NCBI RefSeq assembly: GCF_000403355.2
Contig: NZ_KE159646.1
Coordinates: 1,640,258-1,704,257 of the forward strand
DNA length: 64,000 nucleotides
DNA from: Adlercreutzia caecimuris B7
GTDB taxonomy: Bacteria; Actinomycetota; Coriobacteriia; Coriobacteriales; Eggerthellaceae
Reading direction: 5' to 3'
Of this stretch, positions 1 to 64,000 are shown in pieces. The notes below the pieces were generated by a model. It did no database searches. It was not told the DNA's origin and saw only the letters and a list, made by a program, of their open reading frames with translations. Position numbers and translations under genes: made by a program. Each line of letters begins with the position of its first letter. Within the stretch, counting starts at the first letter, position 1.

Positions 1-1
1 C

Positions 2-2095
2 GTAGAGGCCCACAACGACAAGGGGTTCTCGTCGCCCGTATACTCCGGCGACATCAAGATCGCCCCGCTCAAGCCCCTGGCCCCCTCGGACGCGGAGGCG
101 GATCGGGTGTCCGACGGGTCCCACATCGTCTCGTGGCGCAGGGACGTCACCGCCGGGCGCGGCGCCACCGCCATGGTCGTCCAGCGGTCGACCGACGGCG
201 GCGCGTGGTCCCTGGTGGCCGAGGTCGGCGCCGTGGACTCGTGGACCGACAACGGCACCGCGGCGAACCACTCGTACCGCTGGCGCGTCTGCGCGCGCAA
301 CTCCGCCGGCGACTCCCCCTTCGCCCTCACCGGCACGGCGGTGACGACCCCGGCCGCGCCGGGGACCCCCTCGGGCGACCGGCTCGGCGACGGCACCGCG
401 ACCATCCGGTTCTCCAACACGGCGCGCAACGTCACGGCCGTGGAGGTGCAGCGGTACGACGCCGACTACGGCGAGTGGGCCGACCCCGTGTCGCTGGCGG
501 GCCTCCAGGCCTCCTACCACGACGCCGCCGCGCCCGTCGACGCGGTGCTCCAGTACCGGGCGCGGAACGTGCACGGCGAGGGTACCGGCGCGCTGCGCTC
601 GGCCTGGACCGCGCTCTCGCCGCGCATAGTCCCGAAGGGGCGCCCCAAGGCCCCGCTGCTGCTGTCCCCCGAGGCGCGCGCCGTGGTGCGCGACGACGGC
701 ATGTCCGTCGAGGTGTCGTGGCGCCACAACCCCGTGGACGGCTCGGCCCAGACCGCCGCCCAGGTGCGCGTGGCGTGGGGCTCGGCATCCAGGACGGTGG
801 CGGTCTCGGGCCCCGCGGCATCGTGCCGGCTCGACCTGGCCGCCCTCGGCGTGCCGCTGAACACCCAGGTGTCCTGGTCGGTGCGCACCCGCGGCGCGTA
901 CCGCGCGACGGCAGCGCCGGACAACGACAACATGTCCCCATGGTCGGAGACGCGGGCCATGACCGTGTGCCGCGCGCCGTCGGTCGCCTTCGTGCTGCCC
1001 GGGGCGTCGGGCTACTTCGGAGACCCGTCCGAGCTGGACGGCATCCTATCCGGCGGCGGGGAGGGCGGCACCGAGGACGTGGAGGAGGGCGACTTCGACC
1101 AGGACGAGGACTTCGTGCCCGCCGACCCCGACGGCGACGGCGAGGATGAGCCCGGCGAGGGGCTTCCCTACGCGCTCGTGGCGGACTTCCCGCTCGCCCT
1201 GCTGCTCGACTACACCGACGAGTCGGGGGCGCTCGCCCAGTGCACCCTGTCGGTGGCCGACGCGACCGGGGCCGGCGTCTACTCGTGCGATCTCGGCGCG
1301 GCCGAGGGCGGCCAGATCGCCGGCGAGCTGAACCGCCGCCAGTGGGCGCCGGAGAACAACGCCCGCTACACGCTCACGGCCACGGTGCGCTCCACCACGT
1401 CGCTCACCGCCCAGGCCTCCATCGACATACTCACCGACTTCGACCTGCCCAAGCGCGCGTCGCTGGAGATCGAGGCCGACCGCGAGCGCGGGTGGCTCTC
1501 CCTCACGCCGCGGGTCGCCGACTACCAGGACGGAGCGGACGTGGACGGCATAGACATCTGGCGCGTCACCGGCTCCGAGCAGGTGCTCATCGCATCCGAC
1601 CTGGCGGACGGCGAGGTGTTCACCGACCGCTTCGCACCGCTCAACACCGAGTTCGCCTACCGCACCGCGGTGTACTCGCGCGCCGGCACCTACCGCACGG
1701 TCGACCACCCCGGCTCCCTCAAGACCCCCTACGCCTTCGTCTACTACGGGGAGGGGCTTGAGCGGGTCGCCAGGGGGATGCACAGCCCCACCGAGTCGGC
1801 GGCGCTGTCCCGCACCCGCCGCCGGTACGAGGAGTACGCCGGGCGGCCCTGGCCCGTGCTCTACGACGGCGGCGGCCGAAGCGAGGAGCGCACGATCGGC
1901 TTCAACGTCAAGACCGCCGAGGAGGCTGCCGCCCTGGCGGAGGCCATGGACTGGGGCCGCTGCGTGTGCAAGACGCTCACCGGCTCCGTGTTCTGGTGCA
2001 CTGTGGACATCGACCTCGACGCCGACCTGCGCTACCCCACCCGCTGGGGCACCGCGTCGGCCAAGGTCAAGAGGATAGACGGGGGTGCGCTGTGA
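2..2095 (+). CDS. Phage tail protein with fibronectin type III repeats (5' partial)
   Basis: The frame is open from base 2, so the start lies upstream of the window; 697 residues are visible. The first 120 residues or so contain fibronectin type III-like sandwiches (repeated tyrosine-arginine-valine strands such as YRWRVCARNSAGDS), followed by further beta-rich segments, an acidic low-complexity hinge around residues 345-385, and a C-terminal domain with WPVLYDGGGRSEERTIGF. This layout fits a tail tip or central-fibre protein that carries adhesive Fn3 modules. It overlaps the next gene by the GTGA junction at 2092, so the two are translationally coupled. Function beyond tail/host contact is inference. 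Confidence 0.8.
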   Translation, partial: VEAHNDKGFSSPVYSGDIKIAPLKPLAPSDAEADRVSDGSHIVSWRRDVTAGRGATAMVVQRSTDGGAWSLVAEVGAVDSWTDNGTAANHSYRWRVCARNSAGDSPFALTGTAVTTPAAPGTPSGDRLGDGTATIRFSNTARNVTAVEVQRYDADYGEWADPVSLAGLQASYHDAAAPVDAVLQYRARNVHGEGTGALRSAWTALSPRIVPKGRPKAPLLLSPEARAVVRDDGMSVEVSWRHNPVDGSAQTAAQVRVAWGSASRTVAVSGPAASCRLDLAALGVPLNTQVSWSVRTRGAYRATAAPDNDNMSPWSETRAMTVCRAPSVAFVLPGASGYFGDPSELDGILSGGGEGGTEDVEEGDFDQDEDFVPADPDGDGEDEPGEGLPYALVADFPLALLLDYTDESGALAQCTLSVADATGAGVYSCDLGAAEGGQIAGELNRRQWAPENNARYTLTATVRSTTSLTAQASIDILTDFDLPKRASLEIEADRERGWLSLTPRVADYQDGADVDGIDIWRVTGSEQVLIASDLADGEVFTDRFAPLNTEFAYRTAVYSRAGTYRTVDHPGSLKTPYAFVYYGEGLERVARGMHSPTESAALSRTRRRYEEYAGRPWPVLYDGGGRSEERTIGFNVKTAEEAAALAEAMDWGRCVCKTLTGSVFWCTVDIDLDADLRYPTRWGTASAKVKRIDGGAL

Positions 2096-3210
2096 TCTGG
2101 ACCGGCTACCGGGAGGAGTCCATCGCCTACCGCCGCGTGAGGTGGGCTCCGGGGAGGGCCGGGCACCTCGACGAGCTGGAGGACTACGGCATGTTCACGG
2201 GCGGCTCGATCGAGCTGTCCTCCTCGTCGGAGCTGGGCGCGTCGGGGTCCCTCTCGTTCTCTGGCGCCGCGCTGCCCGACACCAGCGACCTGGTGCGCGT
2301 CTACTACCGCTTCGCCGACGAGGAGGGCGGCGCCTACGAGGAGGCCCTGGGCACGTTCTTCGCAGTGCTGAGCGACCCCACCCACGACATGGGCACCGTG
2401 TCCGGCAGCGTGACGCTCCAGAGCGTGCTGCGCGTGCTGAAGAAGGGCCGGTGCCGCATGCCGTACAACGTGCCGCGCTACACGAACGCGGTGGAGCGGG
2501 CCGCCGACATCGCCGCGGATGCCGGCATACCGACCAACGGGCCGGCCGCCCCCTACAGGGTCGGCCGCGGGGTGTGCTTCGACTTCGGCACCGACTGGCT
2601 GGAGGTGTGCAACTCGCTGCTGTCGTCGGCGGGGTTCGCCCCGTGCCGCCCGGACGCCATGGGCGGCGTGGTCATGGCTCCGCGCGGGAGCGCGACGCAG
2701 GACGCGCCCGTGTGGACGTTCGAGGACGGCCCCCTGTCCATCATGAAGCCCGAGGTGGTGCTCGCCAACGACGCGGCCGACACCGCCAACGCGGTGCACC
2801 TGCGATACGAGGGCGAGGGGCGCACCCTGTGGGCCTCGGCCTACAACGACGACCCCGCCTCCCCCGCCTCGCGGCTCGCCCGCGGGTACGAGGTCTCCGT
2901 GTGCGAGAAGGTGACGGAGCTGGCGGGCGCGACGTGGGGCGAGAAGCTGTCGGCTCTCAAGGAGGAGGCCCGCGCGCGGCTCGTGCGAGAGACCGCCGGC
3001 ACGGAGTACGTCGAGTGGAAGCACCCGTGGGTCCCGCTGAGGCCGGAGTCTCCGGTGGGCATCGAGTACCGCGGCTCGGGGCTGTCCTGGCTGGGGCGCG
3101 TGTCGAACATGAGGCTGTCCCTGGGAGGCGACGGCCTGACGGTCAAGACGAGGGCCGTGAGCCAGGCGGACGCCGGCTTCAGGGCCACGGTGGAAGGAGG
3201 CGCGTGGTGA
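2092..3210 (+). CDS. Phage tail/baseplate protein, family not recognised
   Basis: The chosen start is GTG at 2092, which overlaps the upstream stop (GTGA) and has AAGAGGA upstream; longer frames to the left lie inside the previous gene. The product is 372 residues, soluble and mixed alpha/beta, beginning IWTGYREESIAYRRVRW. It has no signal peptide or membrane segment. Position between the Fn3 tail protein and the tail fibre suggests a structural baseplate or tail-tip component. I do not recognise the family, so the role is inferred from context only. Confidence 0.75.
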   Translation: MIWTGYREESIAYRRVRWAPGRAGHLDELEDYGMFTGGSIELSSSSELGASGSLSFSGAALPDTSDLVRVYYRFADEEGGAYEEALGTFFAVLSDPTHDMGTVSGSVTLQSVLRVLKKGRCRMPYNVPRYTNAVERAADIAADAGIPTNGPAAPYRVGRGVCFDFGTDWLEVCNSLLSSAGFAPCRPDAMGGVVMAPRGSATQDAPVWTFEDGPLSIMKPEVVLANDAADTANAVHLRYEGEGRTLWASAYNDDPASPASRLARGYEVSVCEKVTELAGATWGEKLSALKEEARARLVRETAGTEYVEWKHPWVPLRPESPVGIEYRGSGLSWLGRVSNMRLSLGGDGLTVKTRAVSQADAGFRATVEGGAW

Positions 3211-3437
3211 TCCCGTCGAGCGACGTTAGGAAGATCATATGGGGCGGGGACGGCGGCGGAGACCCCTTCTTCGAGGCCACCGTCTCGGGCGGGGCGGTCT
3301 ACCGCGACGACCCCGCCGCTGGCGCGCAGCCCGTCGACTGCGACGTGCTCGAGCACGTCGGTGGCCTCGCGGACGGTGACCGCGTGCTCGCCATGTCGGC
3401 CGCGAACGGCAAGAGCTACGTAATCGGAAAGCTGTAG
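3207..3437 (+). CDS. Small phage tail-associated protein
   Basis: GTG start at 3207 preceded by AAGGAGG at 3194-3200, again overlapping the upstream stop as GTGA. The product is 76 residues (IPSSDVRKIIWGGDGG... SYVIGKL), probably beta-rich, with no membrane segment. Its stop codon runs into the ribosome-binding site of the tail-fibre gene, so it is part of the same tail operon. Function unknown. Confidence 0.7.
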   Translation: MIPSSDVRKIIWGGDGGGDPFFEATVSGGAVYRDDPAAGAQPVDCDVLEHVGGLADGDRVLAMSAANGKSYVIGKL

Positions 3438-3446
3438 GAGGCACCC

Positions 3447-4925
3447 GTGCTGAAGACCATCACACTGACGCTGGACGTGGAGAAGGGCGACGACCGCTTC
3501 GCCACACTGGACGAGCGCATCGAGCTGCGCCAGGGCGACGCGCTGGCCTACGCCCTGGAGGTGAGCCTGCGCGAGAAGTCCGAGGTCATCGATCTCACGG
3601 GCAAGGCAGTGCGGTTCTACTGCCAGCTCCCCGACGGGTCCGTGGCCATCGACGGCGGCCACGTGAGCGTCCCGTCCCCCCAGGACGGCGTCATCCGCTA
3701 TGAGATACCGCCCGAGATCACGCAGACGGCCGGCAACATCGACATGGCCTACTTCCGCATCACCGACGAGGACCCGGAGTCGCGCTGGTCGGCATCGACC
3801 CCGAACATCCCCCTGAGCATCCGGCGCGGCATCGCCATAAAGCTGCGCGACGGCGACTACTTCCCCGAGTTCGACGCCGCCCTGGCCGACCTTGAGGCCT
3901 CGCGTGTCGCCTACGAGCAGGCCGAGGACGCGAGGCAGACCGCCGAGGCGGCGCGGGCCACGGCGGAGGAGGCGCGGGCGGCGGCCGAGCTGCTGCGCCT
4001 GACCGCCGAGGAGGGCCGCGACGCGGCGGAGGCCGAGCGGCTCGCCGCCGAGCTGGAGCGCGGCGCCGCCGAGCTCGACCGCCTCGCGGCCGAGGAGGAG
4101 CGAGAGGCCGCCGAGGAGGACCGGGCCCTGGCCGAGCTGGGCCGAGAGGAGGCCGAGGCCTACCGCCGGGCGAAGTTCGCCGAGATCGAGGAGCTTGCCG
4201 ACGGCCTGCTGTACTACTTCTGCGCCGACGGCGAGTACGATCCCGATACGCGTCACCCGATCATCGCCGAGCCGCACGCCGGCACGCACTACCTCACTCC
4301 CGCATCGCACCCGACCGAGAACAACCACTGGGACGAGTGGCTGTGGGACGCCGCGGGCCAGCGGTGGGAGGGATACGGCTCCCAGGACGTGGTCATCGAC
4401 CCCATGACGGTGGACCAGGCAGAGGCCCTGTTCGGCGGATCCGAGGCCGATGGAGCGGAGGGCGAGCTCGTGACCCGCCGCATCCTGCGCTTCGTGCTGG
4501 GAAAGCTCGGCGGCATCTACGCCAAGCTGGTCCACACGCACAGCGGCGCAGACCTCACCGACGGCACCGTGACCGCCGCCAAGCTGGCGAGCGGTGCCGT
4601 CACTCAGGCCAAGATAGCTGACGGAAGCGTGAGCCTCGCGAAGTGCTATTCGACCCTCCGGGATTCCGTATCCCGAGCTGGAACATCGTCATCGACCATC
4701 CAATGGGCAAGGTTCGGAAAGATCGTCGTTATTGCCGGAAGGTGCGTCGCCACGAGCGAGTCGAACGTCACTGTTCTGACCCTGCCGGCGGGGTGTCGGC
4801 CGGGCGTGCATGCGGAAGCGCCGACGGTCACTGGTGGTTACGCCGGTGCCAATACTGACGGAACCGTCGTAGTCCACGCAAAGCCAGGGAACAACTTCTT
4901 CACGCTGTGCTTCCCGACGGCTTAG
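3447..4925 (+). CDS. Tail fibre/receptor-binding protein, expressed form of a shufflon
   Basis: GTG start at 3447 with AGGAGG at 3436-3441; 492 residues. Residues 1-130 resemble the N-terminal domain of baseplate upper (BppU-type) proteins. Residues about 148-248 are an uninterrupted coiled coil of A/E/R repeats. Residues about 355-400 have HTHSGADLTDG followed by three repeats of the form TVTAAKLASG, usual in tail-fibre shafts. A recombination site (core 4663-4674) is translated as S407-V408-S409. Everything after it, the last 83 residues, is cassette 1. Four silent cassettes downstream start with the same site in the same frame, so recombination would replace the C-terminus without disturbing the shaft. 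The C-terminus of such fibres is normally the receptor-binding part. Confidence 0.9.
   Translation: MLKTITLTLDVEKGDDRFATLDERIELRQGDALAYALEVSLREKSEVIDLTGKAVRFYCQLPDGSVAIDGGHVSVPSPQDGVIRYEIPPEITQTAGNIDMAYFRITDEDPESRWSASTPNIPLSIRRGIAIKLRDGDYFPEFDAALADLEASRVAYEQAEDARQTAEAARATAEEARAAAELLRLTAEEGRDAAEAERLAAELERGAAELDRLAAEEEREAAEEDRALAELGREEAEAYRRAKFAEIEELADGLLYYFCADGEYDPDTRHPIIAEPHAGTHYLTPASHPTENNHWDEWLWDAAGQRWEGYGSQDVVIDPMTVDQAEALFGGSEADGAEGELVTRRILRFVLGKLGGIYAKLVHTHSGADLTDGTVTAAKLASGAVTQAKIADGSVSLAKCYSTLRDSVSRAGTSSSTIQWARFGKIVVIAGRCVATSESNVTVLTLPAGCRPGVHAEAPTVTGGYAGANTDGTVVVHAKPGNNFFTLCFPTA
4661..4675 (+). repeat. Shufflon site 1 (inside the expressed tail-fibre gene)
   Basis: CGGGATTCCGTATCCCG contains a perfect six-base inverted arm (CGGGAT / ATCCCG) around the five bases TCCGT, the form expected for a tyrosine-recombinase core. 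It is read as Asp-Ser-Val-Ser-Arg in the fibre frame. Confidence 0.85.
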
Positions 4926-4940
4926 GCATTCCGTATCCCA
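4923..4940 (+). repeat. Shufflon site 2
   Basis: TAGGCATTCCGTATCCCA; its first three bases are the stop codon of cassette 1 and the remainder opens cassette 2 in frame as His-Ser-Val-Ser-His. Confidence 0.85.
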
Positions 4941-5199
4941 CAAACTCGTGACCGTGGGCGCAGTCGGCAGCATCGGCACGCTCTACCGGTGGGGCAACGT
5001 GTCGGCCGCGCTTCCCGGCGGCGTCAAGACCGCCGTAACGGCACGAAACCGGCTCACGTGCGAGGACAAGCCCGGCAACGAGGTGAACGCGCGCGTCGCG
5101 GACGGCACCCTTTACATCGAGAACCGCACCTCCGCCGCCGTGTCGATGCCCGCCTCAGGCGGGTACATCAGCGGGAGCGTGGTCTTCCCGATCTTGTAG
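4927..5199 (+). CDS. Silent tail-fibre C-terminal cassette 2
   Basis: Read in frame from site 2, this gives 86 residues after the shared Ser-Val-Ser, beginning HKLVTVGAVGSIGTLYRWGN and ending GSVVFPIL. There is no ribosome-binding site; the GTG at 4948 sits within the frame and is unlikely to be a real start. It would be expressed only when joined behind the shaft of the fibre at 3447-4660 by recombination at the shared site. The protein is beta-rich, as expected for a trimeric fibre tip. Confidence 0.75.
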   Translation, partial: HSVSHKLVTVGAVGSIGTLYRWGNVSAALPGGVKTAVTARNRLTCEDKPGNEVNARVADGTLYIENRTSAAVSMPASGGYISGSVVFPIL

Positions 5200-5214
5200 G
5201 CATTCCGTATCCCA
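5197..5214 (+). repeat. Shufflon site 3
   Basis: Identical 18-mer to site 2; the TAG is the stop of cassette 2 and the site opens cassette 3. Confidence 0.85.
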
Positions 5215-5479
5215 GATATATAAGGGCCAGAGAATTTATGCTAACACCAACCTGAACAGCGTGGTCAACCCGGGCATGTACAGGTGCATGCTGTACGCCG
5301 ATGCGGCCTCCCTGTCGAATACGCCGGTGAAGTGGCCGTTCAACTTGCTTGTGCTCGACCCGGTAGGCGGCTCGGGATACTGCACCCAGATACTCGCGCA
5401 TAACGGCGGCAGCGGCCTCGTCGGCCTGTACATCAGGGCCGAGTACGGCGGCACATGGAGCGAGTGGAAGCAGCTCTAG
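5201..5479 (+). CDS. Silent tail-fibre C-terminal cassette 3 (knob-type)
   Basis: In frame from site 3, giving 88 residues after Ser-Val-Ser and starting QIYKGQRIYANTNLNSVVNP. It has the look of a pyocin-knob-type fibre tip: an NPGMY start, an internal LVLDPVGG strand and a C-terminal aromatic end GGTWSEWKQL. No start codon with a ribosome-binding site is visible. It is tail-to-tail with cassette 4, and the two stop codons overlap at 5476-5479. Base composition is less GC-rich than the shaft, consistent with separate acquisition. Confidence 0.75.
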   Translation, partial: HSVSQIYKGQRIYANTNLNSVVNPGMYRCMLYADAASLSNTPVKWPFNLLVLDPVGGSGYCTQILAHNGGSGLVGLYIRAEYGGTWSEWKQL

Positions 5480-5781
5480 ACAGCGTAGGAGTCGTGGAAC
5501 CGGTACGACGTGCCCGTGGTGCCCCCGTGCACCCTGATGCGGCCGGCATCTATGGCGAGCACGCCCGCCGGCGTCTCGCAGTAGACGATTCCGCCCTTCG
5601 GAGTCGGCAGCGCGCTGCTCGACATCAGGTGCGTGTACTCCGACGCCGTGTGTGCGTACACGCATTCGAGCAGGCCCGAGATGTGGGCCGTATGCCCGTC
5701 AACGTATATTCTGACCTGGCCGATCCTGTGGGTCGAGTTCGCGGTGTCCGGGACGACCGCATCTTTCTGGGATACGGAATG
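5476..5781 (-). CDS. Silent tail-fibre C-terminal cassette 4 (inverted)
   Basis: On the minus strand, in frame from site 4, giving 97 residues after Ser-Val-Ser: it begins QKDAVVPDTANSTHRIGQVR and ends SYRFHDSYAV. Inversion between site 1 and site 4 (a 1.1-kb segment) would place it directly behind the fibre shaft. No independent translation start is visible. Confidence 0.75.
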   Translation of the reverse strand, partial: HSVSQKDAVVPDTANSTHRIGQVRIYVDGHTAHISGLLECVYAHTASEYTHLMSSSALPTPKGGIVYCETPAGVLAIDAGRIRVHGGTTGTSYRFHDSYAV

Positions 5782-5785
5782 CCTA
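5768..5785 (-). repeat. Shufflon site 4 (inverted)
   Basis: The same 18-mer on the minus strand; the TAG is the stop of cassette 5 and the site opens cassette 4 leftward. Confidence 0.85.
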
Positions 5786-5968
5786 GGCAGCCCTGAATAT
5801 CGCCTTCGTCTGACCACTAGGTGAGTTAGTCCCCGACACTGCCGGCAAGGTCGCGGACGGCTTCACGCAGTCGCCTTGGTTGAGGGCCGCAACGTTGACG
5901 ACCACAGACTTCTGCACAAATAACGTCTTCGAATTTGCGCGGATAGACGTGGCTTGGGATACGGAATC
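5783..5968 (-). CDS. Silent tail-fibre C-terminal cassette 5 (inverted)
   Basis: On the minus strand, in frame from site 5, 57 residues after Ser-Val-Ser: it begins QATSIRANSKTLFVQKSVVV and ends QTKAIFRAA. Its stop codon forms the start of site 4. It is the shortest cassette. Inversion between sites 1 and 5 (a 1.3-kb segment) would fuse it to the shaft. Confidence 0.75.
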   Translation of the reverse strand, partial: DSVSQATSIRANSKTLFVQKSVVVNVAALNQGDCVKPSATLPAVSGTNSPSGQTKAIFRAA

Positions 5969-5973
5969 ACCTA
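5955..5973 (-). repeat. Shufflon site 5 (inverted), abutting the recombinase stop
   Basis: TAGGTGATTCCGTATCCCA on the minus strand. The TAG is the stop codon of the tyrosine recombinase gene and the site opens cassette 5. It differs from sites 2-4 by GTG in place of GC before the core. Confidence 0.85.
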
Positions 5974-6948
5974 GGCAGCCGCAGGCAATGTCTCTGGGAA
6001 GGCCGGCGCGAGGACGATGCCCTTGTACATGTCGTCGCTCGTCTTGCCGAGCAGCCGCCTGGACACCCTGCGCTGCGCCCTGGTGACGGCGGCGCGCGTC
6101 AGGGCGTAGTAATACCTGTAGCTGGTGCCTACGTTGGCGTGGCCGAGCATCGATGCCACCAGCTCGATGGTAACGCCGGACTGGGCGGCGATGGTGGCCC
6201 AGGTGTGCCTGAGGTTCTTCATGGTCACCCGTGGCAATCTGTGCTGCTTTATCCACCGCTGAATGCGGTACGTGACCTGCCCCGGCTTCATCCCGCCGAT
6301 GATGCGGCCCCTCGGGCGGCCCCGATCCACCCATACCTGGTGCAGTCGGTCGAGCGCCCAGGGCGGCAGATACAGGTCGCGCTCTCCCTTAGCGGTCTTA
6401 GTCGGCCACTCGTTGAGCCCGTCGCTGGCGAGCTGCAAGGTGGCGCGGATGGGCACCAGCCCCGTGCGCCAGTTGATCTGCTCCCACCTGATCGCGTAGC
6501 TCTCCCCGGGGCGCAGGCCCAGGGCCGCGCTCAGGACGAACGTCGGCTCGCATTCGCATCCGACCATGCCACGGATCAGGCGCTTCATCCGGCGATGCGT
6601 CAGCGTCTCAGGCTTGTAGGCGGGGACGCGCGGCTTCTCGACGTGCTGGGTCGGGTCGTACACGCGCATCTTCCACTTGGCGAGCGCCCATCTGACGATC
6701 TGCCTCAGGCACTTGTAGGCCTTCCAGGCCCCGCCGGGGCCTGCGTCGGTCTTGGCCAGATCGTCCACCCATGCCTGCACGTCATCCGGCTCGATCTCGG
6801 CGATGGCCATGCCTCCCCAGCGGGGCGCGACGTAGAGCCGGATGCTGCTCTCGTAGCCGTCGCACGTGTTGGTGCGCCTCCGCTGGCGCTTGGCCGGCAG
6901 GTAGTGGCTCCAGGCGATCTCTCCGATGGTCAATGTCACGGGGTTCAT
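5971..6948 (-). CDS. Tyrosine recombinase, probable shufflon recombinase
   Basis: ATG at 6948 with AGAGGAGACCCC just upstream; 325 residues. The N-terminal SAM-like DNA-binding domain spans about residues 5-105 and the catalytic domain about 112-290. Catalytic residues are visible: R146 (GLRPGES), a lysine at 184 or 187 (PTKTAKGERD), R247-H248 in KNLRHTW (the usual first histidine of this box is lysine), H270 (LGHANVG) and nucleophile Y279. The stop TAG belongs to recombination site 5, which places the enzyme next to the cassettes as Rci is in R64. The true prophage integrase would normally be at the far left end. It could instead, or also, catalyse prophage integration at the tRNA-Val 1.7 kb away. 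Confidence 0.85.
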   Translation of the reverse strand: MNPVTLTIGEIAWSHYLPAKRQRRRTNTCDGYESSIRLYVAPRWGGMAIAEIEPDDVQAWVDDLAKTDAGPGGAWKAYKCLRQIVRWALAKWKMRVYDPTQHVEKPRVPAYKPETLTHRRMKRLIRGMVGCECEPTFVLSAALGLRPGESYAIRWEQINWRTGLVPIRATLQLASDGLNEWPTKTAKGERDLYLPPWALDRLHQVWVDRGRPRGRIIGGMKPGQVTYRIQRWIKQHRLPRVTMKNLRHTWATIAAQSGVTIELVASMLGHANVGTSYRYYYALTRAAVTRAQRRVSRRLLGKTSDDMYKGIVLAPAFPETLPAAA

Positions 6949-7017
6949 GGGGTCTCCTCTCGAGCGACACGTTCGAGACAATGCCCAATGTAGACCAAAC
7001 CGAGAGAAAGGACGCCA

Positions 7018-7473
7018 ATGGATGCGTTGCTTGCCCACTGGCAGGTGGTGCTCGTGGCCGTGGCCATGATGGCCCTGGACATGCTCACGGGATTCGCCGG
7101 GGCGGCGAAGGCGGGCGAGATCATGAGCGGGAAGATGCGCGAGGGCCTGTGGCACAAGGCCGGGTTCTGCGGGCTCATCGTGCTCACCGTCGCCTACGAG
7201 GTGGGCGCGAAGATCATCAACGCCGATGTGTCTCAGAGCATGCCGGGGAGCGACTTCACGATGCCGGAGCTCCCGGCGGTGGCCGCAGTGTGCGCCATCA
7301 TCGCGCTCATCGAGGTCGTGTCGATCTTGGAGAACCTGAGAGCCATCAACCCCGTCATCGCCTCCCTGCCGTTCGTGGACCGCATCAAGGCCCACGACCC
7401 GGCTGCCCCGAACGTGACGGTGGGCATCGAGGAAATGGACGAAATGGCTTTCAGCGGAAGGAGCGATCAATGA
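7018..7473 (+). CDS. Phage holin
   Basis: ATG at 7018 after GAGAGAAAGGA; 151 residues. There are hydrophobic segments at about residues 8-28, 50-68 and 86-108, with a GFAGAAKAGEIMSGKMREGLWHK-type cytoplasmic loop, as in the phage_holin_4 family, and a charged C-terminal tail. Holins permeabilise the membrane so that the endolysin, here the amidase at 7624, reaches peptidoglycan. Its stop overlaps the start of the next gene (ATGA at 7470), and the lysis genes are head-to-tail. Divergent from the recombinase, with about 70 bp between. Confidence 0.85.
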   Translation: MDALLAHWQVVLVAVAMMALDMLTGFAGAAKAGEIMSGKMREGLWHKAGFCGLIVLTVAYEVGAKIINADVSQSMPGSDFTMPELPAVAAVCAIIALIEVVSILENLRAINPVIASLPFVDRIKAHDPAAPNVTVGIEEMDEMAFSGRSDQ

Positions 7474-7622
7474 GCGAGAGCATGAGCGACGAGCAGATCG
7501 TCGCGGCGGCGGTCGGCGCCGTCGACAACATCAGGGGCGAGGCGACCGACGAGGAGATCGCGGCCGCCATCGCAGAGATCGAGGCCGAGCGCGCCGACGA
7601 CGACGACAGGTCGGGCGAGTAG
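7470..7622 (+). CDS. Small acidic lysis-cassette protein
   Basis: ATG at 7470 overlaps the holin stop and is preceded by GGAAGGAG. The product is 50 residues, mostly Glu/Asp/Ala helix (MSESMSDEQIVAAAVGAVDN...), with no membrane segment. It is followed after one base by the endolysin start. Function unknown; the tight coupling suggests a lysis accessory role. Confidence 0.65.
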   Translation: MSESMSDEQIVAAAVGAVDNIRGEATDEEIAAAIAEIEAERADDDDRSGE

Positions 7623-7623
7623 C

Positions 7624-8493
7624 ATGGCACTGAAGATCAACACCTACCACGGCTCCCACAACAGGTCCAAGAGGGCGGGCGGCCTGAAGTCCATCGTCAA
7701 CTTCGTGGAGCACTACACCGGCGGCAAGGGGTCGGCCAAGAACAACTGCATATACTTCGCAGCGGCCGACCGTAGAGCCAGCGCCGACTTCTTCATCGAT
7801 AAAAACGGCGACATCTGGGAGTACAACAACGTCCTGGACGGCTACTGCACCTGGCACTGCGGCGACGGAGGCGGGAAGTACGGGATCACCAACACGAACT
7901 CCGTCGGCATCGAGGTCGTGTCGGACGGCGAGGACTTCACCGAGGCGCAGATCGAGTCCCTGGCCGCCCTCTACACCCACCTGTGCTCGGTGCTCGGCCG
8001 AAAGCTCAACGTGGTGCGCCACTACGACGCGAGCCGAAAGCAGTGCCCGGCACCCTACGTGGACTCGACGAAGTGGGCGGGGCTCAAGGCGAGGACCATG
8101 GGAGGGAAGGTGTCCGGCAAGCCCGCCGCCAGCAAGCCGACCACCGCATCCAAGCCGGCAACGGCGAAGCCGGCGGCCAAGGGCGACGCCTGGGTGCGCA
8201 ACCTCCAGACGGAGTGCAACAAGCAGGGCTACAGCAAGCAGAAGGTGGACGGCATCGCCGGCCCCAACACCCTCTCGGGCTGCCCAACGCTGCGCAAGGG
8301 GTCGAAGGGCAACATCACCAAGCTGATGCAGCAGCGCCTCATCTCCATCGGCTACTCGTGCGGCAAGTACGGGGCCGACGGCTCGTTCGGCTCCGGCACC
8401 CTCGCCGCCGTGAAGAAGTTCCAGAAGGCCAAGGGCCTGACGACGGACGGCATCGTGGGCCGGAACACCTGGCGCAAGCTGCTCGGCTTGTAG
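7624..8493 (+). CDS. Endolysin: N-acetylmuramoyl-L-alanine amidase with peptidoglycan-binding repeats
   Basis: 289 residues. Residues about 20-150 are an amidase_2/PGRP-type zinc amidase with ligands H30 (VEHYTGG), H133 (VRHYDAS) and C141. The catalytic domain is followed by an Ala/Lys/Pro/Thr linker (about 155-185) and two peptidoglycan-binding repeats: residues about 188-235, and about 240-289 with KKFQKAKGLTTDGIVG. The enzyme cleaves the amide bond between MurNAc and L-alanine at the end of the lytic cycle. There is no signal peptide, so export depends on the holin at 7018. It is the last gene of the prophage before the attachment region. Confidence 0.93.
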   Translation: MALKINTYHGSHNRSKRAGGLKSIVNFVEHYTGGKGSAKNNCIYFAAADRRASADFFIDKNGDIWEYNNVLDGYCTWHCGDGGGKYGITNTNSVGIEVVSDGEDFTEAQIESLAALYTHLCSVLGRKLNVVRHYDASRKQCPAPYVDSTKWAGLKARTMGGKVSGKPAASKPTTASKPATAKPAAKGDAWVRNLQTECNKQGYSKQKVDGIAGPNTLSGCPTLRKGSKGNITKLMQQRLISIGYSCGKYGADGSFGSGTLAAVKKFQKAKGLTTDGIVGRNTWRKLLGL

Positions 8494-8650
8494 ATCCGCC
8501 ACAGCGGCAGCACCTACGCAAAGAAGGCATGATCTGCGCCTGCCAAAATCTGCCATAGAAACAATTTGACTTTTTCGGCAGGCGCGCTTCACTGGGCATT
8601 CGTCTGCCAAAGTCTGCCAAAAATATAGCTAGAAATAGCGGATTATCAAA
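8494..8650. other. Prophage end region with repeated TCTGCCAAA motifs
   Basis: No gene. Two paired copies of a CTGCCA-containing motif (8540-8557 and 8603-8621) lie between the endolysin and the tRNA terminator. Repeats of this kind next to a tRNA 3' end can be arm-type integrase binding sites. The attachment role is inference because the other prophage end is not in view. Confidence 0.4.
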
Positions 8651-8683
8651 AAGAAAAACCCCATATGAACTGGGGTTTTTCTT
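8651..8683 (-). terminator. Terminator downstream of tRNA-Val
   Basis: A 13-bp perfect stem (AAGAAAAACCCCA / TGGGGTTTTTCTT) with a seven-base loop, A-rich on one side and T-rich on the other, so it can terminate both the tRNA on the minus strand and the prophage lysis genes on the plus strand. Confidence 0.85.
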
Positions 8684-8693
8684 GTTATGAGCA

Positions 8694-8768
8694 TGGTGGT
8701 CGCGGAGGGATTTGAACCCCCGACCTTGTGCTTGTAAGGCACCTGCGCTCCCGCTGCGCCACGCGACC
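8694..8768 (-). tRNA. tRNA-Val (anticodon TAC)
   Basis: Cloverleaf on the minus strand: seven-base acceptor GGTCGCG/CGCGACC, D arm GCGC...GCGC, anticodon loop CTTACAA (anticodon TAC, reads GUA), T arm GGGGG-TTCAAAT-CCCTC, discriminator A and encoded CCA. Its 3' end faces the prophage, the usual orientation for a tRNA used as attachment site. Confidence 0.92.
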
Positions 8769-8888
8769 CTTTGGTGCTGCGCGAGACACTCGCGCGAATG
8801 AATATTGTGCCACAAGTTCGCCGACGGGGCAAACATGCCGACGATAACCTCACGGGCGCCGGGCGCCCCGAGCCTTCCCGCGCGCTTT

Positions 8889-8987
8889 TCAGCCAGCGGA
8901 TCCGCAGGTCAGCACCACGACCAGTAGCGCCCCTATCACACTGGCAATCGGATGCTCCACGATGAGACCGTCCCATATCTGCTTCAT
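8889..8987 (-). CDS. Putative small single-span membrane protein
   Basis: ATG at 8987 with AAAGGAG about ten bases upstream; 32 residues, MKQIWDGLIVEHPIASVIGA followed by a strongly hydrophobic stretch ending CGSAG. A longer frame exists upstream but has no ribosome-binding site and is low-complexity. A single transmembrane helix is predicted by eye. It could be a membrane peptide or a type I toxin-like peptide; function unknown. Confidence 0.4.
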   Translation of the reverse strand: MKQIWDGLIVEHPIASVIGALLVVVLTCGSAG

Positions 8988-9172
8988 GGTGCCCACACTC
9001 CTTTCGCGACAAGCTCCATTGTACCCCACCGAGCAGAGCGGCCCCGCCCTGGTTTCGCATCGGCAAGCGCGGCCGACCTTTGGAACCGCCGCGCCGACCC
9101 CCCCCCCGCCGTCCCCGGCCTCTTTCGACCAGTGCAATTTCATGCAAGAAGCACCCGTGCAGAAGGATTACC

Positions 9173-9997
9173 ATGGCATCCATCATGGAGCAAGATGTCA
9201 GACACGCACGGGAATCGGTACGACGCGCCCTCGGCGGCGCGCTGGAATTTCGCCGCTTTGCCGGCCTCGACCGACCCTTCGCGGCCCATGCCCACGATTA
9301 CCCGGTCATCGGCCTGGCGCGCGAGGGCTGCCGCCTCATGGAGTGCAACCGGCGCGCCTACCGCCTGGAGGCAGGCCAGCTGCTCGCGCTGAACGCCGGG
9401 GACGCCCACGGCTGTATCCAGAAGGGCCCCGTGCCGCTCGTCTACGACAGCGTGGCCCTTCTGGGTTTTCCCGACTGCCCTCCCCTCGAGGGCCCCATCG
9501 TGGAGAGCGCCGAGGCCTCAGCCTATATGAACGACATCGCCGCGCTCATGGATGCGACCCCTCTTGACGAGGGAGCCATAGAGGAGACGCTCTACCTGCT
9601 CATCGACCACCTCTGCGCCCCTGCGGATCTCAAGCCCCGCGACGAGGCCGCGCATGCCATGGCCGCCTATCTGCGCGACCATGTGGGCCAGACCGTGCGC
9701 CTGGACGCCCTGGCGGAGGCCGCAGGGCTGGACAAGTACCGCGCCCTGCGAACCTTCACCGCCGCTTTCGGCCTCACGCCCATGCGCTACCTGGCCTCGC
9801 TGCGCGTGGAACAGGCCCGGGAGCTGCTCGCCCGCGGAGCCAGCTGCGCCGACGCGGCCTTCCAGGCCGGCTTTTCCGATCAGGCGCACCTCACGCGCGC
9901 CTTCAAGGAGCGCCTCGGCGTCACCCCCGGCTTCTATCAGCGTGCGGTCACCGGGAAGAGCAGCCCCATCGCAAGCCGACAGAAGGCGCACCTATGA
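9173..9997 (+). CDS. AraC-family transcriptional regulator
   Basis: ATG at 9173 with GAAGGA five bases upstream; 274 residues. An N-terminal cupin-like sensory domain (about residues 15-115, with HAHDYPVIGLAREG) is followed by a C-terminal pair of helix-turn-helix units (about residues 165-265), including LDALAEAAGLDKYRALRTF and ARGASCADAAFQAGFSDQAH. Its stop overlaps the start of the DMT transporter (ATGA at 9994), so the two form an operon, and the transporter is probably both its target and its partner. The inducer is unknown; many regulators paired with EamA exporters sense an amino acid or metabolite. Confidence 0.88.
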   Translation: MASIMEQDVRHARESVRRALGGALEFRRFAGLDRPFAAHAHDYPVIGLAREGCRLMECNRRAYRLEAGQLLALNAGDAHGCIQKGPVPLVYDSVALLGFPDCPPLEGPIVESAEASAYMNDIAALMDATPLDEGAIEETLYLLIDHLCAPADLKPRDEAAHAMAAYLRDHVGQTVRLDALAEAAGLDKYRALRTFTAAFGLTPMRYLASLRVEQARELLARGASCADAAFQAGFSDQAHLTRAFKERLGVTPGFYQRAVTGKSSPIASRQKAHL

Positions 9998-10929
9998 AAG
10001 CCCATCTGCTCGCCCTGTTCACCATTCTCGTGTGGAGCACCACCTTCGTCGCCACCAAGGTGCTGATCGCCGCCGGCCTCACGCCGCTGTGGATTCTCGT
10101 CATCCGCTTCACCCTGGGCTTTCTCGCCCTGTGCTGCCTGCGTCCCCGCCGTCTGCCCCTGGCCGACCGCTGCCACGAGCGCCTGTTCGCCGCTGCGGGC
10201 CTGGCGGGTGTGACCTGCTACTTCCTGCTCGAGAACATCGCCCTCACCTTCACGAGCGCCACCGCCGTGGGCGCCATCGCGGCCACGGCTCCCCTGTTCT
10301 GCGCCCTCATCATGCTCGCCCGGGGCTCGCGCCCCGCCGCCCCGGCGCCCTTCGCTCTCGGGTTCGCCCTGGCCATGGCCGGCATCGTGCTCGTCGGCAG
10401 CGCCAGCGGCAAGGCGATCCTCGCCGGCAGCGCCGAGGCCAACTTCATCGGCTGCGGGCTCTCCTTTGCCGCGGCAGTCGTGTGGGCGATCTATTCCACC
10501 ATCGTGGGGCGCATCGCCGAGGCCGGCTACGAGACCCTGGCCGCCACCAAGCGCATCTTCGGCTGGGGCCTGCTGTTCATGGCGCCCGCGCTCCTCGTCG
10601 CCGGGCCCGCGCCCCTGGCCGCCCTGGCCGAGCCCGTCGTGACGGGAAACCTGCTGTTCCTCGGTCTCGGTGCCTCGGCCGCCTGCTTCGTCACCTGGAA
10701 CTTCGCCGTGAAGCATTTGGGAGCCGTCGTCACGAGCACCTACATCTATCTCGTGCCAGCACTGACGGGCACCGCCTCCGTCATCGTGCTGGGCGAGCCG
10801 CTCACTGCGCCCATCGTCGGGGGTCTTGGGCTCACCATCGCGGGCCTTGCGCTCTCGAACCGGTCCCACGAGAAAAAGCGGGTCCCGAAGGACCCGCCTT
10901 CCGAACAAACCTGTATAACCGAGACTTAG
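9994..10929 (+). CDS. DMT-superfamily (EamA) exporter
   Basis: 311 residues with ten hydrophobic segments in two EamA halves (about residues 1-135 and 145-290). It starts MKAHLLALFTILVWSTTFVA, typical of the family, and includes the conserved second-half end GEPLTAPIVGG. It acts in the cytoplasmic membrane as a drug/metabolite exporter; substrate unknown. It is translationally coupled to the AraC regulator upstream. The last 17 codons contain a hairpin that acts as a terminator for minus-strand transcription. Confidence 0.88.
   Translation: MKAHLLALFTILVWSTTFVATKVLIAAGLTPLWILVIRFTLGFLALCCLRPRRLPLADRCHERLFAAAGLAGVTCYFLLENIALTFTSATAVGAIAATAPLFCALIMLARGSRPAAPAPFALGFALAMAGIVLVGSASGKAILAGSAEANFIGCGLSFAAAVVWAIYSTIVGRIAEAGYETLAATKRIFGWGLLFMAPALLVAGPAPLAALAEPVVTGNLLFLGLGASAACFVTWNFAVKHLGAVVTSTYIYLVPALTGTASVIVLGEPLTAPIVGGLGLTIAGLALSNRSHEKKRVPKDPPSEQTCITET
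10878..10897 (-). terminator. Minus-strand terminator inside the 3' end of the EamA gene
   Basis: An eight-base perfect stem GCGGGTCC/GGACCCGC with a CGAA loop; on the minus strand it is followed by TTTTTCTC. On the plus strand there is no T run, so it points at transcripts coming from the right. Confidence 0.6.
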
Positions 10930-11345
10930 CCTTCCGTCACCGGATCGCTCGGTGCCTCCTCCACCGCCGCATCGGCAGGGAATCCGCAGGCGACCTTTCA
11001 AGTCATCTCGTTCCAGCCGTTTCTACACTGATCGTTTTTTGTTTCCGAAGAGCCGTTTTCTGTGCAGTAAACGCCGCGAGATAGATATCCTGGCTGAAGC
11101 TCTCTGCCATGTCGCCCTACCGGACAATTCTGACCTGGAAAAACTCAGAAGCCTTCAACAAGAGCTTTGCCTCTTCGGCGTTTCCCAGCCCGACGATGTC
11201 TATCTCGCGGCGTTTACTGCACAAGATTCCGCTTTTCAGATACAAAGGGGCTCCGAGCGCGACTGCACGATCGCCCATCGAAGGCCCCCGATCAGCTCCG
11301 CAACCCGTAGTACAATGGCGGCACCTCCCCAACGAAAGGATGCCC
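10930..11345. other. Intergenic region with a long inverted repeat
   Basis: No convincing gene. The stretch contains the 25-bp inverted repeat described separately (11061-11223) and, close to the downstream gene, an AT-containing segment GTAGTACAATGG that could serve as a -10 element. Confidence 0.5.
11061..11223. repeat. 25-bp perfect inverted repeat enclosing about 113 bp
   Basis: The left arm 11061-11085 (starts TGTGCAGTAAACGCC) is exactly complementary to the right arm 11199-11223 (ends GGCGTTTACTGCACA); with one mismatch the arms extend inward by four bases. The enclosed 113 bp carry no obvious gene and no transposase. A shorter internal inverted pair AAGCTCT/AGAGCTT is also present. 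Confidence 0.85.
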
Positions 11346-12041
11346 ATGGCCACGCTTCCCGATACCGTGCAGACCGCCTTCGACCGCGCTGCAGCCCAGC
11401 GCGCGCTCGTGCTGCCGACCATTCCCGAAGAGCTGCGCGCCCTGGAGGCCGACGAGCTGCTCGACGGCGCGACCGAGCCCCTCGAGGCCATCGACGCCCG
11501 CGACCTCATCATCGCCGACGGCAACTTCTCGGAACTGGAGGCGAGCCACGCCCGCTTCACCAACTGCTTCCTATCCTGCTGCGACTTCTCCGGCGCGCTT
11601 TTCACCGATACGGTATTCGAGGAATGCGACTTCGCCAACACCTACTTTGACAGCGCCGGATTCACCCGCTGCACCTTCAAGAACTGCAAGCTTACCGGCG
11701 CGTCGTTCATGGAGGCGAACCTGGAGCAGGTGGCTTTCACCGACTGCACGCTGGCCTATAGCGCCCAGAACCGCTGCCGCTGGTGGGGTATGGAGGCCAC
11801 CCGTTGCGACTTCTCCGGCGCCGACATGACCGAGATGGAGCTGCACTATGTGCTGCTCGACGACGACCGCTTCATCGGCACGAGCTTCTTCCGCACGCCA
11901 CTGCTCGGCATCGACTTCACCACCTGCCAGCTGGAAGGCGTGGCGCTGTCGGACACCATGGCGGAAATCTACGGCACGAAAATGAACGTGTATCAGGCCG
12001 CCGCCCTCGCCCGGCGCTTGGGAGTGATCGTCGCGGAATAG
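11346..12041 (+). CDS. Pentapeptide-repeat protein
   Basis: 231 residues. The ATG at 11346 is preferred because GAAAGG lies six bases upstream, whereas the ATG at 11340 touches it. From residue 60 to 210 the chain has repeating A(D/N)LXX-like five-residue units with recurrent F, C, D and L (for example SFMEANLEQVAFTDCTL), which build a right-handed quadrilateral beta-helix. Some pentapeptide proteins protect DNA gyrase (Qnr-like) and many have no known role. No neighbour points to a function. The inverted repeat upstream may be part of its control region. Confidence 0.85.
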   Translation: MATLPDTVQTAFDRAAAQRALVLPTIPEELRALEADELLDGATEPLEAIDARDLIIADGNFSELEASHARFTNCFLSCCDFSGALFTDTVFEECDFANTYFDSAGFTRCTFKNCKLTGASFMEANLEQVAFTDCTLAYSAQNRCRWWGMEATRCDFSGADMTEMELHYVLLDDDRFIGTSFFRTPLLGIDFTTCQLEGVALSDTMAEIYGTKMNVYQAAALARRLGVIVAE

Positions 12042-12245
12042 AAAAGGGCGCCGCCGTCCCGATCCGACAACGGCACCCCATGGCAAACCCCAGCGATACC
12101 CCCCCAAACCCGCAATTCCAAAAGCCTGCGCGGCGCCGCGGGCGACCGCCCAATCGAACATGCCGAGCTCCGCATACGCGCAAATGGGAAGCGGCCAGCT
12201 GAAGCGACCGTCCTTCTGCGGCCGCCGCGATGCGACGCGGGCCCT

Positions 12246-13232
12246 CTAAGCGGCCATGCGGTCTTCGCGCACCCGGCGCACGAAGAGGCGCGGACGTACC
12301 ACGCGGCGCGGCAGACGCGTCGGCACCGGAGCTGCCTCGTGGGCCGGTGCGTCTGCACGGCCGTCCACGTAGGTGGCGGCCACCACCGTGCCCACGATGA
12401 GCATCGCGCCCGCCAGGCCCATCGGCGAGAGGATCTCGCCCAAGAACAGATAGGCGAACAGTGCCGTGAACACCGGCTCGCCCGTCAGCAGCAGCGACAC
12501 CGTGGTGGAGGAAAGCCTATCGAGCGCCAGGCTCTGCAGGAAGAACGCCAGGCAGGTGGAGAACAGGGCGAGAAACGCGATGATGCCCCAGGCCACCGGA
12601 CGCACCGCCGCCACGTTCAGCGCCGGCTCCCACAGAAGCGCGCAACCCAGACACAGCGCGAAAGCCACCGCTATCTGCGTACCAGCCACGGTGACGGCGT
12701 CCAGCTCGACCAGCGCCTGCTTGCCGAACACGAGCGCCCCGGCCAGCGCCACCGACGAGGCCAGCGCGAACAGCTCGCCCGCGCCGACAGCCAAGCTGCC
12801 GCCCTGGCTGCACAGCAGGTAGAGCCCCGCGGCCACGCCCACTTGGAAGGGAATGATGGCTTTCGGGTAGCGTCCGCGCTCCGCCAGCGTAGAGAGGATG
12901 GGTGCGAACACCACCGGCAGCGCCACGAGGAAGCCCACGTTGGTAGCCGTGGTCAGGTCGAGGGCCACGTTGCAGCACAGATACGACACCGCCATGCACA
13001 GCGCCTGGGGCAGCCAGGTGCGCACACGCACCCCGTGCAGGCGCCGTGCCATGCGACGGCCGAAGAAGAGGGCGAACACCGCAGTGGCGAGCCCGAAGCG
13101 CACGGCCAAACACCACAAAGGCGTGATGGACTCGTAGGCGAACTTCGTCACGGCGCTTCCCGATCCGAAGATGACCACCTCGATGAGCACGAAGGCCACG
13201 AACGGCCACCGCGCCTGCTTCCACTGGCTCAT
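12246..13232 (-). CDS. DMT-superfamily (EamA) transporter
   Basis: ATG at 13232 with GAGGAGGCATC upstream; 328 residues. Ten membrane segments in two EamA repeats, with the usual GSAVTKFAYESITPLWCLAVR opening and GEPVFTALFAYLFLGEIL near residue 255. The C-terminal 45 residues are a cytoplasmic Arg/Pro/Ala-rich tail that is longer than usual. It is divergent from a LysR regulator at 13452, which probably controls it. Substrate unknown. Confidence 0.88.
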   Translation of the reverse strand: MSQWKQARWPFVAFVLIEVVIFGSGSAVTKFAYESITPLWCLAVRFGLATAVFALFFGRRMARRLHGVRVRTWLPQALCMAVSYLCCNVALDLTTATNVGFLVALPVVFAPILSTLAERGRYPKAIIPFQVGVAAGLYLLCSQGGSLAVGAGELFALASSVALAGALVFGKQALVELDAVTVAGTQIAVAFALCLGCALLWEPALNVAAVRPVAWGIIAFLALFSTCLAFFLQSLALDRLSSTTVSLLLTGEPVFTALFAYLFLGEILSPMGLAGAMLIVGTVVAATYVDGRADAPAHEAAPVPTRLPRRVVRPRLFVRRVREDRMAA

Positions 13233-13389
13233 GATGCCTCCTCTCGCTTCCCGTGGTGCGCAGCCGGGGCTCCGGCCGCGCACCCTCCTCAAAGCGCACA
13301 ATACCAAGCCCCCGCAGGGGCGCCTTTTCTTTGAATTTGGAGCGATTGACATACTAAGTTCCGCCTTAATGAAAGTAAAACGGGACTTC

Positions 13390-13419
13390 TTGTAAAACTT
13401 TTAAAGAAAGTCTTATACT
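13390..13419 (+). promoter_or_regulatory. Promoter of the LysR gene
   Basis: TTGTAA at 13390-13395 and TATACT at 13414-13419, spacer 18; it lies about 30 bp upstream of the GTG start and inside the divergent LysR/EamA intergenic region, where a LysR operator is expected. Confidence 0.6.
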
Positions 13420-13451
13420 TGTGCACGTGCACGACGAAAGGGGGCCGTCCC

Positions 13452-14339
13452 GTGTCCAATCAGAAATACGATGCGTTCATTACCGTGGCGCGCCGGGGAA
13501 GTTTCAAGGCGGCAGCCGAGGAATTGGGCTATACCCAGGCCGGTATCAGCTATTTGGTGAACGCACTGGAAAAGGAGCTGAACCTCACGCTGTTCGTGCG
13601 CGAGTACGGCGGGGTGCACCTCACGACCGAGGGGCGCGAGGTGCTCGGCCTTGTGCAGACGATCAACGCCGATGAGCACGCGCTCGCCACCCGCGTGCGC
13701 GAGCTGAACGACCGGGAAGGGGGCCTCGTGCGCGTCGGCTCGTTCACGAGCGTAGCCATCGAGTGGTTCCCCGGCATTGCCAAGGCGTTTCTCGCCCAGT
13801 ATCCGAAGATCGACCTGAAGCTTCTGTGCATCGACGACGAGCAGGAGCTCGTGGAAGCAGCCTGGGAGGGCCGGGCCGACTGCGCGTTTTCCATCGCCCC
13901 CGAGCGGCGCGACCTGGACGCAGCGCCCCTGCACACCGACCCGCTCCTCGTAGTGCTGCCGCCCGACCATCCGCTGGCAAAAGCCGAAGTCTTCCCCACC
14001 GAAGCTTTGGCAAGCGAGCCCTACATCCAGCTCCAGGGCAACGCGCGCCCCTCGGAGATGGAGGCGCTCTTCGAGGCCAACGGGGTGGAGCCCAACGTGC
14101 GCTTCACCGTGGACTCCGATTACGCGGTGATGTCCATGGTGAGCGCGGGGCTGGGCTTTTCCGTCCTGCCGAGCCTCATCTTGAGCCGCCCCTTGTTCCC
14201 CTTGGCCGTGCTGCCGGCCGAGCGCGAGTGCGCCCGCAACATCTCGCTGGCCGTCCGCTCGCGAAGCACTGCCTCGGCCGCCACCCGCGCCTTCGTGGAA
14301 GTGGCCCGCGCCTGGGTGGCCGAGCGCTACGGCGCCTAA
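13452..14339 (+). CDS. LysR-family transcriptional regulator
   Basis: GTG at 13452 with AAAGGGGG upstream; the longer frame from 13419 begins inside the promoter. The product is 295 residues with an N-terminal winged helix (residues about 1-62; FKAAAEELGYTQAGISYLVN) and a periplasmic-binding-like effector domain (about 85-290). Divergent from the DMT exporter at 12246-13232, a typical LysR arrangement, so it probably activates that exporter in response to its substrate. Confidence 0.9.
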   Translation: MSNQKYDAFITVARRGSFKAAAEELGYTQAGISYLVNALEKELNLTLFVREYGGVHLTTEGREVLGLVQTINADEHALATRVRELNDREGGLVRVGSFTSVAIEWFPGIAKAFLAQYPKIDLKLLCIDDEQELVEAAWEGRADCAFSIAPERRDLDAAPLHTDPLLVVLPPDHPLAKAEVFPTEALASEPYIQLQGNARPSEMEALFEANGVEPNVRFTVDSDYAVMSMVSAGLGFSVLPSLILSRPLFPLAVLPAERECARNISLAVRSRSTASAATRAFVEVARAWVAERYGA

Positions 14340-14493
14340 GGAGCGCACCGATCGCAGCAGCATGCTGCCCCACGCGCCCGGCCCCCCCTGCGCACGCCCG
14401 GCGCCCGTGCACGCTCGCCGGCGCTCTCGCACGCCCGGCCCCCTGCGCGCTGCCGGCGCCGCATGCGCCGCGCCGGCAGTGCGCAGGTCTCGA

Positions 14494-14784
14494 CTAGATT
14501 TCGACGATCATCACCTTCATGTTGGCGTTGCGGAAGATGGGGCGAATGTAGTCCGGGTCGTTCAGCTCGGGCAGCACCTGCTGCAGGGCAAGGTAGATAT
14601 CGGCCGAGGGGGCACGGCTCGCATCCTCGAGCGCATAGATGGTGCGCTCCGAGATCTTCATGCCCGTGCGCTCCTCCACCGCCTCCACCAACCGCTTGCC
14701 CCGGCTATACCCGTTGGCAAGGCGAGCCGCCTTCAGAATCGTGCCGTAGGCCTCCCAGTCGATGACGCTATTCGTTTTTGCCAC
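14494..14784 (-). CDS. Small XRE-like helix-turn-helix regulator
   Basis: GTG at 14784 is chosen because GGAGGAG lies five bases upstream; the longer TTG reading begins before that ribosome-binding site. The product is 96 residues, with a Cro/CI-type helix-turn-helix at about residues 15-70 (ILKAARLANGYSRGKRLVEA, ISERTIYALEDASRAPSADI). Expressed alone and divergent from the GntR operon. Its target is unknown; the intergenic region shared with that operon is a possibility. Confidence 0.72.
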   Translation of the reverse strand: MAKTNSVIDWEAYGTILKAARLANGYSRGKRLVEAVEERTGMKISERTIYALEDASRAPSADIYLALQQVLPELNDPDYIRPIFRNANMKVMIVEI

Positions 14785-14881
14785 GGATGCTCCTCCGCTC
14801 AAATAGATGATTGTTGTTACCCAGTGTAGCTCTTCTTGAATTATCGTACAAGAATAGTTTCGGCGAGTTTCGCCAATCCCC

Positions 14882-14932
14882 TTGACGAGTGTATATAGGT
14901 GTGTATATACTGTGCTTATAGGGTATATACAC
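14882..14932 (+). promoter_or_regulatory. Promoter and operator of the GntR-ABC operon
   Basis: TTGACG at 14882-14887, 18-base spacer, TATACT at 14906-14911. An inverted repeat GTGTATATAC (14901-14910) / GTATATACAC (14923-14932) covers the -10 element and the likely start of transcription, the expected place for a YtrA-type GntR repressor. A further half site GTGTATATA lies at 14889-14897. Confidence 0.7.
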
Positions 14933-15060
14933 TATTCACGCTTTCCGCGATGACGGGACGCCGGCACGGGAAAGCCGAACAGGGAAACGCCCCTTCCCGC
15001 CTCAGGCAACCAGCGCAGTTTGCCGATGCGGAAAAGGGCACGACCTGGGAAAGAGGACCT

Positions 15061-15435
15061 TTGGACATCATCATAGCGAACGGAAGCAGCGAGCCCATCT
15101 ACGAGCAGATCGCCCGCCAGATCAAGGGGGCCATCATGGCCGGTGAGCTGGCCGAAGGCGACCCGCTGCCCTCCATCCGCGCCCTGGCCAACGATTTGCG
15201 CATCAGCGTCATCACCACCAAGCGGGCCTACGCGGAACTGGAGGAAGCCGGCTTCATCGACACGGTGCAGGGCAAGGGCTCTTTCGTTGCCGGCGGCAAC
15301 CTGGAGCTTTTGCGCGAGGAGCGCCTCCGCCAAGTGGAGACCCACCTCACCCGCGCCGCGACCGAGGCGGCTGCGGCGGGCATCGGCCCTGCCGATTTGC
15401 ACGCCATGCTGGACTTGCTGTTGGAGGAAGACTGA
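15061..15435 (+). CDS. GntR-family regulator, YtrA subfamily
   Basis: TTG at 15061 preceded by AAGAGGACC; the longer frame from 14899 starts inside the operator. The product is 124 residues. The winged helix spans residues about 8-75 (PIYEQIARQIKGAIMAGELA, LPSIRALANDLRISVITTKR), with a short C-terminal helical tail of the YtrA kind and no large effector domain. It is the first gene of an operon with an ABC ATPase and a permease, the standard context for YtrA proteins, which repress their own transporter operon and often respond to cell-wall antibiotics. Confidence 0.85.
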   Translation: MDIIIANGSSEPIYEQIARQIKGAIMAGELAEGDPLPSIRALANDLRISVITTKRAYAELEEAGFIDTVQGKGSFVAGGNLELLREERLRQVETHLTRAATEAAAAGIGPADLHAMLDLLLEED

Positions 15436-15472
15436 CCCGCGGGCCGCAAGCGGCCCCGAACGAGGAGACATC

Positions 15473-16357
15473 ATGACCAACCTCATCGACATAGAGAACC
15501 TGGGCAAGCGCTACGACGACTTCGCACTTGCCGGCGTGAACCTGGCCGTGGAACCGGGGTGCGTCGTGGGATTTATCGGCTCCAATGGCGCCGGCAAGAC
15601 CACCACCCTGAAGGCGGCTTTGGGGCTCATCGCCCCTGACGAGGGCACCGTGCGCCTGTTCGGACAGGCCGTCACGCCCGGCTCGTCGGCCCTCGACGAC
15701 CTGAAGAGCCGTATCGGCGTGGTACTGGACACCTGCGCCTTCCCGAGCACCTGCCGCGTGGGCGACGCGGGCCTCATCGGGCGCGCGGCCTATGCCACGT
15801 GGGACGCATCCCACTTCAGCCGTCTCCTGAGCACCTTCGGGCTGTCCCCCAAGAAGAAGGTGAGCGAGCTGTCGCGCGGCATGGGCATGAAGCTGACGTT
15901 GGCCTTCGCCCTGGCCCACCATCCCGAGCTGCTCGTGCTGGACGAGGCCACGGCAGGGCTCGACCCCATAGCCCGCGACGAGGTGCTCGATATTCTGCGC
16001 GACTTCGTGGCCGAGGGCGATCGCGGCATCCTCATGTCCACCCACATCACCTCCGACCTGGAGAAGATCGCCGACGAGATCGTCTGCGTGGACAACGGCG
16101 CCATCGTGTTCACCTCCCCGAAAGACGTCATCACCGACGAGGCCGGCGTGGCCCGCTGCCGCGCTGCCGAGGTGGAGACGCTCCTGGCCAGCGGCGTTGT
16201 GGCCCCCGGCGCAGCCCACGTGATGCGGCACGATTACGGCACAGACGTGCTCGTGCCCGACCGCTTCGCTGTCGCCCGCGCCTTCCCCGACCTGGTGGTG
16301 GACAAAGCTACTATCGAAGATTACATGACGCTGACCCTGAAGGGGGAATCCCGATGA
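15473..16357 (+). CDS. ABC transporter ATP-binding protein
   Basis: ATG at 15473 with CGAGGAGA upstream; 294 residues. Walker A is GSNGAGKTT (residues about 36-44), the signature is the variant ELSRGMGMKL, Walker B is LLVLDEAT, and the switch histidine is in MSTHIT. The C-terminal 75 residues are an extra domain seen in ABC-2 type exporters. It partners the permease that follows by an ATGA overlap and is regulated by the GntR protein upstream. Substrate unknown; bacitracin-like peptides or lipids are typical for YtrA-controlled systems. Confidence 0.9.
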   Translation: MTNLIDIENLGKRYDDFALAGVNLAVEPGCVVGFIGSNGAGKTTTLKAALGLIAPDEGTVRLFGQAVTPGSSALDDLKSRIGVVLDTCAFPSTCRVGDAGLIGRAAYATWDASHFSRLLSTFGLSPKKKVSELSRGMGMKLTLAFALAHHPELLVLDEATAGLDPIARDEVLDILRDFVAEGDRGILMSTHITSDLEKIADEIVCVDNGAIVFTSPKDVITDEAGVARCRAAEVETLLASGVVAPGAAHVMRHDYGTDVLVPDRFAVARAFPDLVVDKATIEDYMTLTLKGESR

Positions 16358-17058
16358 AAACCATGATCGTATCCGACTTCGCCGCCCTGCGCAGCGCGCT
16401 TTTGCAACTTGTCGGCATCTGCCTGGTCGTCAGCCTGTTCATGAGCTACGTGATGGGGGCCGTGGGCACCTCTGCCGCCATCGGCGCCATGATACCGTTC
16501 ATGTGCCTGTTCTCGCTGGCTGCCTTAGACGAGCAGAACGGCTGGGAACGCTTCCGCCTCACGCTGCCCATCACGCGCCGCCAGGTGGTGTTCGGCCGCT
16601 ACGCCAGCGTTGCCATCGCCACGGTGCTCGCTTTCGTTTTCTCCCTGGCGCTCTCCTTCGCGCTGCTGGCCGTGATGGGCCTGCTGCCCGCCGCCTGGGT
16701 GCCCGAAAGCCTCGCGCCCGCCGAGAACCCGCCGGCCGCCATCGTGGGCGCCACGGCGGGCTCCGTGGGCATCGTCATGATTGCCATGGTCGTGGCGCTG
16801 CCGCTCATCATGCGCTTCGGCATGACCAAGGCCGCCCGCATTGTGCCCCTCGTCGTGGTGATCGTCATCGCCGGTTGCGTGAGTTTCTTCGACGCCGATT
16901 ATCTGTTCGCCAACGGCCTCGTGAGCGATCTCGTCGCGTGGCTCGACACCGGCAGCAACTACCTCGTCGCCGCTGGCGCGACCTTGGCCGCCGTCGCCAT
17001 CCTCTACATCGCCAGCGCCTTCCTATCCGCCAAGCTCTACGAGGGACGGGAGTTCTAA
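16354..17058 (+). CDS. ABC-2 type permease
   Basis: 234 residues with six hydrophobic segments and the ABC2_membrane_5 hallmark after the second span (DEQNGWERFRLTLPITRRQV). It overlaps the ATPase gene (ATGA at 16354), giving one exporter. Last gene of the GntR operon; the MarR promoter begins about 30 bp downstream. Confidence 0.85.
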   Translation: MKTMIVSDFAALRSALLQLVGICLVVSLFMSYVMGAVGTSAAIGAMIPFMCLFSLAALDEQNGWERFRLTLPITRRQVVFGRYASVAIATVLAFVFSLALSFALLAVMGLLPAAWVPESLAPAENPPAAIVGATAGSVGIVMIAMVVALPLIMRFGMTKAARIVPLVVVIVIAGCVSFFDADYLFANGLVSDLVAWLDTGSNYLVAAGATLAAVAILYIASAFLSAKLYEGREF

Positions 17059-17085
17059 GCCCCTTCTGAAAACCTTGTGAATCTC

Positions 17086-17142
17086 TTGCTTTGGTCTGAT
17101 TTCGGACTATACTAGCGAACTCGTTAGTCCGAAATCAGACCA
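17086..17142 (+). promoter_or_regulatory. Promoter and 18-bp operator of the MarR-MATE pair
   Basis: TTGCTT at 17086-17091, 16-base spacer, TATACT at 17108-17113. A perfect 18-base inverted repeat TGGTCTGATTTCGGACTA at 17092-17109, with its complement at 17125-17142, brackets the -10 element and probable start site. This predicts autorepression by the MarR protein. Confidence 0.8.
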
Positions 17143-17160
17143 TTTCTTTTGAGGGAACCT

Positions 17161-17637
17161 ATGATCGCCGCATCGAAGACCAGCACCGCTCCCACCCCGG
17201 AGCGCACCGCCGAGACCATCCGCGCCATCGACGACTTCTACCGCCGTGCTGACGAGCTGTACCGCCAGACCGCCTGGCGCATGGGCCTGGCCGACTGCGC
17301 CTTCGACATCCTGTACGCCCTCATGGAGGAAGACGGCCTCACCCAGAAGCAACTATGCGAGCGAGGATTCTCCTCGAAGCAGACCGTGCACTCGTCGGTG
17401 AAGCGTCTGCAGGCCAAGGGGCTCATCGCCTTGCGCGGGGACAGCCCCCGCACCATGCGCGCCTTCCTCACCGAGCGCGGCCGCAGCGAGTACGCGGAGC
17501 CCATCCGCGCGGTGCTCGCCGCCGAGCGCGACGCCGTGGCCATCTTCAGCGACGAGGAGCAGCGCTGGCTCACGGAGGCCATGGCGCGCTACATAGACGC
17601 GCTCGACACGAGGCTGTCGGCCCTCTCCTTCCGCTAG
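17161..17637 (+). CDS. MarR-family transcriptional regulator
   Basis: ATG at 17161 with GAGGGAA upstream; 158 residues. Winged helix-turn-helix at about residues 55-120 (LTQKQLCERGFSSKQTVHSS, wing GDSPRTMRAFLTERG), flanked by dimerisation helices. It precedes a MATE efflux gene by 108 bp, an arrangement like mepR-mepA, so it probably represses both genes and is released by a toxic ligand. Confidence 0.9.
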   Translation: MIAASKTSTAPTPERTAETIRAIDDFYRRADELYRQTAWRMGLADCAFDILYALMEEDGLTQKQLCERGFSSKQTVHSSVKRLQAKGLIALRGDSPRTMRAFLTERGRSEYAEPIRAVLAAERDAVAIFSDEEQRWLTEAMARYIDALDTRLSALSFR

Positions 17638-17745
17638 CCGGCGCCCGCCCGTTCGCTCGGGGCCCGCCGAGCGCCCGATCCGCACCCCGCTCGCCGGCCC
17701 TGGCACCCCCCTCCGCACCATCGCACTATTCTGAAAGGTTTTCCC

Positions 17746-19104
17746 ATGTCCGTGGATATGTCCAAGCACTTCTCCACCAGCGCCCTCATCAAATTCACGC
17801 TGCCCACCATCGCCATGATGATCTTCACCTCGTGCTACACCATCGTGGACGGCTTCTTCGTGTCGAACTACGCGGGCAAGACGGCCCTGGCTGCCGTGAA
17901 CCTCATCCTGCCGCCCGTGATGATGCTCGCCTCCTTCGGCATGATGATCGGCACCGGCGGCAGCGCGCTCGTGGCCAAGACCCTGGGCGAGGGCGATAAT
18001 GCCCGCGCCCGGCGCCACTTCTCGCTGCTCATCATCTTCGCCTTCGTGCTGGGCAGCGTGCTGGCCGTGGGCGGCTGGTTCTTCATGGAACCCACCGCGG
18101 CCGTGCTCGGCGCCACCGGGCAAATGGCCAAAGACGCCACGCTCTACGGGCGCATGATGATGATCTCCATGCCGTTTTTCATCCTGCAGTACGCCTTCCA
18201 GAGCTTCTTCGTCACAGCGGGCAAGCCCAAGTACGGCTTCTACGTCATCGTGGTGGCCGGGGTGACGAACATCGTGCTCGACTTCCTGTTCGTGGGCCTG
18301 TTCGGCTGGGGACTGGTGGGCGCGGCCCTGGCCACCAACATCGGCGAGCTCATCGGCGGCGGCATCCCGCTCGTGTACTTCGCGCGCAAGCGCTCCACGC
18401 CCCTGTACTTCGTGCGCCCGCACCTGCGCTGGCCCGTCATCGGGAAGGCCTGCGCCAACGGCTCCTCGGAGATGGTCACCAATATCGCCATGAGTATGGT
18501 GGGCATCCTGTACAACTGGCAGCTGCTGCGCTTCATCGGCGAGGACGGCGTGGCGGCCTACGGCGTCATCATGTACACGGCCATGGTGTTCGCGGCGGTG
18601 TTCATGGGCTACTCCATCGGCTCGTCGCCGCTTATGAGCTTCCAGTACGGAGCGCAGAACCACACCGAGATGCGCTCGCTTCTGTGGAAGAGCCTGGGGC
18701 TCATCGCCGTGGCCAGCGTGGTGATGTTCCTGCTCGGCCAAACCCTCGCAGCGCCCCTGTCGGCCATCTTCGTCAGCTACGACGCCGCCCTGCTGGAGCT
18801 GACCGCCAAGGCCTACCGCCTGTACGCGCTGTGCTTCTTGTTCATGGGATTCGCCATCTACGCCTCGGCCTTCTTCACGGCGCTCAACAACGGCCTGGTC
18901 TCGGCGCTCATCTCGTTTCTGCGCACCCTGGTCTTCCAGGTGGCGGCCGTCATCGTGCTGCCGATGCTGTTCGGCATCGACGGCATCTGGCTGTCGGTCA
19001 CCATAGGAGACGCGCTCACCTGCCTAGTGGCCGCCACGCTCATGATCGCCCTTTCCGGCCGCTACGGCTACCGCAAGCGAGGAGAGAAGCCGGCAGCAGC
19101 ATAG
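17746..19104 (+). CDS. MATE-family multidrug efflux transporter (MepA-like)
   Basis: ATG at 17746 after GAAAGG; 452 residues with twelve membrane spans, LIKFTLPTIAMMIFTSCYTI at the start and the family's internal repeat of two six-span bundles. It exports cationic drugs or metabolites using a sodium or proton gradient and acts in the cytoplasmic membrane. Regulated by the MarR protein upstream. The stop codon lies within a hairpin (19088-19119) between this gene and the convergent permease gene. Confidence 0.92.
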   Translation: MSVDMSKHFSTSALIKFTLPTIAMMIFTSCYTIVDGFFVSNYAGKTALAAVNLILPPVMMLASFGMMIGTGGSALVAKTLGEGDNARARRHFSLLIIFAFVLGSVLAVGGWFFMEPTAAVLGATGQMAKDATLYGRMMMISMPFFILQYAFQSFFVTAGKPKYGFYVIVVAGVTNIVLDFLFVGLFGWGLVGAALATNIGELIGGGIPLVYFARKRSTPLYFVRPHLRWPVIGKACANGSSEMVTNIAMSMVGILYNWQLLRFIGEDGVAAYGVIMYTAMVFAAVFMGYSIGSSPLMSFQYGAQNHTEMRSLLWKSLGLIAVASVVMFLLGQTLAAPLSAIFVSYDAALLELTAKAYRLYALCFLFMGFAIYASAFFTALNNGLVSALISFLRTLVFQVAAVIVLPMLFGIDGIWLSVTIGDALTCLVAATLMIALSGRYGYRKRGEKPAAA

Positions 19105-19119
19105 AGGCAGCTGCCGGCT
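19088..19119. terminator. Hairpin between convergent genes
   Basis: A perfect ten-base stem AGCCGGCAGC/GCTGCCGGCT around a 12-base loop that includes the MATE stop codon. No T run follows, so intrinsic termination is uncertain. Confidence 0.4.
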
Positions 19120-19172
19120 CGGGGCCCGGGCGGCACGCTCGCGGCTGCCGCCCGCATAGCCGCAATGGACTC

Positions 19173-22100
19173 CTACACGCTGTCCATGCGCAGGGCCTCC
19201 ACGACGTTGTCGGCCTTGCAGCGGTGCATGCCGTAGGCCACCGAGATGCCCACGGCCGCCGCGGTCATGGCGAAGGCCAGGGCCACATAGGCCCAGGGCA
19301 CCATGAAGGAAAGGCCCGACAGTGAGCCGGACACCGCCACCCACAGCAGCCAGGACACCAAAAGCGACAGCAGCACACCCGGCACGAGGCCTCGAGCGCA
19401 CCAGGCCACGCACTCGTCCACGATCATGGCGCGGAACTGGCGGTTGGAAAGCCCCACCGACCGCATGACGGCGAACTCGCGGCGGCGCAGGATGAGCCCG
19501 TTGGTCACCGTGTTGAACACATTGGCCATGGCGATGAGCGCCAGAATCACCGTGAACAGCAGGCAGAACACGTTGACGACCATGGCCAGCGTCTGATTGC
19601 TGGCAACATCACCCGCATAGTCGTTCATGGCGAGGAACGCCACCTCGAAGGGAGCCTCGTCGTGGAAGAAGGTGCCCGCCGCGTTCACCAAGTCGTCCCC
19701 CACCTCGCCCGAACGGCCCTCTGGCGCGTCGAAGGAGGCGCGGAAGGTGGGGTCGATGATACCGAGGCTGTGGGTGGCCGCCAGGGACATGGGCACAATG
19801 AGCTGCACCGATTCTCCGTACATGCCCACCAGCTCGGGAGCCTCGTCCAGCACAGCGACAACCTCTACAGGGGTCGTGGCCGTCTCCACATCGGCCGGAT
19901 CGAGGTTGCGCGTCATCCCGCCGTCAGCCCCATCAGGCTCGAACACGTAGGGCACAAAGTCGAAGCCCGCGCCGTTCGCGCCGTCTGCCTCATAGGCCAC
20001 GGCGAACCCAGACACGACCTCGCCCTCGCAGAGGCCGGCTGTCAGCGCCTGCACCGTGCCCGTAGCCGTAAGCACGTCGAGCAGCTCGTACACGGCGCCG
20101 TTGTTCCCATAGGCCTTCCCCACCCCCAGAGCCCGCGGCTCAGTCGGGTCGCGGAAGTCGGCGGGGTTCAGCCCCGCGTCGGCAACGCAGCGGTCGAACG
20201 CCGCGTCTTCCAAGTACACCACCGATCCCATCACGGCAAAGGAGCCGTCGGCCATCTGCCCCCCGTGCAGGGCCCCATCGGCCTTGAAGGCATCGCCGAC
20301 CATGGCCTCGGGCACGATAAGGGACACACCCCCATCCAGACGCCAGCCCACCGGCTCGGCATCCGGCGTCGTCTTCAGCACCTCCCAGGCCTTTCCGTAG
20401 ACCGCGGCCTCTTCGGCGAAGCGGGCGTTACGGGCCTCGACCACGGCCTCCAAGGTGAGGGAATCGCCGTTGGCCTGGGCGCTCGCATCCACGCCAGCAG
20501 CGCCAGCGTCCGCGCCCTCGGCTCCGGGCGCATTGCCAGCCGCGTCCGCGCCCTCGGTCCCATCCCCGCCCGGCACCGTATCGTCCGAAAACATCGCCAC
20601 CACGCCCACATCGCCCGCATCAACCGGGCCACCGGCCACCTTCGTCAGCGTCCCCAAAAACGTGGACAACGATCCGGCCGTCATGAGCAGCACGATGGCC
20701 AGGGCCAGCGATACCGAAGCGACCATGCCCTTCGACGCGCCACGCTTCTCGTTGATGCGCGCCAGAAGGCCGCCCATGCCGAACACGCGCCCGGCGATGC
20801 CGCGGCCGCGCCACAGCTTGGCCGGGTTGGCCGCCCGCGCCGCTCGCGCCGCCCCGCGTTTGGAAGCCCGGGCCGACTGGTTGCCGCGCAGCGCATCGAT
20901 GACGTTCACCCGGCTCGCCCGCCAAGCGGGCACGAACACGCTGAACAGCACTGTGGCTACCGTGAGGCCGGCCGCCACCGCCAGAGCCCACGGCGCCACC
21001 GACAGGTTGAAGCCCACCTCGGCCGCGCCGAAGATCGTGGCCAGCGACGGGCCGAGGGCCGCAAATGTCACCGCACAGCCGCCGATGCCCACCACAAGCC
21101 CCAGCGGCACGCCGATGGCCGCCACGATAAGCGCCTCCAGCGCCACGGCCCGACGCAGCTGCCGGCGCGAGGCCCCCACCGAGGCCAAAAGCCCGAACTG
21201 GCCGGTGCGCTCGGCCACGGAAATGGCGAAGGCGTTGTAGATGAGCGACACGCAGGCCACGATGATGACCACGGCCAGCACCGCCGCGATATTGAAGAAC
21301 GTGTCCCAAATGGCACCGTCGGTGCGCACGCCCATATAGCGCAAAAGCCCCATGTGCAACTCGGCATAGCGGTCGGGGAAGGCCTCTTCGATGCGCTGTT
21401 CCACCGCGGCCGTGCTGTCCACGCCGGCCATGGTCACATAGGCCCGATTCAGCCCCGTCAATTCATCGTCCGGAGAATCGCAGGTGAAGGCCGTCATGCC
21501 GTAGCCGTGAGAGGCGACATAGGGAATATTGTCGTAGAATCCCACCACCGTATAGGTGCGCTCGCCCGTAACGCGCAGCTCCTCGTTGAAGATGCCGCCG
21601 TCGAGGGCGGCATCCAAATACCCTATGGACGAATCAAGCACGGTGCCCTCAGCGATCTCGTCCTCGGCAGCCTCCATCCCGCCGACGAAACCGCCGCTCG
21701 CCGGCACCTCGCCGTGGGTCATCGAGCCAGTGCGCCCCGGAGCGAGCACCGCCACGCGCTCGCCTACGGGCACCGTGATAGTGTCGCCCACCTCCACGCC
21801 GTCGCCGGCGGTGCGCCACGTATCGAAGAGCATGATCTCGCCGGCCTTCTCGGGCAAGCGCCCCTCGCTCGGCCGCAGGGAGCACAGCGTTTCTATGTCG
21901 CCCGAGAAATCCGCAAGGCGAAGATACCGGCCGAAGGAGTTCTGCTGCTGTTCGGTAAGCTCGCCGAACCCGGCGTCGCGCAGGTAGGCGACATCGTTGA
22001 CCTGCCCTGCAGCCTGGGCCTCCTGCGCCTGTGCAGCCAGACCGTCGAAGTCGTCACCCTGCACCTCGGCCATCCAGGTGCCAGCTATGCGCGTCTCGGC

Positions 22101-22247
22101 TTCGTAGAGCATGGCCTGCAAGCTCGTGTAGCTGGTGAGCACCGCCGTCAGCAGCGCCGCCGCCAGTACCACACCGGCAATGGTCACCAGCGTGCGCACC
22201 TTGTTGGCCCGCAGGCTCTTGATGGTGAAGGTGGTCATGGCGTTCAT
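19173..22247 (-). CDS. ABC transporter permease with two FtsX domains
   Basis: 1024 residues. An N-terminal membrane helix (about 17-40) and a large extracellular domain (about 45-315) precede an FtsX block of three helices (about 320-450). A second unit follows: a helix at about 515-540, an extracellular domain of about 370 residues, and three C-terminal helices (about 900-1010). This is the duplicated MacB/LolE/BceB-like plan. An Ala/Gly/Asp-rich low-complexity segment occurs around residues 555-595. Its start overlaps the stop of the ATPase gene. With the ATPase and the two-component pair it probably exports, or confers resistance to, an envelope-acting compound. Confidence 0.88.
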   Translation of the reverse strand: MNAMTTFTIKSLRANKVRTLVTIAGVVLAAALLTAVLTSYTSLQAMLYEAETRIAGTWMAEVQGDDFDGLAAQAQEAQAAGQVNDVAYLRDAGFGELTEQQQNSFGRYLRLADFSGDIETLCSLRPSEGRLPEKAGEIMLFDTWRTAGDGVEVGDTITVPVGERVAVLAPGRTGSMTHGEVPASGGFVGGMEAAEDEIAEGTVLDSSIGYLDAALDGGIFNEELRVTGERTYTVVGFYDNIPYVASHGYGMTAFTCDSPDDELTGLNRAYVTMAGVDSTAAVEQRIEEAFPDRYAELHMGLLRYMGVRTDGAIWDTFFNIAAVLAVVIIVACVSLIYNAFAISVAERTGQFGLLASVGASRRQLRRAVALEALIVAAIGVPLGLVVGIGGCAVTFAALGPSLATIFGAAEVGFNLSVAPWALAVAAGLTVATVLFSVFVPAWRASRVNVIDALRGNQSARASKRGAARAARAANPAKLWRGRGIAGRVFGMGGLLARINEKRGASKGMVASVSLALAIVLLMTAGSLSTFLGTLTKVAGGPVDAGDVGVVAMFSDDTVPGGDGTEGADAAGNAPGAEGADAGAAGVDASAQANGDSLTLEAVVEARNARFAEEAAVYGKAWEVLKTTPDAEPVGWRLDGGVSLIVPEAMVGDAFKADGALHGGQMADGSFAVMGSVVYLEDAAFDRCVADAGLNPADFRDPTEPRALGVGKAYGNNGAVYELLDVLTATGTVQALTAGLCEGEVVSGFAVAYEADGANGAGFDFVPYVFEPDGADGGMTRNLDPADVETATTPVEVVAVLDEAPELVGMYGESVQLIVPMSLAATHSLGIIDPTFRASFDAPEGRSGEVGDDLVNAAGTFFHDEAPFEVAFLAMNDYAGDVASNQTLAMVVNVFCLLFTVILALIAMANVFNTVTNGLILRRREFAVMRSVGLSNRQFRAMIVDECVAWCARGLVPGVLLSLLVSWLLWVAVSGSLSGLSFMVPWAYVALAFAMTAAAVGISVAYGMHRCKADNVVEALRMDSV

Positions 22248-22927
22248 CGGCGGATCCTCTCATCGCGCACGATGCGGCCGTCCTCCACGGCGATGATGCG
22301 ATCGGCGGCCAGGGCGATCTCCTCGTCATGGGTGATCACCACCATGGTCTGGCCGAAGTCGCGGTTGGAGTCGCGCAACAGCTGCATGATCTCGCGGCTG
22401 TTGGCCGTGTCCAGATTGCCCGTGGGCTCATCGGCCAGCACCACGGCCGGCGCATTCATGAGGGCTCGTCCGATGGCCACGCGCTGCTGCTGACCGCCCG
22501 ACAGCTGGCGCGGCAGATGTCCCTCGCGGCCGCGCAGACCCAGCCGGTCCAGCAGGCCGCCCAGACGGTCCTGGTTCACGGTGCGGCCGTCCAGAGCCAC
22601 GGGCAGCGTCATGTTCTCCACCACGTTCAGCACGGGCACCAGGTTGTAGAACTGGTACACCAGGCCCACCTCGCGGCGGCGGAACACCGCCAGCTCCTCA
22701 TCGCTGCGCGCGTACACATCGGCGCCGTTCAGCAGCACATGGCCCGACGTGGGCCGATCCACCCCGCCGATGAGGTGCAGCAACGTCGACTTGCCCGAGC
22801 CCGACGACCCCACGATGGCCACGAACTCGCCTTCGGTCACGGAAAACGACACATCGTCCAAGGCCCGCGTGGCCGCCTCGCCCTCCCCGTAGATCTTCGT
22901 CAAGTGGCTGACGGTGAGAATATCCAT
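22244..22927 (-). CDS. ABC transporter ATP-binding protein (MacB/LolD type)
   Basis: ATG at 22927 with AAAGGC upstream; longer frames to the left lack a ribosome-binding site. The product is 227 residues. Walker A GSSGSGKST, Q-loop YQFYNLVPVLNVVEN, signature LSGGQQQRVAIGRAL, Walker B VVLADEPTGNLD and H-loop VVITHDEE are all intact. It energises the FtsX permease that follows (overlap ATGA at 22244). A palindrome at 23008-23021, 81 bp upstream, matches one upstream of the response-regulator gene, so the pair is probably under that regulator. Confidence 0.93.
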   Translation of the reverse strand: MDILTVSHLTKIYGEGEAATRALDDVSFSVTEGEFVAIVGSSGSGKSTLLHLIGGVDRPTSGHVLLNGADVYARSDEELAVFRRREVGLVYQFYNLVPVLNVVENMTLPVALDGRTVNQDRLGGLLDRLGLRGREGHLPRQLSGGQQQRVAIGRALMNAPAVVLADEPTGNLDTANSREIMQLLRDSNRDFGQTMVVITHDEEIALAADRIIAVEDGRIVRDERIRR

Positions 22928-23007
22928 ACCGAATGCCTTTCTTCTCCTGATTTCCCAATCTACGGAACAGTATGGGCAAGCCCCCTTGCCGCCCCATAAC
23001 GCGCCCA

Positions 23008-23021
23008 TTACGGAAGTGTAA
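23008..23021 (-). promoter_or_regulatory. Candidate response-regulator site upstream of the ABC genes
   Basis: TTACGGAAGTGTAA, 81 bp from the ABC ATPase start. It matches the site upstream of the regulator's own gene with one base difference. Confidence 0.6.
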
Positions 23022-23088
23022 GCGAAAAGCACGGCGAATCGGAGGGGCCGCACGCACCCAACCACGAGGGGGCGCAGACGAGAAGCCC

Positions 23089-24201
23089 CTACACCACCAG
23101 CTTCGGGAAGGCGATTTCGAAGCGGGCGCCGCCCTCGGGATTGTTGACGGCCCGCAGCGTGCCGCCCTGAGCCGAGATGAGGGCCTGGGCCAGGGAAAGG
23201 CCGATACCGAAGCCGGCAGGCTGGCGCACCTCATCGACAACAGCCGCAGCCACGGACGGGTGCGCTCCGGCAGCGCCGGTGCCCCTGCTGCCTTCCCCGC
23301 CCTGAAGGCCGTTCGCGTTCCTTGAATCTTCCGCACCCCGAGCCCCCTCGTCGCGACCGCGGTAGAAGCGCTCGAAGATGTGGGGCAGATCCTCCGCGGC
23401 GATGCCAGGGCCCGTGTCGCTCACCGCCAAGGTGGTAGCCAGGGCGTCCTCCCGCACGGTCACGGTCACCGTGCCGCCGGCGGGGGTGTGTTCCATGCAG
23501 TTCTTCACGATGTTCTCCACCGCCTCGACGCTCCACGGGGCATCGCCGACAAAGGTGGCAGCCTCATCCAGGTCGAGCACCAGGTTCACGGCGCGCAGGT
23601 CCATGGCCGTGGCCAAGGGCCCCACGGCCCGGCGGGCCACCTCGCCGGCGCGCACCTCGCGCCGCTCCACATGCATGGCACCCGCATCCACCTTGGCGAT
23701 CTTCAGCAGCGTGGTCACGAGCCACGACACCTGGTCAAGCATCCCCTCCAGCTCGCGCACGAGGCGACGGCGCTCCCGCCCGTCGTCGGTGCGCTCGATG
23801 AGGGGCAGCATGAGGCCGATGGCCGTCAGCGGCGTGCGAATCTGATGGGACACATCGGCCAGGGCGTCGGCCAGGGCGTTGCGCTCGTGGGACAACTGGT
23901 CACGCGTGCGCCCCAGACGCGCAACCATCTTCGCCAGCTCGCTCGTCAGAATAGCCACGTCGCCCTCGCGGCACGTGGAGAAGTCCACCCGTCGGCCGCC
24001 GTGCAGCACCTCGTCGATCTCGGCCGCCAGGCGCATGATCTGGCGATGGCGGTACAGCGAGATGCCACAGAAAAGCCCGAGAGACACCAGCCCCATGGCC
24101 ACCACCCACAGCTTCGCATCGGTCGGGGCCAGCCACGCCAGCACCGCGCAGAGGGCCGCCAGCACCGCCGCCTGGCGCAGCAGCGTAGAGAGGGAGCCCA
24201 C
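23089..24201 (-). CDS. Sensor histidine kinase
   Basis: GTG at 24201, one base after the response-regulator stop, with GGGGG upstream; 370 residues. Two membrane helices (residues about 8-26 and 30-48) are joined by only a few residues, so there is almost no outside domain, as in intramembrane-sensing kinases. A HAMP-like segment and HisKA with the phosphoacceptor in DVSHQIRTPL follow, then HATPase_c with N-box VKNCMEHTP and DTGPGIA. A 45-residue Gly/Ala insertion sits between FERFYRGRD and GFGIGLSLA, in the ATP lid. It is paired with the response regulator upstream and probably responds to an envelope signal. Confidence 0.9.
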   Translation of the reverse strand: MGSLSTLLRQAAVLAALCAVLAWLAPTDAKLWVVAMGLVSLGLFCGISLYRHRQIMRLAAEIDEVLHGGRRVDFSTCREGDVAILTSELAKMVARLGRTRDQLSHERNALADALADVSHQIRTPLTAIGLMLPLIERTDDGRERRRLVRELEGMLDQVSWLVTTLLKIAKVDAGAMHVERREVRAGEVARRAVGPLATAMDLRAVNLVLDLDEAATFVGDAPWSVEAVENIVKNCMEHTPAGGTVTVTVREDALATTLAVSDTGPGIAAEDLPHIFERFYRGRDEGARGAEDSRNANGLQGGEGSRGTGAAGAHPSVAAAVVDEVRQPAGFGIGLSLAQALISAQGGTLRAVNNPEGGARFEIAFPKLVV

Positions 24202-24202
24202 C

Positions 24203-24874
24203 CTATGCCCCCACCTTGTAGCCGAGCCCGCGCACCGTCACGATGATCTGCGGATCGGACGGGTCAGCCTCCACCTTCTCGCGCAAGCGCTTGATGTACA
24301 CGTTCAGGGCGTTGTCCGACACGTACTCGCCGGCGCTGTCCCAAATGGCATCGCGCAGCATCTCGCGGGTAACGAGCTTGCCCTTGTGCTGCAAGAAGTA
24401 GAGGAGCAGCCGGTATTCCAGGGCCGAGAGGAACACCTCGGCGCCACCCCGGGTCACGGCGCCGGAACTCACATCCAGCCGCACATCGCCCACAGTCAGC
24501 ACGTTGTCGGCGGGGCTCGCACGCCGCAGGGCCCCGCGCATGCGCGAGACCAGCTCCCGGGCGCGGAAGGGCTTGGCGATGTAGTCGACGGCCCCCATGT
24601 CCAGACCGGCCACGGTGGAGTACTCGTCGTCGGAGGCAGTCAGAAAGATGACCGGCATGTCCGGCGCCACTTCCCGGGCGGCAGCGCACACGGCGAACCC
24701 GTTGCCCTGGGCCAGAGTCACGTCCAAAAGCGCGATGTCGAAGCTCTCGGCGGCCAGGCGGCCGCAGGCCCCGTCCTGGGTTGCCTCGGCAACCACCGAG
24801 AACCCCTCGTCGGCCAGCAGCTCCGACAGCGTGCGCACGATGGCGCCGTCGTCTTCCACCAAAAGCACGCGCAT
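24203..24874 (-). CDS. OmpR-family response regulator
   Basis: ATG at 24874 with AAAGGGGC upstream; the longer frame begins before this ribosome-binding site. The product is 223 residues. The receiver (about 1-115) has VEDD at the start, the phosphoacceptor in DIALLDVTLAQGNG, and KPF. The C-terminal winged helix (about 125-222) has the usual EYRLLLYFLQHKGKLVTREM and RGLGYKV ending. The upstream palindrome at 24955-24968 may be its own operator; an identical layout upstream of the ABC genes suggests these are its targets. Confidence 0.93.
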   Translation of the reverse strand: MRVLLVEDDGAIVRTLSELLADEGFSVVAEATQDGACGRLAAESFDIALLDVTLAQGNGFAVCAAAREVAPDMPVIFLTASDDEYSTVAGLDMGAVDYIAKPFRARELVSRMRGALRRASPADNVLTVGDVRLDVSSGAVTRGGAEVFLSALEYRLLLYFLQHKGKLVTREMLRDAIWDSAGEYVSDNALNVYIKRLREKVEADPSDPQIIVTVRGLGYKVGA

Positions 24875-24954
24875 AATGCCCCTTTCTCGTTCGGGCACCA
24901 TCATAGCGAAAGCGCCCCAGCTGCGGGACGCTTTCGCGAAAAACCTGGGGTTGC

Positions 24955-24968
24955 TTACGGAAGCGTAA
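24955..24968 (-). promoter_or_regulatory. Candidate response-regulator site upstream of the two-component genes
   Basis: TTACGGAAGCGTAA, 81 bp from the response-regulator start; see the matching site at 23008-23021. A TATGAT on the minus strand at 24905-24900 is a plausible -10 element. Confidence 0.6.
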
Positions 24969-24971
24969 TGG

Positions 24972-26426
24972 CTAGGCCAGATGGGCCGCCACCACTTCCA
25001 CGAGACGACCGGCCACAGCGGCCTTGCTCATAAGGGGCAGAAGCACCTCGTCGTCGGCCGTGACCAGCCACACCTCATCGTCGTCGGTGCCGAAGGCGAG
25101 CCCATCGCCCACCTGGTTGGCCACGATCATGTCGGCGTTCTTCTTCACAAGCTTGGCGTGGGCGTTCATGAGCACGTCGTTGGTCTCGGCGGCAAAGCCC
25201 ACCACGTACTGGTCGGCGCGCTTGCCCGCAGCCAGGGTAGCCAGAATGTCGGGGTTCTCCGTGAGGGGCACGTTGGCCAGCGCCTCATCGTCGTGGCCCT
25301 TCTTCAGCTTGCGATCGGCCGGATTCGCCGGACGCAGGTCGGCCACAGCCGCCGCGAAGATAGCGGCGTCGGCGGCAGGGAACACCTCGGAGGCGGCGGC
25401 CAGCATGTCGCGGGCCGTCTTCACCGGCACCACGTCCACACCGGCGGGCGCCGCGCAGGCCACCGGCCCCGACACGAGCACCACGCGCGCTCCGGCGGCC
25501 GCCGCGGCCTCGGCGATGGCGTAACCCATCTTGCCCGAAGAGTAGTTGGAGATGTAACGCACCGCATCGATGGGCTCCACCGTGGGGCCCGCCGTCACGA
25601 GCACCGTGCGCCCGGCCAGGGCGCCGGCAGGCATGGCAGCCGCGCCATCGGCGACGGCACCGGGCTGAGGCGCACCCGCAACACCGGAAGTCGCGGCGTT
25701 CGCAGCAGCACAGGGCGCGGTGGCGGCCGCGTCGTCGGGATCGGTCTCAACCCCCGCAGGCACATCCGCCTCTTCCGCGGGAGCTGCCGTCTCGCGGGCC
25801 GCGTTCACCTGCTCGAGCACTGCCGTGAAGGGAATCTCACCATGCTGCTCGCAGGCCCCGCGCAGAGCGTCCAGCCCCACGCGCTCGGCCAGAAGCGCCA
25901 GGGTCTCGCGCACCACGATGGCGGGGTCGGCCAAGCGTCCCCGTCCCACATCGCCGCAGGCCAGATAGCCCGCATCCCCCTCGATGAAGAGCACGCCGCG
26001 CGAGCGCAGCGTGGCCATGTTCGCCTGGGTGGCCGCGGCCTCGTACATATGCACATTGGCCGCCGGCGCGATGGCCAACGTCGCGGTCGTCGCCAGGGCC
26101 GTAGTGGACAGCAGATCATCGGCAATGCCGCAGGCCACCTTCGCCATCACGTTGGCCGTGCAGGGCGCGATGAGGAACACATCGCACTCCTGGGCCAGCG
26201 AAATGTGGTGGATGGGGTCGCTCGGATCGTCGAACAGCCCCACGGCCACTTTCTCGTGGGTCAGCGCCCGGAAAGTTACCGGATCCACGAAATGGGTGCC
26301 GTGCTCGGTCATGACCACCTTCACCCGCACGCCCGCTTTCTGCAGCCCGCGCACGATCTCGCAGGCCTTATAGGCCGCAATACATCCGGTCACACCCACC
26401 AAAACACAAGGGCGCTCCATGCTCAT
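24972..26426 (-). CDS. coaBC: Bifunctional phosphopantothenoylcysteine decarboxylase / phosphopantothenate-cysteine ligase
   Basis: ATG at 26426 with GGAGG five bases upstream; 484 residues. The N-terminal flavoprotein CoaC domain (about 1-180) has GVTGCIAAYKA, the active-site histidine in PIHHISLAQ and the asparagine motif as PAANVHMY (usually PAMN). The C-terminal CoaB domain (about 290-480) has VTAGPTVEPID, SNYSSGKMGYAIA and KKNADMIVANQ. These catalyse two steps of coenzyme A synthesis, joining cysteine to 4'-phosphopantothenate and decarboxylating the product. The linker (about 195-285) is long and Ala/Asp/Glu-rich compared with the E. coli enzyme. Confidence 0.95.
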   Translation of the reverse strand: MSMERPCVLVGVTGCIAAYKACEIVRGLQKAGVRVKVVMTEHGTHFVDPVTFRALTHEKVAVGLFDDPSDPIHHISLAQECDVFLIAPCTANVMAKVACGIADDLLSTTALATTATLAIAPAANVHMYEAAATQANMATLRSRGVLFIEGDAGYLACGDVGRGRLADPAIVVRETLALLAERVGLDALRGACEQHGEIPFTAVLEQVNAARETAAPAEEADVPAGVETDPDDAAATAPCAAANAATSGVAGAPQPGAVADGAAAMPAGALAGRTVLVTAGPTVEPIDAVRYISNYSSGKMGYAIAEAAAAAGARVVLVSGPVACAAPAGVDVVPVKTARDMLAAASEVFPAADAAIFAAAVADLRPANPADRKLKKGHDDEALANVPLTENPDILATLAAGKRADQYVVGFAAETNDVLMNAHAKLVKKNADMIVANQVGDGLAFGTDDDEVWLVTADDEVLLPLMSKAAVAGRLVEVVAAHLA

Positions 26427-26458
26427 ACCAACCTCCAAAAAATGATTTTCCCGCTATT

Positions 26459-26728
26459 TCAACGAGCCTGTCGCTGAAAAACAAGGGTATAGACGTACAC
26501 CGTATCGAGAGCATCGAAATACTCGTAGAAAATATCGAAGGGATCGACGACCATCTTAAGGACACCTTCCCCAAACTCTACTTGGATCATCCGGGGAATA
26601 TTCCGCGAGCCAATGGAGGGAACAGCCTCGATGATATCCAAGGTGTCGTAGATTTTCTGATCCACTCGCGCAGAGGCCACTCGGGAGAGCTCCCGGGCGA
26701 ACCGCGGCGAGTAAACCATCTTAGTCAT
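26459..26728 (-). CDS. RelE/ParE-type toxin
   Basis: ATG at 26728, overlapping the antitoxin stop by eight bases; longer readings run through the antitoxin gene. The product is 89 residues, beginning MTKMVYSPRFARELSRVASA and ending with a beta strand VYVYTLVFQRQAR. Length, basic N-terminal helices and C-terminal strands fit the RelE/ParE fold, though identity is at the fold level only. Encoded second after the antitoxin, as usual. RelE members cleave mRNA on the ribosome and ParE members poison gyrase; I cannot say which applies here. Confidence 0.7.
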   Translation of the reverse strand: MTKMVYSPRFARELSRVASARVDQKIYDTLDIIEAVPSIGSRNIPRMIQVEFGEGVLKMVVDPFDIFYEYFDALDTVYVYTLVFQRQAR

Positions 26729-26993
26729 GCTGGGCTCGCAGTTCGGCAACCGTCTTGCGAAGAGCATCGGTGCCTTCGATGCCAAGACCCGACGCGATCT
26801 GCTCGCGACCTTCGAGAATGCCGCTCCGCACCAGCTCAACATAGTCAGCATCCACCTCATCGGCGGGCGCAATCACCACCCAAGGCTTCGAGTTCTTGAA
26901 CACCGTCACACGCTCCCCCGTCTCGCTTACCGCCGAGGCAATGCGTGAGAAATTAGTTCGAGCCTCTGCTGCCGTAGCCGTCAACACTGTCAT
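26721..26993 (-). CDS. Phd/YefM-type antitoxin
   Basis: ATG at 26993 with AAAGGAGG upstream; 90 residues. Residues 1-60 have the Phd/YefM pattern (TATAAEARTNFSRIASAVSE, VTVFKNSKPWVVIAPADEVD), which binds DNA, and the C-terminal helix should wrap the toxin. Translationally coupled to the toxin and expected to autorepress the pair. Confidence 0.85.
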   Translation of the reverse strand: MTVLTATAAEARTNFSRIASAVSETGERVTVFKNSKPWVVIAPADEVDADYVELVRSGILEGREQIASGLGIEGTDALRKTVAELRAQHD

Positions 26994-27103
26994 TGCAGCC
27001 TCCTTTACTAGACTAGAAGAAATTGTAGCGTAAATTCAAGCGTAAATATAGTGTCTATACTCTTCTGCCACCGTTCTGAAGTCGCAAGAAGCCATAAGAA
27101 AAG

Positions 27104-27125
27104 GGGGCAGCCCGAAGACTGCCCC
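27104..27125 (-). terminator. Terminator of the serA-like gene
   Basis: Stem GGGGCAG/CTGCCCC with an eight-base loop; on the minus strand it is followed by CTTTTCTT. Confidence 0.7.
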
Positions 27126-27184
27126 AACCTCAGACCGTCAACAGGCGAGAGGAAGCTCCCCGCACCGCCCGTCGTGCGAGCTCG

Positions 27185-28105
27185 CTACATATTCACGCAG
27201 TGGATCTTCTCGCCGCGCTCCAGGTAGGCCATGAGCTCTTCCACAGCCATCTTGGCGCAGTTGTCCTCGGCCTCGGCGGTAGAGGCGCCCAGGTGCGGGA
27301 TGACGATGGCGCGCTCCATCTTCACCACGGCCGGGTTGGCGAAGTCGGTCACATAGGCGGACACCTTGCCGCTCTCCAGGGCGGCGGCCATGGCCTCATC
27401 GTCCACGAGCACGTCGCGGGAGAAGTTCAGGAACACCACGCCGTCCTTCATCTGCGCCAGGGCCTCGCCGTTGATCATCATCTTCGTGGCGGGCAGCGCC
27501 GGCACGTGGATGGTGATGAAGTCGCAGACCGGGTACAGCTTGGCCAGGTCGTCGGCGAACTCCACCGTGGGGGAAACCTTCTCGTGCACGGTGATGCCGT
27601 CCATGGCCGGATCGTAGCCGATGACCTTCATGCCCAGCGCCTCGGCGGCCTGGGCCACCTTGGCGCCGATGGCCCCCAGGCCGATGACGCCCAGCGTCTT
27701 GCCCATGATCTCACCGCCGGCGAACTGCTTCTTGGCCTTCTCGGCGGACTTGCCCACGTTCTCGTCGTCGGCGTTGGCGCGCACCCACTCCACACCGCCG
27801 ATGATGTCGCGGCTCGCCAGCAGCATGCCCGCGAGCACGAGCTCCTTCACGGCGTTGGCGTTGGCCCCCGGCGTGTTGAACACGGCGATGCCGGCCTCGG
27901 CGAACTTGTCGAGCGGGATGTTGTTCACTCCAGCACCCGCGCGGGCCACGGCCTTCAGGTTTGCGGGAATGTCCATGACGTGCATGTCGGCGGAGCGCAC
28001 CAGAATGGCGTCGGCCTCTTCCACGTTATCGGTCAGCTCGTACTCGTCGGTGAGCAGGGCCAGGCCCTCAGGCGAGATGTTGTTCAGGCAGTGGATCTTG
28101 TACAT
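27185..28105 (-). CDS. serA: D-isomer 2-hydroxyacid dehydrogenase, SerA-like (3-phosphoglycerate dehydrogenase)
   Basis: ATG at 28105 with AAGGAGC upstream; 306 residues. The substrate-binding half is split around the NAD domain (about 95-270), which has GVIGLGAIGAKVAQAAEALG. Catalytic arginine lies in NFSRDVLVD, and the histidine in IPHLGAST; the usual catalytic glutamate region reads TDFANPAV. There is no C-terminal ACT domain, so it is the short form. The expected role is oxidation of 3-phosphoglycerate, the first step of serine synthesis, but other 2-hydroxyacids are possible. No serC neighbour is present here. Confidence 0.82.
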   Translation of the reverse strand: MYKIHCLNNISPEGLALLTDEYELTDNVEEADAILVRSADMHVMDIPANLKAVARAGAGVNNIPLDKFAEAGIAVFNTPGANANAVKELVLAGMLLASRDIIGGVEWVRANADDENVGKSAEKAKKQFAGGEIMGKTLGVIGLGAIGAKVAQAAEALGMKVIGYDPAMDGITVHEKVSPTVEFADDLAKLYPVCDFITIHVPALPATKMMINGEALAQMKDGVVFLNFSRDVLVDDEAMAAALESGKVSAYVTDFANPAVVKMERAIVIPHLGASTAEAEDNCAKMAVEELMAYLERGEKIHCVNM

Positions 28106-28227
28106 GGGGCGCTCCTTCTCGAAAGCTCGGGCATTCCGGGATCACTTGCCGTCCCAGCATACCGCGATTTTGCCGAGCGCCCGATTACCCCGCGCCCGTG
28201 CGGGTCAAATGCGCGCGTATGCGGCGC

Positions 28228-28854
28228 TCAAGAGACCGGCGGCACGTTCGCGTGGTGCACGAAGTCGCAGATACGGGCCACGAAACGCTGCCGCTGCGAC
28301 AGGAAATCGCCCCGGGTTTCCCCCTCGCCGATATAGTAGAGCGTGGTAGTGAGCACCATGCCCACAAGTGCCACGGCCTCGAAGGCCGGATCGAGCTCGG
28401 AGCGCACCGTGCCCTCGCGCTGGCCGCGCACGAGCTGGGCCTGCAACAAGGTCAGCAGGCGCTGCTCGTGACCGCGCATCGCCTCGGACCAGGCGCGACC
28501 CGGGCGCCACAGCTCGGCCACAAAGAACCGACCGAAAGAGGGGTTCTCGAAGATAACCGAGGCAAACACCTCGATCATGGAGATGAGCGCCTCGGTGGCC
28601 GTGGGCGCATCTTCGGCAATCACCCCGAATGACACGATAAGGTCGCCGATGCCCTCGACGAGAATGCTCTCGGCGATATCGGCCTTGCTCGAGAAGTGGT
28701 AATAGGCCACGCCCTTGGAAACACCGGCTACCTCCACGATGCGATCCACCGTAGCCTCGGCATATCCGCGCTCGGCAATGACGGCGAGAGCCGCATCTAG
28801 AAGCTGGCGGCGCGTGGCATCGGCCTTGGTCGTCTTCTTTTTCCGTTCCGCCAC
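28228..28854 (-). CDS. TetR-family transcriptional regulator
   Basis: GTG at 28854 with GAAAGGA upstream; 208 residues. N-terminal helix-turn-helix at about residues 15-60 (RQLLDAALAVIAERGYAEAT, GVSKGVAYYHFSSKADIAES), with a helical ligand domain after it. No transporter lies next to it, so its target is not clear. A palindrome TGTTGACTCAACA at 28959-28971 in its upstream region may be its own operator. Confidence 0.9.
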   Translation of the reverse strand: MAERKKKTTKADATRRQLLDAALAVIAERGYAEATVDRIVEVAGVSKGVAYYHFSSKADIAESILVEGIGDLIVSFGVIAEDAPTATEALISMIEVFASVIFENPSFGRFFVAELWRPGRAWSEAMRGHEQRLLTLLQAQLVRGQREGTVRSELDPAFEAVALVGMVLTTTLYYIGEGETRGDFLSQRQRFVARICDFVHHANVPPVS

Positions 28855-28958
28855 GCTCGTCCTTTCGAGGTTGTCTTCTTATTTTCCCGATTATACCCGT
28901 CGATGTCGCAGCCGCATCGCACAGCCCGCTCCTCATGAAATACCCCGATTCCATGACT

Positions 28959-28971
28959 TGTTGACTCAACA
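28959..28971. promoter_or_regulatory. Candidate TetR operator
   Basis: TGTTGACTCAACA is a 13-base palindrome about 105 bp upstream of the TetR start and 130 bp upstream of the divergent gene at 29101. Confidence 0.4.
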
Positions 28972-29100
28972 TAAACAACCGATAATCCCCTGATAATCAC
29001 CGTATTTTTTCATGATTTCAACCGTCGCGCATCAAGACGGAACAGGAATTGCTACAATGCGCGCCACAGCCATTGTCGACCACGGGGAAAGGCGCAGGCC

Positions 29101-29541
29101 ATGGCGGCGAAAATTATCAAGTTTCCGGTCGATCCGCGCATAAAGGCTCAGGGGACGCCGCGCGCGGCCGAAAAGAGCATCCCGCTCGATCTTGCCATCG
29201 AGCTTATCGACACCAAACCGGCGCTCCTTCGGAACGCCCGCGTGTATTCCGACGACTCCCTCGCCGATCTGCACCAGGTCATTGCCGGCCTGTTCGGCTG
29301 GGACGGTAGCCACAACTACTTCTTCAGCCATGGCAGCAACCGCTACGAGGATCCCGAGCTGTTCCGCATCAACGACTCCACCGCGGCCCGATGCCGCAAG
29401 ATATACCGGGCCTGCGACGTACCCGTAGGCAACGTCCTCATCGGCCGCGACGCGCCGCTCTTCTATATCTACAACCTGGGAAACTGCTGGGAGCTGCGCA
29501 TCTCGCTGTGCAACGAGGCGTCTCTCAAGCAGTTCGGCTAG
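29101..29541 (+). CDS. pRiA4b ORF-3-like protein
   Basis: ATG at 29101; 146 residues. The central part (about 40-90, LRNARVYSDDSLADLHQVIA followed by LFGWDGSHNYFF) carries the leucine-histidine and GWD-H pattern of the plasmid pRiA4b ORF-3 domain, which is often found beside mobile elements and is of unknown function. No ribosome-binding site stronger than GGAAAGG is visible. It is divergent from TetR and convergent with the next gene. I see no transposase close by. Confidence 0.6.
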   Translation: MAAKIIKFPVDPRIKAQGTPRAAEKSIPLDLAIELIDTKPALLRNARVYSDDSLADLHQVIAGLFGWDGSHNYFFSHGSNRYEDPELFRINDSTAARCRKIYRACDVPVGNVLIGRDAPLFYIYNLGNCWELRISLCNEASLKQFG

Positions 29542-30389
29542 GCATCCGCACTGCTCCGAGCATCCAGACTGCCCAGCGGGATCGACCGGCCCTGGCGGCA
29601 AAAGGCGCACCGACCCGCAAGCGACGGCGGGGCCTTGCGCACGACAATTTTGCGAATGCGCAGCCCGAGACGCCGGGCGCGGTCGCGAATGGCATCGCCG
29701 AAGACGGCGACGAGACGCTCGATACCCTCGACGTCGTCCACATACAAGGTGAGCCAGTAGCCTTTCTGGCCGCTGCGGCGCTCGTCGCGGCGCGAGCCGT
29801 CGGCCCGCGGCTCGCGAAGCAGCACCTCGTCCAGCGCCGCCCCCCGCACCTTCTCCAAAAGCGCCCAGGCCCGCTCAGTGTCCTCGAAGACAAGACAGAC
29901 AGCGCATTTCACGATATCGAGCCCACGGGAGGCCTCCTCCTCGCGATGCCGGGCCGCCCAGGGGGCCGCCACGACAGCCTCGTCCGCCCCATCCCCGGAC
30001 AGCTCGGGAAACAGCTTGCGCGTGCGCATGTCCCACTTGGCAGGAAGAAAACGCAGGTCGTCGACGGATAGCCCCTCGGCATTCAGCGCCTGGAGCAGCA
30101 CCGATTGCCACGCATCCACCTCCGTACGCGCCGCGGCGTCATCGAGGTAGATGCCGAACACCCACCAATCGCGATGGCGATCGGGGCCCTTGCGGGGCCG
30201 CTCGTCCTTCGCGATGTAGATACCGTTGGTGTGGGCCAGCACGAAACGCGCCACCTCCGGGCGGTTGCGCCACGTGCGCTCCACCGCAGCCCGGTAGCGC
30301 TCCTTGTTGCGGGCGCGCTTCAGCGCCGCCGCGGCCTCGGGCGGCAGATTTCGAGCAAACTGGCTCAGTTCCGAAAATACGCTCGGCAT
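29538..30389 (-). CDS. Uncharacterised protein, weakly DciA/DUF721-like
   Basis: ATG at 30389 with AGGAGG upstream; 283 residues, soluble, Arg/Ala-rich. Residues about 30-120 (WRNRPEVARFVLAHTNGIYI, then WQSVLLQALNAEGLSVDDLRFLP) faintly recall the DUF721/DciA pattern of helicase-loading proteins, but the match is only by eye. A C-terminal CAFC motif with one more cysteine nearby lies in the last 40 residues. It ends four bases before the stop of the convergent gene and follows the SanA-like gene by eight bases, so it is probably in the same transcript. Confidence 0.55.
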   Translation of the reverse strand: MPSVFSELSQFARNLPPEAAAALKRARNKERYRAAVERTWRNRPEVARFVLAHTNGIYIAKDERPRKGPDRHRDWWVFGIYLDDAAARTEVDAWQSVLLQALNAEGLSVDDLRFLPAKWDMRTRKLFPELSGDGADEAVVAAPWAARHREEEASRGLDIVKCAVCLVFEDTERAWALLEKVRGAALDEVLLREPRADGSRRDERRSGQKGYWLTLYVDDVEGIERLVAVFGDAIRDRARRLGLRIRKIVVRKAPPSLAGRCAFCRQGRSIPLGSLDARSSADA

Positions 30390-30397
30390 GGGGCCTC

Positions 30398-31093
30398 CTA
30401 GGTCGTGTCGCCGGAATCGAGCAGCGACACCACCTCGCCGTCGGTTTCCACAGGCAGGCGCAGCAGAGCTGCGAAGAAGTCCTTGGTGCGGGCCATAACC
30501 TCGCGCGCACTGTACATCCGCTGGTTGTCGTAGGCGCCTTTGTCGCAGGCCACACCCCAAACCTGCATACCCAGGCAGTTGGCGGTGAACATAGCGCGGT
30601 AGAGATGGTATGCCTGGGTGGCCACCACGATGCGCTCGGCACCGAAGACGTGGCGAGCGCGGTACATCGACTCGTAGGTGTTCAGGCCGCCATGATCCAC
30701 GTACACATCCTCGCTCGGAACGCCCGCCTCAACGCAGAAGGCCTTCATGGCATCCGACTCGTTGTAGTGGGTCGAGCGGTTGTCTCCGCTCACGATAACA
30801 GCCCGCACGGCGCCCGCGCGGTACAAGTCCACGGCCACTTCCAGGCGGTCGGCCAGGATATCGCTCGGAGTACCGTCGGCATGCACGCTCGCGCCGAGCA
30901 CCACCACGGCATCGGCGGGGTCGTCCTCCAAAAGCTCGGCGGTCTGCGCCACAGTGTGCACGTTGCCGCGCGTCGAACCCACGGTAATCGCGTTCGCAGC
31001 TGCTACAACCAGAATGCCGACAAGAGCCGCAAAGGCCACGACCCGCAGCACGCGAACCGTAAACGATGGGCGGCGAGCGCTTTCGCGGGACAC
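30398..31093 (-). CDS. SanA/YdcF/ElyC-family protein (DUF218)
   Basis: GTG at 31093 with AGGAGG six bases upstream; 231 residues. One N-terminal membrane helix (about residues 13-32), then a DUF218 domain with VVLGASVHADGTPS, SGDNRSTHYNES and ATQAYHLYRAMF, the conserved acidic, Asn and His positions of this family. E. coli relatives are linked to envelope integrity at high temperature and vancomycin sensitivity. The domain should face outward. It is followed after eight bases by the gene at 29538-30389. Confidence 0.85.
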   Translation of the reverse strand: MSRESARRPSFTVRVLRVVAFAALVGILVVAAANAITVGSTRGNVHTVAQTAELLEDDPADAVVVLGASVHADGTPSDILADRLEVAVDLYRAGAVRAVIVSGDNRSTHYNESDAMKAFCVEAGVPSEDVYVDHGGLNTYESMYRARHVFGAERIVVATQAYHLYRAMFTANCLGMQVWGVACDKGAYDNQRMYSAREVMARTKDFFAALLRLPVETDGEVVSLLDSGDTT

Positions 31094-31279
31094 GGAACAC
31101 CTCCTGAGCGGCAACAAGGACAAGGAAGGTTCACTATAGCAAATTTAGGCTGCGATGAGCGTCTTCGCTAAAATGCGCAGATAAACTTGGCATCAAACTT
31201 GGTATACTACGATGAATGAAACGTTGCCCTCTCGTAACGTTGCCGTAATCTGCCGGGCGTATTCTAAAGGACACGCGTC

Positions 31280-34030
31280 ATGTACCACTGCCCTGTTCAT
31301 ATCTGCCTCGTCGGAGTGGCCGACGGGTTCGCGTCGGTGGCCGAGGCCGCCAAGCCCCGCCCCTCCTTCTCGCACCGCTTCCGCCGACTCGAAGCGCCCG
31401 ATACGGCCGCCATGGCCGAAGCTGACGCGCTATTCGTGGACGTGACCGGCCATGATGCGCTCGCCTGGGTCCGCAAGGCCCTGGAGGCGAAGAAGCCGCG
31501 GACCTGCATCGTCATCATCGCCGCCCGCGAGCAGATCGACGAGCTGGCGCCGCTGCTCGACCACATCCACGATATCTGGGTGGCGCCGCTTTCCGCCCGC
31601 GAGCTCTCCTACCGTTTCGAGCGCTGGCTCGATCGCTGCAAGCGCGATGCCGACGCCTGGCGCGACAACCAGTATCTGGAGGCCACCATCAACTCCATTC
31701 CGTCGCTGGTGTGGTACAAATCGAAGGACGGCATCCACCACAAGGTCAACGACGCCTTCTGCGCCACGGTGAACAAGGCCAAAGACGACGTGCAGGGCCG
31801 CGGCCACGCCTATATCTGGGATGTCGAGGCCGACGATCCGGCCTGCATCGAGTCGGAGCGCCAGGTGATGGAAAGCGAGTCCACCATCGTCTCGGAGGAG
31901 ACGGTGCAGACCAGCGACGGCATCCGCCTGCTCACCACCTACAAGTCGCCCCTGTACAACATCGACGGCGCCGTTATGGGCACCGTGGGCGTGGGCATAG
32001 ACGTCACCCAGGAGCGCGCCTTCGAGAACGAGATCGTCGAGAAGAACCGCACCCTGGAGACCATCTTCACCACCATGGAATGCGGCGTGATCACCCATTC
32101 CTTCGATGGCAGTCGCCTGATCGGCGTGAACCAGGCCGCCTTGAGAATTCTCGGCTACGAATCCGAGGAGAGCCTCATGGAGCACGGCTTCGATATGGTA
32201 GCCCCCTCGGTGCTGCCCGAAGACGCCCAGCGACTGCGCGCAAGCATCGCCCTGCTGAAAAACGTCGGCGACTCGGTGTCTACCGAGTACCGCGTGCGCC
32301 ACGAGAACGGCGACATCCTGCACGTGCTCGGCAACGTGAAGCTCATCGAGAGCGACGGGGAGCTTCTGTTCCAGCGCTTCCTTCTGGATTACACCGACAG
32401 GAAGCTGGAGGAGGTGCAGAAGGAGCGCTACCAGAAGGAGCTCATCCACGCGCTCTCGGAGGACTACCTCATCGTGTGCTCGTTCAACCTGGATACCGGC
32501 GAGGGCATGCCGCTGCGCGTGAGCGGCGACGAGATGCGCCACCTCGACGAGCTGTTCGCCGGACCCCTGCAGCTGGAATCCTGCATTGGAGCCTACCTGG
32601 AGAGCGCCGTGCACGAGGACGATCGCGCCACCATGCGCGAGACGCTGTCCGCCGACTACCTGCGCGAAGTGCTGGCCGAGACCACGCGCACCCACGTGAA
32701 CTACCGTATCGTTCGCGACGCCGAGATGGAGTACTGCCAAGCCACGGCCGTGCGCACCGGCGATTGGAAGGAGGGCCACGATATCGTGCTCGGCTTCCGC
32801 AGCGTTGATGCGCAGACGCGCGACGAGGTGAAGAAGCGGGCGCTTCTGGAAGAGGCCCTGCAGGCGGCGAACAAGGCCAACGCCGCCAAAAGCGCCTTCC
32901 TCTCGAACATGTCCCACGACATCCGCACGCCCATGAACGCCATCGTGGGCTTCACCACCTTGGCCGGCAGCCGCATCGACCAGCCGGAGCGCGTGCGCGA
33001 GTACCTCGACAAGATCCAGTCGTCGTCCGCCCACCTGCTCAGCCTCATCAACGACATCTTGGACATGAGCCGCATCGAAAGCGGCAAGGTATCGCTCGAC
33101 GAGCAGCCTTGCAGCCTCATCACCCTGCTGGACGACCTCTACAGCATCATCCAGGCCGAGGCGAGCGCACGCCAGCTGTATCTGACCATCGACACCGGGG
33201 GCATTGCCCACGCCGACGTGTGCTGCGACAAGCTGCGCATCAACCAGATCCTGCTGAACCTGCTGGGCAATTCGCTGAAATTCACGAATCCGGGCGGGTT
33301 CATCCGCGTAGCCGTCGACGAGCTGACCGGAGCGCCGGCCGGCTGCGGCCGCTACCGCTTCACCGTGTCCGATACGGGCATCGGCATGGCCCCCGAGTTC
33401 GTGGATCACATCTTCGACCCCTTCGAGCGCGAGCGCACGAGCACCATCAGCGGCATCCAGGGCACGGGCCTGGGCATGTCTATCACGAAGAACCTGGTGG
33501 ACATGATGCACGGCACGATCACCGTGGAAAGCGAAAAGGACCGCGGCACGACATTCACCATTGAGCTGCTGCTCGCCTTGGACGCAAGAGGCACGCAGGC
33601 GGCGCGGGCCCAGGCCGAACGGGCCGCCCGCACCCGCTCCCACGCCATGCGCGGCAGCCATTTGCTGCTTGTGGACGACAATGACCTGAACCGCGAGATA
33701 GCCATCACGCTTCTGGAAGACGAGGGCTTCACGGTGGAGTATGCCGTGGACGGCCAGGAGGCAGTGGATCTGCTGAAGGCATCTGGCGCCGACCATTTCC
33801 AGCTGGTGCTCATGGACGTGCAGATGCCGGTCATGAACGGCTACGAGGCCACGCGCGCCGTCCGCGCTCTGGAAGACGAGCGCTTGGCGCACATTCCCAT
33901 CCTGGCCATGACCGCCGACGCCTTCGAGGAAGATCGTCAAAAGGCCCTGCGCTGCGGCATGGACGGGCATCTGACCAAGCCCATCGAAATCGACAAGCTC
34001 TTCGAGGCCCTGGACACGATGCTCGGCTGA
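31280..34030 (+). CDS. Hybrid sensor histidine kinase with PAS domains and receiver
   Basis: ATG at 31280 after ATTCTAAAGGA; 916 residues, soluble. An N-terminal receiver-like domain (about 1-120) lacks a full set of acidic residues. PAS domains follow at about 130-250 and 260-385, with a third, degenerate one at about 400-515. HisKA has the phosphoacceptor H546 (MSHDIRTPMNA); HATPase_c (about 650-770) has NLLGNSLKFTNPGG, DTGIGM and GTGLGMSI. A C-terminal receiver (about 788-915) has DDND and D846 in LVLMDVQMPVMNG. Such proteins relay phosphate to an HPt or regulator that is not encoded here. No membrane segment, so the signal is cytoplasmic, perhaps redox or metabolite. Confidence 0.92.
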   Translation: MYHCPVHICLVGVADGFASVAEAAKPRPSFSHRFRRLEAPDTAAMAEADALFVDVTGHDALAWVRKALEAKKPRTCIVIIAAREQIDELAPLLDHIHDIWVAPLSARELSYRFERWLDRCKRDADAWRDNQYLEATINSIPSLVWYKSKDGIHHKVNDAFCATVNKAKDDVQGRGHAYIWDVEADDPACIESERQVMESESTIVSEETVQTSDGIRLLTTYKSPLYNIDGAVMGTVGVGIDVTQERAFENEIVEKNRTLETIFTTMECGVITHSFDGSRLIGVNQAALRILGYESEESLMEHGFDMVAPSVLPEDAQRLRASIALLKNVGDSVSTEYRVRHENGDILHVLGNVKLIESDGELLFQRFLLDYTDRKLEEVQKERYQKELIHALSEDYLIVCSFNLDTGEGMPLRVSGDEMRHLDELFAGPLQLESCIGAYLESAVHEDDRATMRETLSADYLREVLAETTRTHVNYRIVRDAEMEYCQATAVRTGDWKEGHDIVLGFRSVDAQTRDEVKKRALLEEALQAANKANAAKSAFLSNMSHDIRTPMNAIVGFTTLAGSRIDQPERVREYLDKIQSSSAHLLSLINDILDMSRIESGKVSLDEQPCSLITLLDDLYSIIQAEASARQLYLTIDTGGIAHADVCCDKLRINQILLNLLGNSLKFTNPGGFIRVAVDELTGAPAGCGRYRFTVSDTGIGMAPEFVDHIFDPFERERTSTISGIQGTGLGMSITKNLVDMMHGTITVESEKDRGTTFTIELLLALDARGTQAARAQAERAARTRSHAMRGSHLLLVDDNDLNREIAITLLEDEGFTVEYAVDGQEAVDLLKASGADHFQLVLMDVQMPVMNGYEATRAVRALEDERLAHIPILAMTADAFEEDRQKALRCGMDGHLTKPIEIDKLFEALDTMLG

Positions 34031-34134
34031 TCCCCAAGCCCTCGTTCGACAAGGATCCTGTCAGACGTAAGAAGGCGCCCGGATGCTGAGCATCGCGAGC
34101 GCCTTCACGTGTGTTGCCTGTCCAGCAGCGGCTC

Positions 34135-36708
34135 CTACACCGCCACGATGTTCACGAGGCGGCCGGGCACGTACACTTCCTTCTTCACCGCCTTGCCCTC
34201 GATGGCGTCGGCCACGGCCTCGCGGGCGGCGGCCAGCACGTCGGCCTCGGGGGTGTCGGCGGCCACCATGATGCGGGCGCGCAGCTTGCCGCAGATCTGC
34301 ACGGCCAGCTCCACCTCGTCGGCGCGGGCCTGCTCGGGGTCGAACGTGGGCCACGGCTCGCCGTAGAGGAAGCCCTCGCGGCCGAGGGCCTCCCGCCACA
34401 GCTCATCGGTGATATGCGGCGCGATGGGGGCCATGAGCTTCACGAGGGTCTCGGCCACATCGGCGTCGAGCGCCCGATGGTCGGGGCAGGCGGCGCGGGT
34501 GTCGGGGCTGAAGGCGCGCAGGTACTCGCCAGCGGCGTTGGACAGCTCCATGATGGCGGCGATGGCGGTGTTGAAGTTGTTGCGCTCGATGTCGGCGCTC
34601 ACCTTCTGCACCACGCGATGGCGCTCGCGCACAAGCTTTTTCGCCGCGGCCACGGCCGCCTCGTCGGACGGTTTCTGCTGGAACAGCGTCTCATCGCCGG
34701 CCTTGCCCGCCAGGTCGTGCACCTGGCGCCACAGGCGGTTCAGGAACTTGTACATGCCCGGCAGGCCGTCGTCGTTCCACAGCTTCTCCTTCTCGGGCGG
34801 CCCGAGGAACAGCGTGTAGGTGCGCACCGCGTCGGCGCCGTACTCGGCGATGATGGCCTCGGGCGAGACCACGTTGCCCTTGGATTTGCTCATCACCTCG
34901 CCGTGGGCATCGAGCACCATGCCCTGGCACAGCAGGTTCGTGAAGGGCTCGTCGAAGTCGAGCATCCCTAAATCGCGCAGGACCTTCGTGAAGAAGCGGC
35001 TGTAGAGCAGATGCAGGATGGCATGCTCGATGCCGCCGATGTACTGGTCCACGGGCATCCAGGCGTTGGCCTTCGCCGGATCGAAGGGGCCGTGCTCGTT
35101 GTGCGGGTCGGTGTAGCGCATGTAGTACCAGCTGGAGCACGTGAAGGTGTCCATGGTGTCGGTCTCGCGCCGGGCAGGCTTCCCGCACACCGGGCAGGTG
35201 CACTCGGCAAAGCCCGCGTGGGTGGCGAGCGTCTCGCCGGCGGCCAGGTCGATGTCCTCGGGCAGACGCACGGGCAGATCCTCCTCGGGCACCGGCACCA
35301 CGCCGCACGCCTCGCAGTGGATGGCGGGAATGGGGTTGCCCCAGTAGCGCTGGCGGGAGATGAGCCAATCGCGCAGGCGGAACTCCACGGTGCGCTTGCC
35401 GCGGCCTGCCTCCTCCAGGGCGGCCACGATGGCAGCCTCGCCCTCGGAGTGCTTGCCGCCGGCCATGCCGGTGTAGGGGCCCGACTGCACGAGGGTGCCC
35501 TCGGCGGCGTAGGCCTCCGGCCAGTCCACCTCGGTCACCACGCGGTTCTGCTCGTCTTTCAACGACGGGTACAGCGGATCGTCCTCGGAAAGGATGATGG
35601 GGATGATGGGCAGGTCGTACTTGCGAGCGAACTCGAAGTCGCGCGTGTCACCGCAGGGCACGGCCATCACGGCGCCGGTGCCGTAGTCGGCCACGATGTA
35701 GTCGGCCACCCACACGGGCACCTTTTCGCCGTTGATGGGGTTCACCACGTAGCGGCCCGTGAAGGCGCCGTGCTTCTCGTGGTCGCCCTGGGCCCGCTGC
35801 ACGGCGGTCACCTTCTTGGCGGCCTCCACGAGCTCCATGACGGGCTGCTCGTATTCCGTGCCGGCCACCAGCTGGGGCACCAGCTTGCTCTCGGGGGCCA
35901 GCAAGAAGAAGCTACACCCGAACAGCGTGTCGGCGCGAGTGGTGAACACGGTGATGATGTCGTCTTCAGTCGGCTCGGCCGGAGCGTTCCCGTCCGCATC
36001 GCACAGGATGAAGTCCACATTGGCGCCCTCGGAGCGGCCGATCCAGTTGGCCTGCTGCTGCTTCACGCGCTCGGGCCAACCGGTGAGCTGGTCCAGGTCG
36101 TCCAGCAGCTCCTGGGCGTAATCGGTGATCTTGTAGTACCACTGGGTGAGATCGCGTTTCTCCACCTCGGAGTCGCAGCGCCAGCAGCGCCCCTCGATGA
36201 CCTGCTCGTTGGCGAGCACCGTGGCGCAGCTCGGGCACCAGTTCACCGGGCTGTTGCGGCGCTCCACCAACCCGCGCTCCCAGAACTTCAGGAAGATCCA
36301 CTGGCCCCAGCGGTAGTACTCGGGGTCGCAGGCCACCACCTTGCGGTCCCAGTCGTAGGAAAATCCCATGCGCGTGAAGCTCTTGCGCTGGGTCTCGATG
36401 TTCTGGTAGGTCCACAGGGCCGGATGGCTGTGATGCTTCACCGCGGCATTCTCGGCGGGCAGGCCGAAGGCGTCCCAGCCCATGGGATGCAGCACGTCGA
36501 AGCCCTGCATCTTCGCGTAACGGGCCGCCACGTCGCCGTAGGTGTAGTTGCTCGCGTGGCCCATGTGCATGTCGCCGGAGGGGTACGGGAACATCTCCAA
36601 CACGTACTTCTTCGGCGCGTCGGAGTTCTCCGGCACGCAAAACAGGCCCGCTTCCTCCCAGGCAAGCTGGAGGCGCGGCTCGATCTCATGGGGATTGTAG
36701 GCTTTCAT
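34135..36708 (-). CDS. leuS: Leucyl-tRNA synthetase
   Basis: ATG at 36708 with GAGGGAGAG upstream; 857 residues, the normal bacterial length. The HIGH motif reads HMGH in [18 protein letters not shown], the KMSKS motif is VMSKSKGN near residue 615, and the CP1 editing domain (about 225-420) is complete. The zinc-ribbon insert has CPVC and C-x2-C in the region [11 protein letters not shown]. It charges tRNA-Leu with leucine. No T-box leader was found upstream. Confidence 0.97.
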
Positions 36709-37094
36709 GGCTCTCCCTCGAATGCTCGCGGCTTGCTCGGCCGGGCCCGCAGACGCCCGCATCGGCCCGTGCCCCCGCACCGACCGCGCCCGTCGCCCGC
36801 TCCCGACCGCGAATTGATTGCCCCATTATAGCCGTGATTTTCCCCAAAGGAAGGCCCGCGCCCGCCTGGAGAGCTTTCCCCGCCTGGAGAGCGGCGTTCT
36901 AGCAATGCAAGCGGGGGCTTCCGCAAACCCGAACGGAGAAGAGGGCCGGGGCCTCCTATAATCGGAGCAGGCACATGCCGCCAGCGCGACCGCTCCGGCC
37001 CTGCCCATAGAGGCCATCGCCATGGACGGCATAAGTGACCTTTTATGGAAGGCGCGGCGTCTGTCCGAGTGAACGGGGCCGGGGACCTTTCCGC
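36709..37094. other. Intergenic region with no recognised feature
   Basis: About 385 bp between leuS and the zinc-ribbon gene. Frames here are low-complexity shadows. No T-box motif, tRNA or terminator with a T run is visible. Confidence 0.5.
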
Positions 37095-37325
37095 CTACCG
37101 CACCCGGCGAAGCGACGCGCCGCAGTTCCAGCAGGTGTCGCGGGTGCCGTCATTGTCGGCAGCGCAGACGGCGCAGGTCTTCACCGGACGGGGGGCATCC
37201 ACTTCGTCGGTGGGCAGCGGCACCTCGGCCTCGTCGTCGGCCAGACGCGCCATGGCCGCCCGAATCCCCTGCACGCCCGTGATGCGGGCCACTTCCAGCT
37301 TGTCGCTGCGTCCTTTTTCTGCCAT
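37095..37325 (-). CDS. Small zinc-ribbon protein
   Basis: ATG at 37325 with GGGAGCAG upstream; 76 residues. The C-terminal part has CAVC-x9-CWNCG, a zinc ribbon, after an acidic/hydrophobic N-terminal half. It ends in basic residues (LRRVR). Function unknown; it may bind RNA or another protein. Confidence 0.7.
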   Translation of the reverse strand: MAEKGRSDKLEVARITGVQGIRAAMARLADDEAEVPLPTDEVDAPRPVKTCAVCAADNDGTRDTCWNCGASLRRVR

Positions 37326-37402
37326 TCCGCTGCTCCCATCCTTGCGTGGTTCGTCTTTCGGCTACCATGAATGGAACCATTCTCCGCCTTGCTGGCCGCG
37401 AA

Positions 37403-37549
37403 ATGGCTTGAAAACGACGGTTTTGGTACCCGAAGGCTCGATTCTCAACGTAAAGCGTATTACTGACGCAGCATTTTCCCTGCTCGTGTATTACCGCAGC
37501 CGATTTCAGCCTCTTTTCGGTTCCAAACTCGTCGTTTTCAAGCCAAAAT
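37403..37549. repeat. Palindromic dispersed repeat, copy A
   Basis: The left end GGCTTGAAAACGACGGTTTT and the right end (GTCGTTTTCAAGCCAAAAT) are near-perfect inverted repeats of about 28 bp around 90 bp. Copies B (47407) and C (58203) have the same ends and length. Confidence 0.8.
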
Positions 37550-37820
37550 ACGTGTCATGAGGCGAAGATGCCGCAAACCGTCGTTTCAAGTTGACTGTCC
37601 GCACGCTGGCGACCGCCGCTGGGCATCCACATGAGCGAGCAGCGCCTGGCACCCGCGCGAACGAGCAGCGCCTGGCACCCGCGGGCGCGCACCGTTGGGC
37701 AACCGCGCGAGCGAGCAGCGCTATCCGTCCGTGCAAGCGATCAGTCGCCGTGCGCGGCCGTGCGGCACCGCACCGCCGCGTCCGAACGCGCGATACCGCC
37801 CCGTCCCCGAAGGAGCACCC
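37550..37820. repeat. Short tandem repeats upstream of engB
   Basis: CGAGCAGCGCCTGGCACCCG occurs twice about 26 bp apart (37636-37655 and 37662-37681), with a third, partial copy near 37712. GC-rich, no gene. The final 20 bases hold the engB ribosome-binding site. Confidence 0.6.
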
Positions 37821-38405
37821 ATGAACTTCCACAACGCATCGTTTAAGGCCGCCTACGGCACCTCCGCGCAGCTGCCCGCGTCCACCGGCCCCGAGGTGTC
37901 CTTCGCAGGGCGCTCAAATGTGGGCAAGTCGTCGCTGCTCAACAAGCTCATGTACCGCAAGGGCCTGGCGAAGGTGTCATCAACGCCCGGCAAGACGGCC
38001 ACCATCAACTTCTACGATGTGGACGGCCGTGATCTGGTAGATCTGCCCGGCTACGGCTTCGCAAAGGTGTCGAAGTCGGAGAAGGGCCGCTGGTCGGAGC
38101 TCATCGAGGGCTACTACAACCAGGACCGCGACTTCGCGCTCGTGGTGTCGCTCATCGACATCCGCCATGACCCCTCGGCGCTCGACCGCAACATGGTACG
38201 CTTCCTCCAAGAGGCCGAGCTTCCCTTCGCCATCGCCCTCACCAAAGCCGACAAGCTCTCGAAACAGCAGCAGCAGAAGCAGCGAGCCGCCATCAAGAAG
38301 GCCCTCGACCTGCCGAAGGGCACGCCCATGGTGGTCACCTCGTCGGAGAAGGGCGACGGCATCGACGAGCTGCGCGCCCTCATCGCCCGCGCCATCGAGG
38401 AGTAA
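37821..38405 (+). CDS. engB: Ribosome biogenesis GTP-binding protein EngB/YsxC
   Basis: ATG at 37821 with GAAGGAGC upstream; 194 residues, the usual size. GTPase motifs are G1 GRSNVGKSS, G2/switch STPGKT, G3 DLPGYGFA, G4 TKADKLS and G5 VTSSEKGDG. EngB assists late assembly of the large ribosomal subunit. It stands alone between the repeat region and a terminator, although a C/T-rich stretch (38465-38565) follows it. Confidence 0.96.
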   Translation: MNFHNASFKAAYGTSAQLPASTGPEVSFAGRSNVGKSSLLNKLMYRKGLAKVSSTPGKTATINFYDVDGRDLVDLPGYGFAKVSKSEKGRWSELIEGYYNQDRDFALVVSLIDIRHDPSALDRNMVRFLQEAELPFAIALTKADKLSKQQQQKQRAAIKKALDLPKGTPMVVTSSEKGDGIDELRALIARAIEE

Positions 38406-38580
38406 TGCGGGACATCGAGCCGGCCGTCTTTCCCATCAACCGCGCCATGGAACGTTAACCGGGCCGCCCGCCCCCCCCTCGGCCGCCCGCCCCCTCTCCT
38501 CGCCTTCTCCGCTCCTTCCCCTTCGGTCGCCTGTTCCTTCCCCCTCCCCCCCTCTCCAAGTCAAAGGGCCCTGAAAAGGG

Positions 38581-38608
38581 GAACGCCCCGGAGGGTGCCG
38601 GGGCGTTC
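38581..38608 (-). terminator. Terminator of the TDT transporter gene
   Basis: Perfect eleven-base stem GAACGCCCCGG/CCGGGGCGTTC with a six-base loop; on the minus strand it is followed by CCCCTTTTC. Confidence 0.75.
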
Positions 38609-38680
38609 AGGAGAGAGAGGAGGAGCCGTCGGGCGTCGCGGCGTGAAGGCCAGCGGCGTCCGAGGCGAGAAACTGCGGAG

Positions 38681-39670
38681 TTATTCGGCCGTCTCGGCGG
38701 TGAGCACCACGGGGGCCTCTACGGCCGGAGCCGCAACCGGAGCGCCCTTCGGCGTGCCGAAGAAGAACTTCATGTAGTGCACGAAGACGTAAGTGACCAT
38801 CACCGCCGCGAACACGGTCTCCAGGGCGATGAGCGCCTCGACTACGGGCAGCGCGGGAATGGTCGCGCCGGCGGCGTAGAGAGCCTGTACGCCCTTGCCG
38901 AAAGCCATGGCGGAGATCACGAAGGGGAAGGTCATGGCCGCGTAGCTCGGGTAGAACTTCAAGGCGATGAACTTCGGCAGCTGGGTTGCCACGCCCACGA
39001 GCATCACTTGGCCGAGCCCCATGAGCACGCCCACGAACAGCGGGTCGGGATTCGGCGTGACGGCCAGGTAGCCCACCAGCGACAGGCCCAGCGGAGCCGC
39101 GAAGATGCAGAATAGCGGACGGGCCGGCTCGGGAATCTCGTGCTTGAGGTAGCGGGCCACCACCGTGGCCAGCAGCACGGCAAAGCAGGCCAGACCGAAC
39201 CAGAAGATGCCGCGGCCGAAGGCCTCCATACCGAAGGCAGGCGAGGTGACTGCCGCCACAATGATGCCCACGTAGCAGATGAAGTAGGTGGGAAACACCT
39301 CGGAGAGCTTGAAGCGACGGATATAGTGGGCCGTGAACCACGCCATCAGCGTAAAGTGGCCCACTATGGCCGCGCACCACAGCCCGAAGGCGGGCACAAT
39401 GGCCACAGGCGCCAGGTATCCTGCCAGCTGCATGAGGGTCATGAAGAACGTGGCCGACACGCTGGCCAGAATGGAGTTCTGCAGATCGCTGCGAATCATG
39501 GACGGGAACAGGATCACCTTGGCGACGAGCATGCTCACCAGAAACAGGGAGAGTCCGCCGCAGAGTCCGTGGGCGATCTCGGTATAGGGCTGAAGCAGAT
39601 TGCCCAGAGCCGCCAACCCGAGGGCCACGCCAGCAGTGGGGATCGGTACTTTTTTGATAATGTCGCGCAT
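38681..39670 (-). CDS. TDT-family transporter (TehA/Mae1/SLAC1 superfamily)
   Basis: ATG at 39670 with GAAAGGCAG upstream; 329 residues with ten membrane helices and the family's IPTAGVALGLAALGNL opening, as in tellurite resistance/C4-dicarboxylate transporters. The C-terminal 20 residues are Ala/Val/Pro-rich and cytoplasmic. It is divergent from a LysR regulator (39906); a palindrome between them is a likely operator. Substrate unknown: small organic acids, anions or toxic oxyanions are candidates. Confidence 0.85.
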   Translation of the reverse strand: MRDIIKKVPIPTAGVALGLAALGNLLQPYTEIAHGLCGGLSLFLVSMLVAKVILFPSMIRSDLQNSILASVSATFFMTLMQLAGYLAPVAIVPAFGLWCAAIVGHFTLMAWFTAHYIRRFKLSEVFPTYFICYVGIIVAAVTSPAFGMEAFGRGIFWFGLACFAVLLATVVARYLKHEIPEPARPLFCIFAAPLGLSLVGYLAVTPNPDPLFVGVLMGLGQVMLVGVATQLPKFIALKFYPSYAAMTFPFVISAMAFGKGVQALYAAGATIPALPVVEALIALETVFAAVMVTYVFVHYMKFFFGTPKGAPVAAPAVEAPVVLTAETAE

Positions 39671-39816
39671 AGGCTGCCTTTCGTTCGGGGCTCATTGATT
39701 GATGAGGGGGTTTCGACCACGGATCGCCGGAAAGATCGCAGCGAGCCGCAGGAAATTCATTGCCGTTATTATGCGGGGTTCCTTACCAAAAGAAAACTTA
39801 TATATATTTATGTTGT

Positions 39817-39833
39817 CATAACTTGATGTTATG
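39817..39833. promoter_or_regulatory. Candidate LysR binding site
   Basis: CATAAC-TTGAT-GTTATG, a 17-base palindrome with ATAAC arms, between the divergent TDT and LysR genes; an AT-rich stretch with TATATATATTTATG adjoins it. Confidence 0.6.
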
Positions 39834-39905
39834 GTTAGACTACCAGGCATCATGCGGCCGTGCACCCCCGCGGCCGCGGCTCTCAACTTCAAGAAAGGAA
39901 GCTCG

Positions 39906-40790
39906 GTGCAAGACTTTCGCGTGAAGACCTTCCTCACCGTCTGCAAGACGCTCAACTACACCCGCGCCGCCGAGGAGCTGGCTCTCACGCAGCCGGCCGT
40001 GTCGCAGCACATCACGTATCTCGAGCGGGAATACAACGCGAAGCTGTTTACCTACCACCGCAAGAAGCTGGAGCTCACCCGAGCGGGCCGTGTGCTGCGC
40101 GACGCCCTTGCCACCATGGCCCACGACGACGCGTTGCTCCACGAGCGCATCGCCGAAGTGGCCCACGGCGCAGCCGTCCAGCTGCGCATCGGCATGACCC
40201 TCACCGCCGGAGAATACGTAGTGGCCGCCCCCCTCGTGCGCTATCTGGCCGCGCATCCCGAGATTCGGGCCACGGTGCGTTCGGGGGGCACCCAGCAGCT
40301 TCTGGCCCTGCTTGCCCAGGGCGCCATCGACTGCGCCTTCGTGGAAGGACTCTTCGACAAGAGCGCCTTTGCGGGCGATACGTTCCGCACCGAGCGGCTC
40401 GTGTGCATCTGCGCCGCCGACCACGCTTTCGCCACGGAGCCCGCATCGATGCAGGATCTGCTGGGCGAGCGGCTTATCCTGCGCGAAGAGGGCAGCGGCA
40501 GCCGCGACGTGCTCACCCATGCGCTCGCCAAGCACAACCTCTCCCCCGCCGCCTTCTCCGACACCTGCGTGGTGGAAAGCCTCGACATCATCAAGATCTT
40601 CGTGGCGGGCAACCTGGGCATCTCGTTTGTCTACGAATCGGCCGTGCAACGCGAGGTGCGGGAGGGCGCCCTGCGCGTCATTCCGCTTTCCGATGCGCCC
40701 ATCACCCACGACATCGCCTTCGTGCGCCTGCCCCACAGCATCTTCGAAGACGACCTGCGTGCCCTGTTCGAAGGCTTGCAGACGACATAA
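39906..40790 (+). CDS. LysR-family transcriptional regulator
   Basis: GTG at 39906 with AAAGGAA seven bases upstream is preferred to the longer frame from 39831, which begins inside the operator. The product is 294 residues: winged helix at about 1-60 (NYTRAAEELALTQPAVSQHI) and effector domain about 85-290. Probable regulator of the divergent TDT transporter. Confidence 0.9.
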   Translation: MQDFRVKTFLTVCKTLNYTRAAEELALTQPAVSQHITYLEREYNAKLFTYHRKKLELTRAGRVLRDALATMAHDDALLHERIAEVAHGAAVQLRIGMTLTAGEYVVAAPLVRYLAAHPEIRATVRSGGTQQLLALLAQGAIDCAFVEGLFDKSAFAGDTFRTERLVCICAADHAFATEPASMQDLLGERLILREEGSGSRDVLTHALAKHNLSPAAFSDTCVVESLDIIKIFVAGNLGISFVYESAVQREVREGALRVIPLSDAPITHDIAFVRLPHSIFEDDLRALFEGLQTT

Positions 40791-40795
40791 GTGCG

Positions 40796-40827
40796 CAAAA
40801 AAGGCGCCCCTCTCGAAGAAGGGCGCC
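40796..40827 (-). terminator. Terminator of the PRC-barrel gene
   Basis: Stem GGCGCCC/GGGCGCC followed on the minus strand by TTTTTTGC. It also faces the end of the LysR gene. Confidence 0.75.
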
Positions 40828-40854
40828 AGGTGAAATTGCTCGGGCTCGGGCGGC

Positions 40855-41682
40855 CTACAGATCGGCGGCCAGGGTCAGCAGCAGCAGTGCGTCGTGGGAG
40901 ATGGCCTCGTCCACGATCTCGCGGGTGAGCACCGTTTCCTTCTTCACCGTGAAGGCGCCGTCCTCGCTCGTCACGTCGTCAACGAGCGTGGCGCCCACGA
41001 GCAGCTCGACGAGCTGGGCGTCCTCGGCGGACAGATCGGAAGCGGCTTCCTCAGCGGCCTCTTCGGCAACCTCTTCGGCGGCCTCCTCGGCCTCCTCCTC
41101 GGCCTCGGTCGCAGCCACGGCCACCGCCGCGGCCACCTCGGCAGCAGACGGAGCGGGAGCCTCCTCGACCACTTCCTCAACCACCGTCTCCTCGGCAACC
41201 ACATCGCCCGAGGAGCGCAGCTCGGCCGCGGTCTTGGCGCCGTTGTCAACGAAGACGAACTCGGGAGCGAAGAACACGAAGGTGTCGGCGGCGTACACGG
41301 AGCCATCCTCCAGGGTGATGCTCGTCACCGTGCCGTAGACCGGATCGAACTCGTAGCCGGCCACCGCGCCGAGCTTATCGCCGGTGCGGCTGTAGGCCTC
41401 AACGCCCACCAACTTGAAACCGCCGGCGATGAGCGCCTGGGCGCTGCCATCGGAAGCCGGCAGGAAGTTCTCACGCGACTGCACCGTGACGAAGGTGTCG
41501 CCGACAGCCAGCGCGCGGTCGAAGGGAAGCACGAGCGGCGCCGTAGTGGTGGCGCTCGCCACAATGTAGTGGCTTACGGCAAGGGTGTCGCAATCAACGC
41601 GCAGCTCGCGCATCTTGCCGATGACCCGACGATCGTCAAGGCCGACGACGCTGCGAACGAGAATGGACTCATTGGTTTCCAT
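40855..41682 (-). CDS. PRC-barrel domain protein with acidic tail
   Basis: ATG at 41682 with AAAGAG upstream; 275 residues. Residues 1-165 form two PRC-barrel-like units (METNESILVRSVVGLDDRRV, GFKLVGVEAYSRTGDKLGAV). Residues about 170-225 are a Glu/Ala/Val-rich low-complexity helix. The last 45 residues are a short conserved-looking helical end. PRC barrels occur in photosynthetic reaction centres and in RimM; in free form the role is uncertain, possibly protein or RNA binding. It is preceded by the VanW gene but in its own transcription unit, bounded by a terminator. Confidence 0.75.
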   Translation of the reverse strand: METNESILVRSVVGLDDRRVIGKMRELRVDCDTLAVSHYIVASATTTAPLVLPFDRALAVGDTFVTVQSRENFLPASDGSAQALIAGGFKLVGVEAYSRTGDKLGAVAGYEFDPVYGTVTSITLEDGSVYAADTFVFFAPEFVFVDNGAKTAAELRSSGDVVAEETVVEEVVEEAPAPSAAEVAAAVAVAATEAEEEAEEAAEEVAEEAAEEAASDLSAEDAQLVELLVGATLVDDVTSEDGAFTVKKETVLTREIVDEAISHDALLLLTLAADL

Positions 41683-41829
41683 TTTCAGCTCTTTCTCGGA
41701 GGGAGCGGGCCGCCCGGGCGACCGAAAGCTCATAACTTGCAGATAGGCCCCATTGTATACGAAAGCAGCGCCCGCGTCAGCGGAAACTGGGGGCCTTTTG
41801 GGAGGTCTGGGCGGAAAATCCGCAGCCCG

Positions 41830-42798
41830 CTATTTGTTCGGATCGACGCTGCCCTCGGACGTGGTGACCGGAGTGTTCTCGTCCACCTGATAGATGTCGC
41901 TCGAGAGCAAGTCGCGCGTCGTGCGCACACCGTCCTGGTAGTACACGCGGAACGCCTCGGACACGTAGTACTGGCGCAGCGTGCCCGCCGCGTCGTCGCG
42001 CTCGTAACGGCTGACGATCTGGGACGTGGCATCCACCGTGCGCCCCTCGGGCAGCGGATCGCCCTCGATGCTCACGTCCACCGTCTGGCCCACGGCCTTG
42101 GCATGGATGGTTATGGCATGATCGGTGTTGTTCTTCAAGCGCAGGTCGAACGAGCCGTACACGATGGTCGCATCCAGCCCGATGGGGGCATAATCGGACG
42201 GAACGGAGTGGGGGTGCCGCTCCACGATTTCCATGTCGGCCTTCACCGCGGCGATGTAGAGGGCCGTAGACACTTGGCACACCCCGCCGCCATCGCCCTG
42301 GGCCACTTCGCCGTTGCGGATAACCGCCGCTTCCTGATAGCCGCGCTCGGCGGAGGTGTTGCCCACTACGTCGTTGAAGGAGAACGTGCCGCCCGGCTCG
42401 ATAACGGTGCCGTCGATGGCCTCGGTAGCCAGGCGAATATTCTCGCTGCGTCCAGGATCCTCGCTCTGGGAGATGGCCTGGTACTCGCCGATGGTCTCCT
42501 GCTCGGGCGCGGGCTCCTCCTCGGCCTTCTCGGGCTCCGGGGCGGGCGCCGGATTGCTTGCGGCGGGCTCGTCGACCGGAGCGGGCTCCTTTTGGGCCGC
42601 GCTCTCCCAAATAACGGGATTACCGAACGCCATGCACGCCGACAGCGCCACGGCGCAAACGGCAATCAACGGCGCCGCATAGGGCGAGGCGGCGGGGAAA
42701 CGCGGACGCCGACCGAGCGCGGGGTGCTCGGGCAGCGGACGCGCGCCGGCCATACGGTCGTCGGGCATCGGCTGTTTCACGTGGGATCGCGGAGCCAT
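41830..42798 (-). CDS. VanW-family protein
   Basis: ATG at 42798; 322 residues. A membrane helix at about residues 38-56 is followed by a Pro/Ala/Glu-rich stalk to about 100. The VanW domain (about 110-250) has PGGTFSFNDVVGNTSAERGY, GGGVCQVSTALY and ERHPHSVPSDYAPIGLDATI. VanW proteins are associated with vancomycin operons and exported cell-wall proteins, but their activity is not established. It follows the gene at 42802 by three bases, so the two are co-transcribed. Expected on the outer face of the membrane. Confidence 0.85.
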   Translation of the reverse strand: MAPRSHVKQPMPDDRMAGARPLPEHPALGRRPRFPAASPYAAPLIAVCAVALSACMAFGNPVIWESAAQKEPAPVDEPAASNPAPAPEPEKAEEEPAPEQETIGEYQAISQSEDPGRSENIRLATEAIDGTVIEPGGTFSFNDVVGNTSAERGYQEAAVIRNGEVAQGDGGGVCQVSTALYIAAVKADMEIVERHPHSVPSDYAPIGLDATIVYGSFDLRLKNNTDHAITIHAKAVGQTVDVSIEGDPLPEGRTVDATSQIVSRYERDDAAGTLRQYYVSEAFRVYYQDGVRTTRDLLSSDIYQVDENTPVTTSEGSVDPNK

Positions 42799-42801
42799 GG
42801 C

Positions 42802-44616
42802 CTAGCCCATTCTCTCGACGGCGTCGAGCTTAATGCGCTCCACACGCGTCAGCACACTGGACGTGCGCAGCTCGGCGGCAAGAGCGCGAGCCTTGTCGCC
42901 CTGGCCCGCCTTCACATAGCAGGCCATCTCCTCGAAGCGGGCGCGACGGGCGTCCGAGTCCTGCGGCGCCGCCGCGGCAGCCTCGCCGTACAGACGGGCG
43001 GCCACGGGATAGAGCCCCTTGTCGCGCAGACCCTGGGCCTTGGCGAGGAACTCCTCGAAGCGAGCCTCGCGGGTCGAGGCGGGCGCGGGAGCCGCCGGCA
43101 CGAAATCGGCGGGGACCTCGATGCCCGGAGCGGACAGCGGCGCAGGCTCGGGCGCAACTGCAGGCGCGAGCTCCGCTGCGGGCACGGGCTCGGGCGCGGT
43201 GGGAGCGATCGCCGGTTGCGGGGCGGGAGCAGGCTGCGGGGCGATCTGCGGCTGCGCTGCGGGGGCAGGCGCGGGAACGCCTGCGATGGGGGCCGCAGAC
43301 TCCGGCGCGGCGGACGCCACGGCAAAAGCAGGCGCGGACGCAGGCGCAGGCGTGGGCTCGGGTGCGGGCTCGGGTGCGGGCTCGGGCGCGGGCGCAGGCG
43401 TGGGCTCGGGCGCGGACACAGCCGGAGCCGGCGATGCGGTCGGCACGGAAGCTGCAACAGGCGCCGCGGGGGCCTGCGAAACCGAAGACGGAACGGCCTT
43501 CGGCTTTACGGAAGCCGGCGACGCAAGCCCGCGGGCGGCCGTAAAGTCGAGGGCGAGCTGCGAATCGTCGCCCGAAGCGGGCTCTTCCGCGGTGCCGAAG
43601 ATGGCGGAGAAATCCACTTCGCCGGTGGCATTCGGATCGAGCACGGTCTTGCGCAGCTTGAAGGTCTCCTCCGCCTCGGCCTCGGGAGCGGCCACGGCCT
43701 CGGGGATGGCAGGCGCCACCGAAGCGGCTTCCACGTCCGGCTCGGGCGCCGGCTTGGCATGAGCGCCCCGACGCGGAGAGCCGAGCGGCACCAGATGAGA
43801 CGACGTCGTGCGCTTATAGGCCAGAATGGGATTGGGCACCGTCTCAGTGTCAGACACCACGAGGTAGCGCTCGTCGCCCTCGGCAAAGGGAACGGTGAGC
43901 ATCATCGTAGACGTACTGTGGGAAGGCCCTTGCGGGGGCTTGAGCGACGGAGCAACCTCCGGCTCGAAGATGCCGTCGTCGGCCTCGTTCTGCTCGATCA
44001 GATAATCCTCGATAAACGCTTCGGCCTTGGGGTCGGGGGCGGTTGCATCCGAAGGCTCGGCGACATCGGGGCCGTCGGCACACTCGACGTTCTCGTTCCG
44101 AGCCGCCTCGACAACCTCGGCAGAATCGTCCTCCTCCTGCGCCCCCTCTTCGACAGTCGGAAGCTCCTCGTCTTCGAGCTCGTAGTCCTCGACCGGCGGG
44201 CACGGACGCTGCAGCGAGCGGAACTCGTTCACCGGGTGGTTGGGGGTCACGGGCATGAGTGCGCCATCGACGCCGACGCCCGGCTTCACGGTGCGCGTCC
44301 GCGGCTCGGTCGTGCGGGCGCGTAGCGTGGGCTCCTCACGGCGCCGAGCAGCCTGAGCTGCTTTGGCCGCCTTCATCACGCCCATGTAGGCGGCAATGGG
44401 CACCACAATGCAGGCAATGGCGAAGAAGGGGGCCGACCACACCTGGGAGGCATTAATGGCGACAACCCAGAACAGGGCAGCCACCAGAGCCATCGACGCA
44501 AATGCAGCAGCAACGGCACGGCGCTGAGGCGATGTCGAGCTCAGCCGCAGGCCGATTACAAGACCTACGACGATGATCAGCACAAAAAGTGCTATGCCGA
44601 TCGAAAATTCGCCCAC
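42802..44616 (-). CDS. Membrane protein with long Pro/Ala-rich region and C-terminal repeat
   Basis: GTG at 44616 with GGAGGCGAT upstream; 604 residues. Two or three membrane helices at the N-terminus (about 5-80), then a charged acidic segment (about 130-220), a 160-residue stretch rich in Pro, Ala and Glu (about 355-520), and a C-terminal helical part (about 530-604) that could be a TPR-like unit. Followed by the VanW gene in the same operon. I do not recognise the family; the plan suggests an envelope-associated scaffold. Confidence 0.65.
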   Translation of the reverse strand: MGEFSIGIALFVLIIVVGLVIGLRLSSTSPQRRAVAAAFASMALVAALFWVVAINASQVWSAPFFAIACIVVPIAAYMGVMKAAKAAQAARRREEPTLRARTTEPRTRTVKPGVGVDGALMPVTPNHPVNEFRSLQRPCPPVEDYELEDEELPTVEEGAQEEDDSAEVVEAARNENVECADGPDVAEPSDATAPDPKAEAFIEDYLIEQNEADDGIFEPEVAPSLKPPQGPSHSTSTMMLTVPFAEGDERYLVVSDTETVPNPILAYKRTTSSHLVPLGSPRRGAHAKPAPEPDVEAASVAPAIPEAVAAPEAEAEETFKLRKTVLDPNATGEVDFSAIFGTAEEPASGDDSQLALDFTAARGLASPASVKPKAVPSSVSQAPAAPVAASVPTASPAPAVSAPEPTPAPAPEPAPEPAPEPTPAPASAPAFAVASAAPESAAPIAGVPAPAPAAQPQIAPQPAPAPQPAIAPTAPEPVPAAELAPAVAPEPAPLSAPGIEVPADFVPAAPAPASTREARFEEFLAKAQGLRDKGLYPVAARLYGEAAAAAPQDSDARRARFEEMACYVKAGQGDKARALAAELRTSSVLTRVERIKLDAVERMG

Positions 44617-44773
44617 ATCGCCTCCGTTCCTTCGCAAAATAGGCGGTCTTATCCATTGAAATGGAAGTATAGCATCCGTCAAGAAAGGCGGCACGAGAAC
44701 GTCAATTTCTCAGAACTTTAGACACAACCAGCGGATTTTCGGTGCGCCGTGCACGTATATATAAGTTCCAACA

Positions 44774-44806
44774 CGAAGGCGGCCTCCTATTCGGAGACCG
44801 CCTTCG
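44774..44806 (-). terminator. Hairpin downstream of guaB
   Basis: A 14-base stem CGAAGGCGGCCTCC/GGAGACCGCCTTCG with one mismatch and a five-base loop; the T run on the minus strand is weak. Confidence 0.5.
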
Positions 44807-44837
44807 ACAGATCAGGGCTTGCTCGTGGAGCAGTTAG

Positions 44838-46358
44838 CTAGCGCGTGTTGCTCGCGTAGGGGGCCTTGTCCTTCAGCAGCACGTCGTGGGCGCCGCCCTC
44901 CACGATGGACGTGGCGCTCACCAGCGTGAGCTTCGCCTTGTCCTGGAACTCGGGAATGGTGAGCGCGCCGCAGTTGCACATGGTGCTCTTCAGCTTCAGC
45001 AGCGTGATGGCCATGTTGTCCTTCAGGCTGCCGGCGTAGGGCACGTACGAATCGACGCCCTCCTCGAAGGAGAGGTTCTTCTTCTTGCCGCCCAAGTCGT
45101 AGCGCTGCCAGTTGCGGGCGCGGGCCGAACCCTCGCCCCAGTACTCCTTCATGTAGGTGCCGTTCACCATGACCTTGGCCGAGGGGCTCTCGTCGAAGCG
45201 GGCGAAATAGCGGCCCAGCATGACGAAGTCGGCGCCCATGGCCAGGGCGAGCGAGATGTGGTGGTCGTACACGATGCCGCCGTCGGAGCAGATGGGGATG
45301 TACACGCCGGTCTCGCGGAAGTACTCGTCACGGGCGCGGGCCACCTCGATGGTAGCCGTGGCCTGGCCGCGGCCGATGCCCTTGGTCTCGCGGGTGATGC
45401 AGATGGAGCCGCCGCCGATGCCGATCTTGATGAAGTCGGCGCCCGCGTCGGCCAGGAAGCGGAAGCCCTCGGCGTCCACCACGTTGCCCGCGCCGATCTT
45501 CACGGCATCGCCGTAGTGCTCGCGCACCCATTCGATGGTCATCTTCTGCCAATCGGAATAGCCCTCGGAGCTGTCGATGCACAGCACGTCGGCACCGGCC
45601 TCCACGAGCGCCGGAATGCGCTCGGCGTAGTCGCGGGAGTTGATGCCCGCGCCCACCATGTAGCGCTTGTGGGAGTCGAGCAGCTCATCGGGGTTGGATT
45701 TGTGGGAGTCGTAGTCCTTGCGGAACACGAGCGCCACCAGGTGATCGTCGGCGTCCACGATGGGCAGGGAGTTCAGCTTGTGCTCCCAGATGATGTCGTT
45801 GGCCTCCTTGAGGGAGGTGTCGGCCGGAGCCACCACGAGCTTCTCGCGCGGGGTCATGAAGTCGGCCACCTTCTCGGTCAGCTCCATGCGGGAGAGGCGG
45901 TAGTCGCGCTCGGTGACGATGCCGAGCAGCTTGCCATGGGCCGAACCGTCGGCGGTGACGGGCATGGTGGAGTGGCCGAACTGCTCCTTCAGGTCCACCA
46001 CCTGTTCGAGGGTCATATCCGGCGACAGGTTCGCGTCGGAGGTGACGAAGCCCGCCTTGTAGTCCTTCACGCGGGCCACCATGGCGGCCTCGTCCTCGAT
46101 GGACTGGTTGCCGTAGATGAACGACAGGCCGCCCTCGGTGGCCAGGGCCACGGCCATCTTGTCGTCGGACACGGCGGCCATGATAGCGGACACCATGGGC
46201 ACGGAAAGCTCGAGGGGGCAGTCCTCCTCGCCCTTGCGGTACTTCACCAGGGGCGTCTTCAGGCTGACCGCCGCGGGCACGCAATCGGCGGGCGTATGGC
46301 CCGGCACCAGCAGGTACTCGTTGAATGTACGGGACGGTTCCTCGAAGTAGTAGGCCAT
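44838..46358 (-). CDS. guaB: Inosine-5'-monophosphate dehydrogenase
   Basis: ATG at 46358 with AAGGAGCG upstream; 506 residues. The barrel is interrupted by a CBS pair (about residues 95-225), followed by the catalytic loop [18 protein letters not shown] with cysteine at about 320, the NAD/IMP residues in [10 protein letters not shown], and [13 protein letters not shown]. It oxidises IMP to XMP, the committed step of GMP synthesis. Single gene with its own promoter region (AT-rich, AATTGATTCATTATAGG) upstream. Confidence 0.96.
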
Positions 46359-46480
46359 AGCTGTGCGCTCCTTCTTTCCACTCGGTGCCCTGGATGAATA
46401 ATTGATTCATTATAGGACGAGAGCGGGCCCCTGCGCCAGAGGCCCGCTCCGACCCGCTTTATATTTTCGCCAGCGGCCCC

Positions 46481-47278
46481 CTACCGGGCCACAGCGGCAT
46501 CCATGGCGTCGGCGTAGATGGGCGTGGCCAGGCCGAAGCCGCCGGCCACTTCGATAAGCTGGCCGGTGGTGGCAGCGCTCTCGTCGCCGAGGAAGTACAC
46601 CACGGCCGCGGCGATGTGCTCGGGTTCGGCCATACGGCCCAGCGGAATGTGGCGCAGGAAGAAGGCCTTGAACTCATCGGAGAGGTTATCGGCTACGGCA
46701 TCGGTGGCGGTCATACCCGGCGCCACGGCGTTCACGCGGATGTTGGCGCGGGCCAGCTGCACGGCCATGGACTTCGTCATATGGTTGATGGCCGCCTTCG
46801 CCGTGCCATAGGCAATCTGGCTGATGTCGGGCACGCTGCCGGCGATGGAGCTGATGTTCACGATGGAACCGCCGCCAGTCTTGACCATCTCGCGCGCCGC
46901 CGCCTGACAGCCGAGAAACACGCTGCCCGCGTTTACGTCCACTCCGCTGATGAAGTCGTCGTAGGAGGTGTTCAGCAGGTCCTTGTCCTCGGCGGGGTTC
47001 GTGCCGCCGAAGTTGTTCACAAGCCCGTCGATGCGCCCCTCGGCGGCCACTACGGTATCGATCATCGACTGGTAGCTGTCGGGTTTGGACGCGTCGTTGT
47101 ACACGCATTTCACCGCAAAGCCAGCCGCCGTCATCTCGTCGACCTCGTTCTGGGCGCGCTCCATATTGCGGGCACCGATATAGACGGTCGCCCCCTCCTG
47201 GGCGCACGCCCTCACAATGGCCGCGCCGATCCCGCGCGTGGCCGCCGTTACTACTATTACCTTGTCCTGCAGACGCAT
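46481..47278 (-). CDS. Short-chain dehydrogenase, resembles 7-alpha-hydroxysteroid dehydrogenase
   Basis: ATG at 47278 with GAAAGGAC upstream; 265 residues. Rossmann motif TAATRGIG (residues 11-18), NNFGG at 89-92, catalytic S143 or S144, Y157 and K161. The sequence from VPDISQIAYGTAKAAIN to the end (EVAGGFGLATPIY) is very like my recollection of clostridial NADP-dependent 7-alpha-hydroxysteroid dehydrogenases, which oxidise or reduce the 7-hydroxyl of bile acids. A role in fatty-acid or other alcohol metabolism cannot be excluded by eye. It stands alone between guaB and a palindromic repeat. Confidence 0.8.
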   Translation of the reverse strand: MRLQDKVIVVTAATRGIGAAIVRACAQEGATVYIGARNMERAQNEVDEMTAAGFAVKCVYNDASKPDSYQSMIDTVVAAEGRIDGLVNNFGGTNPAEDKDLLNTSYDDFISGVDVNAGSVFLGCQAAAREMVKTGGGSIVNISSIAGSVPDISQIAYGTAKAAINHMTKSMAVQLARANIRVNAVAPGMTATDAVADNLSDEFKAFFLRHIPLGRMAEPEHIAAAVVYFLGDESAATTGQLIEVAGGFGLATPIYADAMDAAVAR

Positions 47279-47406
47279 GGGGAAGTCCTTTCACGCAGCC
47301 GGACCCTCTGCCCGGCGAATAGGAAACCTCCCCATCATACGAGGGCGCTCTCCCGAAAACGGCCGTCCCTTGTCACCTGTTTCCTTCCTGAACTAAATTT
47401 CACGTA

Positions 47407-47555
47407 TTTTGGCTTGGAATCGACGGTTTTGTTACCGCACGAGCGCGAAATCGCCCCTGGCGTAATACGCCACCTGGGGAAACGGTCGCATCTGTATTAC
47501 CTGGCACCTCATTCGTGCGGCTTTTGGTAACAAAACCGTGATTTCTAAGCCAAAA
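47407..47555. repeat. Palindromic dispersed repeat, copy B
   Basis: The left end TTTTGGCTTGGAATCGACGG and the right end (ATTTCTAAGCCAAAA) form inverted repeats of about 30 bp. It shares CCTGGGGAAACGG-type internal sequence with copy C and TGTATTAC with copy A. The whole 47279-47596 intergenic stretch has no gene. Confidence 0.8.
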
Positions 47556-47596
47556 GGAGCTCCCACAGCTCGCTTCGCGCCCGCTGCCGCGGGGTC

Positions 47597-48217
47597 TCAG
47601 CTTCCGAGCAGGGGCGCCACCATAGTCGCGGCGCACAGTGCAAGCGAGGCGGCCATCGCCCCGTCTACACGGCGGCGATGCCGCTCGTAGAACGACCGCA
47701 GAAGCTCGCCCGCGTAGATCCAGGCCAGATTGCAGCCGACGCCGATGAGGGGCATCACCAACCCCGCAGCCGCCAGCGCCAGCGGGTGGTCGCTCAAGGG
47801 GAGCACGTAGGAGCACAGCGCCGTCAGGCACAGCACCAGTATCTTCACGTTGGTGATCTGCAAGAGGAAGCCCGAGGCCGCCGTGGGCTTCGCCTCGTAG
47901 AGCGCGTGCCCCTCCCGGCTGGGCGCCACCATAGTCCAGGCGAGCCAGAGCACGTAGGCCGCTCCCGCCACGGTGAGCCACCCCATCAGGCCCGACGCCA
48001 CCTGGCCTACGGTCCACACGACCAGCACCGAGGCGAACGACACCGCGTAGAAGCCGGCGATGAGCCCGTACCACTGGCGCAGCGCAAGCGTCCGGCCGTA
48101 GCGCAGCGTCGTCGCCAACGAGCAGAGGTTCGCGGGTCCCGGGGTGATGCCCTGCACGAAACAGTAGAACGCCAGCCCTGCCAAGGTGGCCGCTATCGTC
48201 ATTCCCGTTGCCTCCAT
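47597..48217 (-). CDS. LysE/RhtB-family amino-acid exporter
   Basis: ATG at 48217 with AAGGGGAG upstream; 206 residues with six membrane helices and the family motif QGITPGPANLCSLATTLRYG near the N-terminus. It exports amino acids or related compounds. Divergent from LysR (48396), with an inverted repeat TGATTGA/TCAATCA (48287-48293 and 48314-48320) in the gap that could be the operator. Confidence 0.88.
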   Translation of the reverse strand: MEATGMTIAATLAGLAFYCFVQGITPGPANLCSLATTLRYGRTLALRQWYGLIAGFYAVSFASVLVVWTVGQVASGLMGWLTVAGAAYVLWLAWTMVAPSREGHALYEAKPTAASGFLLQITNVKILVLCLTALCSYVLPLSDHPLALAAAGLVMPLIGVGCNLAWIYAGELLRSFYERHRRRVDGAMAASLALCAATMVAPLLGS

Positions 48218-48395
48218 GGGTGCTCCCCTTCCGTTGTCTTTCCGTTGGCTCTAGCATAGGACGCCACAACGCATTTGTATAATGAATGATTGAGAAGAAT
48301 ATGTTTGACTAAATCAATCAATGTTGCGTATGCTGGAGCCTGCGCGCGGCGAGGCCGACCCCCGCCCGCGAAGCGCGCCGAAGAGGAGGATCATC

Positions 48396-49304
48396 GTGGA
48401 TATCAAGTGCCTGCGCACCTTCCAAGCCGTCGTGGCCTGCGGCACCTACGCCAAGGCGGCCGACCAACTGGGCTACACCCAGTCGACGGTCACGGTGCAC
48501 ATCAAGCAGCTCGAACGCGATCTGGGGCTGCCGCTGTTCGAGCGCATCGGGCGCCGCATGGTGCTGACGCAGAAGGGGGCCGAAGCGCTTGCCCAGGCCG
48601 CCGAGATAATCGCCGCTGCCGATCGCCTGGCCGCCCTCGGCGCAGAGGAGACGGCGCTGCGGGGCACGCTGCGGGTGGATCTGGCCGAGACGCTTCTGTG
48701 CTATGCGCTCGACGAGGTGATCGCCGCGTTCCGCGAGCGCGCCCCGGGCGTGACGCTGCGCCTGCGCGACCGCACCTGCGCCCAGGTGTCCGAGAACCTG
48801 CGCGATGGCTCCTGCGATCTGGGGCTCACCTACGCCTTCGACTGGCAGCCCGAGGATTTCTCCATCGAAGAGGTGGGGCAGATTCGCACGACCCTCGTGG
48901 CCGCGCCGGGCGTATCCCTCCCCGATTTCCAGTCCGCGGGGCAGCGGGCGGAACTCCCCTTCATCATCGACGAGCCCGACAACGTGTTCCGCATCGCCCT
49001 CGAGCAAACCCTGGACGCGCGCGGCGTAATACTCGCTGAGACGATGGAACTCTGGAGTTCCCAGGCCATCAAGCGCCTCGTTGCCATGGCCATGGGCTTT
49101 TCCGTCTTCCCCCGCTTCGCTGTTGCCGACGAACTGGCGCGCGGCACCTTCGTCGAGATTCCCGACCCCTTCGGCAAGCGCACCTTCCCCGTCTACCTCG
49201 GCCACCGCAAGACCCACTGGCTCACCCCGGCCGCCCGCCTGTTCTGCGACCTCGTGCGCGAGCACTTGGCCTCTGACAACGAAAAAGCGGCCGCCTCGGG
49301 ATGA
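48396..49304 (+). CDS. LysR-family transcriptional regulator
   Basis: GTG at 48396 with GAGGAGGATC upstream; the longer frame from 48321 has no ribosome-binding site. The product is 302 residues: winged helix 1-60 (TYAKAADQLGYTQSTVTVHI), effector domain about 88-295. Probable regulator of the divergent LysE exporter, as in the classical lysG-lysE layout. Its 3' end overlaps a terminator that serves the rubrerythrin gene. Confidence 0.9.
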   Translation: MDIKCLRTFQAVVACGTYAKAADQLGYTQSTVTVHIKQLERDLGLPLFERIGRRMVLTQKGAEALAQAAEIIAAADRLAALGAEETALRGTLRVDLAETLLCYALDEVIAAFRERAPGVTLRLRDRTCAQVSENLRDGSCDLGLTYAFDWQPEDFSIEEVGQIRTTLVAAPGVSLPDFQSAGQRAELPFIIDEPDNVFRIALEQTLDARGVILAETMELWSSQAIKRLVAMAMGFSVFPRFAVADELARGTFVEIPDPFGKRTFPVYLGHRKTHWLTPAARLFCDLVREHLASDNEKAAASG

Positions 49305-49315
49305 GACGACCGCTT
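49285..49315 (-). terminator. Terminator of the rubrerythrin gene
   Basis: Stem AAGCGG.../...CCGCTT with a long loop; on the minus strand it is followed by TTTTTCG. It lies across the end of the LysR gene. Confidence 0.65.
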
Positions 49316-49340
49316 GAGTGGCGTGGTTTCCGCTGCGGAA

Positions 49341-49949
49341 TTAGAACTTGCGGAACTTGTCGGCCGGGGTGAAGCAGATGGGGCACTTCTCGAAGTCGTC
49401 GCCCTTGTGGATGTAGCCGCAGATGGGGCACAGGTAGTAGGCCTCGTCGGTGGGAGCGTCGATGTTGTTGTAGGCGTCCATGTACAGCTCGGCGTGCACG
49501 GCCTCGGCCAGCTTGGCGCGGGTGAACACCATCTCGGCCTTCTTGTTGCCCTCATCGATGGCGACCTTGATGAAGTTCGGGTACATGTCGGAGGTCTCGT
49601 AGATCTCGCCCAGGGCGCCGGCGATGAGGTTCAGGTCGGTGGCAATGCCCTCGGCCTCGGGGGCGGCGGGACGCTCGTAGCCCGGCTCCATCTCGGCGAT
49701 CACGCCGGCCTCCAGGCCGATGTGGATCTGCTCGGCGGCGCTGGTGGCCTCGAACAGGCGGGCGATCTGGTCGAAGCCCTGCTCCTTGGCGGCCACGGCG
49801 CAGGCAGCGTACTTGGCGGAAGCGCCGGTCTCGCCGCAGACGGCGGCCTTCAGGTTCTCCAGAGTGGTGCCCACCTCAGTAATGGCCTCGGGAACCACGT
49901 TGAAGTTGCTGGAGTTCTCAGCGGTAGGAATAACGTCACGCAGATTCAT
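49341..49949 (-). CDS. rbr: Rubrerythrin
   Basis: ATG at 49949 with AAGGAGCG upstream; 202 residues. A ferritin-like diiron domain (about 20-155) has ExxH pairs AEQIH and AEAVH, and a C-terminal rubredoxin domain has CPICGYIHKGDDFEKCPIC. Rubrerythrins reduce hydrogen peroxide and protect anaerobes against oxygen. The four-helix iron ligands are complete as far as can be seen. Stands alone. Confidence 0.93.
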   Translation of the reverse strand: MNLRDVIPTAENSSNFNVVPEAITEVGTTLENLKAAVCGETGASAKYAACAVAAKEQGFDQIARLFEATSAAEQIHIGLEAGVIAEMEPGYERPAAPEAEGIATDLNLIAGALGEIYETSDMYPNFIKVAIDEGNKKAEMVFTRAKLAEAVHAELYMDAYNNIDAPTDEAYYLCPICGYIHKGDDFEKCPICFTPADKFRKF

Positions 49950-50222
49950 GGAATCGCTCCTTCTGACTCGTCTTCTTGTTTCGGCCACCCGAAAATGGCA
50001 GCGATCATTATAGTACGAAGATATTGCGTGAAACCTCAAAGCAACATTTCCCGTCCCCTTTTCACAGGGGGAACACGGGAGCCGCCCGCTGACCGCGCAT
50101 AGGCTCCGCACCAAAGGCCATTATGGGTGCGCGCCCTGGATTTTCCTTGGGGACATGCCCATCCGTTGCGGTTTCGTAGCATACTGGGCCCAGCATCTGG
50201 CATCCGCGAGAAAGAGGCAGCT

Positions 50223-51695
50223 GTGGAACGAAACGTGGCCTGGAAGCAATACGACGAGACGGCCCTGGCCGAGCTGGAGGCGCTGGCCGCCGACTATATC
50301 GACTTCATTTCGGAGAACAAGACCGAGCGGGAATGCGCCACGGCAGCCATCGCCGCCGCCGAGAACGCCGGCTACGACTCCCTGGCCGACTGCATCGCCG
50401 CCGGCACCCCAGTGGGCCCGGGCAGCAAGCTGTGGGCTTGCGCCCAGGGCAAGGCCGTCGTGCTCGTGCACGTGGGCAGCGAGCCCCTGGCTGCGGGCCT
50501 GAACATCCTGGGAGCCCACATCGACTCGCCGCGCCTGGACATCAAGCAGAACCCGCTGTACGAGGCCAACGACTTCGCACTTCTGGACACCCATTACTAC
50601 GGCGGCATCAAGAACTACCAGTGGACGGCCCTGCCCCTGGCCCTGCATGGCGTGGTGGCGCAAACCGACGGCACCGTAGTCGAGGTGAACATCGGCGAGG
50701 ACCCCGCCGACCCGGTGTTCTGCGTGACCGACCTTCTGCCGCACTTGGGCACCCAGCAACTGGACAAGAAGGGCGCGAAGGTGGTGGAGGGCGAGGACCT
50801 GGACGTACTCGTGGGCAACCGCCCGCTGGTGGAGGCGGCGGCCACCAACGCGAACGCCGAAGCCTCAGCCGATGAGAGCGGCGAGACAGCGGAAGCCGCC
50901 GAAGCTACGGGCGAGACGGCCGGCAAGGGCCCGGTGAAGGCCCACGTGCTGTCGCTTCTGGCCGACAAGTACGGCATTGCCGAGGAGGACTTCCTCTCCG
51001 CCGAGCTGGAGGTAGTGCCGGCCGGTCGTGCCCGCGATTTGGGACTGGACCGCTCCATGGTCATCGGCTACGGCCAGGACGACCGCGTCTGTGCCTACAC
51101 GTCGCTGGCGGCCCAGTTGGCCCTGGGCGATGATGTGCCCGCCCGCACTGCCGTGTGCGTACTGGTGGACAAGGAGGAGATCGGCAGCGTGGGCGCCTCG
51201 GGCATGGCATCGATGTTCTTCGAGAACACCATCGCCGAGATCATGGCCCTGGCCGGAGAAGACGGTCCCTTGGCCCTGCGCCGAGCGCTGACCCGTTCCC
51301 GCATGCTGTCCTCGGACGTGTCCGCCGGCTTCGACCCGGCCTACGCGAGCGTCTACGAGGCGAAGAACTCCGCCTACCTGGGCCGCGGCCTCGTGTTCAA
51401 CAAGTACACCGGAGCCCGCGGCAAGAGCGGCTCCAACGACGCCTCGGCCGAGTACGTGGCCCTCGTGCGCCGCATCATGGACGATGCGCACGTGAGCTTC
51501 CAGACCGCCGAGCTGGGGCGCGTGGATGCGGGCGGCGGCGGAACCATCGCCTATATCCCCGCGAAGTACGGCATGGACGTCATCGATTCGGGCGTAGCCG
51601 TGCTTTCCATGCACGCCCCCTGGGAAGTGACGAGCAAGGCCGACATCTACGAGGCCCGTCGCGGCTACGAGGCCTTCCTGCGCGACGCGTCGTAA
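50223..51695 (+). CDS. M18-family aminopeptidase
   Basis: GTG at 50223 with AAAGAGG upstream; the longer frame from 50127 has no ribosome-binding site. The product is 490 residues. Zinc-binding motifs are visible: GAHIDSPRLD, DKEEIGS, and SMHAPWEV near the C-terminus. The beta-barrel insert around residues 200-240 carries an extra Glu/Ala-rich stretch (ESGETAEAAEATGETAG). M18 enzymes remove N-terminal acidic or neutral residues from peptides in the cytoplasm. Confidence 0.92.
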   Translation: MERNVAWKQYDETALAELEALAADYIDFISENKTERECATAAIAAAENAGYDSLADCIAAGTPVGPGSKLWACAQGKAVVLVHVGSEPLAAGLNILGAHIDSPRLDIKQNPLYEANDFALLDTHYYGGIKNYQWTALPLALHGVVAQTDGTVVEVNIGEDPADPVFCVTDLLPHLGTQQLDKKGAKVVEGEDLDVLVGNRPLVEAAATNANAEASADESGETAEAAEATGETAGKGPVKAHVLSLLADKYGIAEEDFLSAELEVVPAGRARDLGLDRSMVIGYGQDDRVCAYTSLAAQLALGDDVPARTAVCVLVDKEEIGSVGASGMASMFFENTIAEIMALAGEDGPLALRRALTRSRMLSSDVSAGFDPAYASVYEAKNSAYLGRGLVFNKYTGARGKSGSNDASAEYVALVRRIMDDAHVSFQTAELGRVDAGGGGTIAYIPAKYGMDVIDSGVAVLSMHAPWEVTSKADIYEARRGYEAFLRDAS

Positions 51696-51754
51696 GGGCT
51701 CGCTCCCGCATCACGCGGCGGCAGCCGCTCCGGATTCAACAACCCCGCCTATGC

Positions 51755-51783
51755 AGAAGGGCTCCCCCCCAGGGAGCCCTTCT
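51755..51783 (+). terminator. Terminator downstream of the M18 aminopeptidase gene
   Basis: Stem AGAAGGGCTCC/GGAGCCCTTCT with a C-rich loop, followed on the plus strand by CGGTTTC. Confidence 0.5.
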
Positions 51784-51861
51784 CGGTTTCATGCCGTGGC
51801 AACGTGCGCCTCTGGCACAACTGCGCCGCAACGGCGCACGGCCGTCTCGCAGCCTACACCC

Positions 51862-52725
51862 CTATTCCGCAGCCTCCTCGGCCCAGGGGCTCGCGTACAC
51901 GGCATAGCTGGCGAACTCGGGGGCGCCCACGGCGTAGATGTCGTAGTCGGCGGCCTGGCCCGGCTCGGTGTCGACGATCTTGAAGTAGCCGCCCTCGATC
52001 TTGCCGTCCTTATCGAGCAGGATCACATCGACACGGGACTGATCGGCCCCGTCGAGCTGCTCGCTCGCGGTCACCGTGCCCGTGAACTCCTTGGCGCCGA
52101 ACTCAGTGTCGGCAGCTCCCCCGTCGGCGACGGCGTACACGTCGGCCAGCTTCTGCCCGGTGGCCTGCCAAGAGCCCTCGGGGGTCTTGATGGCGAAGTC
52201 CACCGTCGCGGGCTTGGCGCTCGTCGTGGAGTCGGTGCCCTTGCTCGCCGTGGAGCCGGCCACATAGGAATAGTAATAGGTGGAATCGGGCAGCACGCCA
52301 GGCGTCTCGATGGTCTCGTCGAAGATCACGTTGCCTGCATCGTCCTTGCCGACCACTTCGATGACGGGATCCACCGCCTCGACGGTCTTGTTCGGATTCT
52401 GCACCTTCACGGCAAAGTCGACCATGCCGTTGTCAGCAGCGAACCAGCCAGAATCGACGATCTGGAGTGCAGCGGGGTTGGCTGCTTCCTGTTCGGCCGT
52501 GGCCTCATCGGCCGACTCGGCCGTCACCGCGCCGCCCTGGGCCGCCTGCTCACCAGCCTGCTGATCCTTTTGAGCATCCGCCTGCTCGACAGCCTGCGGA
52601 GCAGCTTGAGTCTGTTCGGGAGACCCCGGCACTGCAGAAGACTCCGTCGAGGAGGCGGCGCAACCCGCCAGGCTCAAGGCGAAGAGACCCGAGAGCGCCA
52701 CCATGCCCATGGTACGAATTCTCAT
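51862..52725 (-). CDS. Putative lipoprotein
   Basis: ATG at 52725; 287 residues. Signal peptide with lipobox LSLAGC (cysteine near residue 22), a Gln/Ala/Glu-rich linker (about 25-75), then a beta-rich domain with VDSGWFAADNGMVDFAVKVQ and YYYSYVAGST. The domain has the look of immunoglobulin-like surface modules. Function unknown; it is expected to be anchored on the outer face of the membrane. Confidence 0.75.
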   Translation of the reverse strand: MRIRTMGMVALSGLFALSLAGCAASSTESSAVPGSPEQTQAAPQAVEQADAQKDQQAGEQAAQGGAVTAESADEATAEQEAANPAALQIVDSGWFAADNGMVDFAVKVQNPNKTVEAVDPVIEVVGKDDAGNVIFDETIETPGVLPDSTYYYSYVAGSTASKGTDSTTSAKPATVDFAIKTPEGSWQATGQKLADVYAVADGGAADTEFGAKEFTGTVTASEQLDGADQSRVDVILLDKDGKIEGGYFKIVDTEPGQAADYDIYAVGAPEFASYAVYASPWAEEAAE

Positions 52726-52975
52726 ATCAATCACCATTCCCTTGCTTTCGAATCGCTTTCCCTCACGGGATGCGTGTCCTTCGTTGAGCACGCAAGTAAA
52801 TGATGAGGGCGCACCACGCGCAACGGCAGCTCGCAGAGCCTTCGTCACGGCTGCGCCATGGGATTGTTTTCGTTGAAATGGTGGCGTTACACGGGGGAAA
52901 TGCGCACCTTCCCTCTCATGGTTAACGTCATGTCAACCCCATGGTTCCCGCCCGGCCGCACGGAATGCCGCGAAT

Positions 52976-53143
52976 GCAAAAAGACCCGCGGAGAGGGGGA
53001 GTCCCGCGAGTCCTTTCGTTGTGGCGATAGCGAGACGAGGAGATGCTTCGCCACCCAGTAAAACAAGAAGAGAGGAGGTGTCGTCCGGTACAAGGCATCT
53101 CGCCCGAGGAGTTTCTCTCGGAGTCGCCTTGCTCCTTCCGACG
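52976..53143 (-). ncRNA. Candidate small RNA A
   Basis: On the minus strand, TTGCAG (53178-53173), a 17-base spacer and TATTAT (53155-53150) predict a start near 53143. The transcript folds into a hairpin (CAAGGC/GCCTTG with inner CCGAG/CTCGG), a single-stranded run with CCTCCTCTC, and a second hairpin (GTGGCGA/TCGCCAC with TATCGCC). Its ends (CTTTCGT and ACGAAAG) pair. A terminator follows: nine-base stem GACTCGCGG/CCGCGGGTC, one mismatch, then TTTTT at 52978-52982. The unpaired CCTCC is complementary to a Shine-Dalgarno sequence. Confidence 0.5.
52978..53012 (-). terminator. Terminator of candidate small RNA A
   Basis: Stem with one mismatch followed by five T on the minus strand. Confidence 0.6.
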
Positions 53144-53328
53144 AAAGTTATAATACGTTAACTTTTCTCTAGCTGCAAGGGTGTTAACTATGGTTTACAT
53201 TTTCTCCACAAGTATCCAGAAGCGGAATCTCGCCAGACCCCTCCCCCGCTCCCTCCTGCTGTGGCGGCGATTTGTCACAGAAAGATGGACGCTTATTTAC
53301 GCGAAGGTAACTATGGGCTTCCTCGACC

Positions 53329-53356
53329 TTGTACCTCAGGGATTGCGGCCTATACT
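53329..53356 (+). promoter_or_regulatory. Promoter of candidate small RNA B
   Basis: TTGTAC at 53329-53334, a 16-base spacer, TATACT at 53351-53356. Confidence 0.6.
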
Positions 53357-53362
53357 GCACTC

Positions 53363-53544
53363 AGCGAAACGGAAAAGAGCTGAAATCCTCCTGTATCTTT
53401 CCTCTTTCCCTTTCCTTTCCTTCTTCTCTCTTTTGGAAGCGGGCATCCCCTCAACAGGCCCGCTTCCCCGAGAACGAGATTTCCCCAGTCCGTTCTCGAA
53501 CCCCTGCAAGAGGCGGCCCTCCCCAGGCCGCCTCACTTCTTTTT
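53363..53544 (+). ncRNA. Candidate small RNA B with three C-rich-loop hairpins
   Basis: About 180 bases from a clear promoter to a clear terminator, with no open reading frame. A pyrimidine-rich 5' half is followed by three consecutive hairpins: a ten-base perfect stem GGAAGCGGGC (53435-53467), an eight-base stem CGAGAACG (53469-53498) and a nine-base stem GAGGCGGCC (53510-53534) followed by ACTTCTTTTT. All three apical loops contain CCCC (ATCCCCTC, TTTCCCCAG, CTCCCC). C-rich loops are used by several Gram-positive regulatory RNAs to bind Shine-Dalgarno sequences. Confidence 0.6.
53510..53544 (+). terminator. Terminator of candidate small RNA B
   Basis: Nine-base perfect stem GAGGCGGCC/GGCCGCCTC followed by ACTTCTTTTT. 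Confidence 0.75.
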
Positions 53545-53682
53545 GGGGCCCCGCCTCCGGGCACAAGCGCCCGGCATGCTGCCGAGGAGGTGGCTGCGGG
53601 ACGCGCCGAAGCGGTCGGCACCGGGGGGCGACAACCCCGGGATCAGCTGCCCTCGCGATCAGCCGCCGGCGTCAAAGAGGGG

Positions 53683-53970
53683 TTATTTCTCCTCGAGAAT
53701 CTCCAGGGCCCGCTTGTAGCCGCCGGAACCGTAGCTGAGACACTTCGACACGCGGGCGATGGTAGTGGCCGAGGCGCCCGTTTCCGCCTCGATGGCCGCA
53801 TAGGACTTCCCCGCCGCCAGCAGGCGCGCCACCAGCAGGCGCTGGGAGGTCTCGCGAATCTCGCGCACAGTGAACAAATCCTCCAGCAGGGCGAAAATGT
53901 CATCGGGCTCGTCAAGCGTCGCCAAAACCGTCAGCAGGTCATCCACGTCCGCCGTGCGAATATCAGCCAT
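53683..53970 (-). CDS. TrpR-like regulator, YerC/YecD family
   Basis: ATG at 53970 with GGAGGAAGTCG upstream; 95 residues, all helical. Helix-turn-helix at about residues 45-80 (QRLLVARLLAAGKSYAAIEA, TGASATTIARVSKCLSYGSG), the pattern of YerC/YecD proteins related to the tryptophan repressor. Target unknown; the gene stands alone. Confidence 0.85.
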   Translation of the reverse strand: MADIRTADVDDLLTVLATLDEPDDIFALLEDLFTVREIRETSQRLLVARLLAAGKSYAAIEAETGASATTIARVSKCLSYGSGGYKRALEILEEK

Positions 53971-54162
53971 CGACTTCCTCCCATACCTCGCAAGCCCGCA
54001 GGCTTGCCGCCAGCCTTTTATCAATACAGACCATTGTACTCCAACGCGCTAAAGCGATGGAGCATGGGACAAGGGACTCCAGAGAAATCAGATGTACTGC
54101 CCTGCATCAGCACCCCTAGACCTTTAACAGCCAGCGAACACCTTGATGCCACTTTTACGTCG

Positions 54163-54188
54163 GAATAATTGGCATTTGTGCCACTTTT
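54163..54188 (+). repeat. 26-bp direct repeat, left copy, flanking the IS pair
   Basis: AATAATTGGCATTTGTGCCA plus flanking bases; the same 26 bp recur at 56556-56581. It contains the palindrome TGGCA-TTTG-TGCCA. A related GCCACTTTTACGTCG unit is repeated at 54148 and 54180. Confidence 0.8.
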
Positions 54189-54247
54189 ACGTCGAACGGA
54201 GGTGCGGACAAAAACTTGGACCGGCGTCGGTCCGGGAAGGGGTCCGC

Positions 54248-55456
54248 ATGTACGACAGGGACACGATCGAGCTGGCGCTGCTCGCGCTGGAGGAGGGGAT
54301 GACCCAGGTGGAGGCCGCCGAGCTCTGCGGCGCGTCCAGGGGCGCGGTCCAGCGCTGGGGGCGGGGCCTGCTGCCCCACGCGCGATGGCGGGCGTCCGGC
54401 TCCGCCGCAAGACCTCCACGGGGAGCTGCTAGGATGGCCCCTCCCGATGCGGAGGAGGACCCGTTGGACGAGGCGGAGAGGGCGGCCTACGAGGCCGCCA
54501 TGAACGAGAACATGCTGCTCAGGGCGGTGTTGGACGACCTAAAAGGGGCAGGCTCGCACCCGGGTTCGATATCGAACAGGAGAAAGTGCGAGCTGGGCGA
54601 GAGATTGCGCGCGGCGACAGGCCTGCCCCTCCGAGAGATCACCGCTTTCTTGAGGATCTCGAGGAGCTCCTATGAGTACCACCGGGCGCGCCTGGGGCGG
54701 CCCGACAAGTACGCCGGGCTGCGGGCGCGCGTGCGCGAGCTGTTCGACGAGGGCTCCCGCGCGTGGGGCTACCGCACCATATGGGCCCGCCTGCGCCGCG
54801 AGGACGTGCGCGTGTCGGAGAAGGTGGTGCGCCGGCTGATGCGGGAGGAGGGCCTGTCCGCGGCCTACAACAGGCGCCGGCGCAGGGGGTGGAGCTCCTA
54901 CGAGGGCGAGGTGTCCGCCGCCCCGCCCAACCTGGTCGCCAGGGACTTCTCGGCGGCCGCCCCGGACGAGCTGTGGGTCACCGACATAACCGAGTTCCGC
55001 ATCCCGGCCGGCAAGGCCTACCTGAGCGCCGTGGTGGACTGCTTCGACGGGCGCCCCGCCGGCTGGAGGATAGGGGCGTCGCCCACGGCCGACCTGGCCA
55101 ACGGGTCGCTCGAGGACGCGCTCGCCGGCAGGCGCCCGGGGGCGCGCACCGTGGTGCACAGCGACCGCGGCGGCCACTACCGCTGGCCCGGCTGGATCGC
55201 CCTGTGCGAGGGGGCCGGCCTGGTCCGCTCCATGTCGGCCAAGGGGTGCAGCCCGGACAACGCGGCGTGCGAGGGGTTCTTCGGCCGGCTCAAGAACGAG
55301 TTCTTCCACTACAGGGACTGGGAGGGCGTCTCCCTGGCGGAGTTCTCCGGGCGTCTGGACGCCTACCTGCGCTACTATTGCTCGGGGCGCATCAAGCGCT
55401 CGCTGGGGTGGCTGAGCCCCGACGAGTACCGCGCCTCGCTTGGGTACGCCGCCTAG
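54248..55456 (+). CDS. IS3-family transposase
   Basis: ATG at 54248; a longer frame begins upstream of the element end. The product is 402 residues as a single frame, whereas many IS3 elements need a frameshift to join OrfA and OrfB. Helix-turn-helix N-terminal part (about 1-50) and a linker, then HTH_21 (about 130-190) and the rve catalytic core with the DDE residues in WVTDITEF, VVHSDRGGHY and NAACEGFFGRLKNE. The stop TAG lies in the 6-bp target duplication CCTAGG of the inserted element. The catalytic residues are intact. Confidence 0.9.
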   Translation: MYDRDTIELALLALEEGMTQVEAAELCGASRGAVQRWGRGLLPHARWRASGSAARPPRGAARMAPPDAEEDPLDEAERAAYEAAMNENMLLRAVLDDLKGAGSHPGSISNRRKCELGERLRAATGLPLREITAFLRISRSSYEYHRARLGRPDKYAGLRARVRELFDEGSRAWGYRTIWARLRREDVRVSEKVVRRLMREEGLSAAYNRRRRRGWSSYEGEVSAAPPNLVARDFSAAAPDELWVTDITEFRIPAGKAYLSAVVDCFDGRPAGWRIGASPTADLANGSLEDALAGRRPGARTVVHSDRGGHYRWPGWIALCEGAGLVRSMSAKGCSPDNAACEGFFGRLKNEFFHYRDWEGVSLAEFSGRLDAYLRYYCSGRIKRSLGWLSPDEYRASLGYAA

Positions 55457-55457
55457 G

Positions 55458-56523
55458 TGTTTAGTGCCAAGACGTTGTTTACATCCGGGTGGCGACAAAT
55501 AGGGAGGCCTCCGCCAAGCTGTGAGTTGTCTAGATTCGCAGCGAAGGGGGCCTCCCATGCCATCGCATCCTAACGCAAAGCTGACCCCGAGGGGGCGGGA
55601 AACCCTCGTTTCCCGCATAGAATCCGGCGTCGGCGTGGCCGACGCCGCCCGCCAGATGGGCGTCAGCCGCCAGACCGCGTGCAAGTGGCTGCGCCGCAGC
55701 CGGCGCGGCGAGGGGCTGGCGGACCGCAGCAGCCGGCCGCGCAGGCTCGCCAGGCTCACGCCGCCCGACGCCGAGGAGCGCGTCGCCGAGGCCCGCGCGT
55801 CCATGCTGCTCGCGCCGCTCGCGCTGGCGGCGGCCACCGGCGTCCCCGCCCGCACCTGCGCCAGGATAGTGGCCCGCCGCGGGATGCCGCGCCTCGCCGA
55901 CGTCGACCGTGTGACCGGCGAGGTCCGGCGCCGCGGCCCCGCGACGCCGGTGCGCTACGAGCGCGAGGCCCCCGGCGAGCTGCTGCACGTCGACGTCAAG
56001 AAGGTGGCCCGCGTCCCCGACGGCGGGGGCTGGCGGGCGCGCGGCCGCGCCGGCCGGCCGAGGCCGGGGGCGGGCACGGCGTGCCTGCACGTCGCCGTCG
56101 ACGACTTCAGCCGCGTGGCCTACGCCGAGCTGCTGCCCGACGAGCGCAAGGGCACCTGCGCGGCCTTCATGGGCCGCTGCCTGGGCTTCTTCGGGGAGAT
56201 GGGCGTCTCGGTCGAGCGCGTGATGACCGACAACGGGCCGGGCTACCGCAGCGGCGAGTTCAACGCGCTGCTCGAGGGGCGCGGGGTCCGCCACGTCTAC
56301 ACGAGGCCCTTCAGCCCCTGGCAGAACGGCAAGGTCGAGCGCATGAACCGCACGCTCGCCCAGGAGTGGCAGTACGGCAGGGCGTGGGAGAGCGAGGCGG
56401 GGAGGGCCGCCGCCCTCCCCGCCTTCATCGAGCATTATAATTGGGACAGGCCGCACAGCGCCTGCGGGGGCCTGCCGCCCATGTCGCGCATCGTCGGCGT
56501 AAACAACCTATTGGCACACAACA
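55458..56523 (+). mobile_element. IS481-family insertion sequence, complete
   Basis: Terminal inverted repeats of about 25 bp, TGTTTAGTGCCAAGACGTTG on the left and the complement of TGTTGTGTGCCAATAGGTTG on the right, bounded by CCTAGG on both sides (55452-55457 and 56524-56529), a probable target duplication. It encodes one transposase. Confidence 0.85.
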
Positions 56524-56528
56524 CCTAG
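55557..56528 (+). CDS. IS481-family transposase
   Basis: ATG at 55557 with GAAGGGGG upstream; 323 residues. Helix-turn-helix at about residues 18-60 (GVGVADAARQMGVSRQTACK), then an rve core with D in LLHVDVKKV, D in MTDNGPGY and E in KVERMNRTL. The gene runs through the right inverted repeat, so its last residues (NNLLAHNT) come from the element end. All catalytic residues are present. Confidence 0.9.
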   Translation: MPSHPNAKLTPRGRETLVSRIESGVGVADAARQMGVSRQTACKWLRRSRRGEGLADRSSRPRRLARLTPPDAEERVAEARASMLLAPLALAAATGVPARTCARIVARRGMPRLADVDRVTGEVRRRGPATPVRYEREAPGELLHVDVKKVARVPDGGGWRARGRAGRPRPGAGTACLHVAVDDFSRVAYAELLPDERKGTCAAFMGRCLGFFGEMGVSVERVMTDNGPGYRSGEFNALLEGRGVRHVYTRPFSPWQNGKVERMNRTLAQEWQYGRAWESEAGRAAALPAFIEHYNWDRPHSACGGLPPMSRIVGVNNLLAHNT

Positions 56529-56555
56529 GCGGTACGGAAAAACGTCCGCACCCCC

Positions 56556-56581
56556 GAATAATTGGCATTTGTGCCACTTTT
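56556..56581 (+). repeat. 26-bp direct repeat, right copy, flanking the IS pair
   Basis: Identical to 54163-54188. Confidence 0.8.
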
Positions 56582-56670
56582 CAGGCGGAATATCTCACTT
56601 CAACCCGTGAAATGGTCGCCGCCATGAACCGAAGGCGGCAGCGTGAGCCGGAGCCGCCGTCGTGCCCGCT

Positions 56671-58050
56671 TTACGCGCGGCGCATGAAGCGGGCGTAGGC
56701 GATGGCGGCCGCGAAACCGCAGGCGGCGACGGCAGCGGCGACGGCCATGGCGCAGGCGAATCCCTCGGCGCTCGCCTGGGCCGCAGGAGCGCCGGCGGCA
56801 GCGGCCCTTGCGGTGGCAGCGCTCATGACGCCGATGTAGGTGGCTGGCCCCAGGCACGCCGACAGCTGCACGGCCATGGACATGAGGGTGACGCCATGGG
56901 AGTCCAGCTCGTCGGGCAGGCGGCGCAGCCCTGCCGTCTGGGCCGGCGAGAGCACCATGCCCGTGCCCAGGTAGCCGAAGAAGATGCCCACCGTGGCCGC
57001 CGCCACCGAACCCGCGAGGGCGCCGGCGATGGTCACGGCAAGCCCCGCGGTCGCCAGTCCGAGGCCCGCCGGCAGCACGGGCCATTCCCCGCGCCGGTCG
57101 AGCACGCGCCCGGCCACCACGGCCGCGCTCGCGTTCGCCAACACCGGAGCCACCATGAGTAGGCCCGCCGTGCTGGCAGCAAGCCCGGCGGCTTCCTCAA
57201 AGTACAGCGGCGCCATCACCGAGAGCGAGAAATACGTCATCATGGTGATCATCACGAGCACTGCCGCCGGCCAGAACACCCGGCGATGCAACGGCGTGAG
57301 CGACACGAGCGGGCAGGCGAGCCTCTCCTGGCGCCACGCGAAGGCGCCGAGGGCCGCGGCCGATCCGGCCAGCGCCGCCGCGCCCACCGGCGGATGCAGG
57401 GCCACTTCCGACAGGCCCACCGACAGCAGCGTCACCCCGAGGGCCACGAGCAGCGCCGAGGGCACATCGAAGCGGCTTGCAACCGGCTCGCGTCCGTCGC
57501 GCACCACGAAGGCGCCCGCGCTCACGAGGAGCACGGCGGCAGCCAGCGGCACGAGAAAGACGCTGCGCCAGCCTAGACCGCTCACCATGAAGCCGGTCAC
57601 GATGGGGGCGGTGGCGGGCCCCACGGTAATCATGGCCGAACCGATGGCCAGGTAGGCTCCCATCTTCTCGTGGGGTACCCGATCGACGATGACGTTCATC
57701 ATAAGCGGGATGAACACGCCGGTGCCCACGGCCTGCACAAGACGCGCCGCCAGCAACACCGCGAAGTTGGGGGCGACAAGGCCGCCGAGCGAACCGGCAA
57801 TACTCAGGGCCGATGCCGCGAAGAACAGCGTGCGCATAGGCAGGCGGCGGTACAAATACGCCATGCAGGTGACCACCACGGTCACCGCGATCATGTAGCC
57901 GGTGACGAGCCACTGGGCCGTCACCGCGTCCACCGCGAAGTCGCCCATAATGGCCACGAGGGCCATGTTCACCAGATTCTCGTTGAAGCCGGCCAGAAAG
58001 CCGCAGCCGTAGAACACGGCCAGCAGCGGGGCCAAAGACGGGGTGCGCAT
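56671..58050 (-). CDS. MFS multidrug exporter (DHA2, EmrB/QacA type)
   Basis: ATG at 58050 with AGAGGAAGGG upstream; longer frames run back through the palindromic repeat. The product is 459 residues with about 14 membrane helices. It opens FYGCGFLAGFNENLVNMALV and has motif C-like VGTGVFIPLMMN and GPATAPIVTGFM regions of proton-driven drug exporters. Substrate unknown. It stands alone. Confidence 0.88.
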   Translation of the reverse strand: MRTPSLAPLLAVFYGCGFLAGFNENLVNMALVAIMGDFAVDAVTAQWLVTGYMIAVTVVVTCMAYLYRRLPMRTLFFAASALSIAGSLGGLVAPNFAVLLAARLVQAVGTGVFIPLMMNVIVDRVPHEKMGAYLAIGSAMITVGPATAPIVTGFMVSGLGWRSVFLVPLAAAVLLVSAGAFVVRDGREPVASRFDVPSALLVALGVTLLSVGLSEVALHPPVGAAALAGSAAALGAFAWRQERLACPLVSLTPLHRRVFWPAAVLVMITMMTYFSLSVMAPLYFEEAAGLAASTAGLLMVAPVLANASAAVVAGRVLDRRGEWPVLPAGLGLATAGLAVTIAGALAGSVAAATVGIFFGYLGTGMVLSPAQTAGLRRLPDELDSHGVTLMSMAVQLSACLGPATYIGVMSAATARAAAAGAPAAQASAEGFACAMAVAAAVAACGFAAAIAYARFMRRA

Positions 58051-58202
58051 GCCCTTCCTCTCTCGAGTTCGTACCGTGGAGCGCGGCAGAACCGGGAAGG
58101 CAGCCGCAGGCAGCGTAGATACGGGAGCACGGGCGCGGCGCACGAGCCGCACGACGGCGCTCCCGCCGCGTTCTGCTGGGAAGAGTGTAGCGCATGGGCG
58201 CG

Positions 58203-58353
58203 TTTTTGGCTTGGAAATCACGACTTTGGAACCGATAGGCGGCAATCTCGGCATCGGCGAAATGCGCGACCTGGGGAAACGCCGATCCGGTTGCCCTCCG
58301 CGAGCGTCGAAACGGCGTTTTCGGTTCCAAAACCGTTCAAAAGAAGCCAAAAA
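58203..58353. repeat. Palindromic dispersed repeat, copy C
   Basis: Left end TTTTTGGCTTGGAAATCACG and right end (AAGAAGCCAAAAA), inverted, around an internal segment with CCTGGGGAAACG. The remainder of 58051-58416 has no gene. Confidence 0.8.
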
Positions 58354-58416
58354 GCAGCCGGAGCGCCGCCCGTGGGGAGAAACGGCGCTAGGCGACTACC
58401 AGAGCAAGCCCGTAAG

Positions 58417-59982
58417 CTAAAGATCCGAGGCCTTGAACGACCAGCATTCGTCAAAGGCGTCCATCAGTTCCATGCGGGAGTGCACGCCGCACTTCCGGTA
58501 GATGCTGTGCACATGGGCCCGCACGGTGGACTCGGCGATGAACAGCTTCTCTGCGGCGAAGCTCGTCGTGCGCCCCGCAAGCAGATAGGACGCCACCTCG
58601 GCTTCGCGCCGGGAAAGCCCCTGCTGCTCGGCGAAGGCGGCGAAGGCCTCCTCGCGGGTGGGACCCTCCAAGGCGCCCTCGGATAGGGCCCGGTCGTCGG
58701 CAACGGCGGCGAAGGAGGTCATATCGCGCTCGGTGAACACCAGCGAGACGGAAACCAGAGCCGCGAACAGCCCGAGGGCCACCAAGCTCGACACGCTTTC
58801 CGCCGCACCCGCCAAGGAGGCCGCGGCAAACGCCGCCAGCCAGCCTAAGAACATTCCCAGCGTAATGGCCAGCCGGGCCGCCGCCATCACGCGCAGAAGC
58901 GACGCGTCGTTGGCCTTCACGATGTTGCAGCAGTCGTTGAGAACCAGCAATTCGAAGAGCACGTAGCCCAGGGCAACGCAGAAGCCGCCCACCTCGTCGG
59001 GAAGGGGCGAGACGGCCATCAGCAAGAACCCGGCCCCGATAAGCGGGGCAACGGCCCGATAGAGCTTGTAGGGTCGATCGGGCTGACGGTCGAACTTGAA
59101 GAAGGCCGCGCAGATAGCCCCCAGCACAATCATGGCTGCCGGCTCCACCGTGAAGGCCCCGATCACTCCCTCCCCGCTGAACAGGGCGATGCCGCACGAG
59201 AGGGAAAAGGAGAACGAGTACAGGGCAAGCGCCGCGCCAATGCGCATTTTCTGGCGCACGGGACTCTCCGCGCCGCCCGCTGCCCCATGGCGAGACGCCG
59301 CAACGGCAGCCGCCGACGGCAGGGCCTCCCCCGCCTTTGGGGCACCGTCGCCCGAAACCGGCTCCTCGACGAACAGCTCCTCGCCCGTCCGCGCCTTCAT
59401 GAGGCGCTGGGAGAGCACGAAGGCCGTTCCCGACAGCACGGGGAACAGCACCGATGCGGCTGCCATGGCGTTGAAGCCCAGCGCCGCCGTCAGAAGGAAG
59501 AGCACCGAGCCGATGGCGTAGGACCCCACGAGCAGGACGAAGGTCTCGCCCACCTTCATGTACCCGAAAAAGCAGAGCCACAGCAGGAACATGCACACCT
59601 CGCCGATGGCGGCCGCCACCGCCGAGGCCGAAGCCGCGCCGGCACCCCCGAGGCCGAGGACAAGCGGGGCCGCCGCGGCGCTTGCCGCAACTCCGAGCAC
59701 GAGCAGCCCGCGCTGCCCGGCAACGGAGGCCAGCCACCGCGAGGCGAGGAGCACGGCCACGAGCACCAGCGCCCGCACCGACAGCTCGACCATCTCGAAC
59801 GGCGCATTCGCAAAGCAGAGCGGCGCCCCGATAAGCGGAGAGGGGGTCACCCCCGCCAAAAGGAGCCACGCCCAGAAGAACCCGAACCCCAAAAAGCGCA
59901 CGGGAAAGAGGCTCTCCGCCGCCTGGCCCGCTGGGCCGCCCACGCGCCCCTCATTTGATGCATCTTTTCCCGCTCCAACCAT
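58417..59982 (-). CDS. LuxR-family regulator with multi-span membrane sensor
   Basis: ATG at 59982 with AAGAGGGGTA upstream; 521 residues. Residues about 30-440 contain twelve hydrophobic segments in two blocks separated by a cytoplasmic loop (about 210-250). The C-terminal helix-turn-helix (about 455-515) has LSRREAEVASYLLAGRTTSF and ESTVRAHVHSIYRKCGVHSR. Proteins of this plan are common in Eggerthellaceae next to Tat-exported molybdenum oxidoreductases and are known to control catechol dehydroxylases there. It is divergent from the NapG-NapH-molybdoenzyme operon at 60203, so that is the likely target. Confidence 0.88.
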   Translation of the reverse strand: MVGAGKDASNEGRVGGPAGQAAESLFPVRFLGFGFFWAWLLLAGVTPSPLIGAPLCFANAPFEMVELSVRALVLVAVLLASRWLASVAGQRGLLVLGVAASAAAAPLVLGLGGAGAASASAVAAAIGEVCMFLLWLCFFGYMKVGETFVLLVGSYAIGSVLFLLTAALGFNAMAAASVLFPVLSGTAFVLSQRLMKARTGEELFVEEPVSGDGAPKAGEALPSAAAVAASRHGAAGGAESPVRQKMRIGAALALYSFSFSLSCGIALFSGEGVIGAFTVEPAAMIVLGAICAAFFKFDRQPDRPYKLYRAVAPLIGAGFLLMAVSPLPDEVGGFCVALGYVLFELLVLNDCCNIVKANDASLLRVMAAARLAITLGMFLGWLAAFAAASLAGAAESVSSLVALGLFAALVSVSLVFTERDMTSFAAVADDRALSEGALEGPTREEAFAAFAEQQGLSRREAEVASYLLAGRTTSFAAEKLFIAESTVRAHVHSIYRKCGVHSRMELMDAFDECWSFKASDL

Positions 59983-60202
59983 TACCCCTCTTTTCACCTG
60001 CGGAAACACAATCCCTAAGCGTTTTGGTGGAGGCCCGCTTATGGCAATTTACAGCGCTTCGGAGAATGTTCAGCGCGAATGCCGGCCCCTAACCTAGATG
60101 CCAACGGGAGGCTCGGCTTTGACGAGTGGATGAGCCTCCCGGAAGTGTAGCAGATTCCCCGCGCCGATAGGGGCGCGGGAAGAGACGAGGAGAGGGGAGA
60201 GC

Positions 60203-60868
60203 GTGAAGACGAGGGAGAAAACGGATTCCGCCGCGAGCCTCCAAGAGGACGGCGGGGCGACACGCCCCCAAAAGCCGGGCCTTAGCCGCCGGTCGCTCAT
60301 CGGCGGCGCCGCGATGGCCGCAGGGCTTCTGGCCTTCGGGGGCGCCACGGCGGCCTTCGGCGGCGAGACCGATCGCCTGCGACCGCCGGGAGGCCAGGAC
60401 GCCGACCGGTTCTGGGGCGCGTGCATCCGCTGCGACCGCTGCCGGGCGGCCTGCCCGCTTGCCGCCATCGGCGTGGAGGGGCTCACCCCCGGCATTATCG
60501 GGGCGCGGCTGCCGATCATGGACTTCCGCGAGGGCTACTGCGACATGTGCGACGGCGCCTTCCGCTGCATCGCCGCCTGCCCCACCGGGGCGCTTACGGC
60601 CTTCGACCCCTACGTGGACAAGATCGGCATGGCCGTGGTAGACGAGGCCGAGTGCCAGCTGTACGGCATCTCGGGCACGTGCAACGCGCCCTGCATCGAT
60701 GCCTGCGAGTGGGACGCCCTGTCCCTGGACGAGAACGGGCGCCTGGTGGTGGACGAAAAGCGCTGCAACGGCTGCGGCGCCTGCGAGTACGTTTGCCCCA
60801 CGAGCGCCTATCGCAACTACGACGCCAGCAACAAGCGCGGCATCAATGTGGAGGTGTGGCATGGCTAA
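60203..60868 (+). CDS. NapG-like Tat-exported ferredoxin
   Basis: GTG at 60203 with GGAGAGGGGAG upstream; 221 residues. Twin-arginine signal LSRRSLIGG at about residues 28-36, hydrophobic stretch to about 53, then four iron-sulfur motifs: CIRCDRCRAACP, CDMCDGAFRCIAACP, CNAPCIDACEW, CNGCGACEYVCP. It would carry electrons from NapH to the catalytic subunit on the outer face of the membrane. Its stop overlaps napH by eight bases. Confidence 0.88.
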   Translation: MKTREKTDSAASLQEDGGATRPQKPGLSRRSLIGGAAMAAGLLAFGGATAAFGGETDRLRPPGGQDADRFWGACIRCDRCRAACPLAAIGVEGLTPGIIGARLPIMDFREGYCDMCDGAFRCIAACPTGALTAFDPYVDKIGMAVVDEAECQLYGISGTCNAPCIDACEWDALSLDENGRLVVDEKRCNGCGACEYVCPTSAYRNYDASNKRGINVEVWHG

Positions 60869-61853
60869 GTCGACAACCCCCGAAAACGGCGCCGAGGTTT
60901 CCGCGCAGCCGGAGGAGGGCAGCCGCTCGAAGGTGAGTCGCGTGCGTCGGTACGTCCCGGGCATCGTGTTCGCCCTTCTCGTCATCGGCCTGGTAACCGG
61001 CATCAGCTCGGGCACCCTGTGCTCGGTGGGCTACGAGTCCATTGCGGCAGTATGCCCCCTCGGCGCGTTGGAATCGCTCTTCGGCGCCGGGACCTTCGTG
61101 GCGCGGGCCGTAATCATCCTGGCCGTGGCCGCCGCGGCGGTGCTGCTCGTGGGCAAGGCCTTCTGCAGCTGGGTGTGCCCCATCCCGCCGCTCGACCGGT
61201 TCCTGTCGGGCAAGAAGCGCCGCGAGGCCGACAAGGCGGCGCGCATCGAGGCGGCCCATCACGTGAGCGGGCGCCTGGCCGCGTGCGCCGGTTGTGCGGG
61301 CTGCGGCGAGAAGAAGCCCGGCGAGACGCCCCTTGCCTCCTCCGATGGCGCCGCCAAGCGACGGTTCGCGAAGGTGGACGGGCGCCATGTGGTGCTCGGC
61401 GGTTCGCTTGTGTCGGCGGCGATCTGCGGGTTTCCCGTGTTCTGCCTCATCTGCCCGGTGGGCCTCACCTTCGCCACGGCCATCGCCCTCTACCGCCTCG
61501 TCGGGTTCAACGAGCCCACCTTGGACCTCATCGTGTTCCCCCTCATCATCGTAGCCGAGCTCACCCTGCTGCGGAAATGGTGCCACCGCTTCTGCCCCAT
61601 CAGCGCCCTTATGGGGCTCGTGGCCAACTTCAACAAGGCCACGCGGCCCAAGATCGACCCCGACCTCTGCCTGCGCAAGGACGGCACGCCCTGCACCGTG
61701 TGCGCCGCCGCCTGCCCCGAGTTCATCGATCCGGCGGGAGATCTGGGCGACCGGGCTCTGGCCGAGTGCACCCGCTGCGGCCAGTGCGCCGCCGCCTGCC
61801 CCGCAGACGCCATCCGCTTCACGAAGAAAGGATTGACCCGTGGAAACCGCTAA
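60861..61853 (+). CDS. NapH-like membrane iron-sulfur protein
   Basis: ATG at 60861; 330 residues. Four to five membrane helices (first at about 30-52) and cytoplasmic CSWVCPIPP and CHRFCPISAL motifs, then two C-terminal 4Fe-4S motifs CTVCAAACPEF and CTRCGQCAAACP. It takes electrons from the menaquinol pool and passes them to NapG. It overlaps the following gene by 14 bases. Confidence 0.88.
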   Translation: MAKSTTPENGAEVSAQPEEGSRSKVSRVRRYVPGIVFALLVIGLVTGISSGTLCSVGYESIAAVCPLGALESLFGAGTFVARAVIILAVAAAAVLLVGKAFCSWVCPIPPLDRFLSGKKRREADKAARIEAAHHVSGRLAACAGCAGCGEKKPGETPLASSDGAAKRRFAKVDGRHVVLGGSLVSAAICGFPVFCLICPVGLTFATAIALYRLVGFNEPTLDLIVFPLIIVAELTLLRKWCHRFCPISALMGLVANFNKATRPKIDPDLCLRKDGTPCTVCAAACPEFIDPAGDLGDRALAECTRCGQCAAACPADAIRFTKKGLTRGNR

Positions 61854-62574
61854 CACGCCCGCGCCCTGCGATGCCGCCGACGGCGATCTTGCGTCCAAGC
61901 CCGCCGACCCCGCATCGGCACCCGAAGCCGACGCCAGCGCCGAGGCCACCTTCGAGGAAGCCGTGGCCGCCCTCACCGAGACGGTGAACCGGGCGCCCCT
62001 GCACCGCGAGATCTTCCTCAAGCTGCTCGCCTTCTGCACCACCCAGCGCACGCTCGCCGAAGCCGAGGAGGCGGCCCGAACCTGCCCCGAGTTCTCCTCG
62101 GTGGCCCAAAGCCCCTACCGGCTCATCCGCACCCTTGTGCACGCCGGCGGCCTGTATTGGCTGGAGCTGGACGAGACGGGCCGGCCCCTGACGCCCCAGG
62201 CCAGGGCGGGGCTCACTCCCGACGAGATCGAGGATGCCACCTTCGCCTACGCCGTGGTAACCACGCCGGTCGGCGAGCAGGTGGCCGAGGACCTCGCGCC
62301 CGAGAAGCGGCTGCAACGCCTCTTCGATCTCGTGCCCCAGCGGCTTACCACCTACCTGGACCTTATGGACTTCTGCCGAGAGCAGCGCACCTTCAAGGAG
62401 ATCGAGGCGCTGTTGCGCACCCGACCCGCCGCTGCCTTCGCGAGCACCACCTCAAGCCAACCCCTGCAGCCGAGCTTCTTCGTGGACGCACTGGAACGCT
62501 CGGGCGGCCTTGCCTGGAACGATGGATGGAAGATCACAGAGAGGGGAATGAAGGTATTGCAGCAACTTCGCTAG
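61840..62574 (+). CDS. Uncharacterised accessory protein of the molybdoenzyme operon
   Basis: GTG at 61840 with AAGAAAGGAT upstream; 244 residues, soluble. After an Ala/Pro/Asp-rich start (about 1-35) come two similar all-helical segments: EIFLKLLAFCTTQRTLAEAE (about 60) and TTYLDLMDFCREQRTFKEIE (about 172). The protein thus contains an internal duplication, each half ending in a short wing (GGLYWLELDETGRPLTPQA, GGLAWNDGWKITERG). The plan suggests tandem winged helices. It is not of the TorD type. A role in maturation or regulation of the molybdoenzyme is inferred from position. Confidence 0.7.
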   Translation: METANTPAPCDAADGDLASKPADPASAPEADASAEATFEEAVAALTETVNRAPLHREIFLKLLAFCTTQRTLAEAEEAARTCPEFSSVAQSPYRLIRTLVHAGGLYWLELDETGRPLTPQARAGLTPDEIEDATFAYAVVTTPVGEQVAEDLAPEKRLQRLFDLVPQRLTTYLDLMDFCREQRTFKEIEALLRTRPAAAFASTTSSQPLQPSFFVDALERSGGLAWNDGWKITERGMKVLQQLR

Positions 62575-62613
62575 GAACGCCATTTTGACCGTAGAGAGGA
62601 AAGAGAGGACCCC

Positions 62614-64000
62614 ATGACCAAGGGAACCATCAGCCGACGCGGCTTCATGAAGGCCGCAGCGGCCACGGGCGCGGCCCTGACGGCCGCCGGCTCGATCCCG
62701 CTGCTCGAAACGACCGATCAGGCCTTCGCCGCCGGATCCGTGGAGCGCGTGATGCACAAGACCGCCTGCCATGGCTGCACCAACTGCTGCCCGGTGCGCG
62801 TGTACACCGAGGACGGCCGCGTCGTGAAGATCGAGGGAGACCCGGACGGCCCCCTGAACAAGGGCGGCGTGTGCCTGAAGTGCCTGTCCCAGATCCAAAC
62901 CGTCTACAGCCCCCGCCACGTGCTGCACCCCATGAAGCGCGTCGGCGAGCGCGGCGAGAACCGGTGGGAGGCGATCAGCTGGGAAGAGGCCGTGGATTTG
63001 GCCGGCGAGCAGATTGCCACGGCCGTGAAGAAGTACGGCCCCTACTCCTACTGGAGCGCCCGCGGAGGCGGCGGTGCCTACATCGAATGGGAGACCTCCG
63101 GCCTCGACTACACCTTCGGCGGCTGCAACTCCCTCGCCTCCGGCGCCTGCCAGTGCGCCATGCCGCGCGACTTCGTCTCCACCACCTCGGTGGGCTTCAA
63201 CTGCTGCGTTGACATGGACAACGTGGACCGCTGGGTGGGCATCACCGACAACGCCGAGCTGGACGGCACCCGCCGTGACGACACGGAGCGCGTCTTCGTG
63301 CTGTGGGGCAGCCAGCCGCACTCCTCCAAGGCGGCCCACGGCGGCCACGGGCTGACCGACGCCCGGTCGAACCTCGGCGTGAAGACCATCGTCGTGGACC
63401 CCTACATGACCGCCGAGGCCACTAAAGCCGATGTGTGGCTTCCCGTGCGCCCCGGCTCCGACTGCGCCCTCATGCTGTCGTGGATCCACCACATCATCGA
63501 GAACAACCTGTACGACGAGGCGTTCGTCAAGCACTGGACCAATCTGCCCTTCCTCATCAACCCCGAGACGCGCCTGGCCTATCGCGCCGAGGAGGTATGG
63601 CCCGACTACGTGAACCCGGCCGCCGACCCCGCCGGCGTCTACGACACCCCGGCCTACGTGTGCTTCGACGCGAAAACCAACTCCGTCCAGCCCTTCCCCT
63701 TCACCGCCCCCGAGAACTGCGCGGTCGACCCGGTTATCTTCGCCACCGCCACCGTGAACGGCAAGGGGGCCAAGACGGCGGGCCAGATTTACAAGGAAGA
63801 GGCCGAGCCCTGGACCTTGGAGGCCGCCGGCGAGACCTGCTGGCTCGACCCCGAGCGCATTCGCGAGGCCGTGGAGCTGTACGCCAAGGCCGACTTCGGC
63901 GGCTTGTCCAACGGCGTGTTCTCCGACCACCAGGAGAACTCCTCCACCGCCCCCTTGGGCGCGCTCGCCATCGACGCGCTGCTCGGCTACGTGGAGTCCC
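62614..64000 (+). CDS. Tat-exported molybdopterin oxidoreductase (3' partial)
   Basis: ATG at 62614 with AGAGAGGA upstream; 462 residues visible, cut by the window end. Twin-arginine signal SRRGFMKAAAATG at residues 8-20, an N-terminal 4Fe-4S site with C52, C55, C58/C59 and a fourth cysteine near 87, then the bis-MGD-binding domains of the DMSO-reductase superfamily (FVLWGSQPHSSKAAHGGHG, DVWLPVRPGSDCALMLSWIH). The operon with NapG/NapH and a LuxR sensor resembles Eggerthellaceae catechol-dehydroxylase and related respiratory reductase loci. The substrate cannot be told from this part; a phenolic or other organic acceptor is most likely. Confidence 0.88.
   Translation, partial: MTKGTISRRGFMKAAAATGAALTAAGSIPLLETTDQAFAAGSVERVMHKTACHGCTNCCPVRVYTEDGRVVKIEGDPDGPLNKGGVCLKCLSQIQTVYSPRHVLHPMKRVGERGENRWEAISWEEAVDLAGEQIATAVKKYGPYSYWSARGGGGAYIEWETSGLDYTFGGCNSLASGACQCAMPRDFVSTTSVGFNCCVDMDNVDRWVGITDNAELDGTRRDDTERVFVLWGSQPHSSKAAHGGHGLTDARSNLGVKTIVVDPYMTAEATKADVWLPVRPGSDCALMLSWIHHIIENNLYDEAFVKHWTNLPFLINPETRLAYRAEEVWPDYVNPAADPAGVYDTPAYVCFDAKTNSVQPFPFTAPENCAVDPVIFATATVNGKGAKTAGQIYKEEAEPWTLEAAGETCWLDPERIREAVELYAKADFGGLSNGVFSDHQENSSTAPLGALAIDALLGYVES

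Follow-up and report, generated by a model that had tools for sequence, protein, structure and literature searches.

A rightward tail gene in the window, the whole 64,000-nucleotide stretch of DNA, leads into a set of five exchangeable C-terminal cassettes. Its constant part, the shaft ("Rc" in Rin terms; 3447..4664, plus strand), encodes a BppU_N domain at residues 6-149 (Pfam PF10651, E 2.5e-14) and then heptad coiled-coil-like repeats, with 21-nt repeats in the gene at 3899-4157, and matches a PHROG of minor tail proteins (E 1.2e-19). The initial annotation described the product as a tail fibre. The cassettes do form the C-terminus of a tail protein, but the BppU_N match makes a BppU-like baseplate or receptor-binding protein the better description. 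The shaft/cassette junction lies at S407-V408-S409, as first proposed, when residues are numbered in the 492-residue reading. Behind the shaft, cassette A (4665..4925, plus; 86 residues from SVS) is now expressed, and four cassettes are silent: B (4930..5199, plus; 89 residues), C (5204..5479, plus; 91 residues), D (5476..5778, minus; 100 residues) and E (5783..5965, minus; 60 residues plus stop). All are open frames that stop at the next site or, in C and D, at overlapping stops where the two genes converge on a single CTAG (5476-5479). After S-V-S they contain, in site order, 83, 86, 88, 97 and 57 residues, each in frame, exactly as had been claimed. No pair of the five was listed in an all-against-all comparison at E 1e-6 with more than 55% identity or in a smaller one at E 1e-3.

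Each cassette is opened in frame by the same 12-base core, ATTCCGTATCCC, in three rightward and two leftward copies. The 2,955,616-bp (2.96-Mb) genome contains exactly five exact copies, all within window positions 4663-5967; base composition predicts 0.18 copies genome-wide and a reversed control pattern has none in the whole 2,955,616 bp, which rules out chance repeats. Site 1, the shaft site (4660..4674, core 4663-4674, plus), is the full dyad GGGAT-TCCGT-ATCCC, and the longer form originally read there, CGGGAT-TCCGT-ATCCCG, is present. Exact cores make up site 2 (4928..4939, plus), site 3 (5202..5213, plus), site 4 (5769..5780, minus) and the terminal site 5 (5956..5967, minus). Because their left arms are GGC, GGC, GGC and GTG, respectively, sites 2-5 are not full dyads. 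The longest sequence common to all five sites is 12 bp, and the flanks differ.

Only 3 bp separate site 5 from the stop codon of an intact gene (5971..6948, minus) for a Rin-type tyrosine recombinase of 325 aa. This gene was absent from the initial annotation. The protein belongs to the Phage_integrase (tyrosine) family (PF00589, E 1e-10), in keeping with the earlier proposal of tyrosine-recombinase sites, and a serine invertase is thereby ruled out. It has no N-terminal arm-binding domain: a SAM-like domain (PF14659) begins at residue 14, and the catalytic domain spans residues 140-283. The recombinase was aligned to XerD and XerA, and in an alignment with relatives residues R146, K184, R247, H270 and Y280 are invariant in 16 of 16 rows.

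The surrounding prophage is 36.4 kb long and lies in tRNA-Val. Its attR is a 26-bp repeat (8694..8719) in the tRNA-Val gene (8694-8768, minus), and the other copy is at G000:C1:1612579. PHROGs and public annotation label proteins like the recombinase as integrases, and the array enzyme might accordingly be taken for the phage integrase, with the repeats incidental. We regard this as almost inconceivable. A second recombinase, a separate integrase of 406 aa, lies at the opposite prophage end (C1:1612682-1613902) beside the att repeat; its SAM-like domain starts at residue 103, compared with residue 14 in the array enzyme, and it thus has an extra N-terminal segment of about 100 residues. Moreover, the cores are confined to the shufflon genome-wide, and the att repeat contains no core. 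The "integrase" of Bifidobacterium phage PMBT6 is 31.4% identical to the array recombinase and groups with shufflon recombinases.

Overall, we are confident that this Adlercreutzia-genus genome carries, in a temperate siphovirus-like prophage, a Rin-type shufflon whose recombinase very probably swaps five head domains. The features that define Rin systems recur here: a receptor-binding protein whose constant N-terminus is followed by exchangeable C-termini unlike one another, a short asymmetric repeat inside the constant gene and at the start of each variable cassette, an armless tyrosine-family recombinase beside the array, a separate phage integrase elsewhere in the prophage and, between the window and the related locus L035, an inversion bounded by cores. 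Judging from the sequence, the recombinase very probably acts on these five sites. It would bind the 12-bp cores, read as ATT-CCGTA-TCCC, and, where two sites face in opposite directions, exchange strands within the core. The resulting inversion would swap the C-terminal head of the BppU-like baseplate protein at S407-V408-S409 for another of the five heads; such replacement is feasible because every core is in the same frame and the cassettes stop at the next site or at the overlapping C/D stops. By computation, 48 arrangements are accessible by inversion alone at the five sites, and every cassette can be brought to the shaft: one step is enough for D and E, whereas B and C take two. Flipping presumably occurs in this strain. 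The heads probably differ in receptor, and we propose that they bind different cell-surface glycans; one lysogen would therefore release virions with differing receptor preferences. The prophage population may have a mixed host range.

Comparison with relatives points to inversion at the cores. In L035, whose recombinase is 98% identical, the C/D block and cassette B are inverted, with breakpoints at cores. For window positions 5197-5792 the reverse alignment spans 596 bp at 94.1%. Cassette B, which has also moved, aligns in reverse at 95%. Both lie between flanks that are collinear with the window (shaft 72.9%, recombinase 93.3%). A single inversion between sites 2 and 5 yields both differences, cassette gain or loss aside, as computed. 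Cassettes C and D are likewise inverted together in L039. Adlercreutzia muris has four contigs that carry its core, and each of them ends 126-127 bp from one; a cassette X is joined to the shaft on one contig (C17) and to the recombinase side on another (C10). Alternatively, a cassette present in two physical copies, such as the assemblies of L050 and L069 contain, could produce these forks. In both L035 and A. muris cores are breakpoints; this is the outcome of the check named in the initial annotation, under which cores that are never breakpoints would have refuted it. Its reading of a multi-cassette shufflon in a coriobacterial prophage with exchange at S-V-S is supported.

Related phages are mosaic in this region, and L035 and L039 share 10.1 kb of identical sequence that stops at the first base of a core, beyond which they differ. 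Such a pattern might be expected if the core repeats had arisen with no dedicated recombinase, by gene conversion of short repeats or by homologous recombination. However, 12 bp is a short stretch for homologous recombination to use, the flanks show no homogenisation, and the cores within a locus change in concert while still lying beside a recombinase gene. We therefore judge this origin highly improbable.

A more serious alternative is that recombination built the array but that this copy has stopped flipping, with cassette A the one always expressed. In all three arrays that contain cassette A or its homologue (window, L035 and L039), that cassette lies behind the shaft. The shaft and A also diverge jointly (72.9% in DNA), whereas identity is 93-95% for B, C, D and the recombinase, a pattern that would fit a permanent link between A and the shaft. 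Owing to this shared position, no relative was found that joins this shaft to another cassette, and the junctions with different cassettes for which the initial annotation proposed a search were not found. The only contig returned when viral contigs were searched with the shaft, L099, matched residues 1-180 only, and so provided no new shaft-cassette junction. Nevertheless, a fossil array seems unlikely: the recombinase frame is open and retains the residues that are invariant in 16 of 16 relatives, the five 12-mers are identical despite differing flanks, and no cassette has lost its open frame or its stop at the next site. An active shufflon remains the reading that we prefer.

Similar arrays are found beside related recombinases. 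With one pattern search, which allowed at most one mismatch to the commonest 12-mer and would therefore miss more divergent sites, 25 of 35 recombinase loci have 3-12 cores, and most others have a core beside the recombinase. A point against the shufflon reading is that the array is internal to a contig in 15 of the 19 genomes with examined loci. For G003 and G058, the genome-wide search patterns did not fit their own cores, and the arrays were read from the locus stretches. L063 duplicates L062 and was removed from the counts; L064, whose array is that of L054, L066, whose array is that of L091, and L071-L073 were also set aside. Four loci depart from the usual pattern: in L038, L090 and L048 the distance between the recombinase stop and the nearest core is 244, 420 and about 245 bp, respectively, and L058 uses a different repeat. 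A search of genome contigs with the recombinase matched A. muris only, and tblastn against a phage collection (177 records) found no relative at 60% identity or above. Two regularities emerged from these loci. The site centres change in concert between loci, all cores of a locus together, and a GGG left arm is present at 23 of 24 shaft sites compared with 4 of 96 other sites.

The AlphaFold2 model of cassette A is all-beta (mean pLDDT 91.4), in agreement, for this one cassette, with the "beta-rich" description given earlier, and its predicted fold resembles that of phage receptor-binding heads. On the other hand, Foldseek returned no PDB match for cassette A at E of 0.001 or below (best 9.2e-3). 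Sequence searches against solved structures gave nothing significant for the whole protein or for cassette C (best E 0.32; R2 pyocin, E 0.8), and cassette C matches PHROG 3971, of unknown function (E 2.3e-9). Pfam hits over 87 of the 109 distinct cassettes listed fell into only five families with one member each.

The initial annotation considered such a shufflon undescribed in coriobacteria; this does not hold, as PMC8778435 (2022) describes one of the Rin type in Eggerthella lenta, in prophages of clade 1, with shuffling inferred from comparison. Both systems belong to Coriobacteriia and combine a large constant gene, small variable genes in tandem and an adjacent tyrosine recombinase, with the integrase at the opposite end. 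The E. lenta crossover repeat ttccgtat (core TTCCGTAT) equals the inner 8 bases of the core here. The genus differs, the likeness is drawn from the published description, and H-type lectin cassettes, said to be frequent there, are represented by H_lectin in 1 of the 87 cassettes scanned here. The Rin type was reported in Bifidobacterium breve and B. longum prophages in 2018 (PMC6109161), where inversions within rix were seen in lysogen and virion reads. The Rc-Rv-rin layout and the armless recombinase are common to both, and the 11-bp asymmetric rix, TTCCCTAACCC, has 9 of 11 bases as in the core here, with a different centre. Both vary the C-termini of a receptor-binding protein like TP901-1, whereas the constant gene carries BppU_N here and in Bifidobacterium resembles the receptor-binding protein of phage 1358. 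Plasmid R64, according to the account of Rci and sfx in PMC11852207, also undergoes multiple inversion by a tyrosine recombinase encoded beside the array, at asymmetric sites whose left arm varies while the centre and the right arm are conserved. However, R64 varies a pilus adhesin at 31-bp sfx sites (7-bp spacer, 12-bp right arm), whereas a phage receptor-binding protein is varied here, 12 bp are common to the five sites, and the shaft site keeps a left arm. Min, Gin and Cin, as cited in PMC6109161, likewise switch phage host range by inverting fibre ends, but they are serine recombinases. As far as we have searched, the concerted change of centres between loci and the confinement of the GGG left arm to shaft sites are new.

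These two patterns led us to a tentative idea, which we hold at somewhat less than even confidence: the shaft site may be a special acceptor, the one site that across relatives keeps a second recombinase arm (GGG before ATT), conserved at the DNA level, and the donors may have one good arm. The recombinase would tolerate different centres, and all sites of a locus could therefore drift jointly in theirs. How Rin systems avoid deletion is a puzzle stated in the literature; if the idea is true, the second arm would direct exchange to the shaft and account for the avoidance of deletion between direct sites. Differing centres could then insulate co-resident shufflons, and a shared centre would allow two phages to exchange whole genome arms at a core, as in L035 and L039. 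The natural series of sites, with varied centres and one conserved shaft arm, offers a test bed for how an armless recombinase inverts without deleting. More broadly, Rin shufflons are distributed across Coriobacteriia phages, from 2-site switches up to a 12-site array. The shufflon accounts for the breaks of such prophages in short-read assemblies, and any single reference sequence shows the receptor-binding protein of a gut phage in one of several states.

The window array is a further member of the Rin shufflon kind, a tyrosine-recombinase inversion type already published in the available text of PMC6109161 and PMC8778435, so the initial annotation's view that it was undescribed does not hold. 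Its count of five cores does: the 12-base core ATTCCGTATCCC lies at 4663, 4928 and 5202 on the plus strand and at 5769 and 5956 on the minus strand (sites 1-5), and a genome-wide pattern search of the 2.96-Mb genome found five exact copies, all in this array, compared with 0.18 expected from base composition. The reading frame through each core is T-TCC-GTA-TCC, and the serine-valine-serine junction is the cassette opening. Counted from it, cassette A, fused to the shaft (3447-4664, plus strand), has 86 residues, and cassettes B, C, D and E, which lack their own start at the core, have 89, 91, 100 and 60, respectively. The convergent cassettes C and D meet at a single CTAG. Cassette E is unrelated to cassette F of the viral contig L035 but identical to it in the last 15 residues (5783-5827), as if internal recombination between cassettes occurred too.

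A tyrosine recombinase of 325 residues (5971-6948, minus strand), absent from the initial annotation, adjoins site 5. It contains a Phage_integrase domain (E 1e-10), and because its SAM-like core-binding domain starts already at residue 14, it has no arm-binding domain. R146, K184, R247, H270 and Y280 are invariant in an alignment of 16 relatives, and going by known motifs they are presumably the catalytic residues; K244 occupies the position of the XerD box II histidine. The profile can be aligned with XerA- and XerD-type structures. The integrase of the prophage itself (406 aa, C1:1612682-1613902), whose SAM-like domain begins at residue 103, is 33 kb distant and neighbors one copy of a 26-bp repeat; the other copy is the end of tRNA-Val (8694-8719). 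The element measures 36.4 kb and encodes terminase, head, tail, RecT-like, DnaC-like, methyltransferase, holin and endolysin proteins.

The constant part of the tail protein opens with a BppU_N domain (E 2.5e-14) and also matches minor tail proteins. Structure prediction of cassette A with 14 homologous cassettes gave an all-beta model (mean pLDDT 91.4), for which the top PDB matches in Foldseek were the TP901-1 and p2 receptor-binding proteins, at E values of only 0.009-0.06. VIA-align matched it to Listeria phage PSA gp15 (Z 8.3, rmsd 2.5, 81 aligned), TP901-1 (Z 7.5, rmsd 2.7, 79 aligned) and p2 (Z 7.4, rmsd 2.6, 79 aligned), where a Z below 8 may reflect a common arrangement; rows 1-17 were phage tail or receptor-binding structures, and unrelated rows had Z ≤6.0. 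In BFVD, the top match was an annotated receptor-binding protein (E 4.9e-5), with 11 rows at E 0.001 or better.

Three independent signs in assembled sequence point to the cores as breakpoints: an inversion relative to L035, contig ends at cores, and the divergence of L035 and L039 at a core. The L035 recombinase is 98% identical to that of the window, and its order is shaft-A-D><C-F-G-H-B-recombinase versus shaft-A-B-C><D-E-recombinase in the window. Positions 5197-5792 align in reverse with L035 (596 bp, 94.1%), as does cassette B (95%), and the flanks are collinear. Apart from cassette gain or loss, inverting the segment between sites 2 and 5 once produces both changes. L035 and L039, both metagenomic phages, share an identical stretch of 10.1 kb that stops at the first base of a core (from 8024 in L035 and 6984 in L039; an alignment of 4952 bp continued by one of 5441 bp); past that core they differ, with recombinase DNA 71% identical. 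Their genome arms were possibly exchanged at the shufflon site. Since both are metagenomic, the join may instead be a chimeric contig, but assemblers with common k-mer sizes would not be misled by a repeat of only 12 bp.

In G004, which we take to be A. muris DSM 29508, the core ATTCGCTGTCCC occurs in 8 copies across four contigs, and all four terminate 126-127 bp from a core, the spacing expected if a k=127 assembly graph forks at cores (chance of the pattern, 3e-7 for 4/8). The terminal 127-mer is common to C10 and C17, and therefore one cassette lies behind the shaft and also behind the recombinase-side core; that of C14 is found again within C30, followed by a different continuation. Further contig ends near cores are found in G012 (0 and 3 bp away), in G037 (C32, 1 bp) and in G034 (C5 and C26, each 127 bp, although their ends are not common to both). 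Together, nine such ends occur in 4 of the 19 genomes with fetched loci (G004, G012, G034 and G037); in the remaining 15, the array, if one was found, is internal to a contig. Assembly forks mean that a cassette has more than one neighbor among the reads, through either inversion or duplicated cassettes. Duplicated cassettes are seen assembled in L050 (6749-7700) and L069 (2516-3765), with the same cassette at both array ends in opposite orientations. A. muris (G004; L048, L049, L104 and L105) carries two shafts and a pair of Rin recombinases that share 90% and 76% identity with that of the window. Because both shufflons use the one core ATTCGCTGTCCC, cassette exchange between the two prophages is conceivable and might take place. 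At L105 1604-1874 (G004:C30 30603-30873), a cassette end and a core are followed by the start of that same cassette, which could reflect tandem duplication of the cassette, recombination of direct sites into a circle or a loop in the assembly.

At E 1e-60, with its own genome counted each time, the recombinase turned up in 10 of the family's 138 genomes, and its profile in 17 of the class's 396. By one pattern, 25 of 35 recombinase loci have at least three cores; 22 of them repeat a single 12-mer throughout, and L069, L089 and L090 vary at base 1 only. The center differs between loci: ATT-CCGTA-TCCC, ATT-CGCTG-TCCC, ATT-GCTTG-TCCC and ATT-CCTTG-TCCC (L053), with further forms ATT-CCTTA-TCCC, ATT-CCATA-TCCC, ATT-CCAAA-TCCC, AAT-CCGTA-TCCC and WTT-CCGTA-ACCC. 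Two-site versions exist at L070, L094, L096 and L098. Of the 34 non-duplicate loci, 30 have a core ≤27 bp from the recombinase stop (exceptions L038, L048, L058 and L090), and 69 of 70 co-directional cassette stops fall -2 to +8 bp from the next core. The recombinases of L038 and L039 share 93% identity, yet the two loci have the centers CGCTG and CCGTA; this is suggestive of a center matched between partner sites rather than read by the protein, although L039 may be recombinant. The largest array found, at L053 (G090:C1, 9509-11857 of the contig), has 12 sites ATTCCTTGTCCC, 11 one way and one opposite, and adjoins a recombinase 69% identical to that of the window. At L058 (G005), a distant recombinase (35% identity) stands beside six copies of a different repeat, AATCCCTATCACAG, which probably makes this a related shufflon that uses another site. 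Arrays with 3 and 7 cores occur in Bifidobacterium phage PMBT6 (L090, MK932884.1) and Siphoviridae sp. ctl617 (L089, OY725605.1), respectively, each with the recombinase annotated as an integrase.

GGG stands directly before the core at all 17 shaft sites with >100 open codons and at 23 of 24 at a 60-codon limit with four contig-end loci also considered, a set that leaves out L049 (not a shaft), L101 (GGG too, in a short open stretch) and L063 (a duplicate). At non-shaft sites, counted by hand after four shaft sites were moved out of the inner list, it precedes 4 of 96 (1/74 inner and 3/22 terminal). The Fisher probability of 1.5e-19, like the others for this arm, is overstated because loci are related (L035 and L039 have one common shaft; L052 and L061 are close). 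The shaft-arm codon is CGG in 11/11 arginines, against 0.164 in those open frames, and GGG in 6/6 glycines, against 0.178; the rest are six tryptophans. Because arginine and glycine codon choice is uniform here, the constraint seems to act on DNA. Donor left arms, most commonly GTG, GGC and AGC, come after the stop codon of the preceding cassette, which is by itself enough to limit GGG there. Searches of openly accessible article text turned up neither the shaft arm nor the concerted centers.

We propose a putative mechanism in which recombinase monomers would bind the invariant right arm of the core, the five-base center would be exchanged between sites, and inversion between opposed sites would place a different cassette behind the shaft. 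Computed for the arrangement in the window, a single inversion suffices to bring D or E behind the shaft, and B or C takes two. How deletion is prevented is left unanswered for the Rin shufflon in the available text of PMC6109161; for R64, that of PMC11852207 gives site asymmetry as a proposed restriction of Rci, its recombinase, to inversions, and by this analogy one-armed donor sites may prevent deletion. In this scheme, the window recombinase would act on the cores in this strain and swap cassettes that may differ in receptor.
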